From NCBI GenBank assembly GCA_947172415.1, contig OX359190.1, positions 62,001-126,000 on the forward strand: a stretch of DNA of 64,000 bases, written 5' to 3'. Positions 1 to 64,000 of this stretch are shown one piece after another. The translations under genes and the position numbers were made by a program. A model generated the notes under the pieces. It ran no database searches. It worked only from the letters and a program-made list of their open reading frames with translations, and was not told the DNA's origin. Source of the stretch: Chondrosia reniformis (taxonomy: Eukaryota; Porifera; Demospongiae; Chondrillida; Chondrillidae). Positions within the stretch are counted from its first letter, which is position 1; each line of letters starts with the position of its first letter.

Positions 1-380
1 GTACCTCTATTTATGCCAAATGTACAAAAGTACCCCAGCAGTTAATTAAGAAGCACAGATTTAAACGGAAACCTGATTTCTTGAAACAGAAAAATTTTGT
101 ATACTATTATATAACAACTGGGGTCGACTATTCACGATGGCGAAAGTGAATTCTCTGTTAGAATGGGCCAGGCACACCTCAGGGGAGGCACACCTCAGGG
201 TACGCAAACCTGCCACAAAGCTTGGCAAGAATCGTGATGATAATGTAAGTCAAGTGGTCAGGGTTTAGGATACTGTTATATTTTTCTTATTGTTCTATCT
301 CCTTTTTTCTAGTGAATCCGACGGTGAATCCCAAGAAGACGGTGAAGACAATTATGACTTCGTCTTAACGAAAGTCAGAA
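1..380 (+). pseudogene. Coiled-coil/zinc-finger family, copy 1: basic exon and acidic exon
   Basis: The left edge cuts into a basic exon (about 1-244) that recurs near 5.4, 11.5, 18.8 and 22.2 kb; it encodes a Lys/Arg-rich stretch followed by NSLLEWARHTSG. It ends at a gtaagt donor. A second exon (313-380) follows a pyrimidine-rich acceptor and reads as an acidic peptide (ESDGESQEDGEDNYDF) before a gtacgt donor. In this copy a 16-base duplication of the GGCACACCTCAGGG stretch shifts the frame of the first exon relative to its paralogues, so the copy is probably not translated as the family was. No known domain is recognised; function unknown. Confidence 0.5.
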
Positions 381-453
381 GTACGTAAATAACAAAAACA
401 ATGCAAAGTTATCAAATAAGAGCCCATAGAGAATCTATATACAAATTAGAGCC

Positions 454-823
454 AAGCAGGAGGTGACACAAATAAGAACCCAGCAGGAGGTGACACAAAC
501 TAGAGACCAGCAGGAGGTGACACAAACTAGAGACCAGCAGGAGGTGACACAAATTAGAGACCAGCAGGAGGTGACACAAATTAGAGACCAGCAGGAGGTG
601 ACACAAACTAGAGACCAGCAGGAGGTGACACAAACTAGAGACCAGCAGGAGGTGACACAACTTAGAGACCAGCAGGAGGTGTCACAACTTAGAGACCAGC
701 AGGAGGTGACACAAATTAGAGACCAGCAGGAGGTGACACAAATTAGAGACCAGCAGGAGGTGACACAAACTAGAGACCAACAGGAGGTGACACAAACTAG
801 AGACCAGCAGGAGGTGACACAAG
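454..823 (+). repeat. 27-bp coding minisatellite, array 1 (about 13 units)
   Basis: Tandem 27-base units read as TQIRDQQEV or TQTRDQQEV, open through the whole array on the plus strand. It follows an acceptor-like ATTAG after the acidic exon and is followed by a coiled-coil exon in another frame, so the array is probably an exon, or part of one, in the family gene. Each unit also contains TTAG/CTAG (acceptor-like) and AG|GTGACA (donor-like). The reverse strand is also open, but only because the unit length is a multiple of three. Coding status is inferred. Confidence 0.8.
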
Positions 824-924
824 ACATATCAAAAAGTTAGAGGAGGTTATGGAACAACAGGCTTCACTTTTAGAAAGCGCTGACAAAGATATAGAGAGTA
901 AAAATGACAAGTTGAAGAATCAAG
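824..924 (+). CDS. Coiled-coil exon after array 1
   Basis: The frame after acceptor-like ACACAAG reads HIKKLEEVMEQQ then a Glu/Lys/Asp-rich helix ending KNDKLKNQ, closed by a gttagt donor. Near-identical exons lie at 4432-4532 and 8584-8679; decayed ones at about 6,865 and 9,455. The heptad-like pattern suggests a coiled coil. The exon does not continue the frame of the preceding array, so an intron or a frame break must lie between them. Family unknown. Confidence 0.5.
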
Positions 925-1208
925 GTTAGTCTATCTAGCTCAAGAAGAGAAAAATTCTCGTCCAATTATTGTACATTCCACACCTTTTTATCTGTCTATG
1001 TTAGAAGTGGAGCTTCAAGTTGCAAAAAACAAATTATTGATGCTCGATCACGAAAGCCCATGAGGCTGAAATCTTGAAGTTTTCCATCAAATGGAACGTG
1101 AAAAGATGAGGCCCAGGTTTCTAAACTGGTATATATACTTTATTTGCTGTACGTACATGTGTCAGAGTATAATATCTTGCTCCTCATATATCCTTATATA
1201 TCCTGTAG

Positions 1209-1320
1209 ATTGGAGAAAAAATTGAAAAATGAAGTAAGTTTGCAGGATGAAATTTCCCAACTCAGAAAAAAGAACACGCACACCAAAAAGTTGGAGGAAG
1301 AAATAAACATTTTACAAAAG
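1209..1320 (+). CDS. Coiled-coil exon (LEKKLKNEVS type), copy 1
   Basis: The exon follows a TCCTGTAG acceptor and ends at a gtacat donor. It reads LEKKLKNEVSLQDEISQLRK and on to LEEEINILQK, a typical parallel coiled-coil composition. It is identical or nearly so at 4821-4932 and 8968-9079, and a partial copy lies at 10505-10578. The intact frame in three copies suggests recent duplication or constraint. Between 925 and 1208 lies a decayed exon related to the intact one at 18009-18118, with a TGA after the DHESP stretch. Confidence 0.55.
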
Positions 1321-1579
1321 GTACATACACATTAAGGAAAGGTTAAGGACTGAAATTTGAAGCAGACCTTGCCAAGGCTCTATTTAGATCTCTGAAGACT
1401 AGGGTTAGATGTGAAACATCTACTATCAATGGTGGTGGTGGGCCTGAAAAGATTAGAAAAGGAGCAGAAAAGGAGGAAGGATATTTGTATATATTTATTC
1501 TACTAGTAAATATAGCAAGTATATAAGATTATTTATATATTAGAGTTATATGTTTATTATGTATATATTTTAATTGTAA

Positions 1580-1865
1580 TAAAATTTACCACGGAAGGAA
1601 TTGCCAGGCTTCACTAAAAAGGCACATAACCATGATTCATTCCGGAATCCAATGGAGAGCCTCAGAGCCTCATCTAGATCGCAATAAAATCTATTATGGA
1701 AGGAATTGCCAGGCATCTTTGAAAAGACATATCAATGAAACATTCAGGAAATGATTGGAGGGATTTAAAAAATATAAATGCCCTAAATGTTCTAGAGACA
1801 TGTCAAAATCAGGTTTTAATAGACATTCCTGTGTTTTATTAGGTGTAATTAAAAAAATTATTTAA
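1580..1865 (+). pseudogene. Terminal zinc-finger exon, frameshifted copy
   Basis: Reads a doubled finger motif NCQASLKRHITMIHS then NCQASLKRH, followed in another frame by MKHSGNDWR and a C-x2-C...H-x-C finger (CPKCSRDMSKSGF, HSC) and the family terminus GVIKKII. One base is missing at about 1730 compared with the copy at 5,340, which breaks the frame. About 240 bases of AT-rich sequence separate it from the upstream coil exon. Confidence 0.6.
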
Positions 1866-1884
1866 TAATTAACGACTTAAGAGT

Positions 1885-2240
1885 GTGGGTCAACCGCATT
1901 GTGTTTCAACATCATTCATATCCCAGCTCTCTCATGACACAATCTCTGTTGTTGATTCAATGCTCTTATATTGTCGATACGAGAAAAAGCTCACAAATTC
2001 TTTATCATTAGAAGAATTTGCCTCATTGAAGAGGAAAACGGTACATACGATACATCCTATCATGATTTCCTGTCGACAATGTAGGCTTTCCAGAAGCAAC
2101 TGCAGTTACGCACGTACAACAAAATGCCTAATCTTGCACAGTATCGTAGTGCAGCCGGGTCACTTTGTGAACAATGACCTTGAACAGCTCTGCTTACAAC
2201 TTAAGTTTTTCTGTATTTACTCTTTAAAAAATTGAAATTT
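1885..2240 (+). other. Dispersed cassette with coil and Cys-containing ORF fragments
   Basis: Contains a coil fragment EKKLTNSLSLEEFASLKRK (repeated at about 13.1, 20.5 and 23.3 kb), then a stretch reading CRQCRLSRSNCSY and PGHFVNNDLEQLCLQL, also found at about 23.40-23.51 kb. Its left flank resembles the sequence at 14.15 and 31.23 kb (AACATCATTCA followed by CCCAGCTCT). No function is recognised. Confidence 0.4.
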
Positions 2241-2352
2241 AATGGTTGGTTGGCTGCCTCGTCAAATCAGGAGGTATCAGTTTCTCTTTCTATCAATTAG
2301 AACAGACCATCACCAAATAAACTTTACACTTCAATTATACCACGGCGAAACA

Positions 2353-2455
2353 GAATGAAGCAACATGTGAGATTTGCAAGAAAACATTCTATGGAAAGTA
2401 CTGCAAGGCTGCATTAAAGCGCCACATAACAATGAAGCACAAAAGTTTAACAATT
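2353..2455 (+). pseudogene. Zinc-finger exon fragment
   Basis: Reads NEATCEICKKTFYGKYCKAA then LKRHITMKHK, i.e. the first finger (C-x2-C-x15-H-x4-H) of the family, then runs out of homology before the second finger. It retains no splice context beyond the usual AG before NEATC. Confidence 0.55.
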
Positions 2456-3290
2456 GATTTATATATAGAACTATAAAATTTAATACACTGCCCTCGCTAC
2501 ATGGACCATCAAGTTTAAGTTATTATTAACATGTATACTATGTCATATTATAATAACTGTTATATGTCGTTTTAAGGCCACCTTTTAATAGAGTCGATTC
2601 TGGATAAAACCAACTGCTAATTCCAACTGCTAAATCCAAGATATTTTATTTAAAAGAAGTTCTTGTAACCAAAGAATGTATAAATACATAGTAGAGTACA
2701 TAAAATTACATAGTCATACATATTACAAGCCCACAAATGACGTATTTAGTACATAAAACATTACTGAACAAAATCTGTTATTTGTCGAGGGAAGCTTAAA
2801 TTGAATCGAAGTTCGAGCGAAGTATAACAAATGTTGAATCTAAATTCGAGCGATGTTGGATCGAAGTTCAGGTGAAATAGTTTTTGCGAAGTTCGCTTGA
2901 AAGTGGAAACATATCTTCCATGCCTACCACAGGTATGGCCATATCTCTCCCATTCGTAGTAATGGAGGTGCGTGTGTTATAATGTGTGATTAAAAATGTA
3001 CGCAAAGAAACATAGTTTCCAAGGAATGTTCGCTATATATGCAAATTTTCATTATCCGAGTTCGTTGTATGCGAAGTCGACTGTACTTTCCAAAAAACAA
3101 TCTTCGGTACAAAACATTTTAGATTTTTGACTGGTACGGTAGGTTTGGATTTGTTTCATGACAAATACTCTAAGCAACAGTTAAGAGAAATATAACAATG
3201 AAACCATACTTTCAATCCGGTTAGTTCACCTCTGTAAGATTGACATTCACATGCTTGTTCAATGATGCATAGCCACCTCTTTCTTTTCCT
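2456..3290. other. AT-rich gap with a decayed inverted zinc-finger copy
   Basis: No intact gene is seen. Near 2540-2590 the minus strand reads KVALKRHIT, a decayed finger in the opposite orientation. At about 2785-2900 a degenerate motif around GAAGTTCGAGCGA recurs four times with spacing near 30 bases. The rest is unremarkable AT-rich sequence. Confidence 0.35.
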
Positions 3291-3303
3291 ACCATCACTC
3301 CAG

Positions 3304-3583
3304 AATGAAGCAACATGTGAAAAATGTGGAAGAAAATTTTATGGAAAGCACTGCAAAGCTTCCTTAAAGAGACATTTCACAATGAAACATAAACAATTAA
3401 AATGGCGAGATTTATCAAATCGTCTATGCCCAAACTGAGGCATTTTCAAAATCTGGATTTTTTAGAGGCAAATGAGGATATGAGGCAAAATCACAACCAC
3501 AAATCTCAACAAAGTGGAAGATTCTTATATATAGGCACTATCGATACATTAAGTTTCAAAGAGTTATACAAAAAGATTATTTA
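3304..3583 (+). pseudogene. Zinc-finger exon with premature stop
   Basis: After a CACTCCAG acceptor the frame reads NEATCEKCGRKFYGKH then CKASLKRHFTMKHKQ and WRDLSNRLCPN, then a TGA where the second finger's second Cys should be. The downstream sequence is shifted in frame. Confidence 0.6.
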
Positions 3584-3648
3584 ACTTTGTATGCAGTGAA
3601 GATTTAAAGAAGTTCAAGCCACAACTAAGGTACTACCCTCACTCCAGA

Positions 3649-3836
3649 ATGAAGCAACATGTGACAAATGCGGTAAAACATTTTATGGAAAGCGCTGCAA
3701 AGCTTCTTTGAAGAGACACTTTACTATGAAACCTAAGGGACTAAAATGGCGTGATTTGGAAAATCGTGTTTGCCCAAACTGTGGTAGATCTATGTCTAAA
3801 TATGGATTTTATCGACATAAATGTAATATATTTTGT
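3649..3836 (+). pseudogene. Zinc-finger exon with altered first finger
   Basis: Reads NEATCDKCGKTFYGKR, CKASLKRHFTMKP and CPNCGRSMSKYGFYRHKC followed by a stop. The usual last His of finger one is Pro (MKP instead of MKH). The second C-x2-C-x11-H-x-C finger is intact. The usual GLIK terminus is lost: it ends after NIFC. Confidence 0.6.
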
Positions 3837-3899
3837 TGAATTAAAAAATGATTGATATTATTATTATCATCATTATTATTATGTACATACATTGAAGTG

Positions 3900-4148
3900 T
3901 TGATAAAACGACTATTTACAATGGCTAAGGTGAATTCACTATTGGAATGGGCCAGGCACACCTCAGGGTGCACAAACTTGCCCCAAAGATTGGCAAGAAT
4001 CGTAAGGAAATGTAAGTCAAGTGGTCAGGGTTTAGGCTACTGTTATATTTTTCCTATTGTTCTATCTCCTTTTTTTCTAGTGAATCCGATGCTGAATCCC
4101 AAGAAGACGGTGAAGACAATTATGATTTCGTCTTAACGAAAGTCAGAA
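3900..4148 (+). pseudogene. Family copy 2: partial basic exon and acidic exon
   Basis: A 5'-shortened basic exon (MAKVNSLLEWARHTSG, with a second frame MGQAHLRVHKLAPKIGKN) ends at a gtaagt donor at about 4012. After a short intron an acidic exon (4081-4148, ESDAESQEDGEDNYDF) ends at gtacat. Phase joins the MGQAHLR frame to the acidic frame, so that frame is the likelier coding one. Confidence 0.45.
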
Positions 4149-4214
4149 GTACATAAATAGCAAAAACAATGGCAAAGTGATCAAATATGAGCCCAAAGAG
4201 AATCTATATACAAA

Positions 4215-4431
4215 ATTAGAGACCAGCAGGAGGTGACACAAATTAGAGACCAGCAGGAGGTGACACAAACTAGAGACCAGCAGGAGGTGTCACAAATTAG
4301 AGACCAGCAGGAGGTGTCACAACTTAGAGACCAGCAGGAGGTGACACAAATTAGAGACCAGCAGGAGGTGACACAAATTAGAGACCAGCAGGAGGTGACA
4401 CAAACTAGAGACCAGCAGGAGGTGACACAAG
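4215..4431 (+). repeat. 27-bp coding minisatellite, array 2 (8 units)
   Basis: Same unit as array 1 (TQIRDQQEV, some SQLRDQQEV), uninterrupted and in the same position between the acidic exon and the coil exon. It has about five units fewer than array 1 although the flanks are nearly identical, so copy number varies between paralogues. Confidence 0.85.
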
Positions 4432-4932
4432 ACATATCAAAAAGTTAGAGGAGGTTATGGAACAACAGGCTTCACTTTTAGAAAGCGCTGACAAAGATAT
4501 AGAGAGTAAAAATGACAAGTTGAAGAATCAAGGTTAGTCTATCTAGCTCAAGAAGAGAAAAATTCTCGTCCAATTATTGTACATTCCACACCTTTTTATC
4601 TGTCTATGTTAGAAGTGGAGCTTCAAGTTGCAAAAAACAAATTATTGATGCTCGATCACGAAAGCCCATGAGGCTGAAATCTTGAAGTTTAAATTCCATC
4701 AAATGGAACGTGAAAAGATGAGGCCCAGGTTTCTAAACTGGTATATATACTTTATTTGCTGTACGTACATGTGTCAGGGTATAATATCTTGCTCCTCATA
4801 TATCCTTATATATCCTGTAGATTGGAGAAAAAATTGAAAAATGAAGTAAGTTTGCAGGATGAAATTTCCCAACTCAGAAAAAAGAACACGCACACCAAAA
4901 AGTTGGAGGAAGAAATAAACATTTTACAAAAG
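4432..4932 (+). CDS. Coiled-coil exons, copy 2
   Basis: Two exons nearly identical to those of copy 1: 4432-4532 (HIKKLEEVMEQQ...KNDKLKNQ, gttagt donor) and 4821-4932 (LEKKLKNEVS...INILQK, gtacat donor). The decayed exon between them carries the same TGA as in copy 1. Sequence from about 4080 to 5300 is a direct duplicate of 312-1690, offset by about 3.61 kb. Confidence 0.5.
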
Positions 4933-5195
4933 GTACATACACATTAAGGAAAGGTTAAGGACTGAAATTTGAAGCAGACCTTGCCAAGGCTCTATTTAGA
5001 TCTCTGAAGACTAGGGTTAGATGTGAAACATCTACTATCAATGGTGGTGGTGGGCCTGAAAAGATTAGAAAAGGAGCAGAAAAGGAGGAAGGATATTTGT
5101 ATATATTTATTCTACTAGTAAATATAGCAAGTATATAAGATTATTTATATATTAGAGTTATATGTTTATTATGTATATATTTTAATTGTAATAAA

Positions 5196-5753
5196 ATTTA
5201 CCACGGAAGGAATTGCCAGGCTTCACTAAAAAGGCACATAACCATGATTCATTCCGGAATCCAATGGAGAGCCTCAGAGCCTCATCTAGATCGCAATAAA
5301 ATCTATTACGGAAGGAATTGCCAGGCATCCCTGAAAAGGCACATTACAATGAAACATTCAGGAAATGATTGGAGGAACATTTTACCCAAGGACCCAGCAA
5401 AATCAATGTACTTATGCAAAAATGTACAAAAGTACCCCAGCAGTTAATTAAGAAGCACAGATTAAAACGGAAACCTGATTTATTCAAAAAGAAAAAAATT
5501 TGTATACTATTATATAACAACTGTGGTCGACTATTCGAAACTCTGGCGAAAGTGAATTCTCTGTTAGAATGGGCCAGGCACACCTCAGGGTACACCAACC
5601 TGCCACAAAGCTTGATAATGACCAGAAAAAAGAGGTCATTAAAAAGTTAAAACTGGATATTGACCAAATGGCCAAGAAAGGAAGAGAGATTCAATTTGAG
5701 GCAGACCATGTGAAGGCTGCTTTAGACGAATCTCTTGAAGAGAATAAAAAAGT
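5196..5753 (+). CDS. Zinc-finger exon fused to basic and coil exons, copy 2
   Basis: The doubled finger stretch (NCQASLKRH twice, then MKHSGNDWR) is intact here, unlike the copy at 1580. Instead of a second finger, the sequence runs through an ACCCAAG acceptor-like site into the basic exon (KCTKVPQQLIKKHRLKRK...) and then a coil exon reading LDNDQKKEVIKKLKLDIDQ through SLEENKK to a gtaagg donor at 5753. This coil exon is intact, whereas three later copies share a one-base deletion. The order (finger upstream of basic exon) suggests either two abutting genes or a reshuffled copy. Confidence 0.45.
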
Positions 5754-6300
5754 AAGGAACCTCATTTCATATATATATATATAACAGAAAAGGAGGGAGG
5801 GCCTTGAAGAGGTACCAACAAAATGTATACTTTCATTGTTATGAGGCACGTTTCCTATAATTAATAGAGGGTGCTTCATCTTGAAGACATCAACCAAAAT
5901 TTAGAACAGGAGCTCAAAGAGCTGAAACAGAGAGGGAAGGAGCAGAGTCTTTCAATTGGAAGATGCAAACATAAATATGGAAAATGAGCTAAATGAAAAA
6001 CGAAGAAAGCCAAACAGCAAACCAGTCTGCTACAAAAGCAGAAAAAACAAAGTACATACGTAAAGCATGTTTATTAGCTAAAACCTTTACGGCAAACACT
6101 TCAAGGCAGCCCTAAAACGCCATAAAACTATGAAACAATAGTATTAAATGTCGCGATTTAGAAAAGCAAGATTTAGTCAATATAGAAGAACATTATCTAA
6201 TTCAGGTTTTTACAGATACAATTGTATTACATAAGGTTTAATTAAAAATGATTTATATAGATCTATAAAACTTCATTATATTGTATTTAATTAATTGTAT
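5754..6300 (+). pseudogene. Decayed coil exon and zinc-finger remnant
   Basis: A coil-like stretch at 5880-5995 reads LEDINQNLEQELKELKQRGK, then continues in a second frame (LEDANINMENELNEK), showing a frame break. At 6080-6145 a finger remnant reads TFYGKHFKAALKRHKTMKQ then stop, with the second finger ligand Cys replaced by Phe. The same pair recurs at 22.66-22.80 kb. Confidence 0.45.
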
Positions 6301-6545
6301 AATATTAGGAGTTTTTTGTCATCCAAAAATATATATAATGTCAACATAACTATATATATTATCCATGCAATCTCTGTCCTTATTAGCTAGAGAAAACGAG
6401 TGAAGTTCCCATAACAGCAGAAATTGTAAGTTGAACTAGGAATTTTGTGTACATGTGTGTTTATGTGTATATGTGTGTTTATGTGTATTTGTGTGTAGGG
6501 TGATATATCTGGATATCGTGTGTTAGTGAAGTTGCTACTGCTGTG

Positions 6546-6795
6546 GATACCCTGACACCACCCTACCCCCTGCATGGATATCCACGCACCACCCTACCCC
6601 CTGCATGGATACCCACATACCACCCTACCCCCTGCATGGATACCCACATACCACCCTACCCCCTGCATGGATACCCACATACCACCCTACCCCCTACATG
6701 GATACCCACATACCACCCTACCCCCTGCATGGATACCCACATACCACCCTACCCCCTGCATGGATATCCACGCACCACCCTACCCCCTATATGGA
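6546..6795. repeat. 31-bp minisatellite (about 8 units)
   Basis: Units contain CCACCCTACCCCCTGCATGG followed by ATACCCACATA or ATATCCACGCA. The 31-base length shifts frame each unit, so the open frames across it are not evidence of coding. The flank at 6,440-6,500 is a TGTGTGTTTATGTGTAT-rich stretch. Confidence 0.9.
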
Positions 6796-6859
6796 TAACT
6801 ACACTCCACACTTTCTTAGTCCTGGGCAGATCAAATGGAACTTTTTACAGTCTCTTTAG

Positions 6860-6952
6860 AAAAACTGTTAAAGAGACACATCAAAAAAATTAAAAGAGGC
6901 TATGGAAGAGGAGCATAAGTTACAGCAAAAGAAAGCTGATGTAGAGAATCAA
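6860..6952 (+). pseudogene. Decayed coiled-coil exon
   Basis: After CTCTTTAG it reads LLKRHIKK, then an extra A shifts the frame into KEAMEEEHKLQQKKADVENQ. It is a paralogue of the exon at 824-924, broken by a one-base insertion. Confidence 0.45.
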
Positions 6953-7616
6953 GTATGTTTAATTCTACTGTTTTACTGCTTGTTCTATGCAACATAAATG
7001 TTACAGTTAAAGTGGGTATGTACAGTGAAATTTCAATCAGTTTTAAGGTACTAACTCTTTATAACATTAGTGAACTTACAAATACAGTATGCCTACCTAC
7101 TGCATAGCGCAATTTACAGGATCAGGTTGCAACAGTTAATTTGTGAAATCAGGGGCATACAATTATATAAATAAAGCTTGGGTACCTATCATGAGTGCAA
7201 CAAAACTATACCACTTCATGTAGTATTTGTAATGTATCAATCCAGAAAGGACTCTTATAACTTTCTCTGTAATAGTCAATGTTGCAATACAGAATGAACA
7301 GCCTAGTAATATATGGAATGAATGTGTTGTGTTCCCATGACAAATCAAAAAATTGGCGAACTATGGATGCTCCAAATGCCCTCTTTCTATGCACATGCTA
7401 TATACTGTGCTGGTTGCAAGTTACCCTAAAAACAAGTAGTAAGAAAGGTTTGAGGACGTCTACGACGAGTACTTGTGCATTAACAACCTAATCGAAATGC
7501 ACGAACGTGTCGTTTTTCGATTGCACAAAAACAATCTTATATATCCATAACCATACATTCACATTCAAGTGGGTTTCTGTTATATTTTTGTTATTGTTCT
7601 ATCTTCTTTTTTCTAG
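6953..7616. other. Gap with a dispersed repeat
   Basis: No gene is recognised. About 7335-7550 recurs at about 25785-26070 (MDAPNALFLCTCYILCWLQ in one frame, then CAAGTAGTAAG and ATCGAAATGCACGAACGTGT). The rest is AT-rich. Confidence 0.4.
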
Positions 7617-7684
7617 TGAATCCGACGGTGAATCCCAAGAAGACAGTGAAGACAATTATGACTTCATCTTAGCGAAAGTCAGAA
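7617..7684 (+). CDS. Acidic exon, copy 3
   Basis: After a TTTTTTCTAG acceptor it reads ESDGESQEDSEDNYDFILAK and ends at a gtacgt donor. Third copy of the short acidic exon that precedes each 27-bp array. The upstream basic exon is absent here; instead the dispersed 7.3-kb repeat is present. Confidence 0.45.
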
Positions 7685-7745
7685 GTACGTAACTAGCAAA
7701 AACAATGGCAAAGTTATCAAATAAGAGCCCATAGAGAATCGATAT

Positions 7746-8583
7746 ACAAATTAGAGACCAGCAGGAGGTGACACAAATTAGAGACCAGCAGGAGGTGACA
7801 TAAATTAGAGACCAGCAGGAGGTGACACAAATTAGAGACCAGCAGGAGGTGACACAAATTAGAGACCAGCAGGAGGTGACACAAATTAGAGACCAGCAGG
7901 GGGTGACACAAATTAGAGACCAGCAGGAGGTGACACAAACTAGAGACCAACAGGAGGTGACACAAATTAGAGACCAGCAGGAGGTGACACAAATTAGAGA
8001 CCAGCAGGAGGGGACACAAATTAGAGACCAGCAGGAGGTGACACAAATTAGAGACCAGCAGGAGGGGACACAAATTAGAGACCAGCAGGAGTGGACACAA
8101 ATTAGAGACCAGCAGGAGTGGACACAAATTACCAGCAGGAGGTGACACAAATTAGAGACCAGCATGAGGTGACACAATTTAGAGACCAGCAGGAGGTGAC
8201 ACAATTTAGAGACCAGCAGGAGGTGACACAAATTAGAGACCAGCAGGAGGTGACACAAATTAGAGACCAATAGGAGGTGACACAAATTAGAGACCAGCAG
8301 GAGGTGACACAAATTAGAGACCAGCAGGAGGTGACACAAATTAGAGACCAGCAGGAGGTGACACAAATTAGAGACCAGCAGGAGGTGACACAAATTAGAG
8401 ACCAGCAGGAGGTGACACAAATTAGAGACCAGCAGGAGGTGACACAAATTAGAGACCAGCAGGAGGGGACACAAATTAGAGACCAGCAGGAGGTGACACA
8501 AACTAGAGACCAGCAGGAGGTGACACAAATTAGAGACCAGCAGGAGGGGACACAAATAAGAGACCAGCAGGAGGTGACACAAG
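7746..8583 (+). repeat. 27-bp minisatellite, array 3 (about 31 units, interrupted)
   Basis: Longest of four arrays. In the TQIRDQQEV frame it contains a TAA near 7800, a four-base deletion near 8130 and a TAG near 8270, so it cannot be one coding exon. The units are otherwise highly uniform, with QEG and QEW variants clustered near 8000-8120. Confidence 0.9.
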
Positions 8584-9079
8584 ACATATCAAAAAGTTAG
8601 AGGAGGTTATGGAACAACATACTTTTGGAAAGCGCTGACAAAGATATTAAAAGTAAAAATGACAAGTTGAAGAATCAAGGTTAGTCTATCTAGGTCAAGA
8701 AGAGAAAAATTCTCGTCCAATTATTGTACATTCCACACCTTTTTATCTGTCTATGTTAGAAGTGGAGCTTCAAGTTGCAAAAAACAAATTATTGATGCTC
8801 GATCACGAAAGCCCATGAGGCTGAAATCTTGAAGTTTAAGTTCCATCAAATGGAACGTGAAACGATGAGGCCCAGGTTTCTAAACTGGTATATATACTTT
8901 ATTTGCTGTACGTACATGTGTCAGGGTATAATATCTTGCTCCTCATATATCCTTATATATCCTGTAGATTGGAGAAAAAATTGAAAAATGAAGTAAGTTT
9001 GCAGGATGAAATTTCCCAACTCAGAAAAAAGAACACGCACACCAAAAAGTTGGAGGAAGAAATAAACATTTTACAAAAG
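8584..9079 (+). CDS. Coiled-coil exons, copy 3
   Basis: Exon 8584-8679 matches the HIKKLEEVMEQ exon but lacks several bases near 8617 (the QASLL region). Exon 8968-9079 is the LEKKLKNEVS exon, intact, with a gtatac donor instead of gtacat. The intervening decayed exon carries the same TGA as copies 1 and 2. Confidence 0.4.
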
Positions 9080-9429
9080 GTATACACACATTAAGGAAAG
9101 GTTAAGGACTGAAATTTGAAGCAGACCATGCCAAGGCTCTATTTAGATCTCTGAAGACTAGGGTTAGATGTGAAACATCTACTATCAATGGTGGTGGCGG
9201 GCCTGAAAAGATTTGAAAAGATCTGAAAAGATTACAAAAGGAGCAGAAAAGGAGGAAGGATATTTGTATATATTTATTCTACTAGTAAATATAGCAAGTA
9301 TATAAGATTAGCTGCTACTGTTGCCTGTATAATGGTGGAGGTCCTCCACAAATAAAATGAAGAGAAAAGAAGAGAGGGCCTAGAAGAGGTACCAACCAAC
9401 AAAATGTTTACCTTTATTATTATGAGACA

Positions 9430-9730
9430 CCTTTTCCTTCTAACTGAAAATCTGTTAAGAAGACATATAAAAAAACTTGAAGAGGCAATGGAGGGAAATT
9501 GCTGACAGAGAGATTGAGAGTAAAAACGACCAGTTAAAAAAACAAGGTTAGTCTATCTAGTTCAAGAAGAGAAAAAGTCTCGTCCAATTATTGTATATTT
9601 TGCACCTTTTTATCTGTCTACAGTGGAGCTTCAAGTTGCGAAGAAGAAATTAGAGCTAATGGATCACTTTCGGATCGAGCAGATGAGGCTGAAACCCTCA
9701 GAATAAAGTTCTATGAAATGGAACACTAAA
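9430..9730 (+). pseudogene. Decayed coil exons
   Basis: 9440-9546 reads ENLLRRHIKKLEEAMEGN then a frame break before DREIESKNDQLKKQ. 9622-9730 is a frameshifted relative of the intact exon at 18009-18118 (LQVAKKKLELMDHF, then a shifted frame and a stop after MEH). Both keep recognisable splice-like borders. Confidence 0.4.
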
Positions 9731-10504
9731 AGAAAAGGTAGGCCCAGGTTTCTAAACTGTTATATTTACATTACCTGCTGTACGTACATGTATCAAGGTA
9801 TAATATCTTGCTCCTCATATATACTGAGAAAAAATATATCCTGTAGACTGGAGAAAAAAAATTATAAATACAGTCATATTAAGGGGTTAACCAATTAACT
9901 GCCACTGTCACTTGTATGTGAGAGAAAATTCACCCTCTCGAAACGCCACTGTCGCATTAATGCAACATACAAGTATATAGTAAAACAGTGTACCAGATTT
10001 ATTCATATGTTTAGTTGAATTCTTAAAAGATGAATGCGACCAGTTGCCTAAACTAAGGGAACAATTTAATGAGGTTGGCTGTAGGTTACTGGAGTGACAA
10101 TTTACAATTTGTTAATAACATCTGAAATATCTGTAATACACACATTATAACCAAATATGAGGCAAAATCACAACCACATTTAAATCCCAATATACTTATA
10201 CACACATACATATATATGCTGTTCCTCTTACTGTAGATTGGAGAGAAAGTTATTTTATTAGTATCCTACAGTAGACAGCTGAATAAAGCTACCATGGCTT
10301 ACTCCATATAATACAAAGTACCTCTGTTTGAAATAGATGGATATCTGACACTCCCTAAGAGGAGGAGGAATATGCAGAGGTGCTACTCTGCAGAATATGA
10401 AGACAGAGAGCTCAGGGAAGGACTACCAAAGATTATTAAGCAATACATTGAGGAAGTGCAGAAACAAACATTTCAGTCCTACTTCTCATCACTGATCTTT
10501 TCAG
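9731..10504. other. AT-rich gap, no gene recognised
   Basis: Only short family-like scraps are visible (for example ATTGGAGAGAAAG at 10,238). No open exon with both splice sites was found. Confidence 0.4.
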
Positions 10505-10968
10505 GATGAACTTTCCCAACTCCGAAAAAAGAACACTCACACCAAAAAGTTGAGGAAGAGGTAAAAGTTTTACAAAAGGTACATACACTATATATATATA
10601 TACTGTTTTAGAAAAAAATTAATAGAATTCGTATATTTTGGTACATTTTAATTTAGAAGAAAAAGTTTGAAACTTATTTGGAGTATATATTAATTGCTGA
10701 TACTCAAATATATACCTCTTAGGTTCTAAAGAGAGGATCCAGGAACTGGATGTGGAAATCCAAAACAACATCAAGTTTTTCATCGGCTTTGCCACTGACT
10801 GCCTCTTTAAATCAAAAATGATGTTAAGGGAGTGTTTTGTTTTCCACAAATATAATGTCAGCATATGCATTATGTAGGCTAGAGAAAATGAAACCTCTTG
10901 TTACAAAGGTGGTGGAAGTTTTAAAGACGTTGGAGAAGGAGCAGAAACGGAGGGAGGAACTTGAAGAG
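10505..10968 (+). pseudogene. Partial coil exon and EKEQKRREELEE coil exon
   Basis: 10505-10578 is a partial LSQLRKKNTHTKK exon ending in LQK before gtacat, with a one-base loss after KK. 10878-10968 follows TATGTAG and reads LEKMKPLVTKVVEVLKTLEK then EQKRREELEE before a gtacca donor. The second exon is repeated at about 18233-18321. Confidence 0.4.
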
Positions 10969-11186
10969 GTACCAACCAACAAATGAGTGCCTTCATTGCT
11001 ATATATGAGGCACTTTTTCCTTCAATTAACTGAGGGCCTTTCAATTAGAATATGATAATTATAGGACAACTTAGGGACAAAGAAGACATTTAGAAGCAAC
11101 AGTCTTGATTAGTCACTTAAATGATTTATTAGAAACCAGGTCACATGAGAGGTTTTACAGTCAGCCGTGCTCTCTAACAGTGTTTG

Positions 11187-11393
11187 ATGCCAGTCTCACC
11201 AAGACATCACAGAAGTAAGCTTACAGTTCTACAGCGAGAGCTGACAGAATTGCAATTATTGAAAGACATGATAGATGACAGGGATTACTCAGAAACTGAA
11301 GTCTATATGTGCCTATTGACATTAATTGCCAAGAGCACGTACATAACCTGCCCTAAAATTAAATCCTTAGCAGACTTATATAGCTATACATGA
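11187..11393 (+). CDS. Small conserved ORF, copy A
   Basis: ATG-started frame of 68 codons: MPVSPRHHRSKLTVLQREL, TELQLLKDMIDDRDYSE and a CPKIKSLADLYSYT end. The same frame is open at 18536-18742 and 21956-22162 with few residue changes. The charged helical middle could be a coil. Could be an exon of the family rather than a gene of its own. No homologue recognised. Confidence 0.35.
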   Translation: MPVSPRHHRSKLTVLQRELTELQLLKDMIDDRDYSETEVYMCLLTLIAKSTYITCPKIKSLADLYSYT

Positions 11394-11469
11394 TTAAGTA
11401 TGATTAGCCCCTCCGTAAGGCCTCCTCTAATAATATAATATTTATACATATATTTATATCATACTATAG

Positions 11470-11850
11470 ACAAATCATTAAGAAAGAACTAGGCATTGGC
11501 AGTACCTCCACTTATGCAAAATGTACAAAAGTACCCCAGCAGTTAATTAAGAAGCACAGATTAAAACGGAAACCTGATTTCTTCAAACAGAAAAAAATTT
11601 GTATACTATTATTTAACAACTGTGGTCGACTATTCGAAACTATGGCGAAAGTGAATTCTCTGTTAGAATGGGCCAGGCACACCTCAGGGTACACCAACCT
11701 GCCACAAAGCTTGATAATGACCAGAAAAAAGAGGTCATTAAAAAGTTAAAACTGGTATTGACCAAATGGCCAAGAAAGGAAGAGAGATTCAATTTGAGGC
11801 AGACCATAGGAAGGCTGCATTAGACGAATCTCTGGAAGAAAATAAAAAAG
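11470..11850 (+). pseudogene. Basic exon and frameshifted coil exon, copy A
   Basis: After an ATACTATAG acceptor it reads QIIKKELGIGSTSTYAKC, KHRLKRKPDFFKQKK, NNCGRLFETMAKVNSLLEW and on to NLPQSL. The overlapping coil frame (LDNDQKKEVIKKLKL) has lost one base at about 11,757 (CTGGTATTG versus CTGGATATTG at 5.66 kb), which breaks it. The identical deletion occurs in the 19.1 and 22.5 kb copies, so it predates those duplications. Confidence 0.5.
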
Positions 11851-11875
11851 TAAGGAACCTCATTTCATGACAACT

Positions 11876-12199
11876 TCACCCTAACGTAGCATCTGGAACA
11901 TCCACAGTTGGTGTTGAAGGATCATTGACAGGAGTGGAAATAAATAGAGGGAAGTCTGAGGAGCCAGTTGGATCTGGAGTTGAAGGTCGATCCTCAGAGA
12001 CAGTTACCATGCCTGTGTAGAGAGTTGTTTCATCTTTACAGGCTTCCTTTATCTTGTCAAGTGGAGTTACCATGCTTCTAGCATTGCTGTCCACTTCACC
12101 TTCGTTTTCTTCAAGCTCGTCTTCAGACACACCCCAGTCACTGAAGGAATCATCATAAAATTGTCTCACAACAAAGGATAAATTCGTTTTCTCTGCCAT
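11876..12199 (-). CDS. Small acidic/Pro-rich ORF, copy A (minus strand)
   Basis: Minus-strand ORF starting MAEKTNLSFVVRQFYDDSFS, then an acidic stretch GVSEDELEENEGEVDSN and a Ser/Thr/Pro-rich tail ending VDVPDATLG. An in-frame upstream ATG extends it to 12253. The frame is preserved in the duplicate at 19225-19632, where the tail has two extra 14-residue units. Near-absence of frame-breaking change between copies supports coding, but the duplication may simply be recent. No homologue recognised. Confidence 0.4.
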   Translation of the reverse strand: MAEKTNLSFVVRQFYDDSFSDWGVSEDELEENEGEVDSNARSMVTPLDKIKEACKDETTLYTGMVTVSEDRPSTPDPTGSSDFPLFISTPVNDPSTPTVDVPDATLG

Positions 12200-12253
12200 T
12201 GCCTTACAGTTTAATTTTGTGCAGTTAACTTTTATGTTAAATGTGTGTTTCAA

Positions 12254-13742
12254 TCAATATGCATAAAGTTGTACAAGCACTTTGAGAAAAAATGACAATT
12301 CCTTCGGATTTCCTACAGTTAGAAAAGAACGATTTTTTAAGCTTATCATGAGAACAGTAGTTGAGTACTTTAATTTTACTAAAGCTTAAATTTGTCTTTA
12401 CTATAAAGCTTTAAAAATGCTTAAAGTTGTACGTAGGGTGAACTACATTCGATAAAGAATCTACATTAGCTGTAAACTTGAACGTTCCCGTTCAAAAAAT
12501 GCTTAACAATTTGAAACTTTTACCAAGTCAGTAATCGCTTTAGCTGTTAAACGACAAAATATCCTCAGGAATAGCGTAATAACTACTTTTCAACTTCGCG
12601 CCAGGAAAGTGGTCTTCAGGACATAACGGGTTTACGAAAAATCGATAAAAGGTTAATACTGAGGTGGTCGTTAAGCGAGGTTCCACTTTACTAGAAACAC
12701 AGTCAGTCTCCATATGTATGTACATATTCAATTACACTTTGGTTCCACTGGCCATTGACGCTTCCTATAGCCAGAAAAGCCAGAATATATTTAATACTCT
12801 CCTTTTTGAATAGTTGAAAGATACAATGAAGGAAACAAACTATTTTACCCCAATTACCATGTCAATAGCTGGCTGATGTAGCTAGATCTCTCTACCTGTC
12901 AGCACCTGTTGTCTTAAATTTCATTTGTGAAAGCTTCAAAGTTAGAAGATATATCCAAAGTATGTGCAATATTATAGATCGCCTAAGTATACCTAGATTT
13001 AAAAGTAAAAATTCCTGGATATTGATCAAACTTACTCAGACTGCTGCGGCGTCAAAAAGTTTAAGGTTTAATTAAAAATGAATTATATCAATAAAACTTC
13101 ATTATAATGTAGATTGGAGAAAAAGCTCACAAATTCTTTATCATTCGAAAAATTTGCCTCATTGAAGAGGAAAAAGGTACATACGATACATCCTGTCATG
13201 ATTGCCTGTTTTAGATTTTTGGCTGGCACGGTAAGCTTGGATGGACGGCATAAAAGGTACAAAACCTAACTGATATTCACAAACAGAAGACAAAAATATT
13301 TTGGAAGGTATGATTATTAAAATGGTATATTTAAGTAACCATCCTGTAGCTGGTAATATGCAGAGTATTCAAGGTTTTATTATATCAAATGCTATGGTCA
13401 TCATACGTACATGCATTATCCATGCAATCTCTGGCCTGTGGGATGGAGCCAATAAAGGTCTCATTAGCCATGGTGATCAACATCATGTCCGTTTCCTATT
13501 GAATTTTGGAAATTGACTTCTTAAAAGTGGCAGAGCATTTTTAAGGTGAGACAACGTCACATCCGCATGCGCTTACGTCATGAAATAAGGCCGATATGAA
13601 TAAAATTGCGCATGCGTACAAAGGCACCAAAAATGCGTAAGATTCGTACGTTCTTGTTTGGAGATATTTTAGAAAGAAAGGAATTGTTCAGGTTTGAGGG
13701 CATTTCATCCAATGGTGATTCAGAAGTAATTCGAAAGTAAAG
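12254..13742. other. Non-coding part of segmental duplication A
   Basis: Mostly AT-rich and shared with copy B. It contains a minus-strand open stretch (12540-12731) also open in copy B, and a plus-strand coil fragment at about 13112-13177 (LEKKLTNSLSFEKFASLKRK) after TGTAG. I cannot assign a gene. Confidence 0.35.
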
Positions 13743-13880
13743 GGGTGGGGCAGTACACAGAGGGGTGGGGCAGTACACAGAGGGGTGGGGCAGTTCACAG
13801 AGGGGCGGGGCAGTTCACAGAGGGGCGGGGCAGTTCACAGAGGGGCGGGGCAGTACACAGAGGGGTGGGGCAGTACACAT
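13743..13880 (+). repeat. 20-bp minisatellite (about 7 units)
   Basis: Units of GGGGCAGTACACAGAGGGGT with TTC/TAC and C/T variants. The same family forms arrays at 21.2, 27.4-29.2, 30.0, 31.1 and 41.0-41.5 kb, always in this orientation. A 20-base unit yields open reading in several frames without coding meaning. Confidence 0.9.
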
Positions 13881-13910
13881 ATGCCTCAACATCATTCAGA
13901 TCCCAGACAG

Positions 13911-14126
13911 CATGAAGCAAAATGTCACTATTTCAATTGCAATAAAGTTTACAACAGAAGGAATTGCCAGGCTTCACTAAAAAGGCATATAACCATGATT
14001 CATTCCGGAATCCAATGGAGAGCCTCAGAGAAAATTGATTGCCCAAATTGTAAACGCAAACTATCTAAATCAGGTTTTAATAGACACAAATGTGTAATAT
14101 TAGGTTTAATTAAAGAAATTATTTAA
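13911..14126 (+). CDS. Intact terminal zinc-finger exon (C-x4-C variant)
   Basis: After CCCAGACAG the frame reads HEAKCHYFNCNKVYNRR, NCQASLKRHITMIHSG, IDCPNCKRKLSKSGF and NRHKCVILGLIKEII, then TAA. Finger one has C-x4-C rather than the C-x2-C of other copies; finger two is C-x2-C-x11-H-x-C. The frame is unbroken to the family-typical GLIK end. Upstream lies the 20-bp array, so the preceding coding exons are missing or far away. Likely nucleic-acid or protein binding, inferred only from the ligand pattern. Confidence 0.55.
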   Translation, partial: HEAKCHYFNCNKVYNRRNCQASLKRHITMIHSGIQWRASEKIDCPNCKRKLSKSGFNRHKCVILGLIKEII

Positions 14127-14933
14127 TAAAATAACTGACTTAATAGTGTGGGCCATCCACATTGTGCCTCAATATCATTCAGATCCCAGCTCTATCATGA
14201 CACAATTGCTGTCGTTGATTCAATGTCAGGTTAGGTCTGACAATAAGATAAATAGGTTGGAGGTATAGTGCAAATCACCACACCAATTATTGTAGAATTT
14301 ATTTTTAATTTATTCAAAGAGGCACTTCTACACGCAGGAGTGTGACAATTGCTATGACATTCCTTTGCTAAAATCACTGCTATACTAAACCATCTAATAG
14401 GAAGTCTTGCTTCTGAGGATCGTGCCCAGCATAACCTTTAAGTTAGTAAATCGTTATGTTAGTAAAATGTTAGTGTTTGTAGCTTCCTATAATTTGGTGT
14501 GTATTTATTGCATCTCTTGGATCTTGATCATGAGCCGTAATATAGTGTCACTATAACTGGTAGCTAGTTGCTATTACACAATTAGTTGTTTAGAGGGTGA
14601 TTATGGGCCGACCTCCGAGAAGAGGACAACCTCTGAATAAAGGACAAGATGGTGGGTCCGCGCGTGTCCGTTATTCGGAGGTTTCACTGTATAACAGGAA
14701 ATGACAAAGGGAAATGGTGGTTTGGCATTAAGGCACCAGTGGATATCCTTGTGGACCTTGAGAAGAATTGGAATCATGATGAGTGGGTACTTCAGAGAAT
14801 ATGGGAGAAGTCTCAGTATTTTTTAGAATGGGGTCCTTTGTCGAGGAAATGCAAGTGAGGGAGATATCCAGAAGCAAGTGGGGGGAGGGTGGTGAGGGAG
14901 TAGTAGGGAGGAAGTAAAGCTAAAGATGATGTG
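14127..14933. other. Gap with dispersed repeat
   Basis: 14145-14400 recurs at 31226-31450 (CAACATCATTCAGATCCCAG, then CAATGTCAGGTTAGG). From about 14,590 there is a region reading MVGPRVSVIRRFHCITG and KWWFGIKAPVDILVDLEKNW, open for 69 codons and adjoining retrotransposon-like sequence; not recognised. Confidence 0.35.
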
Positions 14934-15340
14934 TTGGAACGTGTGTGGCTGGGGGAGAAGTGAGTTTGGAGGAGAGAAGGAGGAGTTTATATGAGGACAA
15001 AAGTAATTGACTTCTATGAGCCAGAGGTGATGGCAGTGGTGGAAACATGGCTGAAGGGAGAGGAGATAATTGATGCAGAAGGATACAAATGGGTTGGGTG
15101 TAATAGGAGACTTCTGCATAAGAGAGCAGTTCCTACTGTGCTGTGGGTCACTTGTGGAGAAGAGGAAGGAGTTGTTGCAAGCCATGGGGGACACAGTGGA
15201 AGGATTCCAAGAGATGGGAGAAAAGAAGAAATGTGCTCTAATACTAGATAGAGCCTGCAAGGAAGGAAGAGTGGGAAGAGCACTAGAGAAGATGTGGTAT
15301 CACAGATTCTACGAACATAGTACTGATGTCACTGACTAAA
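14934..15340 (+). mobile_element. Non-LTR retrotransposon fragment (endonuclease N-terminus, shuffled)
   Basis: Frames read WNVCGWGRS, VMAVVETWLKGEEI and GYKWVGCNRRLLHKRAV, matching the start of APE-type endonuclease domains of LINE-like elements. A change of frame and a second portion (CALILDRACKEGRVGRALEK) follow, so the fragment is internally deleted and non-functional. Confidence 0.55.
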
Positions 15341-15345
15341 TGGCG

Positions 15346-15920
15346 TTTTGTGGAAATAATAATAATAATAATAATATACTTGGCCTTAGCGAGACGAAAG
15401 GAAGGGGAAATGGCATGAAGGTAATTGATGGTGCTAGCTATGTGTACGCGGGGGTGAAGGAAGGCAGAGCCAGAGGTGGTGTGGGCATAGTAGTGGCTGA
15501 GCCATGGGTAGATTGCATCAACAGTTGGAGATGTGTAAATGAAAGGTGCGTATTGGTGAGGCTAAAGATCAAGGGAGAAGGAATAACCATAGTGCAAGTG
15601 TACGCACCATCGGGTGACAAGGATAATGACACAAAGGAAGAGCTCTATGCATGGCTGCAGGAAGTGATAGCTAGAACACAGGAGATAGAGTGGTGGTGAT
15701 GGGCGACTTTAATGCGAGAGTTGAAAACAATGTGGAGAGATGGAGTGATGTTATGGGGAAGCATGGGGAAGAAGTCAAGAATGACAGCGGGAGAAGGCTC
15801 CTGAGTTTCGGTGTAGAGAACGATCTAAGGATAATGAACACCTTTTTTGCACATAAGCATATACACAAGTTAACATGGAGATGCCCACGAAGAGGTTTGC
15901 AGTCCATAATAGTATGCTTC
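15346..15920 (+). mobile_element. Non-LTR retrotransposon endonuclease fragment
   Basis: Reads GLSETKGRGNGMKVIDGASY, ARGGVGIVVAEPW, ITIVQVYAPSGDKD, then in an overlapping frame VVMGDFNARVENN, SGRRLLSFGVENDLRIMNTF and IHKLTWRCPRRGLQS. This is the exonuclease-endonuclease-phosphatase fold of LINE-like retroelements (GDFNAR carries catalytic Asp/Asn). A frame change occurs at about 15,690. A 24-bp minisatellite replaces the sequence just before the expected final SIID-type motif. Confidence 0.75.
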
Positions 15921-16196
15921 CCCCACAGCCCCTACCCCTTCCACCCCCACAGCCCCTACCCCTTCCACCCCCACAGCCCCTACCCCTTCCACCCCCACAG
16001 CCCCTACCCCTTCCACCCCCACAGCCCCTACCCCTTCCACCCCCACAGCCCCTACCCCTTCCACCCCCACAGCCCCTACCCCTTCCACCCCCACAGCCCC
16101 TACCCCTTCCACCCCCACAGCCCCTACCCCTTCCACCCCCACAGCCCCTACCCCTTCCACCCCCACAGCCCCTACCCCTTCCACCCCTACAGCCCC
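15921..16196. repeat. 24-bp minisatellite (about 11 units)
   Basis: Unit contains CAGCCCCTACCCCTTCCACC and is read as PLPLPPPQ or, on the other strand, a Gly-rich repeat. It begins exactly where the endonuclease homology stops. Confidence 0.9.
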
Positions 16197-16347
16197 TTCC
16201 CACAGTCCCTTCCACCTCGCCTCCAACAGCCAACTCCACCTCCCCTCCCCAAGCCATTTCCACATCCACTCCGTCTAATCACATGCTTATTCAATGATGC
16301 ATAGCCACCTCTCACTCTTTCACATTCTTTTCCTACCCTCACTCCAG

Positions 16348-16548
16348 AATGAAGCTACATGTGAAAAATGTCAAAGAACATTTTATGGCCAACACTGTAA
16401 AGCCTCCTTAAAGAGACATTATACCATGAAACACAAACAATTCAAATGGCGCGATTTATCTAATCGGGTATGCCCAAACTGTGGCAGATCTTTTTACAAA
16501 TCTGGATTTGTTAGACATAAATGTTTTATTTATGGTTTAATTAAATGA
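16348..16548 (+). CDS. Intact terminal zinc-finger exon (best copy)
   Basis: After an ACCCTCACTCCAG acceptor the exon encodes 66 residues and a TGA. Finger one: CEKCQRTFYGQHCKASLKRH with a following YTMKH, i.e. C-x2-C-x15-H-x4-H, three residues longer in the loop than a classical C2H2 finger. Linker WRDLSNRV; finger two CPNCGRSFYKSGFVRHKC (C-x2-C-x11-H-x-C). It ends FIYGLIK. All eight putative ligands are present. It is not a standard C2H2 array; a BED-like or novel finger pair is possible. Confidence 0.65.
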   Translation, partial: NEATCEKCQRTFYGQHCKASLKRHYTMKHKQFKWRDLSNRVCPNCGRSFYKSGFVRHKCFIYGLIK

Positions 16549-16743
16549 TTTATATTTTTATTATCATTATTATTATTATTAAAGTGCCCATGCATGTACA
16601 TACATTAAGGTGTTGATAAATGCCAATCAGTTTTGGTTAACCCTTTCCGCGCTAACTTATTGCGTGGGCGGCACTATATCTTATGACTTACTTTTTTAAA
16701 GGCCACGTGATGTACGGAAGTGCTACGTGTAAGGTAAGGTTGT
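16549..16743. other. Short gap before array 4
   Basis: AT-rich with an ATTATTATT run; nothing else is recognised. Confidence 0.4.
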
Positions 16744-17148
16744 TGGAGGTGACACAAATTAGAGACCAGCAGGAGGGGACACAAAATAGAGACCAGCAGG
16801 AGGTGACACAAATTAGAGACCAGCAGGAGGTGACACAAATTAGAGACCAGCAGGAGGTGACACAAATTAGAGACCAGCAGGAGGTGACACAAATTAGAGA
16901 CCAGCAGGAGGTGACACAAAATAGAGACCAGCAGGAGGTGACACAAATTAGAGACCAGCAGGAGGTGACACAAATTAGAGACCAGCAGGAGGTGACACAA
17001 ATTAGAGACCAGCAGGAGGTGACACAAATTAGAGACCAGCAGGAGGTGACACAAATTAGAGACCAGCAGGAGGTGACACAAATTAGAGACCAGCAGGAGG
17101 TGACACAAATTAGAGACCAGCAGGAGGTGACACAAATTAGAGACCAGC
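16744..17148 (+). repeat. 27-bp coding minisatellite, array 4 (15 units)
   Basis: Uniform TQIRDQQEV units, unbroken in frame, but here downstream of a terminal zinc-finger exon and not bracketed by the acidic and coil exons. The reading frame runs on both sides (from 16683 to 17237). This placement suggests that the array can move or persist independently of the gene copies. Confidence 0.9.
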
Positions 17149-18008
17149 ACATCGTATCGTTAAACAAATTATATAGAATTGAAGCGCTATTCTTTCTTAA
17201 TATTTTGGCTACAACAGCGTCACGATTGCAGGCTTAAAGAAGAAGGTAAGCGGCTGTAAGTAATAGGTGCCAAATCGGCAAAAATGTTTTATTAGACAGT
17301 GGAAAATACGAAAATCGAATAATTGGTGACACCAATCTATAAAGGATAATGATATCTAACGATTGTATGTATACTCTTTTTAAATTTCCCTTTAGTTTTT
17401 GAATTATAATCGCAAACCTTAATCGGCCGCCTCTTATAAGCCTATTGCATAACTGCAAACGTTTAGCTTGAAAACTGGAGAAGTCGCTACATATTCTGGA
17501 ATACCTAATTAGTTGTGAATAAAGACACCATAGGCTGGGGTATTAGGAATAGAGTTAGGGTTAGGGTTATTAAAAAAGCAACACTAAACCTCCACAGAAG
17601 AAGCAAAACTACCATTTTAGTGTATACTATTGAGCAATTATTTAAATGCCAGTATACGTCATCAGAATATTAAGTCAATATTCTCAGGGAGGATCTTGCA
17701 AGTCAGATTATATTTAATTTTCTCTTTTTTGAATAGTTGAAAGACATCTTGAGGAACAGAACAAAAATTGGAAGATATTACAACTGGAATTGGATAAGGA
17801 AATGTTATAAGTCAGGGGGCACCAATGAAAAAGAAACATGCAACAAATTTTATCAAGAGGAGAATACAGCTTCAGCAATATTTACATTTTACAATTGAGG
17901 TAGGTAGGAGAGAAGTGTTAATTTGCATGTGCAAGTAAAAGGATATAACAATGTATTTACATATTTCCTCTTAGAGATTGGAGAGAAGTGTACAAAATAC
18001 AATTAATC
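17149..18008. other. AT-rich gap, no gene recognised
   Basis: Contains a short AGGGTTAGGGTTA (17546-17560), too short to be telomeric, and scraps shared with 12.8 and 26.1 kb (TTGAATAGTTGAAAGA; AGACACCATAGGCTGGGGTA). Confidence 0.4.
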
Positions 18009-18118
18009 TTCAAGTTGCAAAGAAGAAATTAGAGCTAATGGATCACTTTCGTCATCGAGCAGATGAGGCTGAAACCTTCAGAATAAAGTTCTATGAAATG
18101 GAACACGAAAAGAAAAGG
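18009..18118 (+). CDS. Intact coiled-coil exon (LQVAKKKLEL type)
   Basis: Reads LQVAKKKLELMDHFRHRADE then AETFRIKFYEMEHEKKR to a gtaggc donor. It is the unbroken version of exons that carry stops or frameshifts at about 1,015, 4,620, 8,770, 9,622 and 22,970. Highly charged helix, probably coiled coil. Confidence 0.5.
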
Positions 18119-18535
18119 TAGGCCCAGGTTTCTAAACTGTTATATTTACATTACCTGCTGTACGTACATGTATCAAGGTATAAAATCTTCCTCCTCATAT
18201 ATACTGAGAAAAAAATATATCCTGTAGATGTAGGCTAGAGAAAATGAAACCTCTTGTTACAAAGGTGGAAGTTTTAAAGACGTTGGAGAAGGAGCAGAAA
18301 TGGAGGGAGGAACTTGAAGAGGTACCAACCAACAAATGAGTGCCTTCATTGCTATGAGGCACTTTTTCCTTCAATTAACTGAGGGCCTTTCAATTAGAAT
18401 ATGATAATTATAGGACAACTTAGGGACAAAGAAGACATTTAGAAGCAACAGTCTTGATTAGTCTCTTAAATGATTTATTAGAAACCAGGTCACATGAGAG
18501 GTTTTACAGTCAGCCGTGCTCTCTAACAGTGTTTG

Positions 18536-18742
18536 ATGCCAGTCTCACCAAGACATCACAGAAGTAAGCTTACAGTTCTACAGCGAGAGCTGACAGAATT
18601 GCAATCATTGAAAGACATGATAGATGACAGGGATTACTCAGAAACCGAAGTCTATATGTGCCTATTGACATTAATTGCCAAGAGCACGTACATAACCTGC
18701 CCTAAAATTAAATTCTTAGCAGACTTATATAGCTATACATGA
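18536..18742 (+). CDS. Small conserved ORF, copy B
   Basis: 68-codon frame MPVSPRHHRSKLTVLQREL... as at 11187, with Leu to Ser (TELQSLKD) and Ser to Phe (KIKFLADL) changes. Function unknown. Confidence 0.35.
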   Translation: MPVSPRHHRSKLTVLQRELTELQSLKDMIDDRDYSETEVYMCLLTLIAKSTYITCPKIKFLADLYSYT

Positions 18743-18818
18743 TTAAGTATGATTAGCCCCTCCGTAAGGCCTCCTCTAATAATATAATATTTATACATAT
18801 ATTTATATCATACTATAG

Positions 18819-19199
18819 ACAAATCATTAAGAAAGAACTAGGCATTGGCAGTACCTCCACTTATGCAAAATGTACAAAAGTACCCCAGCAGTTAATTAAG
18901 AAGCACAGATTAAAACGGAAACCTGATTTCTTCAAACAGAAAAAAATTTGTATACTATTATTTAACAACTGTGGTCGACTATTCGAAACTATGGCGAAAG
19001 TGAATTCTCTGTTAGAATGGGCCAGGCACACCTCAGGGTACACCAACCTGCCACAAAGCTTGATAATGACCAGAAAAAAGAGGTCATTAAAAAGTTAAAA
19101 CTGGTATTGACCAAATGGCCAAGAAAGGAAGAGAGATTCAATTTGAGGCAGACCATAGGAAGGCTGCATTAGACGAATCTCTGGAAGAAAATAAAAAAG
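18819..19199 (+). pseudogene. Basic exon and frameshifted coil exon, copy B
   Basis: Same content as 11470-11850, including the shared one-base deletion in the coil frame. The basic exon frame (QIIKKELGIGSTSTYAKC to NLPQSL) is intact. Confidence 0.5.
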
Positions 19200-19224
19200 T
19201 AAGGAACCTCATTTCATGACAACT

Positions 19225-19632
19225 TCACCCTAACGTAGCATCTGGAACATCCACAGTTGGTGGTGAAGGATCTAACGTAGCATCTGGAACATCCACAGTT
19301 GGTGGTGAAGGATCTAACGTAGCATCTGGAACATCCACAGTTGGTGTTGAAGGATCATTGACAGGAGTGGAAATAAATAGAGGGAAGTCTGAGGAGCCAG
19401 TTGGATCTGGAGTTGAAGGTCTATCCTCAGAGACAGTTACCATGCCTGTGTAGAGAGTTGTTTCATCTTTACAGGCTTCCTGTATCTTGTCAAGTGGAGT
19501 TACCATGCTTCTAGCATTGCTGTCCACTTCACCTTCGTTTTCTTCAAGCTCGTCTTCAGACACACCCCAGTCACTGAAGGAATCATCATAAAATTGTCTC
19601 ACAACAAAGGATAAATTCGTTTTCTCTGCCAT
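19225..19632 (-). CDS. Small acidic/Pro-rich ORF, copy B with 42-bp repeat expansion
   Basis: MAEKTNLSFVVRQFYDDSFS start as in copy A; Lys to Gln at DKIQEACKDE. The C-terminal 14-residue unit DPSPPTVDVPDATL is present three times (one in copy A). The frame is kept because the unit is 42 bases. An in-frame ATG at 19686 could give a longer N-terminus. Function unknown. Confidence 0.4.
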   Translation of the reverse strand: MAEKTNLSFVVRQFYDDSFSDWGVSEDELEENEGEVDSNARSMVTPLDKIQEACKDETTLYTGMVTVSEDRPSTPDPTGSSDFPLFISTPVNDPSTPTVDVPDATLDPSPPTVDVPDATLDPSPPTVDVPDATLG

Positions 19633-21176
19633 TGCCTTACAGTTTAATTTTGTGCAGTTAACTTTTATGTTAAATGTGTGTTTCAATCAATATGCATAAA
19701 GTTGTACAAGCACTTTGAGAAAAAATGACAATTCCTTCGGATTTCCTACAGTTAGAAAAGAACGATTTTTTAAGCTTATCATCCAAACAGTAGTTGAGTA
19801 CTTTAATCTTACTAAAGCTTAAATTCGTCTTTACTATAAAGCTTTAAAAATGCTTAAAGTTGTACGTAGGGTGAACTACATTCGATAAAGAATCTACATT
19901 AGCTGTAAACTTGAACGTTCCCGTTCAAAAAATGCTTAACAATTTGAAACTTTTACCAAGTCAGTAATCGCTTTAGCTGTTAAACGACAAAATATCCTCA
20001 GGAATAGCGTAATAACTACTTTTCAACTTCGCGCCAGGAAAGTGGTCTTTAGGACATAACGGGTTTACGAAAAATCGATAAAAGGTTAATACTGAGGTGG
20101 TCGTTAAGCGAGGTTCCACTTTACTAGAAATACAGTCAGTCTCCATATGCCTGTACATATTCAATTACACTTTGGTTCCACTGGCCATTGACGCTTCCTA
20201 TAGCCAGAATAGCCAGAATATATTTAATACTCTCCTTTTTGAATAGTTGAAAGATACAATGAAGGAAACAAACTATTTTACCCCAATTACCATGTCAATA
20301 GCTGGCTGATGTAGCTAGATCTCTCTACCTGTCAGCACCTGTTGTCTTAAATTGCATTTGTGAAAGCTTCAAAGTTAGAAGATATATCCAAAGTATGTGC
20401 AATATTATAGATCGCCTAAGTATACCTAGATTTAAAAGTAAAAATTCCTGGATATTGATCAAACTTACTCAGACTGCTGCGGCGTCAAAAAGTTTAAGGT
20501 TTAATTAAAAATGAATTATATCAATAAAACTTCATTATAATGTAGATTGGAGAAAAAGCTCACAAATTCTTTATCATTCGAAAAATTTGCCTCATTGAAG
20601 AGGAAAAAGGTACATACGATACATCCTGTCATGATTGCCTGTTTTAGATTTTTGGCTGGCACGGTAAGCTTGGATGGACAGCATAAAGGGTACAAAACCT
20701 AACTGATATTCACAAACAGAAGACAAAAATATTTTGGAAGGTATGATTATAAAAATGGTATATTTAAGTAACCATCCTGTAGCTGGTAATATGTAGAGTA
20801 TTCAAGGTTTTACTATATCAAATGCTATGGTCATCATACGTACATGCATTATCCATGCAATCTCTGCCTTGTGGGATGGAGCCAATAAAGGTCTCATTAG
20901 CCATGGTGATCAACATCATGTCCGTTTCCTATTGAATTTTGGCAAATTGACTTCTTCAAAGTGGCAGAGCATTTTTAAGGTGAGACAACGTCACATCCGC
21001 ATGCGCTTACGTCATGAAATAAGGCCGATATGAATAAAATTGCGCATGCGTACAAAGGCAATAAAAATGTGCGAGATTCGTACGTTCTTGTTTGGAGATA
21101 TTTTAGAAAGAAAGGAATTGTTCAGGTTTGAGGGTATTTCATCCAATCATGATTCAGAAGTAATTCGAAAGTAAAG
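19633..21176. other. Non-coding part of segmental duplication B
   Basis: Equivalent to 12254-13742. Open stretches on both strands are conserved with copy A but not recognised. Confidence 0.35.
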
Positions 21177-21315
21177 GGGTGGGGCAGTACACAGAAGGGT
21201 GGGGCAGTTCACAGAGGGATGGGGCAGTTCACAGAAGGGTGTGGCAGTTAACTGAGGGGTGTGGCAGTTCACTGAGGGGTGGGGCAGTTCAGAGAAGGGT
21301 TGGGGCAGTTCACAG
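21177..21315 (+). repeat. 20-bp minisatellite, degenerate (about 7 units)
   Basis: GGGGCAGTTCACAGA-type units with CTGAGG and extra-G variants, at the same position relative to the duplication as the array at 13743. Confidence 0.85.
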
Positions 21316-21955
21316 CCCTATTAATTGGAATGAGTGCTTAGGGTTAGATGTTTGTTGAATATATTAACTTATTACGACGATGGGGCAGTACACAGAAGTT
21401 AAATTATACAACTTTCCATTTCCATGAAATGAAATTCTAACATATGAATGGTACAGCGTATGACAATGGTTGGATGCAAATAACATGTTTTGGTAGGATT
21501 TGTGTCTGAGCCTGCACTAATTGAATAGAAATTTCTTTGACAATTACAATGCCTTCGATCTACGTATTACATCTGATGGTAAGCATGCACCAGGGTATAC
21601 TTATATTGGTATCATGTATACATAGACAATCATTATATTTAATTTATTACAATTATTATGCAATCCACAATGTCTGACCATAATCCTTTTTATAACCAAA
21701 TATGAGGCAAAATCACAACCACATTAAATCTTGAAGAGGTACCAACCAACAAATGAGTGCCTTCATTGCTATGAGGCACTTTTTCCTTCAATTAACTGAG
21801 GGCCTTTCAATTAGAATATGATAATTATAGGACAACTTAGGGACAAAGAAGAAGAAATTTAGAAGCAACAGTCTTGATTAGTCACTTAAATATTTTATTA
21901 GAAACCAGGTCACATGAGAGGTTTTACAGTCAGCTGTGCTCTCTAACAGTGTTTG
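21316..21955. other. Gap, start of third partial duplication
   Basis: Up to about 21,725 no feature is recognised apart from an isolated CACCAGGGTATAC stretch shared with 23.14 kb. From about 21,730 it matches 10.96 kb onward. Confidence 0.4.
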
Positions 21956-22162
21956 ATGCCAGTCTCACCAAGATATCACAGAAGTAAGCTTACAGTTCTA
22001 CAGCGAGAGCTGACAGAATTGCAATCATTGAAAGACATGATAGATGACAGGGATTACTCAGAAACCGAAGTCTATATGTGCCTATTGACATTAATTGCCA
22101 AGAGCACGTACATAACCTGCCCTAAAATTAAATTCTTAGCAGACTTATATAGCTATACATGA
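21956..22162 (+). CDS. Small conserved ORF, copy C
   Basis: Third copy of the 68-codon frame (MPVSPRYHRSKLTVLQREL), with His to Tyr. Open throughout. Confidence 0.35.
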   Translation: MPVSPRYHRSKLTVLQRELTELQSLKDMIDDRDYSETEVYMCLLTLIAKSTYITCPKIKFLADLYSYT

Positions 22163-22224
22163 TTAAGTATGATTAGCCCCTCCGTAAGGCCTCCTCTAAT
22201 AATATAATATTTATACATATATTT

Positions 22225-22642
22225 ATGTCATACAAATATAGACAAATCATTAAGGAAGAACTAGGCATTGGCAGTACCTCTACTTATGCAAAATGTACAA
22301 AAGTACCCCAGCAGTTAATTAAGAAGCACAGATTAAAACGGAAACCTGATTTCTTCAAACAGAAAAAAATTTGTATACTATTATTTAACAACTGTGGTCG
22401 ACTATTTGAAACTATGGCGAAAGTGAATTCTCTGTTAGAATGGGCCAGGCACACCTCAGGGTACACCAACCTGCCACAAAGCTTGATAATGACCAGAAAA
22501 AAGAGGTCATTAAAAAGTTAAAACTGGTATTGACCAAATGGCCAAGAAAGGAAGAGAGATTCAATTTGAGGCAGACCATAGGAAGGCTGCATTAGACGAA
22601 TCTCTGGAAGAAAATAAAAAAGTAAGGAACCTCATTTCATGA
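22225..22642 (+). pseudogene. Basic exon and frameshifted coil exon, copy C
   Basis: MSYKYRQIIKEELGIGS continuing through KHRLKRKPDFFKQKK to NLPQSL. The coil frame has the same one-base deletion as copies A and B. A TATAG acceptor just before QIIKEEL is kept. Confidence 0.5.
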
Positions 22643-23515
22643 CAAATGAAAAATGAAGAAAGCCAAACAGCAAACCAGTCTGCTACAAAAGCAGAAAAAA
22701 CAAAGTACGTACGTAAAGCATGTTTATTAGCTAAAACCTTTATGGCTAACACTGCAAGGCAGCCCTAAAACGCCATAAAACTATGAAACAATAGTATTAA
22801 ATGTCGCAATTTAGAAAAGCAAGATTTAGTCAATATAGAAGAACATTATCTATTGAGGTTGTTATACAAAATTGTATATTATTGTCATCCAAAAATATAT
22901 ATGTCAACATAACTATATATATTATCCATGCATTCTCTGTCCTTATTAGCTCGAGAAAACGACACCTCTCAGCTTCAAGTTGCCAAGAAAAAACTAGTGA
23001 TGCTCGATCATTAAACGATGAGGCTGAAACCCTGAGGGTAAAGTTCCTTGAAATGGAACGCAAAAGTTCTGGAAAAAAATTTGGTGTAGGTTTCTGAAGT
23101 GGCAAATTACATTATAATTACATCTGATGGTAAGCATGCACCAGGGTATACTTATATTGGTATCATGTATATATATACAATCATTATATATAATTTATTA
23201 CAATTATTATGCAATCCACAATGTCTGGCAAAATCACAACCACATTAAATCCCAATATACATATACATATATGTACATTATTCCTCTTATATTGCAGTTT
23301 GGAGAAAAAGCTAACAAATACATCTTCACTAGCTGAAGAATTTGCTTTGTCAACAAGGAATAAGATACATAAGATACATCCTATCATGATTGCCTGTCAA
23401 CAATGTAAGCTTTCCAGAAGTAACTGCAGTTACCTAATCTTGCACAGTATCGTACTGCAGCCGGGTCACTTCGTGAACAATGACCTTGAACAGCTCTGCT
23501 TACAACTTTAGTTTT
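22643..23515 (+). pseudogene. Decayed coil, finger and Cys-motif cassettes
   Basis: 22715-22795 is a finger remnant (KAALKRHKTMKQ-like, then stop). 22970-23070 is a coil exon with an early stop (LQVAKKKLVMLDH then TAA). 23298-23362 is a coil fragment (LEKKLTNTSSLAEEFALST) after TTGCAG. 23390-23511 is the CQQCKLSRSNCSY / PGHFVNNDLEQLCLQL cassette. None forms a complete gene. Confidence 0.4.
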
Positions 23516-24753
23516 TCTGTATTTACTCTTTAAAAAATTGAAATTTAGTGGTTGGTTGGCTGTCTGCCTTGCCTCGTCAAATCAGGAAGTATCAGTTTCT
23601 TTTTCAATCAATTCGAACAGACCATCACCAAATAAACTTTACACTTCAATTATACCATGGCAAAACATATTACAGCATCACCGAACATCATCACACCTAC
23701 TAATGTAAAATGTCTGCTGCCGCGATAGTGGACTAACTATCTGAATATTCCTTGGTAAAATTCAGTCCTACAAACACTGTAAAAAGACTACTCGGCTTGT
23801 AGAAAGTCGCTTAACCTTCAGCCAGTACCCCTTAATTTGAAGTGTACCTAAATTCTCATTTTGATTTTTAAATTTCTGCTGTAAAGACAAAAACCGGAGC
23901 AGAGTGGGTACTAACCATTATGTCATTATATTATATTGTTATATGGCGTGTTAAGGCCGCCTTACAATACTTTCCAAAAAACAAACTTCTGTACAAAACA
24001 CAAACACATTTTTGGCTGGCACGGTAAGCTTGGATGGACTGCATAAAAGGTACAGAACCTAACTGATATTCACAAAGAGACGACAAGAATATTTTTGAAG
24101 GTATATGCATAAATGTAAATCTAAAAAAGTTTTGATATAGGTAATTCACAGTTACTACATAGGATATTTGGTGTGGCATGTAGTATATATCACTTGTTCC
24201 ATGGCAGTTTGGTTAGATTTTGCTGAGAAAATCTATAAATGTACATCTTTGTGCAGTATATAGTTCGTGTTTGAGATGCCTTTAAAGTTTTTATGTAAGT
24301 ATTAAAATAATTTATATAATATAAAAATGTAATAGTACTGTATATAGCGCTAAGTCATTAAAATTGTTTCTAGCAAACTTAACTGTTATTATTGTTTAAG
24401 TTGTACTGTGTGGTTCTACATATACCATAGCAACTGTGAGAAAATATATGACATAAACAACCCAGATAAGACTGTCCTATATTATATAAATAAAGGTCTG
24501 TTCAGTTAAGTGATAAATTGTTGTGCAGGCGTAATTGTGCTACCTACGCATACAACTAGAATTGTATACGTACGTCTTTATTTCTGGCCTAATAGTCTTC
24601 AATAGAGTAGCTACAGTTTCATAGTACAGAGTACAATATGCATATACACATGTACAGTATAGCAACATTTCAAGGGTTTTAATATTCAATTTATGTACAT
24701 CAGTGTGATTAATTATTTAAACACACTGTCTCCGCTCTTATGTCTCTCATCAG
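23516..24753. other. AT-rich gap with an inverted finger remnant
   Basis: The minus strand at about 23931-23985 reads FFGKYCKAALTRHITI, a zinc-finger half in reverse orientation. The TTTTTGGCTGGCACGGTAAG motif near 24,010 recurs at 13.21 and 20.65 kb. No complete gene is seen. Confidence 0.4.
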
Positions 24754-24927
24754 GTCATGTCGGTTGCAGAAATCACGGAAGAAATTGAAGCCGAGTTTTC
24801 GAAACTGATTGGTGAGTGCATGCACTTTATACATACATATAGACATATGGCTCTTATGTCTCTCATCAGGTCATGTCGGTTGCCAATATCTCTGAGGAAG
24901 TTGAAGCTGAATTTTCGAAAGTGATTG
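24754..24927 (+). CDS. Tandemly duplicated candidate first exon
   Basis: Two near-identical exons, 24754-24811 and 24870-24927, each after CTCTCATCAG and before gtgagtgcat. They read MSVAEITEEIEAEFSKLIG and MSVANISEEVEAEFSKVIG with the ATG four bases into the exon. The GTC before the ATG and the acceptor suggest internal or 5'-UTR-spliced first exons that may be alternatives. The differences are mostly conservative, which fits translation. They probably open another member of the coiled-coil family. Confidence 0.5.
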
Positions 24928-25083
24928 GTGAGTGCATGAAAAATCTAATATACCATTTTCCTACATGCTATATGCCTATTCTGTACATATGGCATACATA
25001 ATGAAAATAATAATTAATAGTATATATGGTCCTTGGCTTTATAATATGTCATTTGTTTCTTTGATTGTATTTATGTAACCATG

Positions 25084-25215
25084 GTGATGAATGCCCTAAC
25101 AAATTATGGAAAGACTTTAGACAAGGAGGACCAACAAAAACAATTACACGAGATGACCAAAGTGTTAAAACTGCTGAAAGAAAAGAAAGTGTAGAAGAAG
25201 GAAAGTTGCTGAAGA
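25084..25215 (+). CDS. Coiled-coil exon with frame break
   Basis: Reads MNALTNYGKTLDKEDQQKQL then HEMTKVLKLLKEKK before a TAG; a second frame continues SVEEGKLLKR to a gtacca donor. Downstream of the duplicated first exon and probably of the same family. The frame break may mean decay or an unseen splice. Confidence 0.35.
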
Positions 25216-26711
25216 GGTACCAATCATTAGCTTAATAGATGTACTTGTGTAAAGAATTTTCAAAATCAGGTTACCAGAGATATAAATGTATTTTATCTGG
25301 TTTAAAACATTATTAGTATTATATTACATAAAGTGAGAAAAACTAAATTCACTGCATTAACAATAAATTATCTTACGAGTGCAACCTATAATGATTGGAT
25401 GGATACTGCCAATTTTCTTGTTCAGAGGATGATTTGATTAGAGTATTAGTTTCATTAATATTGGTTAACTTTGCAAAAGTGAGTGAGTCTGAAAGAGGCA
25501 GTTTAGTGGCAGCAGTCGCTAGTTCAGTAAACTTCTACTGCAATATATAACATGGATTCACTTAATGCATGACACCAGGTAATTTCATGATGGAAAGGCA
25601 CAAATCACGTCCAAACTTATATTAAAAGAAAACAGATTAAAAGTTATCTGGTACAAGTTTCCTGGCCTAGGAGTCACAGTTGGACATGATCAATTCTTAA
25701 CTTCACATAACACTTAAGCTATTTCTCTTATAGTCTTCAAAAAGTTTCAATGAAATCAGTAAATATTTGTAAGATGCCCTTTGTGAATGGGAAATCAAAC
25801 AATTGGCCGACTATGGATGCTCCAAATGCCCTCTTTCTATGCACATGCTATATACTGTGCTGGTTGCAAGTTACCCTAAAAACAAGTAGTAAGGGGGGTT
25901 TGAGGACGTCTACAACGAGTACTTGTGTATTAACAACCTAATCAAGTACTTCTGTATTAACAACCTAATCGAGTACTTGTGTATTAACAACCTAATCGAA
26001 ATGCACGAACGTGTCGTTTTTCGATTGCACAAAAACAATCTTATATATCCATAATCATACATTCACATTACTTTTAGCCTGAAAACTGGAGAAGTCACTA
26101 CATATTCTGGAATACCTATATAATTAGTTGTGAAATAAAGACACCATAGGCTGGGGTATTAGGAATATTACTATGTAAATGGGGGAAAGTTACTATATCA
26201 AAGTTAAAATCTTCTCGGTTATATCTTAGTCTAAAAAGGGGGATTTCCTAGGGCTGGTATTTGTCTTTTAAAGAATAAGTTCCTTGGGGTAAATGTCACT
26301 AATTGACAGTTTAAAGTTGTTTTATTGATACACAAAAGGTCATCAATATAGCCACAAGTATTCGTAATTTAACAGCTAGGGTGATTTACCTTTAACTAAA
26401 GTTAAGTTTCGTAAACTCATACTCTAGGCAAACAGAAAATGATTAGCAACTACAGGGGCACAGTCAGTAGGGATATCTACTCTTTGCTTAAATACAGAAC
26501 TGTCAACACAAACATAAATGTTATCAAGGTCACTAAAGAGCTCTACCAAATGATCAGCAGCGACTCCTTCTATTGCAGAGACTGTTGGACCAAAAGGCTA
26601 ACAGATTTCAAAGTATTGGGATTTCCTATAGCACTATGAAAACAAAAGTACTACCAACTGAGTGACACTGTATACACATTACACAATCAGTCAATCTAAG
26701 GCCAAATACAT
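25216..26711. other. Gap with dispersed repeats
   Basis: 25785-26070 is a second copy of the 7335-7550 repeat, in which a 35-base segment (ACTTGTGTATTAACAACC plus flank) is triplicated. 26430-26540 resembles the start of the 29.18-29.27 kb unit. A short finger remnant (GYQRYKCILSG) lies near 25,270. No gene is recognised. Confidence 0.4.
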
Positions 26712-26815
26712 TACCTTGATCTCGCTAACACCTTACCTTGATCTCGCTAACACCTTACCTTGATCTCGCTAACGCCTTACCTTGATCTTGCTAACACCTT
26801 ACCTTGATCTCGCTT
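26712..26815. repeat. 22-bp minisatellite (about 5 units)
   Basis: Units begin CTTACCTTGATCTCGCTAAC. Followed by a TTACG/CGCTTACG-rich low-complexity stretch to about 26,910. Confidence 0.85.
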
Positions 26816-26977
26816 CTACTCTACCCGTTGGATCGTAAAACTGCTTACGTTCCGTTAACGATTCCGCTTACGCCTTCGCACTCGCTTACGCCTCTTTCCG
26901 TTTCCGCTTTCGTAATATGTACTATATATTAAACAAACATCTAACACTAACCTCTCAGCTTGCTCCAAAGCTCTAAC

Positions 26978-27087
26978 ACTGAAGCCAAATAAGTGAGGGT
27001 TCTCTTTGAAGACACTCTTCAAAATAGTGCTCTTCCCTGATCCTGATGGTCCGCAAATCACAAGAGGTCTTGGGAGCTCAACCTCTA
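26978..27087 (-). pseudogene. Guanylate kinase P-loop exon fragment, copy 1
   Basis: The minus strand reads [20 protein letters not shown] then [15 protein letters not shown], the N-terminal exon of guanylate kinase with its Walker A loop GPSGSGKS. It has an acceptor-like TTGTAG before it and a GTTAGAG donor-like site after FGFS. No other guanylate kinase exons are near. Immediately 5' on the same strand lies a histone H3 fragment. The pair recurs three more times, so this is a repeat component, not a gene. Confidence 0.75.
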
Positions 27088-27109
27088 CAAGATCACACAA
27101 AAAGAGTTA

Positions 27110-27376
<267 letters not shown>

Positions 27377-27449
27377 CTACTTCTGAATCACGTTTGGATG
27401 AAACACCAAACCTCAACCCTAAAATGGTAAAAGATTAATTGATGCTGAA

Positions 27450-29177
27450 AGGGGTGGGGCAGTACACAGAGGGGTGTGGCAGTACACAGAAGTGTGTGAC
27501 AGTTCACAGAGGGGTGGGGCAGTTCAGAGAGGGGTGGGGCAGTTCAGAGAGGGGTGGGGCAGTTCACAGAGGGGTGGGGCAGTACACAGAAGGGTGGGGC
27601 AGTTCAGAGAGGGGTGGGGCAGTACACAGAAGGGTGGGGCAGCTCACAGAGGGGTGGGGCAGTTCAGAGAGGGGTGGGGCAGTCCACAGAAGTGTGTGGC
27701 AGTTCAGAGAGGGATGCGGCAGTACACAGAGGGGTGGGGCAGTACACAGAAGGGTGTGGCAGTTCACAGAAGGGTGGGGCAGTTCACAGAAGGGTGTGGC
27801 AGTTCACAGAAGGGTGTGGCAGTACACAGAAGGGTGCGGCAGTACACAGAAGGGTGTGCAAGTTCATAGAAGGGTGGGGCAGTTCACAGAAGGGTGGGGC
27901 AGTTCACAGAAGGGTGGGGCAGTTCACAGAAGTGTGTGGCAGTACACAGAAGTGTGTGGCAGTTCACAGAGGGGTGGGGCAGTACACAGAGGGGTGGGGC
28001 AGTTCACAGAAGTGTGTGGCAGTTCACAGAAGTGTGTGGCAGTTCACAGAAGTGTGTGGCAGTACACAGAAGTGTGTGGCAGTTCACAGAGGGGTGGGGC
28101 AGTACACAGAGGGGTGGGGCAGTACACAGAGGGGTGGGGCAGTACACAGAAGTGTGTGACAGTTCACAGAGGGGTGGGGCAGTTCAGAGAGGGGTGGGGC
28201 AGTTCAGAGAGGGGTGGGGCAGTTCAGAGAGGGGTGGGGCAGTACACAGAGGGGTGGGGCAGTAGACAGAAGGGTGGGGCAGTACACAGAGGAGTGGGGC
28301 AGTTCACAGAGGGGTGGGGTAGTACACAGAAGTGTGTGACAGTTCACAGAGGGGTGGGGCAGTTCAGAGAGGGGTGGGGCAGTTCAGAGAGGGGTGGGGC
28401 AGTTCAGAGAGGGGTGGGGCAGTACACAGAGGGGTGGGGCAGTAGACAGAAGGGTGGGGCAGTACACAGAGGAGTGGGGCAGTTCACAGAGGGGTGGGGT
28501 AGTACACAGAGGGGTGGGGCAGTACACAGAAGTGTGTGGCAGTTCACAGAAGTGTGTGGCAGTTCACAGAGGGGTGGGGCAGTACACAGAGGGGTGGGGC
28601 AGTACACAGAGGGGTGTGGCAGTTCACAGAAGTGTGTGACAGTTCACAGAGGGGTGGGGCAGTACACAGAGGGGTGGGGCAGTACACAGAGGGGTGTGGC
28701 AGTTCACAGAAGTGTGTGACAGTTCACAGAGGGGTGGGGCAGTTCAGAGAGGGGTGGGGCAGTTCAGAGAGGGGTGTGGCAGTACACAGAGGGGTGGGGC
28801 AGTACACAGAGGGGTGGGGCAGTACACAGAAGTGTGTGGCAGTTCACAGAAGTGTGTGGCAGTTCACAGAGGGGTGGGGCAGTACACAGAGGGGTGGGGC
28901 AGTACACAGAGGGGTGTGGCAGTACACAGAAGTGTGTGACAGTTCACAGAGGGGTGGGGTAGTTCAGAGAGGGGTGGGGCAGTTCAGAGAGGGGTGGGGC
29001 AGTTCAGAGAGGGGTGGGGCAGTACACAGAGGGGTGGGGCAGTAGACAGAAGGGTGGGGCAGTACACAGAGGAGTGGGGCAGTTCACAGAGGGGTGGGGT
29101 AGTACACAGAGGGGTGGGGCAGTACACAGAGGGGTGGGGCAGTACACAGAGGAGTGGGGCAGTTCAGAGGGGTGTGA
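27450..29177 (+). repeat. Large 20-bp minisatellite array (about 86 units) with higher-order repeats
   Basis: Units alternate between GGGGTGGGGCAGTACACAGA and AGTGTGTGGCAGTTCACAGA types plus minor variants. A nine-unit (180-base) pattern at 28141-28320 is repeated exactly at 28321-28500 and nearly at 28921-29100. Frames stay open because the units lack stops in these phases; I do not treat the long open frames as genes. Confidence 0.9.
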
Positions 29178-29274
29178 TTAGCAACTACAGGGGCACAGTC
29201 AGTAGGGATAGTTGCTTAAATACAGAACTGTCAACACATACATAAATGTTGTCAAGATCATTAAAGAGCTCTAC

Positions 29275-29465
29275 ATGGATGAATGGATGGATTAGTGGGA
29301 GGATGGATGGATGGGTTGGAGGATGGATAGAGGAGTGGGAGGATGAATGAATGGATTAATACATGAGTGGATGGATGGGTGGATGGATAACTGAGTGAGT
29401 GGATGGATGGATGAATGAATGGATAAGTGGGTGGAGGAGTGGGAGGATGGTGGGTGGGTTAACGG
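29275..29465. repeat. GGAT/GAATG simple repeat, copy 1
   Basis: Runs of GGATGGATGG, GATGAATGAATGG and GGGAGGATGG. Low complexity; no coding signal. Confidence 0.85.
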
Positions 29466-29527
29466 ATGCATTCACTAACATTCCTATTCCTAGGCCTTTC
29501 CCTCTCAGCTTGCTCCAAAGCTCTAAC

Positions 29528-29637
29528 ACTGAAGCCAAATAAGTGAGGATTCTCTTTGAAGACACTCTTCAAAATAGTGCTCTTCCCTGATCCTGATGGT
29601 CCACAAATCACAAGAGGTCTTGGGAGCTCAACCTCTA
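29528..29637 (-). pseudogene. Guanylate kinase P-loop exon fragment, copy 2
   Basis: Same as copy 1 at an offset of 2,550 bases, with Walker A GPSGSGKS intact. Confidence 0.75.
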
Positions 29638-29659
29638 CAAGATCACACAAAAAGAGTTA

Positions 29660-29926
<267 letters not shown>

Positions 29927-29998
29927 CTACTTCTGAATCACGTTTGGATGAAACACCAAACCTCAACCCTAAAATGGTAAAAGATTAATTGATGCTGA

Positions 29999-30265
29999 AA
30001 GGGGTGGGGCAGTACACAGAGGGGTGTGGCAGTACACAGAAGTGTGTGACAGTTCACAGAGGGGTGGGGCAGTTCAGAGAGGGGTGGGGCAGTTCAGAGA
30101 GGGGTGGGGCAGTACACAGAGGGGTGGGGCAGTAGACAGAAGGGTGGGGCAGTACACAGAGGAGTGGGGCAGTTCACAGAGGGGTGGGGTAGTACACAGA
30201 GGGGTGGGGCAGTACACAGAGGGGTGGGGCAGTACACAGAGGAGTGGGGCAGTTCAGAGGGGTGT
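29999..30265 (+). repeat. 20-bp minisatellite within the duplicated unit
   Basis: About 13 units, starting right after GATGCTGAAA as the other large arrays do. Confidence 0.9.
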
Positions 30266-30364
30266 GATTAGCAACTACAGGGGCACAGTCAGTAGGGATA
30301 GTTGCTTAAATACAGAACTGTCAACACATACATAAATGTTGTCAAGATCATTAAAGAGCTCTAC

Positions 30365-30555
30365 ATGGATGAATGGATGGATTAGTGGGAGGATGGATGG
30401 ATGAGTTGGAGGATGGACAGAGGAGTGGGAGGATGAATGAATGGATTAATACATGAGTGGATGGATGGGTGGATGGATAACTGAGTGAGTGGATGGATGG
30501 ATGAATGAATGGATAAGTGGGTGGAGGAGTGGGAGGATGGTGGGTGGGTTAACGG
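30365..30555. repeat. GGAT/GAATG simple repeat, copy 2
   Basis: Offset 1,090 from copy 1 with two or three base differences. Confidence 0.85.
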
Positions 30556-30617
30556 ATGCATTCACTAACATTCCTATTCCTAGGCCTTTCCCTCTCAGCT
30601 TGCTCCAAAGCTCTAAC

Positions 30618-30727
30618 ACTGAAGCCAAATAAGTGAGGATTCTCTTTGAAGACACTCTTCAAAATAGTGCTCTTCCCTGATCCTGATGGTCCACAAATCA
30701 CAAGAGGTCTTGGGAGCTCAACCTCTA
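30618..30727 (-). pseudogene. Guanylate kinase P-loop exon fragment, copy 3
   Basis: Offset 1,090 from copy 2; identical reading. Confidence 0.75.
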
Positions 30728-30749
30728 CAAGATCACACAAAAAGAGTTA

Positions 30750-31022
<273 letters not shown>

Positions 31023-31085
31023 TTAGAACTTGTTTTTCTTTCAAACCTCAACCCTAAAATGGTTAAAAAGATGAATTGATGCTGA

Positions 31086-31226
31086 AAGGGGTGGGGCAGT
31101 ACACAGAGGGGTGGGGCAGTACACAAAGGGGTGGGGCAGTACACAAAGGGGTGGGGCAGTACACAAAGGGGTGGGACAGTACACAAAGGGGTGGGGCAGT
31201 ACACAGAGGGGTGGGGCAGTACACAT
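31086..31226 (+). repeat. 20-bp minisatellite (about 7 units)
   Basis: Units with ACACAAAGG variants. It begins after GATGCTGAAA and ends in CACATATGCCTCAACATC, the same right junction as the array at 13.88 kb. Confidence 0.9.
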
Positions 31227-31613
31227 ATGCCTCAACATCATTCAGATCTCAGCTCTATCATGACACAATTGCTGTCGTTGATTCAATGTCAGGTTAGGTG
31301 GCAATAAGATAAATAGGTTGGAGGTATAGTGCATACCAATTATTGTAGAATTTATTTTTAATATATTCAAAGAGGCACTTCTACAAGCAGGAGTGTGACA
31401 AGTGTGACAAGTGCTATGACATTCCTTTGCTAAAATCACTGCTATACTTAGCTATACTTGGGTTGACATCTCTATCTCGATTTGACTCCCTAACGACTGG
31501 ATCATAAAGCCTCGCTTCCGCTTCTACTACGCTCGGTAATAAGTGCAATATTCAACAAATAGTATCGAATACTCTCTTCGCTTCATAGGAAAATATATCT
31601 AACTGACACTCAC

Positions 31614-31730
31614 TTGACTAATATATTGATAAGCCTCATTCTCCAGACCAATTCTCAGCTGCCAGAGCTCCTTGCAGGAATATTCTGAGGGAGATCTCCG
31701 GAATGACATCGTTAAGTGTCAGTATAGTCC
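31614..31730 (-). pseudogene. VPS35: VPS35 exon fragment, frameshifted
   Basis: The minus strand reads ILTLNDVIPEISLRIFLQGA then LAAE and, after a one-base frame change, IGLENEAYQYISQ before a gtgagt donor. This matches the VPS35 region around [20 protein letters not shown] (retromer core subunit, endosome-to-Golgi sorting). One extra A (GAGAATTGG) breaks the frame. It is fused upstream to a DYNC2I1-like exon start rather than to another VPS35 exon, so it is a chimeric remnant. Confidence 0.55.
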
Positions 31731-31857
31731 TGACAGAAATCCAAAATCTTTTCATATTTCCTCTGCCATTGTTCATCCTAAAGGCCTGAACTGATGAACT
31801 CTCCATTTCAAGGTTCACTTTGCTAATGAAAAACAGAAAACATGTGTACAAGTGTAA
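31731..31857 (-). pseudogene. Duplicated DYNC2I1-like exon start
   Basis: The minus strand reads SKVNLEMESSSVQAF, parallel to SQVNLAMDSSSLGLLF at about 34.93 kb including the intron flank (AACAGAAAACATGTGTACA). The copy diverges where the WD-coding part should begin and runs into the VPS35 fragment. Confidence 0.55.
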
Positions 31858-31900
31858 ATATAATAAGAATACAATAGTAATATGTTAGTGGTTTATTGAA

Positions 31901-31916
31901 CATTAATCAACTATAT

Positions 31917-31951
<35 letters not shown>

Positions 31952-31967
31952 ATTAATCAACTATATA
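31901..31967. mobile_element. Poly(A)-only insertion with 17-bp target-site duplication
   Basis: CATTAATCAACTATATA occurs at 31901-31917 and again at 31951-31967. Between them are only AGT and 30 A residues. This is the footprint of an extremely 5'-truncated target-primed retrotransposition. Alternatively it is slippage of a pre-existing A run next to a duplication. Confidence 0.6.
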
Positions 31968-31998
31968 GTAATATACATAACAGCTTTATAATAGGTAT

Positions 31999-32200
31999 AC
32001 AATAGGTAAGGTGCAGAGAGTTCAGCCTTACTTGTGCAAAGGCTAGCTATGATGATTAGTGAATAATTAAGTTAAATGTACGTATCTTTCCTCTCTACTT
32101 GATTCTACTGATAACTCTCTTGTCAATCATAGCTGATAACAGAGAAGTCAATGAAGGCATGGGATCTTGGTAATATGACTGCATTAGCTATGACACAATC
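31999..32200 (-). pseudogene. Duplicated DYNC2I1-like exon fragment
   Basis: Matches 36190-36360 (CTTGATTCTACTGATAACTC, GAGAAGTCAATGAAGGCA). The reading frame of the original exon is not kept throughout. Confidence 0.5.
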
Positions 32201-32384
32201 ATTGGCTGAATTGTTTAAATCGATGAAGATACGGTTACGTTCGAAATCAACAGCTGCGTTCGCGAATTTGGTGAAGAATTAAATTTGGTGAGCTCCAAAT
32301 TACTCGCCAAATTTAAGTCTTAGCCAAATTTTACAATATGTATTGCATATAACTGTATAGGGTATATATTTCATTCTTACCGCA

Positions 32385-32471
32385 TATTGCTCATCAGAAT
32401 GGTCTGCTCAGAAGTGGTGAATGAAACTGGACACTTGCTCTTGTTCCTCCGTCTCCAGATCAGAATTAACC
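32385..32471 (-). other. Exon-like open stretch
   Basis: Minus strand between an AATTAG acceptor and a gtaaga donor; one frame is open, reading CPVSFTTSEQTILMSNM near its end. No homologue is recognised. Could be an orphan exon of a displaced gene. Confidence 0.2.
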
Positions 32472-32473
32472 TA

Positions 32474-32560
32474 ATTCATATATACATACATACATACATA
32501 CATACATACATACATACATACATACATACATACATACATACATACATACATACATACATC
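32474..32560. repeat. (ATAC)n microsatellite
   Basis: About 20 tandem CATA/TACA units. Confidence 0.95.
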
Positions 32561-32649
32561 GGGTGAATAACATCAAAGATAGTTACACTAACACATACGT
32601 ACTTAATAGAATAAGAGATGAAGGTTTATTGAGCTTCAGAAACATGAAT

Positions 32650-33235
32650 TGATAAATTCTGAACTTTCGACCCTGAGGTCTTCATCAGCAATATATCAGT
32701 GCTAAAAATAACAGGCGGACATCGGACCATGTCCGATTAAAATCATGCTAGGTGCGGTCAAATATACCTTCAGTCGGTCATTGGGTCCGGACACTTTTTG
32801 TATTATTAGGAAGTACGGTACGCGCTACGTAGATTTAAGAAACGCCTGCTCGATTGAGATTTTTGAGCGAGGCACTCGGCGAGAAGAGTGCCAACGAGTG
32901 GTATTCATTCATACCACTCGCCGTTTCACTCGATTGGCGATTTACAAGGTCGAGATTTTGTCGAGACTTCTAGTGAGGTTTTGACGAGTCTCGGCGAGTG
33001 ATAGCCTCGACAATCTCGATCGAGCGTTTCTTTTAGCGCGTACTGTAGCTATAAAGTAGTCTTAATAATAGCTATTTTATACACCAGTAAACTAGATGAT
33101 AGGCTGAAAATAATTTCCGACCAAAAAAAGCAAATGTCCAAGCAAATCCTAATTCTTATTTTAAGCACTGATATCATATATTGCTGATGAAGACCTCAAG
33201 GTCGAAACGTTCAGAATTCAGCTGTAAGTTGGATA
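32650..33235. mobile_element. Fold-back element with hammerhead-like cores in both arms
   Basis: Two arms of about 60 bases are inverted copies (left about 32652-32712, right about 33165-33230). Each carries CTGATGA-stem-GAAA: right arm on the plus strand CTGATGA (33184-33190), AGACC-TCAA-GGTC, GAAAC (33204-33208); left arm on the minus strand (32665-32688) with GAAAG in place of GAAAC. The interior has a perfect 10-bp hairpin CGAGTGGTAT/ATACCACTCG (32895-32920) and repeated CTCG/CGAG motifs. No ORF for a transposase or reverse transcriptase is seen, so it would be non-autonomous. Confidence 0.5.
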
Positions 33236-33341
33236 CAACACATGATCCTTTTGCGACACCTCTTCGACGACTCAGTTTCCCGATACAAAGATAATTTAAT
33301 TACAGAACACCTCTCTCAACAGCTACACTCGAGCTACTCAC

Positions 33342-33466
33342 CTCGCCTGCAACATCGACTTCTCCTTGCGACACTGCTCCAAGTTCTGTTTCAAGTCCTC
33401 CACTTGAACTTTGAGGCGATCGTTTTCGTCTTTAAGCTTAGCGATTATCTTGTCTTCCTTGCCCAT
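33342..33466 (-). CDS. First exon of an unrecognised coiled-coil gene
   Basis: The minus strand has ATG at 33466 with MGKEDKIIAKLKDENDRLK then VQVEDLKQNLEQCRKEKSM, ending at a gtgagt donor. It is a clear coiled coil. The frame extends upstream without another strong start, so this ATG is my choice. I could not find the next exon; downstream is the fold-back element. It may be a truncated gene or one interrupted by repeats. Confidence 0.4.
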
Positions 33467-34171
33467 TTTCTCCTCGCTCGAACTGACTGCCCTACAGAGA
33501 TGGGAAGGATCAATAGGTGCGGCCGTGTCGATTAATTTGTCAGACGCAATCGGATCACAGTCGCTCGCCACTCCATTAAACTGCGACTCAATCAAGTCGA
33601 AGCCAGTCTCACACAATATCTTACCTCTTAGTACAGCTTTCAGTTTTAATCAATTCTCGGCTCTTCTGCCTTTTATATCTCGTGGCGCATGCGTAATATT
33701 ATTCGTAATTATAACGTTGCGTAATTTTCCTTGTCGTCGAGTAACCAATCAATAATCGTCCGGATCGATTAAGAAATCGGTATTTTCAGCCACCCTATTC
33801 AAACGTCTTTAGCGCAAACATGCAGTGAGATCGAAATTCCTAATTGGGCACACTATGTTCTCTCAAAAAGGCCTGTGTAATGATGTTTATTTGAAGTTGA
33901 TAGCTTTCGTAGTGTTTGAGATATGAGTGGGCGAAAATCGATCCGGCCGATTATTGATTGGGTACTCCATGCACTGTGTTACATTGTACTAATCGTCAGG
34001 CTATATATCAACGCGCTCTAACCAAAAAATGTTGCCTCATAAAGGGGCCGAAATTGGTCTTATCAGACGCAATTATTTACATTTTAATGTGATTCTGCAT
34101 ATAATAATCTTTACAAGTATTTAACGTTGAAACAAAAGTGTTTGTAGGTAGTCATGGAAACACTCCTCCTC
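33467..34171. other. Intergenic stretch
   Basis: Between the coil exon and the DYNC2I1-like 3' end. No repeats or exons are recognised; 33,470-33,650 could be the 5' leader of the coil gene. Confidence 0.4.
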
Positions 34172-35199
34172 TTAATCTTTTGGTACGCTGTATGAATGAA
34201 TGGGTTTTCCCCTTGTGGACCGGTTCCATGACAACAGAGGTCGCTCATATTTTGTGTTATATAGAAACAAGGTCCCATCGCCACATCCTACCACAAAGTG
34301 ATCGGGTTGCCATGGCGAGAAGGCTAGACTGGTGACATTAGCAATCTGTTCTAAAGACAACAAAATCAGAAACTGCTGTAATCACAATAGTAAACCACGA
34401 CCATTCTGAACCTACTTAGTATCGCACTTGACAATATGCACATACCTTGAGGTCTCTTGTACTCCCTTGGCACCGGTCTATTACCATACCTCTGGCAGTG
34501 CAAGACACCTCCTTACAGCACGACACAAGGGGCCAACTGTCACACACTGCTAGACATAAGTCATAGCACAGTTGGCACATTTACCGTGTCGGTCCCCACG
34601 TAAAAGTGGTTGAGGTCTCTAGGGTGGAAGGCTAGACTGTGGACAGTCATTGTGGTTACCATGCCAACAGAAGTGGGGGAGGGATCCATCACTTGGAAGG
34701 TGGAGCTCTTTATCAACTTCACTTTGGCTGATGGAGCTAGTCCTTAGAGTGTAAGGAAAACATGAGCATGTGGTTGGATGGAGAGAGGGCAGCCATCTTG
34801 TACCTACCTAGGTCTGTAATGGATCCATGAGGGTCTGGCTGTCCCAGCTCTGCTACCACCCAAATGATTACCTTACCAGTAACATCCATTGTCGCTATCT
34901 GAAACAACAGGCCTAGTGATGAACTGTCCATTGCAAGGTTCACTTGGCTAATGATAAACAGAAAACATGTGTACACTTTTAAATAAAATAGGAATATAAT
35001 AGCTATATACATAATAACTGTATAATAGCTATATAATAGCTACATACATAATAACTGTATAATAGCTATATAATAGCTACATACATAATAGTTATATAAT
35101 AGGCATACAATAGGCAAGGTGCGAGGGTTCAATTAACTAAAGGAAGCCTTACTTGTGCAAAGGCAATGATTAGTGATTAGTGAAGTTTTTAATGCCAAA

Positions 35200-35330
35200 T
35201 CAGCAAGGAAATGAGGAGAGGGAGAGGGAGAGGAGAGGAGAGGAAATGAGAAGGAGAGGGAGAGGGAGAGGAGAGGAGAGGAAATGAGAAGGAGAGGGAG
35301 AGGGGAGGGGGAGGGAGGGAGAGGGAGATA
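35200..35330. repeat. GA-rich low-complexity stretch
   Basis: GGGAGAGGGAGAGGAGAGG blocks, a 60-base segment of which is duplicated. It lies where the missing WD-coding exons of the DYNC2I1-like gene should be. Confidence 0.85.
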
Positions 35331-35526
35331 TAATGAAATCTGTCACATTTATGTAACATACCAGCACTGAAAGCAATCACTGATTTTCCCTTCTGCTGTG
35401 CCTGTAGAGCTGTCTCTCCATTAACAACAGGGTTCTCCTCCTCCAATATAATTGAGATAACCTACACACATACCGTATGTAACAAATAATATTCATTCTT
35501 ATAACAGTTACCATAGAGCTACGTAC

Positions 35527-35548
35527 CAGTAACAGACTAAAGCACATT
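35527..35548 (-). CDS. DYNC2I1: 22-nt microexon of the DYNC2I1-like gene
   Basis: Flanked by AATTTAG and gtacgt. It is the only way I found to join the upstream exon (ending CTGGACGA) in phase with VISIILEEE; the join reads LDEMCFSLLLVISIILEEE, which aligns with the human LCSFLRAACQVMAVLLEE region. Confidence 0.5.
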
Positions 35549-36473
35549 CTAAATTATCATGTCACATGACAGTCACATGACACTCTTACTCGTCCAGCTG
35601 TGTGGAGGAAAGCTTCGCAGAATCCATGACATTCAAGTGTTCTGTATCCATAGCAACCGTGTTGGAATTCAATTCAAAGTCACCTTCTGTAGAATAGTAA
35701 CAATGTGAGTCACATGACAGTCACAAGGTAGTCATGTGACTGCCTACCTTTGTCTCCTCCTGATATGCTAGCCCCCTCCTGAGGATGCTGCGTCCATTTT
35801 TCTGTAGTACTAATTTCCTCCGTTTGTGTATCATTCTCAAAAGTGTCCTCTCCCGTTTCTATGGCAACCTGCCGGGCATTTCTTTGTCCAAAATTTCACA
35901 TATATACCTCATATTCTGACATTGGAGGAAGATCAAATATCTCCATGGCAACCACATCTAAATCAATCAAATCCAACAGCTCCTGAAACAGTAGAAGAGA
36001 TTGTCATTATAGAAAATTACTGCACTCAGTATAGCTAAAGAGTACGTATACCTACGTATAATATAACATAGTTCTCCAATTCACAGATATTACGACAGAG
36101 ACTGCCAAGTTTTAAGTACATACATAAGTATGTACACATGTGAACACGTGTAAAATTAATATAATAGCTATATAATAGGTACTAAAGGAAGCCTTACTTG
36201 TGCAAAGGCTATGGATTAAAACAACTGTAGAGATGTGACGTGTCAAATGTACGTACCTTTCCTCTCTGCTTGATTCTACTGATAACTCTCTTGTCAACCA
36301 TAACTGACTTGACAACAGAGAAGTCGATGAAGGCACAGGATCTTGGTGATATGACTGCATTAGCTACTGTATCCTCCCCCATAATAATTAGAGGGTTTTC
36401 CCCATCCTTCACTTCTGGCAGACTGGGATATGACATGTTTGTATTTTCAAGATAAATAGCATCCATGATCTAC

Positions 36474-36582
36474 AGGAAGTGACAATTGTAACTCTACAGG
36501 AAGTGACAGCTTTAAATCTACAGGAAGTGACATTTTTAGATCTACGGAAAGTGAGTTGTAGCTCTACAGGAAGTGACAGTTC
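36474..36582 (-). repeat. Tandem 3' splice-site repeat
   Basis: On the minus strand TCACTTCCTGTAGA recurs four times (plus one CTTTCCGTAGA variant) at about 27-base spacing, ending at the acceptor used before IMDAIYLENTN. Each unit is itself acceptor-like. Confidence 0.7.
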
Positions 36583-37494
36583 CAGAGGCACTTGGACCAA
36601 ATTAAGAAATTAAAACTTATTTACTTTTGAATAGGAGGAGAAGGTACGTAGTTCATTTTGAGGAAGAGTATGTTCAACTGTAGTACATAAAATAAAGAAA
36701 CATTCTACTTGCCTCATCAAGATGATCTTCTTCAATTTGATCACCTTCCTCCAAATCTTCACTTGAGGCATCTTCAAATTCATCATTGTAATCCTGTACA
36801 TATAATATCATGTGACTTGCATGTGACCACCAAGTGATTCCCATAGCCATTTTACTTCAAACTCATCCTCTTCATAATTGATCTCTTCCTCTGGGAGATC
36901 GTCCTCCGTCTGGTCCTTTACCTCTACCATCGGCTGGATATCTCCTCGAATAGCCCTCTTGTGAACCTCCACATCTGTAACAAACTCAGGCTCTTCAAGC
37001 CCATCCGAATGGACTGCCATCTTCACTGTACTACCTTCCTGAGAGGACAAGGTCAGTTCTGATGCAACTGGGTGCAGGTCTGCAGAGGAAAACACTTGTG
37101 GTTCACTCTCATTATCTCCATCTATTTCACTGATATGATCTCTGGTCTTTCCTTTGGAAGTAGAATGTTTGTCCTTTAAAGCCTTTTGAATATTATTCTC
37201 TGCTATTGTCTCTATCCTCTTCTCCCTCTTTCTCCTCTCTTCTTGTTTCTGCTCCTCTTTAGGGTTCACTTTCTTAACCTCTACTCCTTCCTGAAGACTT
37301 TATCTTGCTACCATCTTGCTTCTCTTTTGGGGGCTTTCCCTCCTCCAAACGCCTTTCTTTGCTCCTTGCAGTTGTTACACTAGACTTTGAGTCTTTCTGA
37401 GCCATACGTTGCTTAGCAACAACATCACCTAGAGCAATCAAGACTTTTCTTCAATATTTCACCTATACTTCTGACCTACTTCATACTTTCATAG

Positions 37495-37551
37495 AGAGCG
37501 TTTCGGTCCGTGGACCTTAATGAGTTTTATAACTGATGAACCGAAACGTTC
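37495..37551. other. Degenerate hammerhead-like pair in a DYNC2I1-like intron
   Basis: The minus strand has CTCATTA-A-GGTCC-AC-GGACC-GAAAC, the same layout as the cores at 32.68 and 33.19 kb with CTGATGA mutated. The plus strand has CTGATGA (37533-37539) directly followed by ACC and GAAAC (37543-37547), i.e. without stem II. Confidence 0.4.
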
Positions 37552-38179
37552 TATTGTGAATCGTGAATTGCTACGGATAAGCTCAAGACTAATTAATACT
37601 TCATACGTACTTCTTTGCTCACCAGAATGAGCCTTGTTCTTAAATCTCGCTTGCCTTCCCGGTCGCTAGATCTCTTACTTGAATCAGCTTTACTAGCTTT
37701 AGTATCTCGATTCTCACTGGAATCTCTCTTAGAACTTGTCTTCTGTCTCAACGCCTTCGTCAGCTCCTCTTCTCCCCAAGTGTCATTTTTACTCTTCGGC
37801 TGTGAAGAAGGGACTAATAAGTCAATGTCAGAATAGACTGCAAATAAAGTACCTTTGATGAAGACCACATTTTCCGCTTTCCAAAATCGTGTCATTTTTG
37901 CAGCCCCCTCTATTGTTTTCATAACGCGATTTATGTATGGCTTCATGTTACGGATATATATATATATATCTATAATACGAGTTCATACGCAACTATTGTA
38001 ACACTTAATTTATACGTCAATACATCGTTTTTGCAAATGGCGGCGTTCAGGAAGCTTTAGTTAACGAAGCTTTTCTGTCGCTATTTATAATTTTTAGGAC
38101 ACTTAAGCGTCCTCAATCGTTAGGATTAAGAGTAATATGTCAAAGCCCAACGATGCGGCCAAGTAGTTCGAGTAAATTC

Positions 38180-38500
38180 ACTTGATGTACTTTTTATTAC
38201 TGCTATACGAAGTTAATGTATGGTGAGAGATAGGGCAAATTTGATTATATATCAAACTTTACAAATCTCTTCATTTGGAAGAGTTACAGCACTTGAGGTA
38301 CTTTTTATTACTGCTATACGAAGTTAATGCATGGTGAGAGATAGGGCAAAATTGAGTAGATATCAAAATTTGCAAAACTCATTGGATGCCTTTCATACAT
38401 CTATGTGAATACTGAGATAGAGTTTCAGATTCATATCTTTTCATTTGGAAGAGTTACAGCACTTAATGTACATTAAATTTTTACTATACGACCTTTAATA
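38180..38500. repeat. Direct repeats of an unnamed AT-rich family
   Basis: CTGCTATACGAAGTTAATG, GGTGAGAGATAGGGCAAA and GGAAGAGTTACAGCACTT recur two to three times with spacing near 115 bases. Related copies lie at 39.56-39.85 kb. Confidence 0.7.
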
Positions 38501-39560
38501 GTGTAGCATTTATATCGTGCGATACTATTATGGAAATTATCGGCATACCAAGTTAAAATGATTTGACATGAATGGGCCAACTAGAAACACGCAGGGACAG
38601 TCCAGAACGAAGCTATCAGAAGGTCTTTATATAGAGGCAGGTAGCCATTATGCTATTACAGCAATTGAGATTGAGTGTGGCTGGTTATACCAGTTTACGT
38701 TCATATCGGAACACCTCTCGCTAAAATCGTTTCTACGTGGGACGAGAAAAGTTGGTCTCCTCCGCCAATCAAGACACTTACAGGATTCTATCCATTTTTC
38801 CCACTTTCTAGATGAACCACAAATACTGGATATACCTTTAAAATAGCTTGGAACGATGCACTGATCCCGAACTAACTGGCAATAATTTGACTACATTTTT
38901 CTCGCAAATACCCTATTCTTAAGTATTGAATAGCGCCAACCACAATCGTTTCCTTTTGAAATTTTGTTGTTTAAATAGAAGCGCAAAACCTTATAAAGTA
39001 GGCCTACCTGGACACATCTCTATGGTGGTTGCGGTTCCCATAGGGGTTGGTAGCGCTTAGACTCTGAAGCTGTCTCCTAATCGGTTGGTGCCATAGAGAC
39101 GTGCTCACCAATAATCCGGATTTCGGGGGGGTTCCACGTAATGTGGGATTGGCATCTGATATCTTAGGATTCATATGAGTCGGCCATATCGAGAAGAACT
39201 GGTTCTTCTCACGCAAGTGACACCCAAAACGCAACTCGGCAGAGCGTTACCACCGATCCCGGCCTCTGAGCGTCGTGGATGGTAGCGTTCGGTATGGTCC
39301 AACTTTTTTTCTTTGCAGTTTCGTTGGCTCTCGATTGACAAAATTTGACTTTAACCAGATCCATATATTAAATATGGATATATAGTGCTTTTAAAAAACA
39401 ATCAAGTGCTACACAGTGCATTTCCCAAAGTATAATAAAATTTAGAAAGTCTTCTAGATTTTCGGATATAGTATCGAATTTTTTCGTTAAATACACCTTC
39501 TAACGGTCGGCCATATATGATATTACGCAATTATCTCAATATAGTACAAAATAGTACATA
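38501..39560. other. Unassigned stretch with two unexplained open regions
   Basis: 38568-38846 is open on plus (MNGPTRNTQGQSRTKLSEG...) without recognised homology. 39,005-39,300 has richer G+C than its surroundings and, on the minus strand, ends at a gtaggc donor-like site after ATGTGTCCAG; it might be a leader exon. Neither is convincing. Confidence 0.25.
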
Positions 39561-39564
39561 AAAC

Positions 39565-39850
39565 TATAGTTCTGTAACTCTATCAAATGGAAAGATATGA
39601 AGCTGTGACTGTGTGTCAGCATTCACAGTCACAGAGAGACAGGGCAAATTTTAAGTTACATCAAAATTTCAAAAACACATTGGACAAACTCCATAGGTGT
39701 CCGTGAATGCTGACACAAAGTCACAGCTTCATATGTGTCCATTTGATAGAGTTACAGCCCTCAATGTACATTAAATTCTGGTAAAATAAGTTAATGTATG
39801 GTGAGAGATAGGGTAAATTTTAAGTTGCATCAAAATTTCAAAAACACATT
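39565..39850. repeat. Fold-back copy of the AT-rich family
   Basis: TATCAAATGGAAAGATATGA...GTGTCAGCATTCACAG (39577-39630) is inverted at 39703-39765 (GTGAATGCTGACACAAAG...CCATTTGATAGAGTTACAG). Arms of about 55 bases, loop about 75. Confidence 0.65.
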
Positions 39851-40193
39851 AGGTTCTCTTTGAAGACATTCTTCAAAATAGTGCTCTTCCCTGATCCTTA
39901 TGGTCCGCAAATCACAAGAGGTCTTGGGAGCTCAACCTCTACAAGATCACACAAAAAGAGTTAACAGTAAAACTGAATTCCTAAGTAGACTTGCCTGATC
40001 AAAAGCTCAGTTGACTTTTGGTAAACAACGGATCTCTCTTAGAGCAACAATTCCTGGCCTGTAACGATGAGGCTTCTTGACTCCTCCTGTTGCTGATGCA
40101 CTCTTTCTTGCTGCTTTGATCGCAAGCTGCTTCCTGGGTGCCTTGCCTCGATTAAATCGTAGATTTACAAGCCGTCTGCTTTGTACGAGCCAT
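39850..40193 (-). pseudogene. Guanylate kinase + histone H3 fragments, copy 4
   Basis: The H3 part (39995-40193) reads [20 protein letters not shown] and [20 protein letters not shown] with the shared insertion, plus an extra T after REIR. The guanylate kinase part (39850-39938) has a TAA inside the Walker A loop. It is more diverged than the 27-31 kb copies, and its 5' end differs. Confidence 0.8.
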
Positions 40194-40952
40194 TTCTCTT
40201 CTCCGCAAATAGTGATAAGCCGAATCTGCTTCTGAATCACGTTTGGATGAAATACTTGACTTTCGGCACCTTTGTACGTATGCGTAATTATATTCATATC
40301 GGCCGTATTTCATGACGTAAACGCGTGCGTAACTTCTTTATAATTAACTGAACCTTCAACATCAACACCTTATATATGTATTGTATGCCATGTGTACTTA
40401 TGCAGTTTTTCTCTTTAATGGATCTCTCAGTTGAAATGTTACAAAAAGAGCATTAAATCCTGATAATATATACCGGGTGCAATATAACCTCCTTCTAGCT
40501 ACGTTATATATCTTTGGAAAGATTACCCTTTCCAAAGATAAGTTTGACGAAGTTAGAAGAAATCCTTACTCAATTACGTTATATACATAATTTAGAGAAA
40601 AATAATTGAAAATTCTGTGACCGACTTTAAGTAGTGGAATAATCTTTACAACTCCAGCATGCAAATTTCACAAATAATTCTCCTAGAACCAGTTATAAGT
40701 TCCACCATGATGCAGCATTAGCTGGCTTCTTCAAAAAGGCATGTTTGCAATTAAATTTGAGAATTGAAATCAGTGATACATAAAAATATTATACAAACGT
40801 CTATAAAACTAGGAAATCAATGACTGGACCCTTCCTTCGGCAATCTGGCCCAGTTCCAGCGTCAGCTGAAACTCTAAACCGAATGGTAACCTTCTCTTTT
40901 ATAAAGTTCACTTCAACCCTAAAATGGTTAAAAAGATGAATTGATGCTGAAA
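40194..40952. other. Gap with one perfect hairpin
   Basis: 40509-40521 TATCTTTGGAAAG pairs perfectly with 40528-40540 across a six-base loop; weaker pairing extends outward (CTTCTAGCTACG versus GACGAAGTTAGAAG). No gene. The last 60 bases match the left flank of the 31.1-kb array. Confidence 0.5.
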
Positions 40953-41480
40953 GGGGTGGGGCAGTACACAGAGGGGTGGGGCAGTACACAGAGGGGTGGG
41001 NNNNNNNNNNNNNNNNNNNNNNNNNNNNNNNNNNNNNNNNNNNNNNNNNNNNNNNNNNNNNNNNNNNNNNNNNNNNNNNNNNNNNNNNNNNNNNNNNNNN
41101 NNNNNNNNNNNNNNNNNNNNNNNNNNNNNNNNNNNNNNNNNNNNNNNNNNNNNNNNNNNNNNNNNNNNNNNNNNNNNNNNNNNNNNNNNNNNNNNNNNNN
41201 GCAGTACACAGAAGGGTGGGGTAGTACACAAAGGGGTGGGGCAGTACACAGAGGGGTGGGGCAGTACACAGAGGGGTGGGGCAGTACACAGAAGGGTGGG
41301 GCAGTACACAGAGGGGTGGGGCAGTACACAGAGGGGTGGGGCAGTACACAGAGGGGTGGGGCAGTACACAGAGGGGTGAGGCAGTACACAGAGGGGTGGG
41401 GCAGTACACAGAAAGGTGGGGCAGTACACAGAGGGGTGGGGCAGTACACAGAGGGGTGGGGCAGTACACAGAAGTGTGAC
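40953..41480 (+). repeat. 20-bp minisatellite abutting the myosin stop codon
   Basis: Left boundary GATGCTGAAA as in other arrays. The last unit AGTGTGAC runs directly into the reverse complement of the myosin stop at 41481. It includes a 200-base gap. The myosin 3' UTR must lie in or beyond this array. Confidence 0.9.
41001..41200. other. Assembly gap (200 N)
   Basis: Exactly 200 undetermined bases inside the 20-bp array; the round size suggests a placeholder, so true array length is unknown. Confidence 0.95.
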
Positions 41481-44400
41481 TCACTGTTCACAGATATTGA
41501 CTTTTAAAGCCTTTCTAAAGGTCTCCTGAATGGTGGCATGGAGTTTTGTCACTAGCTCCACAACATTGGGAGTGTTCAGCACCAGATCACCTTTGTTCAC
41601 AACATTGGCTTTGGGCTGCATGGACACATCAAGGCACTGAAATACAGTAAATACTCATTTAAGTCAACTAACCTGGTTCACATGCAAGATGCAGTTGCCA
41701 TCTGAGTGGGAACTCAGTGAGACACACTCTAAGTCACCAAGACCTACTCGACTTTTGACAACAAAAGTCTTGGGATCCATGATGTAAAAGCATTTTGCAG
41801 TAACAACCATCAACTGAGGTACAGTCTGTGGATTCGAGAATCAAGATTTACTTATCCCGATTAACAGCATTTCAGCAATACCACACCTTGGCATCATTTC
41901 TGTTGACTTTTATGATGTTATCTGCCCACACTATTCGTGGTTCATTAAACTCAGCTGCCACCTTTGACCATCGCGCATCATTACGCAAGCTCAAGTGGTC
42001 ACCGTAAAATGGAACTGAAACACTGAATAAAGCAAGATAAATATTTTCATGCAAAACAATGATGAATAGACAGTTACAGAAACTCACGTCTTCTTATAAA
42101 GTTTCTTCTTTCCTGCAAACAGTGAACTTGCTCTGGCTTTCTCCATCATCCTGGCCTTCCTCCTGGGGTTGGTGCTGTAGTGGTCCCTCAGCTGCTGACA
42201 CTAGAGAAAAGGTGTCTGCATCAGGACCGCTCCAACAGTGACCGACACTGACTCACCCTCCACCTGTGATGGATGATCCTAAGAATCTTTGAGGTGTCCT
42301 TGAACTTGGCGGGCACCCGGGGCCACCTCTTGTCAATGGGAGATGGCGTGGGAAGATGGTCCCTTATGAACACCAAGAAGCGATAGTTCTGTACAAAGAA
42401 AATCCTCAATTGATGGAGTAGATGTTTAACACCTTATATGTATACTTACCAAGTAGGCTTTGAAGAGTCGTATGATCATTTCAGCAGCTGCCTTTTGATA
42501 GTTTAATGTCTTTCTCTTCAGGATTGCTCCATAGTGCTTGCGCACCTAACAAGAATACAGTGCAGTAGTGGCGTGGCCATATTGGAATACAGCCCATGCA
42601 GATACCTTGTAACCTCTCCAGTATCGTATGATCACTCCCACTGCCCCTGGACCTTTCACAGCACATTTCATCCTCCAAAGCTCTGTCCTTGCCTTATATG
42701 GAAAGACAGTATTTCAGTAATTGGGTAAAACCCCATTATTAGCAGCTGGACCCACCATCTTGCCCCTCCAGTGCTTTTGCAACACTATGGCTGCCTCCCG
42801 TACTTGAAGATAGTCTTTCCTCACTCTGTAGCCTTTCCAGTGCCTAGCTATGCAGACTTGGGCATTCCTTATTTGAAGATACTACCATAAAAGGTAATAG
42901 TAAATTCAAGTCCAAAAGAGTTAAATACAAATCAGTAAGTAAGCCCTTACTGGACTCTCCATTAAGTGTGTGTGGTCCCTAGTGGACTCTCCATAAAGTG
43001 GGCGTGGTCCCTAGTGGCCTCTCCATTAAGTGTGTGTGGTCCCTACTGGACTCTCCAATAAGTGGGCGTGGTCCCTAGTGGACTCTCCATGAAGTGGGCG
43101 TGGTCCCTAGTGGACTCTCTATTAAGTGGGCGTGGTCCCTAGTGGACTCTCCATTAGGTGGGCGTGGTCCCTAGTGGACTCTCCATTAAGTGGGCGTGGT
43201 CCCTAGTGGACTCTCCATTAAGTGGGCGTGGTCCCTAGTGGACTCTCCATTAAGTGGGCGTGGTCCCTAGTGGACTCTCCATTAAGTGGGCGTGGTCCCT
43301 AGTGGACTCTCCATTAGGTGGGCGGGGTCCCTAGTGGACTCTCCATTAGGTGGGCGTGGTCCCTAGTGGACTCTCCATTAAGTGGGCGTGGTCCCTAGTG
43401 GACTCTCCATTAAGTGGGCGTGGTCCCTAGTGGACTCTCCATTAAGTGGGCGTGGTCCCTAGTGGACTCTCCATTAAGTGGGCGTGGTCCCTAGTGGACT
43501 CTCCATTAGGTGGGCGTGGTCCCTAGTGGACTCTCCATTAAGTGGGCATGGTCCCTAGTGGACTCTCCATAAAGTGGGCGTGGTCCCTAGTGGACTCTCC
43601 ATTAAGTGGGCGTGGTCCCTAGTGGACTCTCCATTAAGTGGGCGTGGTCCCTAGTGGACTCTCCATTAAGTGGGCGTGGTCCCTAGTGGACTCTCCATTA
43701 AGTGGGCGTGGTCCCTAGTGGACTCTCCATTAAGTGGGCGTGGTCCCTAGTGGACTCTCCATTAGGTGGGCGTGGTCCCTAGTGGACTCTCCATTAAGTG
43801 GGCATGGTCCCTAGTGGACTCTCCATAAAGTGGGCGTGGTCCCTAGTGGACTCTCCATTAAGTGGGCGTGGTCCCTAGTGGACTCTCCATTAAGTGGGCG
43901 TGGTCCCTAGTGGACTCTCCATTAAGTGGGCGTGGTCCCTAGTGGACTCTCCATTAAGTGGGCGTGGTCCCTAGTGGACTCTCCATTAAGTGGGCGTGGT
44001 CCCTAGTGGACTCTCCATTAGGTGGGTGTGGTCCCTAATGGACAGTAGAGCAGTACCTTTTTCCTTTGAATGTATCCTCTGAATATCTTTTGGATGATTG
44101 TGGCAATGATGTGCAAGAGGCGTTTGCGTTTGTCTTCAAGTAAAAACACAGTCTTTGGATCACGAATGAAGATCTTTGTTCTTCCAAACTCGCATTCTTC
44201 CACCTTCCTACAAGCCTAGTGAAAGAATTGGATCAATTATCTATACACTTTAGTAGTGTAATGAGGGTGAGTACCTGTAATATTTTTCTGGTCCCACCCC
44301 TTGCAGAAGCTTTCCACACTGGCCATGTGTCTTTACTGAGCATTTTATACCTCACCAGAAACTCTTCGTAAAACTGCTTGAAGGCAAACCCAGCTCTTCT

Positions 44401-47400
44401 CACTTGAATGTTTTCCATTAACCTGGAAAACACCAATATAACTCACTGTGGGTTGCCATGGCAACACCTACAGCTTACCCCAAGTATCTGACTTGGTGCT
44501 CCACCAAATCACTGTCGAAACTATGAGGTTTCTGAGTAGCGTTTGGCTACAGACAGAAGCAAGCTGGAGTGTCAGCACACATAAGGGATCTCAGAGTGGC
44601 CAACCTTGATGCACCTGATGTAGTTGGGGCTCTTTTCCATTAGATTACTGACCAGTTCTGACACTGAAGACTTGAACTGTGAGGCGGCTGTGTAGGACCT
44701 CTTTACAGTGGGGTTGTCAGAAGAGTAGACTGGATTGCCTTCAGGGAAGAGTGCCTTCAGGAGCTGTCTCTCACTCGAGTGCATGAGGAAAGATAGGTCC
44801 TTGTAGAGCAAGTCCTTGTTCTTGTCCAGAAATCCATCCACTTTGTATAGAACCTGAGGGTCAGGTCACAGTACAAAGGTCACAGTACAAAGGTCACAGT
44901 AAACATGCGTGGTACTCACTCGTCCAGCGTAGTGCACTAGTCGGAAGGAGTTCTCTGGGATGGTGTGGTCGCTCCTGAGAGATCTGGTCTGTCTGCAGTG
45001 GAAGTGGCCGTGCTCCTTGTGCTTGTGACTGATCTTGTCAAGGTATGTGAGGTCAGTAGCATTGCCAGGTCTGAAACACTCCTCATCCAAGAGGGACAGT
45101 ACGCCTTCACTTGGCTAGACATACAAACATCACATGACAGTCACATGACAGTCACATGACCAGATCTAACTACACCTACATGCTCTATGAGTTGACAGAT
45201 GATTCCGTTGTCAAAGTAACTGATTTGTACCCATTCAATGCCCTACAGCGACTGAGGGTGGTCCTTACAATGGAAAAAACAACAAGTATTGTAGCTACCT
45301 CTCTGATGTACTCTTCTTGCTCTTGATGCAAAACCAGTTCTATAAACACTTGCTGCAACTTCTCATTGCAATAGTTTATAATAAACTGTTCAAAGCTGTT
45401 GTCCTAAAGAACACACTACAATTAGTCCTTGGTACAAGTGCAAAGTGCAAAGTACAAAGTGCAACTTACTCGGAATATCTCAAAGCCGTAAATGTCCAGG
45501 ACACCCATGGAGACCTTCTTACTAGTAGCCCTCGCCTAATTAAGAGGAGGGATCATGAACTGTTCAAGTGTTTCATGCACAATCATCTCACTTCAATAGA
45601 CTTGTTGAGTCTCTCAATTAACCACGAGAACAAACGGCTGTAAATGGCCTTTGCCAAAGCATCGCGTGCATGGATGGCCTATAGATGGCAGAGCGAGGAG
45701 GGAGGGATGGCAGAGTGAGGAGGGAGGGATGGCAGAGTGAGGAGGGAGGGATGGCAGAGTGAGGAGGGATGGCAGGGAGAGTATGGAGGGATAGCAGAGT
45801 ATGGAGGGATGGCAGGGTGAGGAGGGATGGCAGGGAGAGTATGGAGGGATGGCAGGGTGAGGAGGGATGGCAGGGTGAGGAGGGATGGCAGGGTGAGGAG
45901 GGATGGCAGGGTGAGGAGGGATGGCAGGGTGAGGAGGGATGGCAGGGTGAGGAGGGATGGCAGGGTGAGGAGGGATGGCAGGGTGAGGAGGGATGGCAGA
46001 GTGAGGAGGGATGGCAGGGTGAGGAGGGATGGCAGGGTGAGGAGGGATGGCAGGGTGAGGAGGGATTATATACTAACTTCAGATTCTGAAAGTGGTTTTG
46101 TTACGCAATCTTTAGCTGTCTCTACTCGTCTGTGAGTGAGAGCTTGTTTGAAGGATGCCACAGACACACCAAACATGTCGCAAGAGTAACACACATCTAA
46201 TGCATACGTCATTGAGAGGCTAGACTTGGCAGTTGGGACTAGTGAGAGGTTGGACTTGACTCACTAGTGTCTGTCTCCATTAGTGTGCAAGCATCTGTCC
46301 CATTCGGTAGAGAATATCCTGAAAATCTAAAGTTTCCAAGATTCAGGATACCTGACAACAGTTCCAACACCCCACTGACCTCGTTTGGGGTGAACCCCAA
46401 GATATCCATTGCTTTCTGCAATGGATAGAATATCTGGTTGGCATATATACTTTCTACATGCATACATCATACCAGAGTTTGAGTAAAATCCTTGCCATCA
46501 TTGATTGTCAGAGCTTGGTTACACCCACTTTGGTTAACATAATTATACTGGGCAAAGTCTGACTTCAAATTCAACATTTCTAAATGGAAATGCAAACCCA
46601 TGTTAGCCAGCACATAATTCTGCCTACATACAGGGACTCACCCAGGACATCTGTAGAGGCTCCGTTTAGCAGCTGATAGAAGATGTGAAAGTTCCTTTCT
46701 CCTACAGCCTGATATACCACTCTAGTCTGGTGAGAATGGCAAAGCACTGCATGGAGGGGCATTGCACAATCACCAGAACTGTGGGACTCACCTTTTCCAA
46801 TAAATCTGTAGAGCAATTAAATGGTGATTATGCAATACCTTACAGAGAGATGCAACACTTACAGTTTGTGATCACACCCCCAAGGGGATCTCCCTCATAA
46901 TTAAACTCTATGTCCATGTACTTGCCCTACATGGAGACACTACCTTGAGAGACATAGACAAGTGAAGGTCTGAGGGACTTACAAATCTTGAAGAGTTGTC
47001 ATTTCTAACAGTCTTGGCATTTCCAAAAGCTTCCAGAACTGGATTTGATAGTAGCAGCTGTTCTTTAACCCTTTCTACCTCTGCAGTGTTGCTGGTTACC
47101 CCGGCAACATACTGCATGACTAACTTTGAGGCCTCTGCATACACAAGAATTTAGTAATTCCAAATAAGGAGTATTGGACACTCCCAATAACCTCTTCAAG
47201 CGAGACAACATTTCTAATTAAAAAGGAATGCTCACCAGTTTTACCAGCACCAGACTCTCCTGATATTATAATGCACTGGTTGCTACGGCGATCCTTCATG
47301 GAGCGATAAGAATCATCAGCTATTGCAAATCTGCAGTACAAAAATAAGAGCTACATAGGTCACATGACATCAACAGGTAGTCACATGACATCAATAGGTA

Positions 47401-47765
47401 GTCACATGACATCAATAGGTAGTCACATGACTGACATGTGAGGGGGAAGCTCAAACATGTTTCTACTTCGGTACTCAAAAATGTTTTCTGCCGTGTAGAT
47501 GGTCATCTTCTTGTACGGGTTGACTGACACCACGACTTTGCCGATGTAGGTCTGTGGGAGGAAGGCACTGAAGACACACTCCAAAGGCACCATACAACAG
47601 ACTTACATATATACCATCGCTAGAGTAACGCTGCCGGAGGTTATCCACGACCGTTTCTATGGAGACAGTGTCGAGTAACACCATATCACCACACCCTACA
47701 ATCTCCTCCAGAAGACTGGTATAGTGGGTCAGTGGAGACCCCACCCTCTCTGGACTGGTTGCCAT
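41481..47765 (-). CDS. Unconventional myosin, class I (MYO1A/B-like)
   Basis: Actin-based motor linking membranes to the cortical actin cytoskeleton. I could join 27 exons in phase (47607-47765 first, 41481-41636 last), giving 1,066 residues. Motor domain about residues 20-700: P-loop GESGAGKT at 116-123, [16 protein letters not shown] (switch I), LDIYGFEIF (switch II) and RGGTRKILQ before the converter. The neck has several IQ-like motifs: [39 protein letters not shown] and [15 protein letters not shown]. The TH1-type tail runs from about 840 to the end ([25 protein letters not shown]-stop), expected to bind acidic lipids. No SH3 domain, so short-tail class I. Exon 6 is only 14 bases. Two introns contain minisatellites. 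Divergent from RIC1 across 372 bases. No internal stop. Long IQ neck and length favour MYO1A/B over MYO1C/D. Confidence 0.92.
42945..44042. repeat. 32-bp minisatellite in a myosin intron (about 34 units)
   Basis: Units built on GGTCCCTAGTGGACTCTCCA plus TTAAGTGGGCGT, very uniform. It occupies nearly all of the intron between the first and second IQ-coding exons. A stretch of about nine units (the AAGTGGGCATGG variant then CCATAAAGTGG) recurs at about 43,550 and 43,800, showing higher-order copying. Confidence 0.95.
45688..46066. repeat. 18-bp minisatellite in a myosin intron (about 21 units)
   Basis: GGAGGGATGGCAGGGTGA units (pyrimidine-rich on the myosin strand) fill the intron upstream of exon 11 and end a few bases before its acceptor at 45679-45684. 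Confidence 0.95.
46792..46805 (-). CDS. 14-nt microexon of the myosin
   Basis: ATTTATTGGAAAAG between a CTACAG acceptor and a gtgagt donor. With the preceding T it encodes YLLEK, joining GGVITN to [14 protein letters not shown], which reproduces the conserved NYLLEKSRV segment of class I motors. Without it the frame and the conserved segment are lost. Confidence 0.85.
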
Positions 47766-48137
47766 GGATACAGGTAGAGCTGCAGATTGGACGGCAGTAC
47801 ATTAGGTACATCAAAGGTTTCAATGGCGACAGTCGACATTCATTTGTATTGATCTGTGAGTAGAGCTCACTGAAGGCGAATCAGTTTCAGATCAGAGATA
47901 ATTAGCGTTAGTTGTGTGATACCGGAAGATACTCACTTTACGAGAAGGTACTTTAGATTCACAAAGAGAACTGGTTCAGCGAATGAGACATGACGGTCAC
48001 TGGGCGGACACGGGAAGGCGGGGCTACGTATTAATATGGAATGCACACTGGAAATAAAATGGCGCCAGCATCTCGCGTGTATACGTTTGGTGAATGAAGT
48101 ATTTACTAGTACTAATCCGTAAGCCGCTCTTTTGAAG
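47766..48137. promoter_or_regulatory. Putative bidirectional promoter, myosin / RIC1
   Basis: The two start codons are divergent and 372 bases apart. No TATA box is obvious near either start; CpG-containing segments (CGGGAAGGCGGGGC; GGCGCCAGCATCTCGCG) lie at 48010-48080. It must hold both 5' leaders. Inference from position only. Confidence 0.5.
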
Positions 48138-51100
48138 ATGTACTATTCAGTAGGATGGGCTAAGATACTAGCTAGCGGCGTTTCGGATGTCGGAATTGTC
48201 AAACAGATGAAATGTCATCCTCTGAAGGACCTTGTTATAGCGCTCACAGAGAACGCACTCATTCTGTGGCACGCGAGAGTGAGTACATTCTAATCATAAG
48301 TGCTTTAACATGTAATTATAATTCTTTGTCTTTCACACAGCTCCAAGTCGTTCTGGGCTGTTTTAAGGAGACTAAACTAGGAAGAGGGAGAAATAGGGAG
48401 TTTGCCGTTCGGCCTGACGGACGTGGCGTTGCCATAGCAGTGAGTGGACCAGAGGTGTGAAAACGTGTTTGTGTACAAGCAGCCTTGACCATGTTGAGTG
48501 TTTATGTCATGTGACCATGTCACGTGATGCTGTAGGATGATCAGGGAAGTCTGGAATTGTTGGAACTGACTTTTACGAGAGAGAAGAGTGGAACGCATAC
48601 GTTGGCTCACTGTTCCCATTTCCAATCTAGGTTAGTTGGAATGGAAATTGTTGTGTATGGTGTACATTTGCTGTCTACTGTATGTCCAGTTTGCCGTGTG
48701 GAGTGGAGATGGACCAGTTGAGGTGTGGTTGTGAAATCGGGAGGATCAGTTTTGAAGTCACTTGTTCCAAAAGTATTCCTGGCAACATTTTCAGGTACGT
48801 AGTACGTATCTCTGGGCAAATTTGGCAATCCTAGTTCACTTGATAATCTGCTTTGTAGCTTACAGAGTATCCATGGCTACCTCATGGTCTCCAGTGGGAG
48901 TGGTCAGCTGTACCTTCTGAACTGGCTGGGCGTGTCTGAGGAAGGGCCATTTAATGTATCAGCTCTTTCTTTAGCAAGTGACCTCCTCCCTCACTCATCA
49001 GGTCCGTATACCTCCTCTATTACATACCTACGTACATACATATGTATGTAGGTACTGGTATGTTTGTATGTAGCGCATCCTCTGTGTGACGAGGATGTAA
49101 CTGTCTCTCAAGTGGATCACTGCAACAATTTGAATGCATTTCTGTGTCTCTTCTCTGATGGTCGAGCTGCCTGCTTTGTGTCAGGCCAGTCTGCTCAGTT
49201 CAGCCTCAGGCACCTGGTAGGGGTGTGGATACCGGACGTGCACAACACCAGTTGCATAGCCATCAACGGACGATTCTGTTTAAGTGTTGTTGGAAAAATG
49301 AAGTACGAATCTCACTTGCTGCACTGGCATTTAGTATTATTCCTACAGCTGTATTTCCAATATACGTACGCAGTGGTTGTGTGGAGGTGTTCTCCTTAGA
49401 GGAGACTACGGGGGCGTGGTTCCACCTGCACACCCTGTCCATCCCCACTGACCTCTACCCCCAGGGGCTGGACAGCCTGGGACCAGTGACCATCCTGGAG
49501 TGGACCGACAGTGACCAAATGGTCCTGGCTGTCTCTTGGGCAAACGGCGGTGTAGCTTTGTGGACAGTGTACGGTTCACTCTTGTCCTTCACTCTCGGGG
49601 CTGATACTGAGTAAGACCCTGTAATTCCACAGTTGCCTTGTACTGGTGCAATACATATGTTGTATTCTCTAGACACACCCCCAGTGCATTGAAGACACAT
49701 CGCACTAGACTGAGCTGCATTGTTAGTGAATGATTACATAACAGGAAATGGAAGAAATTACTTATCTCTATCTCTCTCTCTATCTTTCTCGCTGTATAGT
49801 GTTGGTCCAAGGGCAGCTACTCACTGTGGACTGCTCCTTCACTGACATCAGAAGAACCAGATCAAATTTATGTCTTATCATTCATAAAGAGCTCCATTGT
49901 TAATAATCCAACTACAGTAAGTCACCACAGCCCCTCCCACTCCCACCCATTCTGCCCCTCCCACTCCCACCCATTCTGCCCCTCCCACTCCCACTCCCAC
50001 TCCCACCCATTCTGCCCCTCCCACTCTCACTCCCACTCCCACCCATTCTGCCCCTCCCACTCTCACTCCCACTCCCACCCATTCTGCCCCTCCCACTCCC
50101 ACCCATTCTGCCCCTCCCACTCCCACTCCCACCCATTCTGCCCCTCCCACTCTCACTCCCACTCCCACCCATTCTGCTCCTCCTCTGTAGACCAATCACA
50201 TGCATATTCTACTACAAGGAAGTGATCGGCTCCACTTACAAGTGAGTACCAGTGTGGTTGCCAATAGCAACAAGGATGATACTCCAGAGGTTGGCTCTGC
50301 AATAGCATCAACACCTCATTGGAGAGTGTTGCAGGTGCGTGTGTTGTGCTTCCCTCAGGTGTTACCCCTAGGTGCTTCCCCTAGGTGTTTCCCCTAGGTG
50401 CTTCCCCCAGGTGTTTCCCCTAGGTGCTTCCCCCTCATGTGTTCCCCCAGGTGCTTCCCCCTCATGTGTTTCCCCCAGGTGCTTCCCCCTCATGTGTTTC
50501 CCCTAGCTGCTTCCCCTACATACTTACCCCTCAGGTACTTCTCTTGTGTTACCCAGGTCCCAGAGAGCTATCTTGTGTTAAACTGGCCAATCAGATACTG
50601 CTGTATCAACTCAACTGGACATATGCTGGCAGTGTCAGGGAAGGCTGGTGTGTTCCTATGAACCTCACATGTACATACAGGAGTACAGGATTTGCATGTT
50701 TTACAAGTAGGTATGGCATTGTACTCCTGTATAAGTCGCAAGTGGAAGCTCTTTTCAAACGAGCAACAGGAACAGAGTATAGTGTGTTGTGGTGGAATGG
50801 TCTGGTGGAAGGACATTGTCGTCTTCCCCTGCATTGTCAACCAGAGGACAGTTGAGGTCAGTTGAGTGTGATGCACCCTGTACAGTGTCACTTATCTACA
50901 TCCATACGTACGTACATATGTATATACGTAGGTGCGCTTCTACTCGCTACATTCAAAGTTGGACCAGAGCTGCCTGCTACACAGTTTGAAGCTCATCTGT
51001 CCTGTTGAAAAGATTAATCTCCATGGAGACCACTTGTTGATTCTCTCTACCAATTGCACTTTGGCACTTTTCCATCTTTCACGACATAAGAATCAAAATG

Positions 51101-54100
51101 GTAGGTTGTAATGACCCTTTGCCCCTCCCCTCACCAGCCCTCTCCCCTCTGTCCTCTCCAGCCCTTTGCCCCTCCCCTCACCAGCCCTCTCCCCTCTGTC
51201 CTCTCCAGCCCTTTGCCCCTCCCCTCACCAGCCCTCTCCCCTCTGTCCTCACCAGCCCTTTGCCCCTCCCCTCACCAGCCCTCTCCCCTCTGTCCTCTCC
51301 AGCCCTTTGCCCCTCCCCTCACCAGCCCTCTCCCCTCTGTCCTCTCCAGCCCTTTGCCCCTCCCCTCACCAGCCCTCTCCCCTCTGTCCTCTCCCCTAAC
51401 CAGCCATTACCCCTCTGCCCCTCCATCATTATAGGTGTGACGCTTCACATCTCCAAATGCTATGAGAAGTCCATTTCTGCCATTCTCTCTCACTCAAGTA
51501 TGGCTATATCGATCATGACCTCCAGTTTGAGGGCAGAACCAGAGGAAAGAGGAGATCCCTCTAATGAAGAACATGGAGTTGAATCCATTCTATACAATGT
51601 TTCAGGAAAACTTCTCCTAAGTCAAAAACTTCAAAATATTGATATCAATAATCACAAGAACCAAGTTAGTAGGTGTGGTTTGCCAGAGTAAAACCCTCTA
51701 ATTTCAAGTCTTACTACTTTACAGCTATCTTTCGGCTCCCCCATTTGTTTGGCTTCTCAAGTGGAAGTTGTCTGGACCCCACCCACTAGTGATTGCAGGG
51801 ATAATCACCTCCTGTTGTCGCTATGGTTACACGTTGGAGCCGAGGGTTTAAAAGTACAGCATATAAATTACATTTGTGTAGTATGGCAGCCATTTTATGG
51901 TGATACATATGTAGGTCTGGCTGCCCCTATTTCCAAAGGCCAACCCACAGCCGACCTTCCTCTCAAAGAGAATAACTCTCACTTTAGAAACAAACATATA
52001 TCCACAGGTTTGTCACATGCATAGTGTTGCATAATGTTTTAGACAGATTGCGCAATCACTAGGTTGTCCTGTTTGGTGAGGCAGTAGTGCTGGGCCTGTG
52101 TCAGGAGGTGATGTACCTCCCGGAGGCAAGGTCCAGTGCCACTCAGAGTGCCACGGCTGCTCCATTCCCTTTCGCTACTCTGGAGAGAAGCGTGAGTCAC
52201 TCTGCAGTCAATTGAACATGTACATGATATGTGTCTCTCTTTGTCTCTGGACAGATTCAACCATTTCTACATCCAATACTACGACAGCTGCTAAAGAGAA
52301 AGTGAGTATATATTCAAAGAATCTCAACCCCTGTCCACTTTGAAAGGGTCACTGTGGAACTGTAACATTCCAGACATCCTTATTTAAGACTACTCAAAGT
52401 ACTCCCACTGAAGGAGACTTTGATTGCTTTAAATACAGAAATTGTTTTCATAGTTAAAATAGTGTTAGATACAATAAGGCAAACGATGTTGACCTGGTCA
52501 GTTGCATGAACTCTAACTAAGAGGTGATCATGCATGTGGTTGCGCAACTATTTTGTTTCTGTTGCAATTCTGTTCTGCAGTTTGGGAATGCATGCTCTGG
52601 AAGTAGCTAAAGGATGCTGCCATCTTCCCTACTTCACTCACACTTTGGAGTGCATGCTTCATGAGGTATTGGAAGAGGAAGCCCCTGGGAAATTGCCCAA
52701 ACCAGGTGAACTCCGCCCCCTTTAATGTGAAGTGTATTGTGACACCATTTCATTGTGTAGATCCGCTGTTGCCACAAGTGGTCCAGTTCATTAAGCAGTT
52801 TCCACAATTCCTAAAGACTGTGAGCTCCTGTGCTCGAAAAACAGAAGTTGCATTGTGGAACTACTTATTTGCAGCTGTTGGAAAACCAAAGGACCTCTTT
52901 GAAGTAATGACCCCTTACAAGAACCCCTCCCACTAATACTCAGCCACTCCCACTAATACTCAGCCACTCCCACTAATACTCAGCCACTCCCACTAATACT
53001 CAGCCACTCCCACTAATACTCAGCCCCACCCACTAATACTCAGCCACTCCCACTAATACTCAGCCCCTCCCACCTCTCATCACTCTACTCCACCTGCACT
53101 GTAGGAGTGTATTTCCAGTGGCAATTTGGCTACAGCTGCAACTTATCTCATTATCATACAAAACTTGGAGACCTTTGCTGTCAGCCGTAACCTAGCAACA
53201 AGATTGCTGGAGTGTGCTTTGGAGGAAAGACTTTGGGATTTAGCAAAAAACTTGATTCGTTACCTTCAAGCAATCGGGGGAGGGGATGTTCCCATGGCAA
53301 CTCCGAAGACCACACCCAATACCCCATTTTCCATACCAGCTTTCAGTCCAGTGGAGAGTGGCGACAAGGCAAGAGAGGGAGAGGGTGCAGCCAGCCCAGC
53401 CAGTGAAGATGGAGGGAGACCATTTAAAGGTCCGCAGTTTGTACCTGAAGCTCATTCAAAAGTTGCAGTTAGTGGAACACCATGTTTAGCAATACGTATG
53501 TTCAGTGATATATACACTTGCCACTTGTGTAGTACTTTATTGACTTACTTCTGAGCCGGTATGCTCGCAAGCTCTTGTCAAATATGCAAGTTAGAGAATT
53601 GGGCAATTTTGCAGCTAACTTGGAATTTGATCTTATTTCGTGGTTTGAAAAGGAAAGGTACAGTCTTGCCCCACCCCTTGCCCCACCCCTTGCCCCACCC
53701 CTTGCCCCACCCCTTGCCCCACCCCTTGCCCCACCCCTTGCCCCACCCCTTGCCCCACCCCTTGCCCCACCCCTTGCCCCACCCCTTGCCCCACCCCTTG
53801 CCCCACCCCTTGCCCCACCCTTGCCCCACCCCTTGCCCCACCCCTTGCCCCACTAAATATTTTATACTTTAGATGTAGAGTAGCAAAAATTGATAATTGT
53901 GTGAAGGCACTTCTCGCCTTGCACCAAGACTTTCAATGGCCACTCCCACTCAAAGAGGAAGACCCTGTTGAGAGGAATACCAGAGATGCTGTATCTGTGA
54001 CTAGTTACCATGACAACAGTGACCGCCTACAAACTAGCATATCAGAAAGTGGTTTGTTAAGTGTTTCAGTATTTTCATTTGACCTTTTAACACTGACCTT

Positions 54101-55099
54101 TGACCTTTTAACACTGACAGGCTCTGAGTCATTGCAGAGGTCCTACCGACCACCAGACCTTAACCTGATGGGCGTGTCCAACTTGGCAGAACCGCCCCCT
54201 TCAGCAGACCAAGTGAAACAGGTAACATTGCAGATCGTAGAGAACCCTGTATCCCTGTTGTCATGGCAACCACAGCACAGTGAAAGGTTTGTCAATAGCT
54301 GTCAAAGGATCTTCCTAATTCCATTCAATAACTGCTACCCATAGATGTGAGTTGATGTAAGTCAACAGGTTTTGATTTTACCTTCACAGTAGTAGTGACC
54401 TGGATCAAGTAAGCAATCTTTCAGGGTCTTCCTCATTCAAGCTTCCTCACTGGCTCTCCAAGCTCCCATCCAAGCCCTCTGAACAGTCTGAGGATGAGCT
54501 AAGGTATCCAGAGTTTTACTAGTCTTGTATACTAGGTACCTCTGTAATGGCTGGTTCTGCAGGTACCTCCTTGAAGTGGCCTCCAAATCATGTTGTTTGG
54601 GCTGGGTGTTCCTGTGTGCTGTTCTGATACAAGATGGACACACTATAAGGAGCTTGGTGGAGAGGTGTTACCAGTTGCCACGGGAACAAGCAGATACACC
54701 CATTGTCATAGCTAATCTTATTCGTACAGTGGAAGAATTTATTCAGTGGACATATGAAGAATGGTAACCATAGCAACCAGTCATGATCCCATATTTATCT
54801 TATCTGTAATAGAATAAGGATTTCTTCCAACTGGTCCAACTTTTTTTAAAAGGGTCATCTTGTTTCCCTGTAGTCATGGTTACCAGTGTATTGTACAAGA
54901 TTGTATCCAAGTTCATCAGGTCCTCTCTGGTCTCAAACCACAATCACCTGTTGCCTCCCGGTTGCCTAGCAACAGCTCAGAAGTGCTTTCCCAGTGTGAC
55001 ACTGCTACTTTGCCACAAGTGTTTACTCCAGAATCCAATTTTAATTCCCAAAGTGAAACTGAAATGGAACCTGAAAGTAGTAACTGTGTTTTATCCTAA
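48138..55099 (+). CDS. RIC1: RIC1 homologue (RAB6A-GEF complex partner 1)
   Basis: With RGP1, RIC1 forms the exchange factor that activates Rab6 on Golgi membranes. Starting [15 protein letters not shown] (human MYFLSGWPKRLL), 27 exons join in phase to about 1,331 residues (human about 1,420). N-terminal WD40-like segments: [54 protein letters not shown]1 signature stretches: [114 protein letters not shown] and [15 protein letters not shown]. Exons: 48138-48278, 48341-48439, 48536-48630, 48690-48794, 48859-49001, 49074-49302, 49374-49610, 49685-49721, 49800-49916, 50191-50334, 50557-50647, 50711-50856, 50932-51100, 51435-51664, 51725-51853, 51915-52007, 52063-52191, 52255-52301, 52581-52705, 52761-52903, 53105-about 53440, 53533-53657, 53873-54051, 54121-54286, 54390-54503, 54563-54763, 54874-55099. 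The end of exon 21 is uncertain. No disabling change seen. Confidence 0.93.
49921..50186. repeat. Minisatellite in RIC1 intron 9
   Basis: CCACCCATTCTGCCCCTCCC followed by variable runs of ACTCCC/ACTCTC (24-36 base units). Ends immediately before the acceptor at 50190. Confidence 0.9.
50340..50532. repeat. Minisatellite in RIC1 intron 10
   Basis: AGGTGCTTCCCC with TCATGTGTTTCCCC or TAGGTGTTTCCCC segments, 15-27 base units; each carries CAGGTG or TAGGTG, which is splice-donor-like. Confidence 0.8.
51112..51425. repeat. 47-bp minisatellite in RIC1 intron 13 (about 6 units)
   Basis: Units contain CCCTTTGCCCCTCCCCTCAC and CTCTCCCCTCTGTCCTC; the array ends about ten bases before the acceptor at 51434. 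Confidence 0.9.
52922..53085. repeat. 20-bp minisatellite in RIC1 intron 20 (about 8 units)
   Basis: CACTAATACTCAGCCACTCC units. Each contains CTAAT, a branch-point-like motif, upstream of the exon 21 acceptor at 53104. Confidence 0.9.
53664..53853. repeat. 13-bp minisatellite in RIC1 intron 22 (about 14 units)
   Basis: CCCCTTGCCCCAC units, strongly pyrimidine-rich on the coding strand, just upstream of the acceptor at 53872. Confidence 0.95.
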
Positions 55100-55272
55100 A
55101 ACTTCTCTTAATGGTTATTTTTATAAAGGAATATTTATTTGTTAATGCAGATTGTTGAAACTTTGTTTGAGTAGAGCACTACCTAATATGGTCATGGGAA
55201 TGATTAACAGGTTTATATACTGATCTGTGTAGCACACCTTTTGAGGAACTTGTTGTTCAATCAATTGGACTC

Positions 55273-55278
55273 AATAAA
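55273..55278 (+). terminator. RIC1 polyadenylation signal
   Basis: AATAAA 174 bases after the RIC1 stop codon, the first on the plus strand after the stop that I noticed. Confidence 0.5.
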
Positions 55279-56480
55279 TGTGACAATTGGTGGAAATGGA
55301 TATTGCTACCAACACTATGCTATCACACAATGAAACAGGATTAGCAAACAATTCCTTTGCATCATCACTTTTTATTTAAGTCAAGTCTGGAATTCTGTGG
55401 TCAATATACTACTGTAATGTTCTGACTGCACTTTTGATGATACATACAACATGAGGGAGAGGTCATTTTAAAACTCAACATTGAAACTGTCTAGTGTTTA
55501 AACCTCTAATTTTACAAAGCATTTTGAAACTGTAAAGTGTTTAAACCTCTAATTTTACACAGCAGCACTGTTATGAAATTTGAAAGGTCACTGGTCCATA
55601 AAAGTGTCTTTAGCCTCTCTCACTTCACTTCACATGAATGACGCCATCCCTCAAAAGGTAGCTTAACTAATATAGTAGACATATGTTGGAGATCACAGTA
55701 TATTTATTATTATACATGTTGGCATTCTTTAGAGTTTTCATTGTAAATGTTCCTTAAGAAGCCAAAGTCTTTTGGCTCCAGAAAATATTTAAAATTTTTA
55801 ATTGTTTTCCAGGTTATTCTCTGTTTAATGACATTGAATTGGGCTTCTCCTGGCAGGTGGTCTTGTTTACCTCAGAAGCCACAAAGAGGAGAGAGAGAGA
55901 CTACAGCTCCCAGTGACACACACTACATACATGGAGCAGTAGGATTGTATACACTAAATTAGTATATCAGTTTCACTGTGAATGCCTTATCATACATCTG
56001 CTGCCATGTGAACTGAGATAATCATCTACCAAATATAGTTTCAATTAGTGAGTAGAACAACACTGATGCTTGAGGTCAAAGGTCACAGAGAGCCTTCCAT
56101 CTGAGATTACATCTCCTCTTGAATGGAACACGATAACAGGACAACCTCTTTGCCTTGTTTGGAGGCCTCAATGTGAAGTGAACATATACATACATACATA
56201 CATTGTATATTTGAATTAGTTGAGCTGAACTGGAGTGTGAGTCCTATGGGAAGGTGGCCCATAATTAGTTGTTCAGTCACCATATTTGAAGATTGAGGGA
56301 AGACTATTCAGTGATTTCATGCCTCTAAATGCCCTAAATAGTTGAAAGACTTATTTGGCCACTGTCATTGCTAATATTTGGGTGCTGTGAGTGTAGGAAG
56401 ATCCCATGAATATCATTATAACACATTCTTTCCATGATTAGTATTTCCCTTTTTAGCGTAAGGTTACTATGGCAACCAAG
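55279..56480. other. Intergenic stretch between RIC1 and hedgling
   Basis: AT-rich; a 35-base segment near 55,485 (GTGTTTAAACCTCTAATTTTACA) is duplicated at 55,535; small TACATACATACA run at 56,188. No gene is recognised. A 71-codon open stretch at 55747 has no support. Confidence 0.45.
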
Positions 56481-56492
56481 TATATATATAAA
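56481..56492 (+). promoter_or_regulatory. TATA-like element upstream of hedgling
   Basis: TATATATATAAA about 195 bases before the chosen ATG; a second TATATAAT lies at about 56,590. Either could position transcription. Inference only. Confidence 0.35.
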
Positions 56493-56685
56493 CGTAGACT
56501 AACCACTACATCAATGCCCTGTGCCAATTCCGTTATTACTTCCGGAAAACTGTCCAAATAATGTATCACGTGACCTCTCTGGTATATAGGTATATAATAC
56601 AAGAGTAGGTTGCACAGGAAAGTTTTTATTTGCAAGTATTCATTCATCGTTTTGCATTCTACTGTTCTACGAGTTGCTAAAGACG

Positions 56686-59600
56686 ATGCTGTTCCTCCAC
56701 TTGGCGCTCCTCGGGTCGCTACTGACCGCCAAGGGGCAAGACTTTATGATTTCTAGAGGAGACATTCCCAGCTCCTTCAGTGTCAGCGACAGATATCCGG
56801 ATCGCAGCGAAGATGAGGAGTGTCGACCGATTCAACAGCGCTTCAGTCGAACATCTTTACGTTACCAGAGGGATCTGGTCAGCAATTTTAATTTTGATAT
56901 TGAGTTTGTGGACGACGATGCGCGTCGCATGACCTCGCGACTGCAGATTGCCGTAGATACGCTAGCAGCTAGCTACCGCAACCAATACAGCAATAAACTG
57001 AAGGTGCTTCTGGCATGGGCCGACTTTGAGATCACCAGTCTCTTTGAGGAACTGGGAAACACGTCACTTCATTACGAAGGTAACAAATCTGTAACTTTTT
57101 GTGTGTAAGTTTGTAACTCTATCGACTCGCATGCATTCCTTTACACTAGTCAAAGAGCGTTGTATAGCAGCGCGCGAGGGAACGGAGACATGTCAATGCC
57201 TTGCGCGAATGACTGTCTATATCTAAATACAGTGTGCGAATGCCTTTACCAAATAATTTGTTTTATTTGTGTTACATTCCAAAGTAGCAGTTGTATAGCT
57301 TCGCACTGTGACTGTGTTTGTTTAATGTGTGTGGTATGCGTGTCCCGTGCAGGTCGGTCGGTGCGTGTTCAAGGTTATGGAGTCGAGAGTATGTCGTTAC
57401 TGGAACGACTGGAGCACCACTCGCAGCTGCTGATCTTGGCCTTACAAGCCGGTTTCACTTGGGTCTCCTTTGAAGCGGAATTTTACGTCAAACTCAGCGT
57501 GGTACCAGATCGTGAGTGAACGTGTTTGTGAGCATGGTAAGTTGATTTGACCGTTTCTGTTTCCACTTCCAGTTTGCAACATCAACACAGATTTGGTGTG
57601 GTTATTGGACCAGTCTGGTAGTGTGGGCAGTGCTAATCACGATCTAGCTCTGCAGTTTATAGAAAATGTTGTCAACAGATTTGACATTGCCCCAAACAAC
57701 ACGCGTGTTGCAATGATCTCGTACTCTACTGAGGCAAGACTCGAGTTTGACTTTACTGCCGCCCCTTATCTGAGGGACGTCAGAAACAAGATTGACAACA
57801 TTCCCTTTAGGGGAGGCTGGACTGCCACCACACTAGCTCTGAACGGGGCACGCTACATTTTGAATGAGGCAAATGGATTTGGAGTACGACCACAATCAAA
57901 TGGTACAGGAATACACGTTTCCATGGTAACCCACTGTCATGTACCCCTTGTTTTGTGCAGGAGTGCCTCGTGTTGTAGTTCTGATAACAGACGGTCGCTC
58001 CAACCTGTATGCTCTGGGAGATCACCCGGAGAGGCTGAGGGAGGAGGGAGCCATTGTGTACACTGTCGGAGTGGGGAACATTTATCTGAACGAGCTGCTG
58101 TACATTGCCTCTGACCCTGATGTAGACCACGTGTTTCTGTTGCGTAGCTACAGAGACGCCGACACCTTTGTAGACTTTCTGGGAGCCTCTCTTTGTGAAA
58201 GTAAGAAAGAGCCTTCTGTAGTGTGTGCTGCTCTTAGACTTTGTGTGCTGTAGGTCCAGCAATAGTGATAACGGGTGGTTTTGTTGTGACTACCATTCTG
58301 AGAGAAGAGTTGAGATATTTTCAATCAGTTTGCGGTAGATTTACAGTCAATTCAACCATCATTGTTGAAGTTGTGAGTGATTGTGCAATTTTTTGCAGTA
58401 TCTACATTTTACATGTGCAATTCCTGTTTCCATTTCAGATTGATACAATTGGTTTCAGTTTTGTGTACGTGTCAACAAGAATCCGCAACCCTGGTCCAGT
58501 TAGCCCACGCCCCTACATCGTAGCGAATGAGAATGCAGCTTTTAAGCGTCAAAGAAGACTGATTCGTATCAGCTTTACATTTGAGCAACACACGGTTAGC
58601 AATATCCACCACCACCACTCCATCCTCGCCCCGCCCCCTCCATCTTGACCCAATCCCTCCATCTTGACCCCACCCCCTCCATCTTGACCCAATCCCTCCA
58701 TCTTGACCCCACCCCCTTCATCTTGACCCCACCCCCTCCATCTTGACTCAATCCCTCCATCTTGACCCCACCCCCTTCATCTTGACCCCACCCCCTCCAT
58801 CTTGACCCAATCCCTCCATCTTGACCCCAACCCCTCCATCTTGACCCCAACCCCTCCATCTTGACCCCGCCCCTCCATCTTGACCCCACCCCTTCCATCT
58901 TGACCCCACCCCCTCCCCTTGTATGTATGTAGACTGTGTATGTGACTATGGAGGGACAAGAAGATACAAATGAATTTTCAATGAGGATTTGGGAAGATCT
59001 CTTCAAAGTAGACGAGATTCCTTATACCATATTAGGTGGCACTCAACCAGCCAACCCTATTGTAGTGGTCAGCGACTACCTTCTGGATACTGTCACTGGA
59101 AGGTGAGCCCTGCTTGACCGACTATAAGGAGCTTGCTGTAGATATATATTTAAATATTACTATTCATATATATGTATGTACATTGAATAAGTCATTCTAT
59201 ACTGAATATTATGTCACACTAGTATATGCAAATGAGACTTGTTGTCTAATTTCTGCAGCTTTAAGTACACACTGACTGAAGGCAATGAGGCAGGTCGTTT
59301 CTCCATTGACTCAGGATCAGGGGCTGTGTCTGTGAATGCTCCACTGAACCCTTCAGATGCACTAGAGTACAATCTCACTGTGGTCGCAGAGAGCACAGAG
59401 GATGAGTGCCAGAGGTCGAGGGTATACGTGATAGTCCAAGTGACCCCGCCCAACACTGCCCCACCCACCTTCACGCCCCTCACTCCCGTCAGTGTACTAG
59501 AGAATGCCCCAAATGGCCAGTTAGTTGTCACCGTAGCAGCTACTGATAGCGACATTGGCAGAAGTGGTGAGGTCAGATACTCCATTGTCGGTGGCGATAT

Positions 59601-62600
59601 GGCCAATGTCTTCTCCATTGATGAAGTGTCTGGAGAAGTACGAGTGTCGGACAACACCAACCTGAACCGATCAGTCAGTATGATAGTGCAGTACAACTTA
59701 GGTATCCAAGCAACAGATTTGGGGGAAACTCCCCGTAGCTCCATGGCAACACAAGTAATTAATGTCGATGACGTGAATGAAGCTCCTTTCTTTATAGTCG
59801 CATGTGCACTAGACAACTCGTGCGAGTCAGAGTTGAGCGAGGGGTCTCCCTCAAACACTCCCATCAGGGTTCTGACTGCGGATGATGTTGACATTGGTAC
59901 CAATGGAATAATCTCCTACTCACTCGTGTCCACTAATCCAATGGAGCTCCTCACTCAGTTTGGTGTCGACAGCGGAAGTGGACAACTGAGACTCACCGGA
60001 GAAGTAGACTTTGAGACTGTGCAGGTCATCATTGTTACCGTGGCAGCCAGCGATGGGGGAAATCCCTCCCTTTCTGTCAGCACAGAAGTAACAGTAACAG
60101 TGACAGATGTTAACGACAACAATCCGACCATCATTGCTGACTCTCCCATCAGTGTCTCTGAGCTGGCGGAGGTGGGGTCTACCGTTACCGTGGTAGCAGC
60201 CTCAGACCCTGACCAGGGAATGGGGGGAAGGGTGACCTTTAGCTTTTCATCTCCATCCACAGTTTTTGGTCTCAATGGCGATAACATTGTCCTTTTGACT
60301 GAACTGGACTATGAGACGGTGGATCAGTACACTATCACATTGGTTGCCACGGACGGGGGAGGGCTAACGAGCTCAAAGGATATTGTGTTCAATGTCCTCA
60401 ATGAAAACGACAACAGCCCCATCTTTGACCCGACCTCTGTTGCTTATAGCATAGTGGAAAATGGAAACCCCCCAGAGACCTTGGGAGTTGTCATGGCAAC
60501 AGATGCTGATAGGGGTAGCTTTGGTGTGGTTCGTTACCGCATCCAAGCTCAATCAGATCCACCTCCGTTTGCTGTCAATGCTACCTCCGGAGAAGTAACC
60601 ACTACAAGCAGTCTGGACAGAGAAGCCATGGCGAGCCACCAGTTTGTCATTGAAGCCTACGATGGGGGAATCCCTGCCATGATTGGATTACTGACAGTCA
60701 CAGTGACAGTTACTGATGACAATGACTGGTCTCCAGAGTTTGTGGATGACTATGTAAAGTGTGTTCGTGAGGATGCAGCCCCTCAGGAACTTTTGGTAGT
60801 CATGGCAACAGACAGAGATGAGGCAGGCACTCCTAATTCTGAGGTGGAGTATTTCATAAGTTCTGGAAATGACGACAGTTTGTTCAGTCTGAACAGGACA
60901 TCCGGGAGCTTCAGGCTGGAAGGAGAACTCGACTACGAGACTGCCACTGGGCACAACGTTACAGTGGAGGCTCGCGACATGGGACAAGATCCTTTGTCCG
61001 GCTTTACTGTTGTTCAGATTTGTGTGACTGATGTACCAGACAACGCTCCAAACCTCACGTCTAACAGAACGGTAAATGTGTCAGAGAGTACTGCCATCAA
61101 TACTGTCATAACGACTTTCATTCCCAGTGGAGTGGACACCTCGTCCCAGTTGATGTACAGCATATCACTAGGCAACGAGGAGGGACTGTTTGACATCAGC
61201 GACACTGGAGATGTGACGCTGGTCGCCATGTTGGACTACGAGAATGAAATCAGATATGACTTGAGAATTACAGTTGAAGACAATATGATGCAAAGCTCTT
61301 CCGTGTTCCTTTTTGTTAATGTTGTTAATGAAAATGATGAAACTCCAAAACTGACTGCTCCCTCCACAGTCTCTATTGAAGAAGAAGGCGCTGTCAACTC
61401 TTTAGTGTTTCAAGTTAATGCCACTGACGATGATATTGGAGTGTTTGGACTAATATCATATTCTCTAATTGTGGCAGCTTTACCTGGCGGAGGACTGCCG
61501 TTTAAGATTGATTCCAATGGTACAGTTACCATAGCAACAAGAATTGACCGTGATGTTCTCCCAGTAAATGGCAGAACTCTTCAAGTAGAGGTGATTGCAA
61601 GAGATGGGGGTAATCCCTCACTGATGGATAGGGCCGTTGTGCCGGTGGAAATCCTTGACATTAACGACAATATGCCCGAGTTTTCAGCTTCCGAGTACAC
61701 CAGTCCAATTGCAGAGGGCAACGCTAACAGAACCCTTTTGACAGTGACTGCCAGCGACAGAGACGATGGAACAAATGCAGAGATTACATTCAGTCTGTCA
61801 GTTACAGATCCAGTCCCATTCCAAATTGACAGTGTCTCGGGTGTCATTTCCACAACTGGAGAACTGGACAGAGAGACTCGGGACGAGTATGAACTGACTG
61901 TAGTAGCTGCAGATAATGCAGTGGAGAATCCGATGAGTTCCACAGCTATTGTGACAGTCGCTGTTACTGATATCAATGACAATGTACCTCAACTTGGAGG
62001 AAACCTCTTTAATGTCAGCATTATAGAGAATGTGCCTCCGACAGAGCAGGTCATTCAACTCAGTGCCATGGATGATGATTTAGGTTGGTTGTCATAGCAA
62101 CCCTATTTGAACTAGAGTGAACAAGTGTTAGTCGTTTTTTATTTTTGTTTGTTTTTAGGTGCAAACGGAATGGTGTCCTTTAGGATCGAGAGTGGTAACC
62201 GTGGAGAACCTTTTGAAATCAACAATCAAACTGGTGAAGTAACTAGAGTAAAGGCGCTGGACTTTGAAGATATCTCCTCTTACCAGATCACAATAGTAGC
62301 CTTTGATGGGGGAAATCCCCCACTCTCCTCTGTAGCTACTTTAAGAGTTGCTGTTATTAATATTGACGAGTCTCCTCCGAGATTTCAGCTGCCATGCGAA
62401 GTCACTCTGGACGAGGTGGATGTGACTCCTCCGGACCTCCTGCGACTCCTCAGCTGCATTGCTATAGACTATGACGATGACAGACCAACAGGTTTTCCAG
62501 TAAGTGACGCAAGTGGAGTGTTTGACCTGTTGTTAGAATACTCATTTTTGTTTGTTTGAAGGTGACGTACAACTTGGTGTCAGTAAACGGCTTTACTAGT

Positions 62601-64000
62601 GAACTGGACCACCCTTTTCAGTACGAGCAGTCCACGGGAGAACTGATTGCTAGAGATGACTTGGACTTTGAGGCAGATGTGGAGTGGAGAGTGAGAGTAT
62701 CTGCAGCAGACCCTACTGGCAACACTGCAGAAGCCGAAATACTTGTAACGCTGAGAGACATCAACGATAATGCACCAATCTTTATTGATGGACCCTATGA
62801 TGCCATATACACAAACCTGCAAACGTCACGGATATACATCTTTAATAGCGAGGACCTAGACCGTGGAATAAATGGCTTATACGATATGGAGATTGTAGGA
62901 GCTGAGAGAAGTGGCGATTCTGTTGTTGTGACTATTAATGCAACAGACTTTGGTAATCCATCACTGACTGGTTCAACTACAGTTACAGTGGATATCTCTC
63001 AGTTGCTTCCATGTTCCTTGGTCGACTTTACACTAGAGTACACACGAGGAGGGGATGAGTCTACACTCTTTGCCAGTGCTCTCTGTGACTTCTCCCAGGC
63101 TCCCCAAGATGTCTCTATAGTGTTGGGAGGAAGTCACACATTCCAGTGTGCCGCCAGGGGAAGTGCAGACCTCACCATTACCTATCGATGGCTGCACAAT
63201 GGCTCCTTCATCACTGAGAGCTCTGCAAATGGATCACTGACGCTCACAAACATTCAGTTCTCAGACGCTGGTTCGTATGCTTGTCGTGCAACTAATGCTC
63301 TGGGGACAATCCAGGCTTCACCCCCGGCTTTTGTGGGAGTGCTGGGTAGGTTAGATCATGTGACCTTCATGTGATCCTCATGTGATCAGTCATCACTTGT
63401 TTCCTTTCATGCAGTTGCTCCAACTATTCTTGTCTCTCCCGGAGATGTGTCCACAGAACGAGAAACCATGGCAACCTTTACCTGTGTAGTATCTGGTCAA
63501 CCCGCCCCCACCATCAGATGGGTGGTTACCCGGGAGACACTCTCTGAAGATGTTGTGTCAGACGAAAGGATATTTGTACAGGAAGGGACTCTGATCATCA
63601 CAGATGTTAGGCCGTCCGATCAGGGAGACTACAGCTGTGTGGCAAGCAATGCAGCTGGTTCAGCTCGGTCAACCGGGGGACGCCTCATAATATTTGGTGA
63701 GTGAACATGACACACCCAACTCACCTGACACACCCAACTCACCTGACACTGTATTCTCCTACAGGCAGTTCTCAAATTGCTCAGCTGACTATTGAGGAGA
63801 TCCGCTCACCAGATGCACAATCCTCCTGTCAGGAGTTCAATGTCCAAGACTTTGCTGATGCTCTCACAGAAGCTACTGAATCAAGTCTTCAGATGTACGT
63901 GACAGATACCTCGGGAGAGAACTTGTGTCTGCCGAGTGCCTGCTCCCCCAATCCTTGTCAAAATGGAGGTGAATGTGGGGAGGTGTCGGACAATGCTGAT
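56686..64000 (+). CDS. hedgling: Hedgling: Hedge domain + VWA + cadherin repeats + Ig + EGF (3' end beyond window)
   Basis: Large surface protein of early animals carrying the Hedgehog signalling domain without a Hint domain. Twelve exons join in phase (56686-57079, 57353-57511, 57573-57902, 57961-58200, 58254-58372, 58439-58594, 58933-59102, 59259-62083, 62159-62499, 62562-63345, 63415-63696, 63765-open), 2,012 codons. The ATG starts a signal peptide MLFLHLALLGSLLTAKG. Residues about 35-184: Hedge domain (FSRTSLRYQRDLVSNFNFDI, TSLHYEGRSVRVQ, LALQAGFTWVSFEAEFYV). About 185-374: VWA with MIDAS motif DQSGS at 197-201 and VVVLITDGRSN. About 375-520: linker. About 520-1,740: some 11-13 cadherin repeats with DINDN/DVNDN, LDYE and DRD motifs. 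Then two Ig domains (FQCAARG...YACRATNALG; FTCVVSGQ...YSCVASNAAG) and the start of an EGF domain (CSPNPCQNGGEC). No CGPG palmitoylation site. No frame damage seen. Confidence 0.92.
58620..58918. repeat. Minisatellite in hedgling intron 6 (19/38-bp units)
   Basis: CATCTTGACCCCACCCCCT alternating with CATCTTGACCCAATCCCTC. Pyrimidine-rich on the coding strand and ends about 13 bases before the exon 7 acceptor at 58932. Confidence 0.95.

Follow-up and report, generated by a model that had tools for sequence, protein, structure and literature searches.

The Hedgling gene of Chondrosia reniformis, found on the forward strand of the analysed window (64,000 nucleotides of DNA, C2:62001-126000), is a demosponge Hedgling: Hedge and VWA domains, cadherins and Ig and EGF domains are followed by one transmembrane helix and a short tail. 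Its Hedge domain keeps the Hedge fold but most probably holds no catalytic zinc, is not a peptidase and acts as a binding module, the zinc site having been lost on the Hedgling line. The name Hedgling was reportedly given by Adamska et al. in 2007, and Hedglings are also present in Amphimedon and choanoflagellates.

The gene contained 18 exons from window position 56686 to 65621 (+), predicted from the genomic sequence alone by inspection of splice sites (GT/AG) and reading frame, and encoded 2437 residues with no internal stops. The gene end (C2:127621, window position 65621) lies past the window end at 64000, and the sequence beyond the window was added to complete the gene. Intron lengths ranged from 34 to 338 nt, the 34-nt one, which separates exon 12 from exon 13, being the least certain. 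Exon 1 (56686..57079, +; splicing and Pfam HH_signal) codes for a hydrophobic N-terminus, signal peptide-like as judged by eye, and for the Hedge domain up to LHYEG, and it ends within the Gly codon of this motif. Intron 1 (57080..57352, +; 273 nt, one in-frame stop) has GT/AG splice sites on both sides and separates the kept His ligand from the lost Asp ligand. Exon 2 (57353..57511, +) opens with GRSVRV and bears the remaining Hedge domain, including FEAEFYVKLSVVPD; exons 1 and 2 jointly encode 184 residues. The following features were likewise delimited by splicing and Pfam on the + strand: the VWA domain in exons 3 and 4 (57573..58200), with a MIDAS-type motif (DQSGS, residue 197) and TDG (residue 304); a linker region in exons 5-7 (58254..59102), which had no Pfam match at E <= 0.001; 10 cadherin stretches and the first Ig domain in exons 8-10 (59259..63345); the second Ig domain in exon 11 (63415..63696); and the EGF region in exon 12 (63765..64000 in the window, exon end 64066). 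Intron 6 was mostly a C-rich minisatellite (58614-58916) with a 20-nt unit in about 15 copies. A broken gene was ruled out, as all 2437 codons are open once spliced, in agreement with the initial annotation, which had called the gene well preserved.

Pfam analysis showed that HH_signal matched residues 47-180 (E = 6.1e-17), reaching profile position 161 of 161, and that the VWA domain followed directly at residues 191-364 (E = 5.6e-35). Besides the 10 cadherin stretches (E 6.6e-160), Pfam gave two stretches of Ig and one of EGF, and at E <= 0.001 the protein matched neither Hog/Hint nor SH2. The Kyte-Doolittle profile had one strong hydrophobic run at about residues 2288-2332 in exon 16 (windows starting at 2288-2314, top mean 3.41), behind which the protein ends in a tail of some 100 residues. 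A sequence resembling a furin cleavage site, SVGRRRRQ, was observed in exon 15 (C2:126543-126787), after the EGF region and ahead of the transmembrane helix. An N-terminal Hedge domain directly adjoining VWA is a described feature of Hedglings (PMC4054682), and here it is followed by cadherin repeats and a transmembrane segment; the protein is not a Hedgehog ligand, in which Hedge is joined to a Hog autoprocessing domain. The initial annotation had recognised a Hedgling with a Hedge domain, and both points were borne out. The extension past the window that it had proposed for finding the transmembrane end located the helix and the end of the gene.

The Nematostella Hedgling Nv 200640 likewise has Hedge-VWA, cadherins, two Ig domains, EGF and one transmembrane helix without Hog, and its Hedge domain lies in two exons, its VWA domain in exons 3 and 4, with two EGF domains (PMC2362128). 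The Chondrosia gene matches this exon layout; it has 10 Pfam cadherin stretches against the 21 repeats given for Nematostella, and the SH2 domain of the Nematostella protein had no counterpart in Chondrosia at E <= 0.001. This likeness to other Hedglings is drawn from published descriptions, while the ligands were compared residue by residue with SHH and bacterial proteins. According to PMC8052667, one exon holds the Hh domain of Hedgling, which fails for Chondrosia, where the domain is split over two; the intron is no novelty, because the Nematostella Hedge domain is also encoded by two exons.

The zinc ligands of mouse SHH are H141, D148 and H183 (PMC8052667; mouse numbering is used throughout, human numbers being one lower), and they correspond to His129 (codon 57070..57072, +), Arg136 (CGT, 57364..57366, +) and Lys178 (AAA, 57490..57492, +) of Chondrosia. 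A phmmer search against PDB (SHH match, E = 4.4e-9) paired SLHYEGRSVRV with SLHYEGRAVDI and placed FYVKLSV opposite the HIHCSV region of SHH, and a MAFFT alignment with SHH and 15 bacterial proteins gave identical ligand columns. Thus the two methods uphold the initial annotation, which had read LHYEG as kept, GRAVDI as GRSVRV and the HIHCSVK region as FYVKLSV, with two of three zinc ligands replaced. The motif of zinc-binding Hh/DD-peptidases (M15A-like), H-X6-D and H-X-H, here reads H-X6-R and Y-X-K. Four further active-site residues are listed in PMC4102407, namely E127, H135, E177 and H181. The putative catalytic E177 is kept as Glu172 (57472..57474, +; MAFFT), E127 is replaced by Leu and H181 by Tyr, and H135 is replaced by Thr in a column that adjoins an insertion, yet the stretch contains no His; in total, 2 of the 7 active-site residues remain. 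Another alignment that would rescue a ligand was ruled out, since His129 is the only one of the three histidines in the Hedge domain to fall at a ligand place. A single base error was also ruled out: Asp to Arg and His to Lys each require at least two base changes, so that one base error explains neither.

A structure model of the Hedge domain adopted the three-dimensional fold of SHH; it was built from the reading with intron 1 retained and a bacterial Hedgehog alignment, which makes it dependent on the sequence alignment, and it had pLDDT below 50 around His129. The Hedgehog-type calcium site was scored at mouse E90, E91, D96, E127, D130 and D132, of which the last three are the calcium residues mutated in PMC8052667. 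In the MAFFT alignment D130 and D132 are Ala and Phe, so that together with the Leu at E127 none of these three places is acidic. At E90, E91 and D96 the loop is shortened and the alignments disagree, with gaps in MAFFT and Asp-Asp and Ala in HMMER. The bacterial set is a weak calcium control, with D96 in 15/15 and an acid at E127 in 15/15, and D130 in only 1/15. Judged from these alignments, the calcium site as a whole has probably been lost. Under a loose pattern, the cadherin part contained 8 DxNDx-like, 8 LDxE-like and 10 AxDx-like motifs. The presence of these and of the VWA metal motif in the same protein argues that metal ligands were lost from the Hedge domain in particular and not through general decay.

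When bacterial and archaeal genomes were scanned with a stretch of SHH, 46 pattern matches emerged, 15 of which encode a relative (L004-L018), and the His-Asp-His triad was kept in 15/15 of these homologous Hedgehog-like domains in MAFFT, unlike in Chondrosia. These relatives were picked by likeness to SHH, so the set favours zinc-bearing forms; the six search patterns contained no zinc ligand, but one of them, GFDWVYYE, covers the E177 place. Among IMG/VR viral contigs, 6 stretches fitted a pattern and none encoded a relative. The initial annotation had taken the zinc-free Hedge domain as the ancestral state, and this is not supported: because the 15 bacterial relatives and vertebrate Hedgehog keep the triad, the Chondrosia state would be more simply a loss, with the zinc site lost on the Hedgling line. 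It is unlikely that Hedglings never had zinc and that zinc-bearing Hedgehog arrived separately from bacteria. A separate bacterial origin of Hedgehog has been argued (PMC6027127, PMC8052667), and the bacterial protein L004 shares 54% identity with SHH; however, LHYEG, E177 and the fold are common to both and M15-type zinc peptidases have the same fold, which makes loss from a zinc-bearing ancestor the simpler course for the domain itself. The Chondrosia Hedgling does not settle the origin of Hedgehog.

The C. reniformis genome is described as 117.37 Mb in 14 chromosomal pseudomolecules and a mitochondrial genome (PMC12181767), and the assembly searched contained 117,379,552 bases in 15 contigs. 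HH_signal and Hint were each detected once, on different contigs, in a search made exon by exon with the best candidates scored, by which a divergent second gene could be missed. The Hint (Hog-type) match (143 bits, L019, G000:C7:4761008-4761583) had upstream of it on C7 an ORF encoding a GTPase domain of the AIG1/GIMAP type (1.5e-33). There were 3 Patched-type and 5 Frizzled-type matches; four of the single-frame Frizzled-type matches (L023-L027) lay on contig C10 within about 100 kb, and among the four that were read, KTxxxW was present in L023 and L026 and absent from L025 and L027. A repeat field starts about 0.5 kb past the end of the Hedgling gene (L002:3152-9985), with a spacing of about 169 nt, in which a 300-nt reference recurs 22 times in register, and similar short ORFs recur beyond it into L003. 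Within the window, the long open frames at 27439-28719 and 40801-41507 are simple tandem repeats (GVGQYTEGWGSS type) and look non-genic, and the latter contains a stretch of N.

Two other readings would preserve a metal site. The exon model comes from genomic sequence and intron 1 separates the His and Asp places, so a real transcript could use another exon bearing the Asp and His ligands; this is extremely unlikely, as joining exons 1 and 2 lets LHYEGRSVRV align with LHYEGRAVDI with no gap, and the single HH_signal match in the whole assembly gives no sign of a second such exon. A differently built site, in which His129 and Glu172 bind metal aided by His153, His154 or another acid, is very unlikely: these two residues are retained and the domain has two more histidines, but His153/154 lie, by the alignment, in an insertion before a helix and away from the ligand strands, and a cation would be disfavoured by the Arg and Lys that occupy two of the ligand places. 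Because Glu172 is retained, it is not wholly certain that the pocket is dead. Within the preferred reading of a fold kept without catalytic zinc, it is conceivable, though doubtful, that Arg136 and Lys178 provide a fixed charge in place of zinc, paired with Glu172, and that the pocket shape is kept as a binding surface.

SHH, IHH and DHH have the Hedge fold, the LHYEGR motif and the Glu at the E177 place in common with Chondrosia, whereas the Chondrosia protein has two zinc ligands and E127, D130 and D132 replaced, lacks the Hog domain and is membrane-anchored. Drosophila Hedgehog has Thr and Tyr in place of the equivalent two zinc ligands (PMC6027127, PMC4102407); E177 is lost there as well (Val), whereas Chondrosia keeps Glu172, and the Drosophila protein signals as a ligand processed by Hog. 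The initial annotation had treated the loss of zinc ligands as new, but such a loss was already described: according to PMC8052667, residues important for catalysis have been lost from Hedglings and Hedglets, and it is BacHh and animal Hh, not these two, that keep the catalysis and calcium residues. No earlier report of a Chondrosia reniformis Hedgling was found in the part of the Hedgling literature covered.

With these replacements, the Hedge domain would be unable to hold a catalytic zinc in the Hedgehog manner and would not be a peptidase; it may instead be a module for binding, placed outermost on a single-pass cell-surface protein, where, with the neighbouring VWA domain and its metal motif, it may take part in calcium-dependent adhesion or contact signalling. 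The adhesion role is suggested by domain content. Contact signalling or adhesion also fits with Nematostella, in which Hedgling was grouped with the cadherins Fat and Flamingo and with components of Wnt/PCP (PMC12549020). If the fixed-charge arrangement is true and common to sponge Hedglings, side chains would have taken over from a metal within the Hedge fold, by a route other than the Thr/Tyr/Val replacements of Drosophila. The ligand reading covers one species and one sponge sequence, by which a full-length demosponge Hedgling joins the published pattern in which Hedglings have the Hedge fold but no functional zinc motif, and the chromosome-scale assembly adds both exact ligand replacements and shows the transmembrane end to be present.
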